From the NCBI GenBank assembly GCA_946408145.1, contig CAMJQX010000041.1, positions 1 to 10,654 of the forward strand: a DNA stretch of 10,654 nt, given 5' to 3'. Below, in pieces: positions 1 through 10,654 of the stretch. The notes below the pieces were generated by a model. The model was given only the letters and a program-made list of their open reading frames with translations, was not told the DNA's origin and did no database searches. Source of the DNA: an uncultured Clostridia bacterium. Its GTDB lineage: Bacteria > Bacillota_A > Clostridia > Oscillospirales > Oscillospiraceae. A program made the translations under genes and the position numbers. Numbering within the stretch: position 1 is the first letter of the stretch; the number at the start of each line of letters is the position of its first letter.

Positions 1-599
1 AGCACGGGCACGTTCATCATGCCCGCCATGTTCACGGCCTTGGACACGATCATGCTCACCAGGTCCTGGGGCGTGGTGACGATCACGACGCCGTCGATGG
101 GCAGGGACTGGAACACGGTCAGCGGCACGTCGCCGGTGCCGGGAGGCAGATCGACGAACATGTAGTCCACATCCTGCCACAGCACGTCCGTCCAGAACTG
201 GGTGACCGCGCCTGCAATGACGGGGCCGCGCCAGACCACGGGCTCGGTCTCGTTTTCGAGGATCAGGTTGATGGACATGATCTGCAGGCCGCTGTGGGTG
301 GTCACGGGGATCAGAAACTCATCGGTGCCCGCAGCATGCTGGCGGATGCCGAAGGACTTCGGGATGGAGGGGCCGGTGATGTCCGCGTCCAGCACAGCGC
401 AGCGGTAGCCGCGGCGCTGCATCTCGGAGGCGAGCAGGCTCGTCACCAGGGACTTGCCGACGCCGCCCTTGCCGGAGACGACGGCGACGACCTTCTTGAC
501 GCTGGAATACGGGTTCAAAGCTTTGAGAAAGCTCTGGGGCTCGCTGCGGGAGGGGCAGTTTTCCCCGCAGCTGGAGCAGTCGTGTGTGCATTCGCTCAT
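1..599 (-). CDS. Mrp/Nbp35-family iron-sulfur cluster carrier ATPase (3' end outside window)
   Basis: Cytosolic P-loop ATPase of the Mrp/Nbp35/ApbC family, which carries and delivers Fe-S clusters to apoproteins. The first 199 residues are visible and the C-terminal part, where the family CPxC cluster-binding motif would lie, is cut off. The sequence shows an N-terminal cysteine cluster C4-x3-C8-x2-C11-x3-C15, of the Nbp35 type and common in clostridial members. It also shows a deviant Walker A, GKGGVGKS (43-50), the switch I segment DADITGPSIPK (71-81), the WRGP motif (123-126) and DLPPGTGD (150-157, Walker B/switch II region). The start at 599-597 is supported by AAAGGAT on the minus strand (617-611), about 11 nt upstream, and by a consensus promoter further upstream. 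It is transcribed divergently from the cell-wall operon. The family assignment is firm. The client proteins cannot be told from sequence. Confidence 0.95.
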   Translation of the reverse strand, partial: MSECTHDCSSCGENCPSRSEPQSFLKALNPYSSVKKVVAVVSGKGGVGKSLVTSLLASEMQRRGYRCAVLDADITGPSIPKSFGIRQHAAGTDEFLIPVTTHSGLQIMSINLILENETEPVVWRGPVIAGAVTQFWTDVLWQDVDYMFVDLPPGTGDVPLTVFQSLPIDGVVIVTTPQDLVSMIVSKAVNMAGMMNVPV

Positions 600-654
600 A
601 TCAGTTGACTATCCTTTCGGTTTTTTGCTTGGGGTACTGCTTGGTCATTTATTT

Positions 655-682
655 ATTATACTCATATTCTCCGTTCTGTCAA
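655..682 (-). promoter_or_regulatory. Promoter for the Mrp/Nbp35 gene
   Basis: Read on the minus strand there is a perfect -35 hexamer TTGACA (682-677), a 16-bp spacer and a perfect -10 hexamer TATAAT (660-655). Transcription would start near 648 and give a leader of roughly 50 nt before the start codon at 599. Both hexamers match the sigma-70/sigma-A consensus exactly, so this is expected to be a strong housekeeping promoter. Confidence 0.85.
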
Positions 683-699
683 ACCCGGCCTCCTCGATG

Positions 700-728
700 T
701 TGTCATCTCTGCCGTTTTGTGGTATACT
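700..728 (+). promoter_or_regulatory. Promoter for the SEDS/PBP/ABC-F/YdcF operon
   Basis: A -35 hexamer TTGTCA (700-705) is separated by 17 bp from a -10 hexamer TATACT (723-728). The -10 is preceded by TG at 720-721, giving an extended -10 element. Each hexamer matches 5 of 6 consensus positions. Transcription would start near 735, about 39 nt upstream of the first start codon. Its -35 lies only 17 bp from the -35 of the divergent promoter. Confidence 0.8.
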
Positions 729-755
729 GTAGGTTGTATGTTTGCGCGATCGCGC

Positions 756-766
756 AGGAAGGAGGG
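756..766 (+). promoter_or_regulatory. Ribosome binding site that fixes the SEDS start
   Basis: AGGAAGGAGGG lies 7 nt before the ATG at 774. The reading frame is open further upstream to an ATG at 717, but that codon overlaps the promoter (between its -35 and -10 elements), so it would precede the transcription start. The site therefore selects 774 as the true start. Confidence 0.85.
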
Positions 767-773
767 ATACGGC

Positions 774-2513
774 ATGTCCGCTGCGCAGCTTTTTCTGGAG
801 TATATGCTCAAGGGATCGAAGTATGCGCTGATCCTGCTGAGCCTTGCGATCATCATCCGCTGTATCCGCTCCATGCTGCGCGAGCAGTACGAGCCGGAGA
901 CCTGGGCTTACATCCGCACGAACGAAGGCCGTATCCCAGTCAACCACTGGGAGAACATCCTCGGCCGCGCCCGCAGCTCGGACGTGCGCATCGACAAAAA
1001 GGGCGTCAGCCGGACGCACGCGGTCCTGACGAGAAACGACCGCGGCATCTGGCAGATATACGATATCTTCGCCCGCAGCGGCGTCTGGGTCAACGGCACG
1101 CGCGTGGGCGAGCATGGCCTGCGCGTCAACGACAGGGATGTGATCAATCTCGGCGGCGTGTGCGTGCGCTTTCAGGAGATCAGCCCGGAAAAGCGGGAAA
1201 AGCTGGAGGAAAAGCGCTCCGTGCCCGGTCTGGGTGTCTCCCCCGCCGTGACGCTGCTTGAGCTGACGCTGTTCCAGCTCTTCCTGCTGATGCAGCACGC
1301 GATCTTCTCCAAGCCCGAGCACATGACCGGCATCGCCATCGGTTTCGTGGTGCTGATCGTCATGCAGTGGACCTGCTACAACGGTATGCGCGTCATCGGC
1401 CGCAGCGGCTTTGAGGTCGAGACGCTCGCCTTCTATCTGTCGAGCCTCGGCATGTCCGTGGCCGCCTCCTCGACGCCCGGCGACATGGACAAGCAGATCC
1501 TGCTGACAGTCGTCGCCGTCGTCCTCTTCATCGGCTGCGGGAGCTGGCTGCGCAGCCTGCACCTCACCGCCTCGATGCGCCTGCCCGTTGCCGCGGCGGC
1601 GCTCGGCCTGCTTGCGGTCAACGCCGTGTTCTCCGACGTGATCCTCGGCGCGCGCAACTGGCTCATCATCGGCGGCTACTCCTTCCAGCCCTCGGAGCTG
1701 GTGAAGGTGGCCTACGTATACGTGGGCGCCGCGACGCTGGAGCATCTGTTCCGCGAGCGGAACCTGTACTCCTTCGTCGCCTTCTCGGCGATGTGCGTGC
1801 TGGCCCTGGCCCTGATCGGGGACTTCGGCACGGCGCTCGTGTTCTTCGTCTGCTTTCTGGTCATCTCCTTCCTGCGCTCCGGCTCCATCGCCACGGTGAT
1901 CCTGTCTGTCTCCGGCGCGGTGATCGCGGGTCTGCTCGCGGTCACGGCCCGGCCCTATATCGGCAAGCGCTTTGCCATCTGGGGCCATGTGTGGGAGGAT
2001 GTGTACGACAAGGGCTATCAGCAGGTGCGCGCCATGTCCGCGGCCGCCGCGGGCGGTCTCTTCGGCAAGGGCGCGGGCGCCGGCTGGCTCAAGGACATCG
2101 TTGCGGGCAATACCGACATGGTCTTTGCCGTCATCTGCGAGGAGCAGGGGCTGATCATCGCACTCTGCATGTGCCTGGCGGTACTGACGCTGGCCTTCTT
2201 CGCCGTGCGCAGCGCCCGCTTCGGCCGCTCGGCCTATTACAGCATCGCCGCCTGCGCGGCGACGAGCATGATGCTCACGCAGCTCGCGCTCAACGTCTTC
2301 GGCTCGCTGGACATTCTGCCCTTCACCGGCGTGACCTTCCCCTTCGTCTCCCGCGGCGGCTCCTCGCTTTTGAGCTGCTGGATGATGATGGCCTTCATCA
2401 AGGGCGCCGACAACCGGCGCGAGGCCAGCTTTGCCGTACGTCCGGGCGAGCGGATCCGCAACGCCCCGCCGCCCGAGGACGATCCGGAGGAAGAGGAGGC
2501 GGACGAGGGATGA
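774..2513 (+). CDS. SEDS-family peptidoglycan glycosyltransferase (FtsW/RodA/SpoVE) with N-terminal FHA domain
   Basis: Polytopic membrane protein of 579 residues, expected to polymerise lipid II into glycan strands with its partner transpeptidase. A first membrane segment (about 15-32) is followed by an FHA phosphothreonine-binding domain (about 54-135). The FHA ligand-binding motifs are present: GR (64-65), SRTH (79-82) and NG (107-108). A multi-span SEDS domain follows from about residue 155 to 545. It has the family landmarks QPSELVK (305-311), GDFGTALV (349-356), GGLFGKG (427-433), NTDMVFAV with the presumed catalytic Asp D448 (446-453) and PFTGVTFPFVSRGGSS (516-531). An acidic tail ends the protein. 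FHA-fused SEDS proteins are known in Clostridia. The fusion implies control by a Ser/Thr kinase, but no kinase is encoded here. Its stop overlaps the next start (ATGA), indicating translational coupling to the PBP. Whether it acts in division, elongation or sporulation cannot be decided from sequence. Confidence 0.94.
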   Translation: MSAAQLFLEYMLKGSKYALILLSLAIIIRCIRSMLREQYEPETWAYIRTNEGRIPVNHWENILGRARSSDVRIDKKGVSRTHAVLTRNDRGIWQIYDIFARSGVWVNGTRVGEHGLRVNDRDVINLGGVCVRFQEISPEKREKLEEKRSVPGLGVSPAVTLLELTLFQLFLLMQHAIFSKPEHMTGIAIGFVVLIVMQWTCYNGMRVIGRSGFEVETLAFYLSSLGMSVAASSTPGDMDKQILLTVVAVVLFIGCGSWLRSLHLTASMRLPVAAAALGLLAVNAVFSDVILGARNWLIIGGYSFQPSELVKVAYVYVGAATLEHLFRERNLYSFVAFSAMCVLALALIGDFGTALVFFVCFLVISFLRSGSIATVILSVSGAVIAGLLAVTARPYIGKRFAIWGHVWEDVYDKGYQQVRAMSAAAAGGLFGKGAGAGWLKDIVAGNTDMVFAVICEEQGLIIALCMCLAVLTLAFFAVRSARFGRSAYYSIAACAATSMMLTQLALNVFGSLDILPFTGVTFPFVSRGGSSLLSCWMMMAFIKGADNRREASFAVRPGERIRNAPPPEDDPEEEEADEG

Positions 2514-3811
2514 AAAAGATCACACGCCGGGCCGTCTCTGTCCTGCTGCTGGCTGCGCTCGTCATCGTCGGCCTGACCGTCTACGTGCTGCGCTACATCG
2601 ACCACGGCGCCGACTGGGCGCTGTACTTTAACCGCCTCAACTCCGGCTCCTCCGGCGAGCTGCTCGACCGCAACGGCGTCGTGCTGGCGTCCTTCTCGGC
2701 CGACGAGAACCTCTATGCCGCCGACGCGCTGACCCGCACGGCCAACTACCACGTGACCGGCGACTACTGGGGCCGCACGAGCACCGGCATCCTCTCGACC
2801 TACTGGAACAAGATGCAGGGCTTCAGCCTCCTGACCGGCACGACCCGCTCAACCGCCGCCACGACGCGGCTCTACATCGACGCGGGTCTCAACAACACCG
2901 CCTATGCCGGACTCAACGGGCAGAAGGGCTGCGTCCTTGTTGTCAATTACAAGACCGGCGAGCTCGTGTGCATGGTCTCCACGCCCGCGATCGACCCGGC
3001 CGACCCGAACGCCGTGCCGGGAGAGGGCGCCTTCATCAACCGCGCCCTGTCCTCCGTCTTTGTCCCCGGCTCGATCTTCAAGCTCGTGACGGCCGCCGCC
3101 GCGATCGAGACCGTCCCCAATATCGAGGACCGCCGCTTCTACTGCGAGGGCAAGGGGAACATCGCCGGAGTGGAGATCAACTGCTCGGGCGAGCATTACA
3201 CCCAGACCTTCGAGCAGGCGCTGGCCAACTCCTGCAACGTCGCCTTCTCCAAGATCGCCACGCTCGTGGGCCAGGACAACATGGTCAAATATGTGCGCGG
3301 CTACGGCTTCCTCGACCCCCATCGGCTCGACGACATCCCCACCGCCGCCGGCAGCTATCCGCTGGATTTCGTGGGCGACCCGGAGCTGGGCTGGTCGGGC
3401 ATCGGCCAGTCCACCGACCTCGTCAACCCCTACGCCATGCTGCGCTTCGTCTCCGCCATCGCCAACAACGGCGTCCTCGTGGAGCCGACCATGATCCAGG
3501 GCGGCAAGCCTCCGGTCAAATCCCGCTTCATGTCCGCCGAGACCGCGGACAAGCTCAAGCAGATGATGGCCTACAACGTCAGCTACGCCTACGACGGCGA
3601 TTTCCGCTTCACCGGGCTCAAGCTCTGCGCCAAGACGGGCACCGCCGAGCTCGGCGGCGATCTCACGAGCCACGCCTGGTTCGTCGGCTTCCTCGACGAC
3701 GAGGAGCACCCCTACGCCTTCGTCGTGCTCGTGGAGAACGGCGGCGGCGGTCTCTCCGTCGCCTCCCCGATCGCCTACCGTGTGCTGAAGCACTGCATGC
3801 AGATAGAGTAG
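2510..3811 (+). CDS. Class B penicillin-binding protein (transpeptidase), SEDS partner
   Basis: Monofunctional D,D-transpeptidase of 433 residues that would crosslink peptidoglycan outside the membrane. A short basic cytoplasmic N-terminus leads into one membrane anchor (about 8-28). A reduced N-terminal region is followed by the transpeptidase domain (about 135-430). All three active-site motifs are visible: SIFK with nucleophile S188 (188-191), SCN (241-243) and KTG (375-377). The protein is much shorter than typical FtsI or PBP2 proteins (about 550-700 residues) and lacks room for a full pedestal domain or PASTA repeats. In this it resembles short PbpA-like proteins. Its ATG overlaps the stop of the SEDS gene, with AGGAGG at 2494-2499, so the two are probably made as a pair. 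The family is certain. The division or elongation role is open. Confidence 0.94.
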   Translation: MKKITRRAVSVLLLAALVIVGLTVYVLRYIDHGADWALYFNRLNSGSSGELLDRNGVVLASFSADENLYAADALTRTANYHVTGDYWGRTSTGILSTYWNKMQGFSLLTGTTRSTAATTRLYIDAGLNNTAYAGLNGQKGCVLVVNYKTGELVCMVSTPAIDPADPNAVPGEGAFINRALSSVFVPGSIFKLVTAAAAIETVPNIEDRRFYCEGKGNIAGVEINCSGEHYTQTFEQALANSCNVAFSKIATLVGQDNMVKYVRGYGFLDPHRLDDIPTAAGSYPLDFVGDPELGWSGIGQSTDLVNPYAMLRFVSAIANNGVLVEPTMIQGGKPPVKSRFMSAETADKLKQMMAYNVSYAYDGDFRFTGLKLCAKTGTAELGGDLTSHAWFVGFLDDEEHPYAFVVLVENGGGGLSVASPIAYRVLKHCMQIE

Positions 3812-3828
3812 TATTATCAGTTTTCGGA

Positions 3829-3843
3829 ACAGGGTCTCCCTGT
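3829..3843 (+). other. Short perfect hairpin just upstream of the ABC-F ribosome binding site
   Basis: ACAGGG, loop TCT, CCCTGT forms a 6-bp perfect stem with a 3-nt loop in the 45-nt gap between the PBP and the ABC-F gene. The ribosome binding site AGGAAGAG (3845-3852) follows at once. There is no T run, so it is not a terminator. It could affect translation or mRNA stability, or be chance. Confidence 0.35.
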
Positions 3844-3856
3844 CAGGAAGAGTATT

Positions 3857-5722
3857 ATGGCAGACATCAGTGTTACTTCCCTCGTCAAATCCTTCGAGAT
3901 CGGGAAAAACGTGCTCGACGGGCTGAGCTTCACCGTCAACCCCGGTGAGCGTGTGGGCATCCTCGGCCCCAACGGCTGCGGCAAGACCACGCTCTTTCGC
4001 ATCCTGGTCCATGAGCTCGACTATGACGAGGGGCAGGTCAGTACCGCGCCGGGCAAGCGCATCGGCCTGATCTCCCAGATCCCGGTCTACCCCGAGGGCT
4101 GGACGGTCGAAGACGTGCTGCGGCAGGCGCACCGGCGGCTGTATGACATGCAGGGCCGCATGGAGGAGCTTGCGCTGCAGATGGAGCGCGACGCCTCGCC
4201 GGCGCTGCTGCAGGAATACGACCGGCTGAGCGCCGAATTCCAGCGCCTGGGCGGCTACACCATGGAGAGCGACCGCAGCCGCGTCGCCAACGGCCTGCAG
4301 ATCCCCCTGCGCCAGCGCGAGCAGCTCTTCGACTCCCTCTCCGGCGGCGAAAAAACGCGGGTGAACCTCGCCCGCCTCATTCTGGAGGACACCGACATCC
4401 TCCTGCTCGACGAGCCCACCAACCACCTCGACCTGCGGGCCACCGAGTGGCTGGAGGACTATCTGCTGCATTTCAGGGGCACGGTGCTGGCCATCAGCCA
4501 CGACCGCTGGTTCCTCGACAAGGTGGTGCAGCGCTGCGTGGAGATCGCCGACGGCAGGGCCGAATTCTACTCCGGCAACTACAGCTTCTATGTCGAGGAG
4601 CGGCAGCGCCGCTTCGAGGAGAAGCTCAAGCAGTATGAGAAGGACCAGGCCAAGATCGAGCAGCTGCAGCGCGCGGCCGAGCAGATGCACCTCTGGGCCT
4701 TCATGGGCAACGACAAGCTCCACAAGCGCGCCTTCTCCATGGAAAAGCGCATCGAAAGGCTCTCACGGAGCGAAAAGCCCAGCGAGCAGAAAAAGCTCAG
4801 CGTCAAGTTCAAGCAGCGCGAATTCAACGGCGACGAGGCGCTGGTGATCGAAGGGCTCTCCAAGTCCTTCGGCGAGAAACGGCTCTTCTCCGAGCTCTCC
4901 CTGACCGTCACCGGCGGGGAGCATATCGCCATCGTGGGCGACAACGGCACCGGCAAATCCACGCTGGTCAAGCTGATCATGTCGGAGGAGACGCCCGACA
5001 CCGGCTATCTGTATCTCGGCCCCTCGATCCGCAAGGCCTACCTGCCGCAGATCGTACGGTTTACGGTGGACGAGCGCTCGGCGCTGGACACCATGCTCTA
5101 CGACTGCCGCTGCCAGCCGCAGGAGGCGCGCGACCGTCTGGCCGCTTTCGGCTTTCGCGGTGAGGACGTGTTCAAGCCCGTGGGCACGCTCTCCGGCGGC
5201 GAGCGCAGCCGTCTCAAGCTCTGCATGCTCATGGGCGGGGACATCAATCTGCTGATCCTCGACGAGCCGACCAACCATCTCGACATCGCCAGCCGCGAGT
5301 GGATGGAGGACGCGCTGTCCGACTATGAGCAGACCCTGCTCTTCGTCAGCCACGACCGCTGGTTCATCGAGAAGTTCGCCGACCGCATCTGGGCTCTCGA
5401 AGACGGCGAAATCACCGATTTTCGCGGCGGCTGGCGCGAATACTGCGCGTGGAAGGAGCGGCAGGCGGTCTTCCAGCAGGCGTCGCCCAAGCCGCAGAAG
5501 CCGAAGGAAGAGAAAAAGCCCCGCGTCCCCAACGCCGACAAGCTGATCGCCAAGACAGAGCGCGAGATCGCCCGGCTGGAGGAGAAGCTGCGGCAGCTCG
5601 ACGCCGAATCCGACGCCAACGCCAGCGATTACCAGAAGCTCATGGAGCTCGACGCGCAGAAGGATGCGCTCAATGAGGAGCTGCTGGCGCTTTATGACAA
5701 ATGGGAGGAACTCAATTCCTGA
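3857..5722 (+). CDS. ABC-F family ATPase (ribosome-associated, YdiF-like)
   Basis: Soluble protein of 621 residues with two ABC domains and no membrane segments, as in the ABC-F family whose members bind the ribosomal E site and act in translation or antibiotic protection. Domain 1 has Walker A GPNGCGKTT (37-45), signature LSGGE (161-165) and Walker B ILLLDEPTNHLD (181-192). Domain 2 has GDNGTGKST (361-369), LSGGE (445-449) and LLILDEPTNHLD (465-476). Both catalytic glutamates are present. The charged helical P-site tether between the domains spans about 240-315. A Lys/Pro-rich stretch (about 544-560) leads to a C-terminal coiled coil (about 560-620), an arrangement resembling YdiF/Uup types. 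The start follows AGGAAGAG at 3845-3852. It sits 45 nt after the PBP gene and its stop overlaps the next start, so it is probably in the same operon. Housekeeping and resistance roles cannot be separated by sequence alone. Confidence 0.93.
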   Translation: MADISVTSLVKSFEIGKNVLDGLSFTVNPGERVGILGPNGCGKTTLFRILVHELDYDEGQVSTAPGKRIGLISQIPVYPEGWTVEDVLRQAHRRLYDMQGRMEELALQMERDASPALLQEYDRLSAEFQRLGGYTMESDRSRVANGLQIPLRQREQLFDSLSGGEKTRVNLARLILEDTDILLLDEPTNHLDLRATEWLEDYLLHFRGTVLAISHDRWFLDKVVQRCVEIADGRAEFYSGNYSFYVEERQRRFEEKLKQYEKDQAKIEQLQRAAEQMHLWAFMGNDKLHKRAFSMEKRIERLSRSEKPSEQKKLSVKFKQREFNGDEALVIEGLSKSFGEKRLFSELSLTVTGGEHIAIVGDNGTGKSTLVKLIMSEETPDTGYLYLGPSIRKAYLPQIVRFTVDERSALDTMLYDCRCQPQEARDRLAAFGFRGEDVFKPVGTLSGGERSRLKLCMLMGGDINLLILDEPTNHLDIASREWMEDALSDYEQTLLFVSHDRWFIEKFADRIWALEDGEITDFRGGWREYCAWKERQAVFQQASPKPQKPKEEKKPRVPNADKLIAKTEREIARLEEKLRQLDAESDANASDYQKLMELDAQKDALNEELLALYDKWEELNS

Positions 5723-6459
5723 TGAACAAGAACAAAAACGGCCTCTGGGCCATCGTCTCCGCCGCGCTGGCCGCCGTCGGCTTTTTCCTGCGCTTTGCGC
5801 TGCGCGGCTACGCATACTGGGGTTACACGCTGCTCTTCGTCGCGGTGCTCATCGTGCTGCACCGCTTCGTGCCGCCGCTGCTGTGGAAGATCATCGTCGC
5901 GCTCGTGTGCCTGGGGCTCGTGTATTTCTGCATCGTCGAGATCCCGATCATCAAGAACGCCCGCACCGACAAGGAGCCGGAGCGGCCCTATCTGGTCGTG
6001 CTCGGCGCCGCGGTCTACGGCGATCGGCCCTCGCTGACGCTGGTGCGGCGGCTCGAGGGCGCGCTGGACTATCTCAACCGTTATCCCGACAGCGTGGCCG
6101 TCGTCTCCGGCGGCATGGGGCCGGGCGAGACCGTGACCGAGGGGCAGGCCATGTTCGACTGGCTGGTCGCCCGCGGCGTCGCTCCCGAGCGCGTGCTGAT
6201 CGAGGACCGCGCGACCTCCACGCGGGAGAATCTGGAATTCAGCTTCGACATCATCCGCAGCCGGGGCGACGAGCCCTCCGGGAATGTCGCGATCGTGTCG
6301 AGCGCCTACCACCTCTACCGCGCCAAGTGCATGGCCGAGAAGCTGGGGATCGCCGATCCGGCCGGCGTGGCCGCCCCCTGGGGCTACTTCTTCGTCATGC
6401 TCAACTATTTCATCCGCGAGGCCTTCGGTGTGACCCACCTCTGGGTCTTCGGGTGGTAA
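5722..6459 (+). CDS. YdcF/SanA/ElyC-like (DUF218) membrane protein
   Basis: Protein of 245 residues with about three hydrophobic N-terminal segments (roughly 8-27, 33-50 and 53-76), then a DUF218 domain (about 89-240). Family features are VVLGAAVYGDRPS (92-104), the SGGMG turn (129-133), EDRATSTRENLEFS (161-174) and SSAYHLYRA (193-201). Members such as SanA and ElyC affect envelope integrity and peptidoglycan or carbohydrate metabolism, but their chemistry is poorly defined. The start at 5722 overlaps the ABC-F stop (TGATG) and is served by GGGAGGAA (5703-5710). An in-frame ATG at 5701 lies before that site and is less likely. It is the last gene before a strong terminator. Its place downstream of a SEDS/PBP pair agrees with an envelope role. 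Confidence 0.88.
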   Translation: MNKNKNGLWAIVSAALAAVGFFLRFALRGYAYWGYTLLFVAVLIVLHRFVPPLLWKIIVALVCLGLVYFCIVEIPIIKNARTDKEPERPYLVVLGAAVYGDRPSLTLVRRLEGALDYLNRYPDSVAVVSGGMGPGETVTEGQAMFDWLVARGVAPERVLIEDRATSTRENLEFSFDIIRSRGDEPSGNVAIVSSAYHLYRAKCMAEKLGIADPAGVAAPWGYFFVMLNYFIREAFGVTHLWVFGW

Positions 6460-6472
6460 AGGGTATCAGCAG

Positions 6473-6504
6473 AAAGTGCGCAGCAAAACGGCTGCGCACT
6501 TTTT
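6473..6504 (+). terminator. Rho-independent terminator of the envelope operon
   Basis: A 12-bp perfect stem (6473-6484 with 6491-6502) closes a 6-nt loop AAAACG, and a run of five T (6500-6504) overlaps the end of the stem. It begins 13 nt after the YdcF stop. The minus strand lacks a comparable T run, so it works rightward only. Confidence 0.93.
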
Positions 6505-6539
6505 GTATGCTTTCTTCCGCCGACAGCCGCCCCTGCACT

Positions 6540-6591
6540 AAAAAAGAAAATACATTTCCCTCTTGCCAAATGCGGGAGAAGGTGCTATAGT
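6540..6591 (+). promoter_or_regulatory. Promoter of the choline operon, with A-tract
   Basis: The -35 hexamer TTGCCA (6563-6568), a 17-bp spacer and the -10 hexamer TATAGT (6586-6591) make a good sigma-A promoter. TG at 6583-6584 gives an extended -10. An A-rich stretch at 6540-6550 lies about 48-58 bp upstream of the predicted start near 6598, where an UP element would be. The leader is then about 80 nt. Confidence 0.8.
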
Positions 6592-6597
6592 AGCATT

Positions 6598-6656
6598 GTT
6601 CATGAAATGATATAGATCGCTAATTCGTGAATCTTTCAAATACAACCATTCGTGAA
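6598..6656 (+). repeat. Three operator-like TTC(A/G)TGAA motifs at exact 25-bp spacing
   Basis: GTTCATGAA (6598-6606), ATTCGTGAA (6623-6631) and ATTCGTGAA (6648-6656) start exactly 25 bp apart. TTCATGAA is a perfect palindrome and the other two differ by one base. Sequence between the motifs is not conserved. They lie from the predicted transcription start to 7 nt before the AAGGAG ribosome binding site. The downstream gene begins with a DNA-binding domain, so these are candidate autoregulatory operators (inference). Confidence 0.6.
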
Positions 6657-6676
6657 ACCTCGCAAGGAGAGAAGAT

Positions 6677-8434
6677 ATGAACAGACAGGAAGCCGATATC
6701 CTCTGCCTCCTCCATCGAAGCACCTACGCGAGCCAGCGGGAGCTGGCCGCCGCGGCGGGCTACTCGGTCGGCATCGTCAACCGCTCGCTCCGCGCCCTGC
6801 GGGACGAGGGCTATCTCGACGCCCGGCAGCGCCCCACCGCGAAGGCCGAGGCCGCCTTCCGCGCCGCCTCCCCGCGCAGCGCGGTCATCCTCGCCGCGGG
6901 CGCCGGGCTGCGCATGGCCCCCATCGGCATGGAGACGCCCAAGGCCCTGCTCGAGATCAAGGGCGAGGTGCTGATCGAGCGGCTGATCCGCCAGCTGCAC
7001 GAGGTCGGCGTGCGGGAGATCTGCGTGGTCGTGGGCTTCATGATGGAGCGCTTCGAATACCTGATCGACGAGTTCGACGTGGAGCTGATCGTCAACAGCG
7101 AGTACGCCGGGCGCAACAACCTCCACTCGCTGGCCCTGGCGGCCGACCGCGTCTCCAACAGCTACGTGATCCCCGGCGACCTCTGGTTCCGGGAAAACCC
7201 CTTCCGCCGGGAGGAGCTCTACTCCTGGTTCATGGTCTCCTCGCTGCGGGACGCGGAGAGCGAGCTGCGCGTCAACCGCAAGCAGGAGCTGGTCTACGTC
7301 CCCGAAGGCGAGCCCGGCAACGCCGTGATCGGCGCGGCCTATCTCTGCGAGGAGCAGGCTGTGATCGTGCGCGGAAAGCTGGTGCTGATGAACCGCGGCC
7401 GCAAATATGACGACTCGCTCTGGGAATCCACCCTCCGCGAGGGCGACCGGATGTTCGTCCCCGCCCGCGTGCTGGGGCCGGACGACGCCGTGAACATCAA
7501 CACCTTCGAACAGCTGCGCGAGCTGGACAGCGGCTCGGCCCACCTGCACTCCGACGTGATCTCCGTGATCGCCGAGGTGCTGCACGCGGCGCCGGAGGAG
7601 GTCACCGAGATCGCGGTGCTCAAAAAGGGCATGACCAACCGCTCCTTCTGCTTCAGCTGCCGGGGGCGGAAGTACATCATGCGCATTCCCGGCGAGGGCA
7701 CCAACATGCTCATCAACCGCCGCCAGGAGGCGGAGGTCTTCGAGACCATCCGCGGCCTCGGCCTCTGCGACGACCCGGTCTACATCAACCCCGACAACGG
7801 CTACAAGATCACCCGCTATCTGGAGGGTGTGCGCACCTGCGATCCCGGGAGTGAAGAGGATCTCAGGCGCTGCATGGCAAAGCTGCGCGCCTTCCACGGA
7901 ATGCGCCTGCGGGTACCGCACAGCTTCGACATCTTCGGAAACATCGAATTTTATGAGAAGCTCTGGAACGGTCTGCCCTCCGTGTACAAGGACTACGCGC
8001 GCACGAAGGAGCAGGTGCTGTCCCTGCGGCCCTACATCGAGGCGCACGCGGAGGAAGCCCGCCTGACCCACATCGACGCCGTGCCGGACAATTTCCTGTT
8101 CTGCACCGGCCCCGACGGGCGGGAGCAGCTGCAGCTGACCGACTGGGAATACGCAGGCATGCAGGACCCGCACGTGGACATCGCGATGTTCTGCATCTAT
8201 TCGCTCTACGACCGCGCGCAGGCCGACCGCCTGATCGACATTTACTTCGAGGGCGCCTGCCCCGAGGAGACGCGCGTCAAGATCTACTGCTATATCGCGG
8301 CCTGCGGGCTGCTGTGGAGCAACTGGTGCGAGTACAAGCGCAGCCTCGGCGTCGAGTTCGGCGAGTACGCCCTGCGGCAGTACCGCTACGCCAAGGATTA
8401 CTACAAGCTCGTGCGGGAGGCGCTGGATGAATAA
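6677..8434 (+). CDS. Fusion: winged helix-turn-helix + LicC-like nucleotidyltransferase + LicA-like choline kinase
   Basis: Cytosolic protein of 585 residues in three parts. Residues 1-60 form a winged helix-turn-helix (recognition region about 18-46). Residues 68-285 are a nucleotidyltransferase, with AVILAAGAGLRM (69-80), TPKALLEIKG (87-96), NNLHSLAL (147-154), PGD with candidate metal ligand D168, and YDDSLW (244-249). Residues 300-585 are a choline-kinase-like phosphotransferase, with KGMTNRSF (317-324), the Brenner-type HIDAVPDN (465-472, H-x-D-x4-N) and metal-binding TDWEYAG (488-494). By family, the kinase makes phosphocholine from choline and ATP, and the transferase part would make a CDP- or NDP-linked product. 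Bifunctional LicCA proteins are known, for example in Treponema denticola, and similar HTH-bearing proteins occur in gut Clostridia. AAGGAG (6664-6669) supports the start. Its end overlaps the next gene by 8 bp. The kinase domain is the most secure part. The regulatory role of the HTH is inferred. Confidence 0.9.
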   Translation: MNRQEADILCLLHRSTYASQRELAAAAGYSVGIVNRSLRALRDEGYLDARQRPTAKAEAAFRAASPRSAVILAAGAGLRMAPIGMETPKALLEIKGEVLIERLIRQLHEVGVREICVVVGFMMERFEYLIDEFDVELIVNSEYAGRNNLHSLALAADRVSNSYVIPGDLWFRENPFRREELYSWFMVSSLRDAESELRVNRKQELVYVPEGEPGNAVIGAAYLCEEQAVIVRGKLVLMNRGRKYDDSLWESTLREGDRMFVPARVLGPDDAVNINTFEQLRELDSGSAHLHSDVISVIAEVLHAAPEEVTEIAVLKKGMTNRSFCFSCRGRKYIMRIPGEGTNMLINRRQEAEVFETIRGLGLCDDPVYINPDNGYKITRYLEGVRTCDPGSEEDLRRCMAKLRAFHGMRLRVPHSFDIFGNIEFYEKLWNGLPSVYKDYARTKEQVLSLRPYIEAHAEEARLTHIDAVPDNFLFCTGPDGREQLQLTDWEYAGMQDPHVDIAMFCIYSLYDRAQADRLIDIYFEGACPEETRVKIYCYIAACGLLWSNWCEYKRSLGVEFGEYALRQYRYAKDYYKLVREALDE

Positions 8435-9155
8435 GGTAAAACGCGCCGTTATCGTCGCGGCGGGCGCCGGTGTGCGGATGCGCCCGCTCACGCTCACAAC
8501 GCCGAAGCCTCTGATCTCCGTCAACGGCACGCGCATGATCGACAGCGTGATCGCCGCCCTGCACGCGAACGGCATCACGGAGATATACGTCGTCATCGGC
8601 TGGCTGAAGGAGGCCTTCGCCTCCCTGCCGGAGCAGTACCCCGGTCTGACGCTGATCGAAAACCCGTATTTTGACCGCTGCAACAACATCTCCTCGCTGT
8701 ATCTCGCGCGGGAGCATCTGGAGGACGTCATCATCCTCGACGCAGACCAGATCATTTTCAATCCCGAGATCCTGTCGCCGGACTTCGAGCGCTCCGGCTA
8801 CAACGCGATCTGGACGGATGAGGAGACCTCGGAATGGCTCATGACGGTGGAGGACGGCGTCGTCCGCTCCTGCAGCCGCACGGGCGGCCGCGGCGGCTGG
8901 CAGCTCTACAGCATCTCCCGCTGGAGCGCGGAGGACGGCCGCAGGCTGCGCCGCCATCTGGAAATTGAATTTGAAGAAAAGCAAAACCGGCAGATCTACT
9001 GGGACGACGTGCCCATGTTCTGTTATCCGGAGGAATACCGCCTCGGCGTCCGCCCCATGCGGCGTGAGGACGTGATCGAGATCGACAGTCTGGAGGAGCT
9101 CGCCGCGATCGACGCGAGCTACCGGACAGCTTTGGGAGGGAATATACATGAATAA
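8427..9155 (+). CDS. licC: LicC-type CTP:phosphocholine cytidylyltransferase
   Basis: Cytosolic nucleotidyltransferase of 242 residues, close to the roughly 230 of pneumococcal LicC. It would convert phosphocholine and CTP to CDP-choline. Motifs are VIVAAGAGVRM (8-18), PKPL with candidate catalytic K27 (26-29), NPYFDRCNNISSLYLA (79-94), LDAD with metal-binding aspartates (104-107), SEWL (135-138), YSISRW (161-166), YWDDVPM (191-197) and EIDSLEEL (218-225). Several of these match remembered LicC segments position for position (IDAD, NEWL, ISYW, YWDTIPM). This makes it the better LicC orthologue than the domain in the upstream fusion. The start is preceded by GGGAGG (8415-8420) and lies inside the end of the previous gene. 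It likely completes CDP-choline formation after the kinase. A related amino-alcohol phosphate substrate, such as phosphoethanolamine, remains possible. Confidence 0.88.
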   Translation: MNKVKRAVIVAAGAGVRMRPLTLTTPKPLISVNGTRMIDSVIAALHANGITEIYVVIGWLKEAFASLPEQYPGLTLIENPYFDRCNNISSLYLAREHLEDVIILDADQIIFNPEILSPDFERSGYNAIWTDEETSEWLMTVEDGVVRSCSRTGGRGGWQLYSISRWSAEDGRRLRRHLEIEFEEKQNRQIYWDDVPMFCYPEEYRLGVRPMRREDVIEIDSLEELAAIDASYRTALGGNIHE

Positions 9156-10654
9156 ACAGAAACAGGGCCTGCTGTCCAATGTGGACCCGGCCACCACCAT
9201 CATCCCCTTTATCTGCATCTTCATCCTCTGCGTCTTTTTCATCGTCAATCCCGTCGGCTCCACCGACGCCCTGTCCGCGATCCGCAGCTTCCTCGGCGAC
9301 AGCTTCGGCACCTACTACCTGATCGTGGGCCTGGGCGTGCTCGCCGTCTCGCTCTGGATCGCCTTCTCCGATATCGGCAGGATCACGCTCGGCAAGCCCG
9401 GCGAGAAGCCGCAGTACAGCTTCTTCACCTGGGGCGCCATGGTCTTCACCTGCGGCCTTGCGGCCGATATCCTGTTCTACTCCCTCTGCGAGTGGATCTA
9501 CTACGCGCAGGAGCCCCATGTGGCCGATCTCGGCTCGATCCAGGACTGGGCTTCGACCTACACGCTCTACCACTGGGGTCCCATCCCCTGGAGCTTCTAC
9601 GCGACGCTCGCCGCCTGCTTCGGCTTCATGCTGCACGTGCGCGGCTGCCACAAGCAGAAGTACTCCGAGGCCTGCCGCCCCATCCTCGGCGACAAGACGG
9701 ACAAGCTCCCCGGCAAGATCATCGACGTGCTGGCCGTGATCGCGCTGATCGCGGGCACCGCCACCACCTTCTCGATCGCGACCCCGCTGCTGGGCGAGGC
9801 GCTGAGCACCATCTTCGGCATCGAGCCCTCCAAATTCGTCACGATCGCGATCCTGGTCATCACCTGCACGGTCTACACGATCTGCGTCATGCGCGGCATC
9901 AAGGGCGTGTCGTGGCTGGCAAACTTCTGCATGTACGTCTACGGCGCGGTGCTGCTGTTCGTGCTCTTCTTCGGCGGCGAGGCCCGCTACATCATCGAGA
10001 CCGGCTTTTCCGCGCTGGGCAACATGGTGCAGAACTTCATCGTCCTGAGCACCTGGACCGACGCACTGCGCACTTCCTCCTTCCCGCAGAACTGGACGAT
10101 CTTCTACTGGGCCTACTGGATGGTCTGGTGCGTGGCCTCCCCCTTCTTCATGGGCAGCATCAGCCGCGGCCGCACGGTCAAGCAGGTCATTCTCGGCGCC
10201 TATCTCTTCGGCGTCTCCAGCACGCTCATCTCCTTCATCATCCTCGGCAACTACGGCCTCGGCCTGCAGGTCATGGGCAAGTTCGATGCGGTCGGCTTCT
10301 ACGAGAGCTGCGGCAGCCTCTACACGACGATCATCGCCATCGTGAAGACGCTGCCGGCCTATCAGCTGCTGCTGGTGCTGATCATCGTCTCGATGATCGC
10401 CTTCTACGCGACCTCCTTCGACAGCATCACGCTCGTGGCCTCCGCCTACAGCTACAAGAAGCTCGAGGACGACACCGAGGTCAGCGGCCGGATGAAGTTC
10501 TTCTGGGCGCTGCTGCTGATCATGCTCCCGATCGCGCTCATCTTCTCCGAGGGCTCGATGAACAATCTGCAGACCGTGTCCATCATCGCGGCCTTCCCGA
10601 TCGCGGCGGTCATCTGCCTCATCATCGCAAGCTTCATCAAGGACGCGAAGGGCT
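9148..10654 (+). CDS. BCCT-family transporter, probable choline/quaternary ammonium uptake (3' end outside window)
   Basis: Integral membrane secondary transporter of the betaine/choline/carnitine family. 502 residues are visible, covering most of the core and about eleven hydrophobic segments. The family signature appears as NWTIFYWAYW (315-324), with Tyr where the third aromatic is normally Trp. It is followed by the SISRGR loop (337-342). The unwound-helix region reads CGLAADILFY (102-111). D107 falls where BetP has Gly153 and where proton-coupled BetT has Asp, which points to H+-coupled transport rather than Na+ (inference from family knowledge). The ATG overlaps the licC stop by 8 bp with GGGAGGG at 9134-9140, so it belongs to the choline operon and likely supplies the kinase. 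It takes the place of LicB, the usual transporter in lic loci. Carnitine or betaine uptake cannot be excluded. Confidence 0.92.
   Translation, partial: MNKQKQGLLSNVDPATTIIPFICIFILCVFFIVNPVGSTDALSAIRSFLGDSFGTYYLIVGLGVLAVSLWIAFSDIGRITLGKPGEKPQYSFFTWGAMVFTCGLAADILFYSLCEWIYYAQEPHVADLGSIQDWASTYTLYHWGPIPWSFYATLAACFGFMLHVRGCHKQKYSEACRPILGDKTDKLPGKIIDVLAVIALIAGTATTFSIATPLLGEALSTIFGIEPSKFVTIAILVITCTVYTICVMRGIKGVSWLANFCMYVYGAVLLFVLFFGGEARYIIETGFSALGNMVQNFIVLSTWTDALRTSSFPQNWTIFYWAYWMVWCVASPFFMGSISRGRTVKQVILGAYLFGVSSTLISFIILGNYGLGLQVMGKFDAVGFYESCGSLYTTIIAIVKTLPAYQLLLVLIIVSMIAFYATSFDSITLVASAYSYKKLEDDTEVSGRMKFFWALLLIMLPIALIFSEGSMNNLQTVSIIAAFPIAAVICLIIASFIKDAKG

Follow-up and report, generated by a model that had tools for sequence, protein, structure and literature searches.

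Enzyme-repressors and a fused HTH-LicC-LicA protein

In enteric bacteria, NadR carries a helix-turn-helix (HTH) domain, an NMN adenylyltransferase and a ribosylnicotinamide kinase, in that order, and its operator is a short palindrome; the biotin ligase-repressor BirA is a catalytic protein with a DNA-binding domain at its N-terminus, represses the genes of its pathway and binds half-sites that are widely spaced. NadR is listed as a trigger enzyme in PMC8249747, and its core target as given in PMC5343134, nadA-pnuC, includes a gene for substrate uptake. For BirA, the latter source describes the site as an inverted repeat, notes that lineages without the DNA-binding domain are apparently without a regulon and, among Proteobacteria, places autoregulation in the Desulfovibrionales only.

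The window analysed here (the whole stretch of 10,654 nucleotides from an uncultured Clostridia bacterium) encodes on its forward strand a protein of 585 aa (6677..8434), a proposed choline-pathway kinase and repressor, in which a MarR-type winged HTH (wHTH; residues 1-66, 6677..6874, recognition helix at about residues 31-43), a LicC-like domain (residues 67-285, 6875..7531) and a LicA-like choline kinase (residues 300-575, 7574..8401) share a single frame. This architecture had been put forward in an initial annotation of the DNA and is confirmed by sequence and predicted fold, with a DNA-binding domain and metabolic enzyme domains together in a single chain, as in a trigger enzyme. The likeness to NadR extends to the make-up of the chain (HTH, nucleotidyltransferase and small-molecule kinase), although the pathway is that of choline rather than NAD, the enzymes belong to other families and autoregulation is the main theme here, while BirA shares the N-terminal position of the DNA-binding domain but has a catalytic domain unrelated to those of the fusion. 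The two enzyme domains match their Streptococcus pneumoniae counterparts, LicC and LicA, both in sequence and in predicted fold; the pneumococcal enzymes are separate proteins, whereas here they are fused behind an HTH and, in the window's type, key LicC residues are changed.

No Foldseek match to the HTH reached E 0.001, and the fold was then compared by VIA-align, in which, among the folds in the lists compared, the predicted structure of residues 1-68 shares the fold of MarR-family wHTH regulators, in line with the suggestion that a wHTH stands at the N-terminus. MarR regulators, however, are stand-alone proteins with dimerisation helices of their own; as the wHTH of the fusion begins at residue 1 and passes directly into the LicC-like domain, forming the N-terminus of an enzyme rather than a MarR dimer unit that stands alone, the protein is not classed among them. 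As far as can be read from sequence, the fusion appears to combine the features of an enzyme-repressor of the BirA/NadR kind, and it very probably acts as both an enzyme and a gene regulator. No paper on an HTH-LicCA regulator was found in the open-licence part of PMC, and one could exist in the subscription literature.

Several relatives depart from the three-domain plan. By eye, P0016 (832 aa) and P0018 (829 aa) have a LicC2-like domain fused C-terminal to HTH-LicC-LicA, and P0015 (960 aa) apparently has a second, divergent HTH and LicC-like unit after the first HTH-LicC-LicA. At locus L163 the first HTH residues pass directly into the kinase, with most of the HTH and LicC missing and an upstream site that looks degenerate, which is either a natural deletion or an assembly fault.

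The fusion gene overlaps by 8 bp a gene for a stand-alone LicC2 of 242 aa (8427..9155), behind which a BCCT betaine/carnitine/choline transporter gene (9148..10653) runs off the window, both on the forward strand. Upstream lies a DUF218 protein (5701-6459), preceded, as judged by eye, by an FHA-FtsW-like protein, a penicillin-binding protein and an ABC-F-like ATPase. At least 65 of the 81 loci formed by the window and its closest relatives (type A1, defined below) have a BCCT gene downstream; some copies, including the window's own, were overlooked by the ORF picker. Further choline-related neighbours include a LicD gene upstream of the fusion in L025 and, in L005, genes for another choline kinase and for an EamA transporter downstream. 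In the more distant type B, all ten of the downstream proteins tested, from 9 of 20 loci, carry choline-binding repeats, and three also have a GH25 lysozyme domain, which suggests that the cell surface is decorated with choline.

Repeated promoter sites in the window and its relatives

The DUF218 gene is followed by a hairpin resembling an intrinsic terminator (6469..6506, forward strand; stem of 16 pairs, loop of 6), beyond which a sigma-70-type promoter-like site, TTGCCA-17-TATAGT with a TG before the -10 (6563..6591, forward strand), matches the consensus at 10 of 12 positions, its identification being by consensus match only. Between this -10 box and the start codon the motif TTCRTGAA occurs three times, at exact intervals of 25 bp: candidate operator site 1 (TTCATGAA, inside GTTCATGAAA; 6599..6606), found at the same place in L001 and L002, site 2 (TTCGTGAA; 6624..6631) and site 3 (TTCGTGAA; 6649..6656), all on the forward strand and ahead of a probable ribosome-binding site (AAGGAGAGA; 6664..6672, forward strand) recognised from sequence. 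Site 3 occupies the -27/-28 position that most relatives use, and no further copy of TTCRTGAA occurs in the whole 10.6-kb window.

Type A1 comprises the window and the best 80 of 371 relatives found in genome contigs (n = 81). At 63 of the 81 loci, two TTCRYGAA sites lie at a spacing of 24 or 25 and together match at 15 or more of 16 positions, and none has a pair of this quality at a spacing of 23 or 26; elsewhere in the range scanned (9-59), this score was reached only at a spacing of 50 (3 loci) and of 59 (1 locus). Shuffled controls gave a mean of 0.02 loci over 50 rounds, with a maximum of 1. At 14 or more matches the pair is found at 76 of 81 loci, the remaining five being weaker. The register of the pair relative to the start codon varies (-28/-3, -27/-3, -51/-27, -58/-33, -60/-36 and -78/-53/-28), indicating that the pair is an autonomous unit, and in L034 it flanks a TATAAT box on both sides. 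The start codon is spanned by the second site at 56 loci (GTTC|ATGAAC, second site at -3, first site at -28 or -27), an arrangement that may help to explain a near-constant Met-Asn N-terminus. L079 has two operator pairs before one gene, at -166/-142 (from 5835) and at -27/-3.

In 86 of 397 genomes, the family to which the genome of L034 belongs, relatives matched at E 1e-45 or better, 94 times in all; 76 of these matches were taken with their upstream DNA, and 15 close genes of type A and three further ones were omitted. By identity, the relatives divide into types A2 (43-57%, n = 16), B (approximately 34-40%, n = 23) and C (approximately 26-33%, n = 17); type D consists of HTH-less LicCA genes (n = 4), and type E of genes first matched in the kinase part (n = 16) together with L090, nine of these 17 being full HTH-LicCA genes of type B. 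Outside the closest group the operator shrinks to the dyad GTTCA-N24/25-TGAAC, of which each arm is widened in the window's type to a near-palindrome, GTTCACGAA or RTTCRTGAA. An exact GTTCA-N23..26-TGAAC is present in 39 of 81 A1 loci (78 of 81 with one mismatch), 11 of 16 in A2, 20 of 23 in B, 6 of 17 in C, 9 of 17 in the mixed type E and 0 of 4 in the HTH-less type D, with a spacing of mostly 24 or 25 across types.

Targets of the dyad and its proposed reader

A genome-scale pattern, TATAATGTTCA-N24/25-TGAAC, which requires TATAAT and to which operators placed otherwise are invisible, gave 33 rows in 27 of the 397 genomes, corresponding to 32 distinct sites as one was listed on both strands; a reversed control pattern gave a single match. 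All 32 sites precede either HTH-LicCA genes (24) or unlinked BCCT genes (8), and none lies elsewhere. The former were assigned by direct comparison in 21 cases, one of which (G519) is broken by a stop with the HTH piece present, and by place relative to the fetched genes in three (G673:C11, G464 and G595:C46), while the BCCT sites comprise six assigned by direct comparison plus L203 and G673:C100 (L234). A stricter type-A pattern matched only 2 of the 397 genomes and was judged too strict. Of 20 type A genomes, eight contain matches to the exact pair pattern, at the HTH-LicCA gene in six and at three places away from it (L081, L085 and L088, the last inside a LicC2 coding region); with a control pattern matching in five of the same genomes, a dispersed regulon in type A finds no support.

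In type B genomes BCCT is usually unlinked. Matches to BCCT at E 1e-60 or better were obtained in 32 of 35 genomes searched, and among the best 30 unlinked loci the exact dyad lies within 250 bp of the start of the match in 27, or in 25 of 28 once two loci from genomes picked by the motif (L232 and L235) are set aside. By comparison, 116 of 3000 random 265-bp windows from the same pool, motif loci included, contain it. A hexamer with at least five of the six TATAAT letters precedes the dyad at 20 of the 27 loci. The exact dyad is missing from the scanned stretch at 3 of the 30, and in L254 a dyad is present farther upstream of BCCT. Control of its own operon, as the initial annotation had proposed for the protein, is well supported by this conserved operator and also, in a step beyond that proposal, by its recurrence before an unlinked gene for a choline-type transporter in the genomes of relatives. 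An operator conserved at promoters of the protein's own pathway, as seen here by comparative genomics only, is a further feature of trigger enzymes.

The co-occurrence of HTH and leader motif, which the initial annotation had proposed to survey, was found outside A1, where the exact dyad accompanies 45 of 61 relatives that have the HTH and 1 of 16 that do not (Fisher p 1e-6, with no correction for relatedness). Divided by recognition helix, the dyad is present with 45 of 57 proteins of the SLGxxN type, 12 lacking the exact form, and with 0 of 4 of the STGYxS type. A tree-based test that controls for relatedness is not significant and, with just five independent pairs, is underpowered; for the exact dyad an average of 1.3 pairs change in the same direction and none in the opposite direction, and for the dyad with one mismatch 2.0 and 1.0, respectively. 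The type C gene L154 has the dyad and a degenerate HTH. A type C subgroup, L147-L150, has the recognition helix STGY[VI]SQT, is without the dyad and seemingly lies close behind another gene. Overall, the link between dyad and HTH appears strong by targets and position and is not proven by co-loss.

The rival reading that retains most weight, though an improbable one, is that the dyad is a genuine operator of choline genes bound by a separately encoded regulator, with the fused HTH doing something else. The non-significant outcome with five pairs is compatible with it, as are three genomes (G365, G380 and G653) that have the dyad at a BCCT gene and in which no HTH-LicCA was found; these genomes may be incomplete, or another protein may read the dyad. 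Against it, none of the 14 neighbour clusters of at least six members is regulator-like when the sequences are inspected by eye, all 32 targets are HTH-LicCA or BCCT genes, and the dyad is absent from most relatives that have no HTH or an STGYxS helix.

Less likely still is translational control, in which the repeats would form a leader RNA hairpin hiding the ribosome-binding site and start codon, with the HTH incidental. TTCACGAA and TTCGTGAA are mutually reverse-complementary, and the position of the second site across the start codon in those 56 A1 loci would suit such a hairpin, but 46 of 67 type A pairs would share a C-A mismatch at one position of the stem, full pairing is possible in 10 of 67 and the spacing is fixed at 24 or 25. 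Further, in 24 of 30 B/E dyads, whose consensus includes TTGCAT-like -35 boxes, a TATAAT-like hexamer stands directly before GTTCA, so that by the usual promoter geometry the left arm falls at about -6 to -2 and is presumably untranscribed, marking the dyad as an operator rather than an RNA structure. As pairing is not conserved and the window has no Rfam match, the RNA-leader reading was rejected. That the HTH is vestigial, or a dimerisation module only, is less credible again: its mean pairwise identity (54%) is the lowest of the three domains (65% and 72% for the others), but it was found in 80 of 80 kept A1 relatives, the promoter-placed dyad goes along with it, and the residues of its recognition helix show little or no variation among 32 homologues, in place of the loss from most intact homologues that the initial annotation had named as counter-evidence.

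Enzyme domains, proposed mechanism and significance

The kinase retains the residues corresponding to Thr29, Asp176, Asn181 and the choline pocket of LicA (T320, D467, N472, V469, Y492, W547, W550 and Y564), with Tyr508 in place of Glu213 as the sole pocket exception, the mapping being read from an alignment to the pneumococcal pocket residues named in PMC4364537. The window's fused LicC domain keeps the signature residues R79 and K89 and has D168 at the position of Asp107, and it is altered at others, with Ser195 at Trp136, Asn273 at Glu216 and Asn275 at Asp218. Trp136 is presumably the choline tryptophan of LicC, and we take Asp218 to be a metal-site residue. Across types A1 and A2 the fused domain shows Trp136 to Ser in 95 of 97, Tyr190 to Phe in 93 of 97 and Asp218 to Asn in 95 of 97, while Glu216, described as metal-coordinating in LicC (PMC6697681), is kept in 92 of 97, the window with its Asn being an exception. 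Despite these changes the domain is well conserved, its mean pairwise identity being the 65% given above.

LicC2, in contrast, mostly retains the residues that are altered in the fused domain: in 54 proteins chosen by position and length, Trp136 is kept in 54, Glu216 in 52, Asp218 in 52 and Tyr190 in 40, and the window's own LicC2 has Trp136, Glu216 and Asp218. Of ten type A genomes without an adjacent LicC2 that were searched at E 1e-12, six contain a LicC-like ORF whose size (253-368 aa) is that of a separate protein, three have only another fusion-sized LicC-like ORF (598-617 aa) and one (G012) has only its own fusion. The fused LicC of type B keeps Trp136 and Tyr190 in 23 of 23 and has Glu at 218 in 21, and no LicC2 match was found among the ORFs of approximately 5 kb downstream at 20 B/E loci.

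The interpretation in the initial annotation is supported in part. Its claim that the fusion contains both activating enzymes of choline metabolism is doubtful for the window's type, in whose LicC domain Trp136, Tyr190 and Asp218 are changed in nearly all members. Because the fused domain of this type lacks Trp136 and Asp218 while LicC2 keeps them, it may be a ligand-sensing pseudoenzyme; the pattern is read as binding without catalysis, with a change of substrate also possible. Whether the window's lineage has a conserved sensing pseudoenzyme whose catalysis has moved to LicC2, with type B representing the full bifunctional enzyme and repressor, we regard as evenly balanced.

Taken as a whole, we consider it highly probable that the fusion is an enzyme-repressor of the BirA/NadR kind that binds the promoter dyad of its own choline operon in a manner set by a metabolite. 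The details of DNA binding, dimerisation, repression and effector that we infer are as follows. The N-terminal MarR-like wHTH, held as a dimer by the large catalytic domains, would bind the long dyad GTTCA-N24/25-TGAAC, which is placed on the transcription start of the protein's own operon, and the bound protein would block transcription. In the window, the kinase, LicC2 and the BCCT importer would come under joint control, and in type B the dyad would also control the unlinked BCCT importer in trans. The occupancy of the enzyme domains by ligand would set the DNA-binding state, such that choline, phosphocholine or CDP-choline may be sensed by the fusion itself. The most likely co-repressor would be a product from late in the pathway, either CDP-choline or phosphocholine together with CTP, bound in the LicC-type domain; the main alternative, ranked second, is that choline bound to the kinase would cause release and so act as an inducer.

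The gut and rumen Firmicutes with relatives in this collection include genomes of Faecalibacterium, Ruminococcus and Fusicatenibacter, and in many such bacteria choline activation appears to be governed by an enzyme that also serves as its own transcription factor. The defined operator, with the importer as a second target in some, makes the control of choline uptake in commensals directly testable. If the proposed division between the window's lineage and type B is true, the family shows both stages of an enzyme becoming a regulatory sensor, and the natural variants (intact, altered and HTH-less) provide a set in which the change from enzyme to sensor can be studied.
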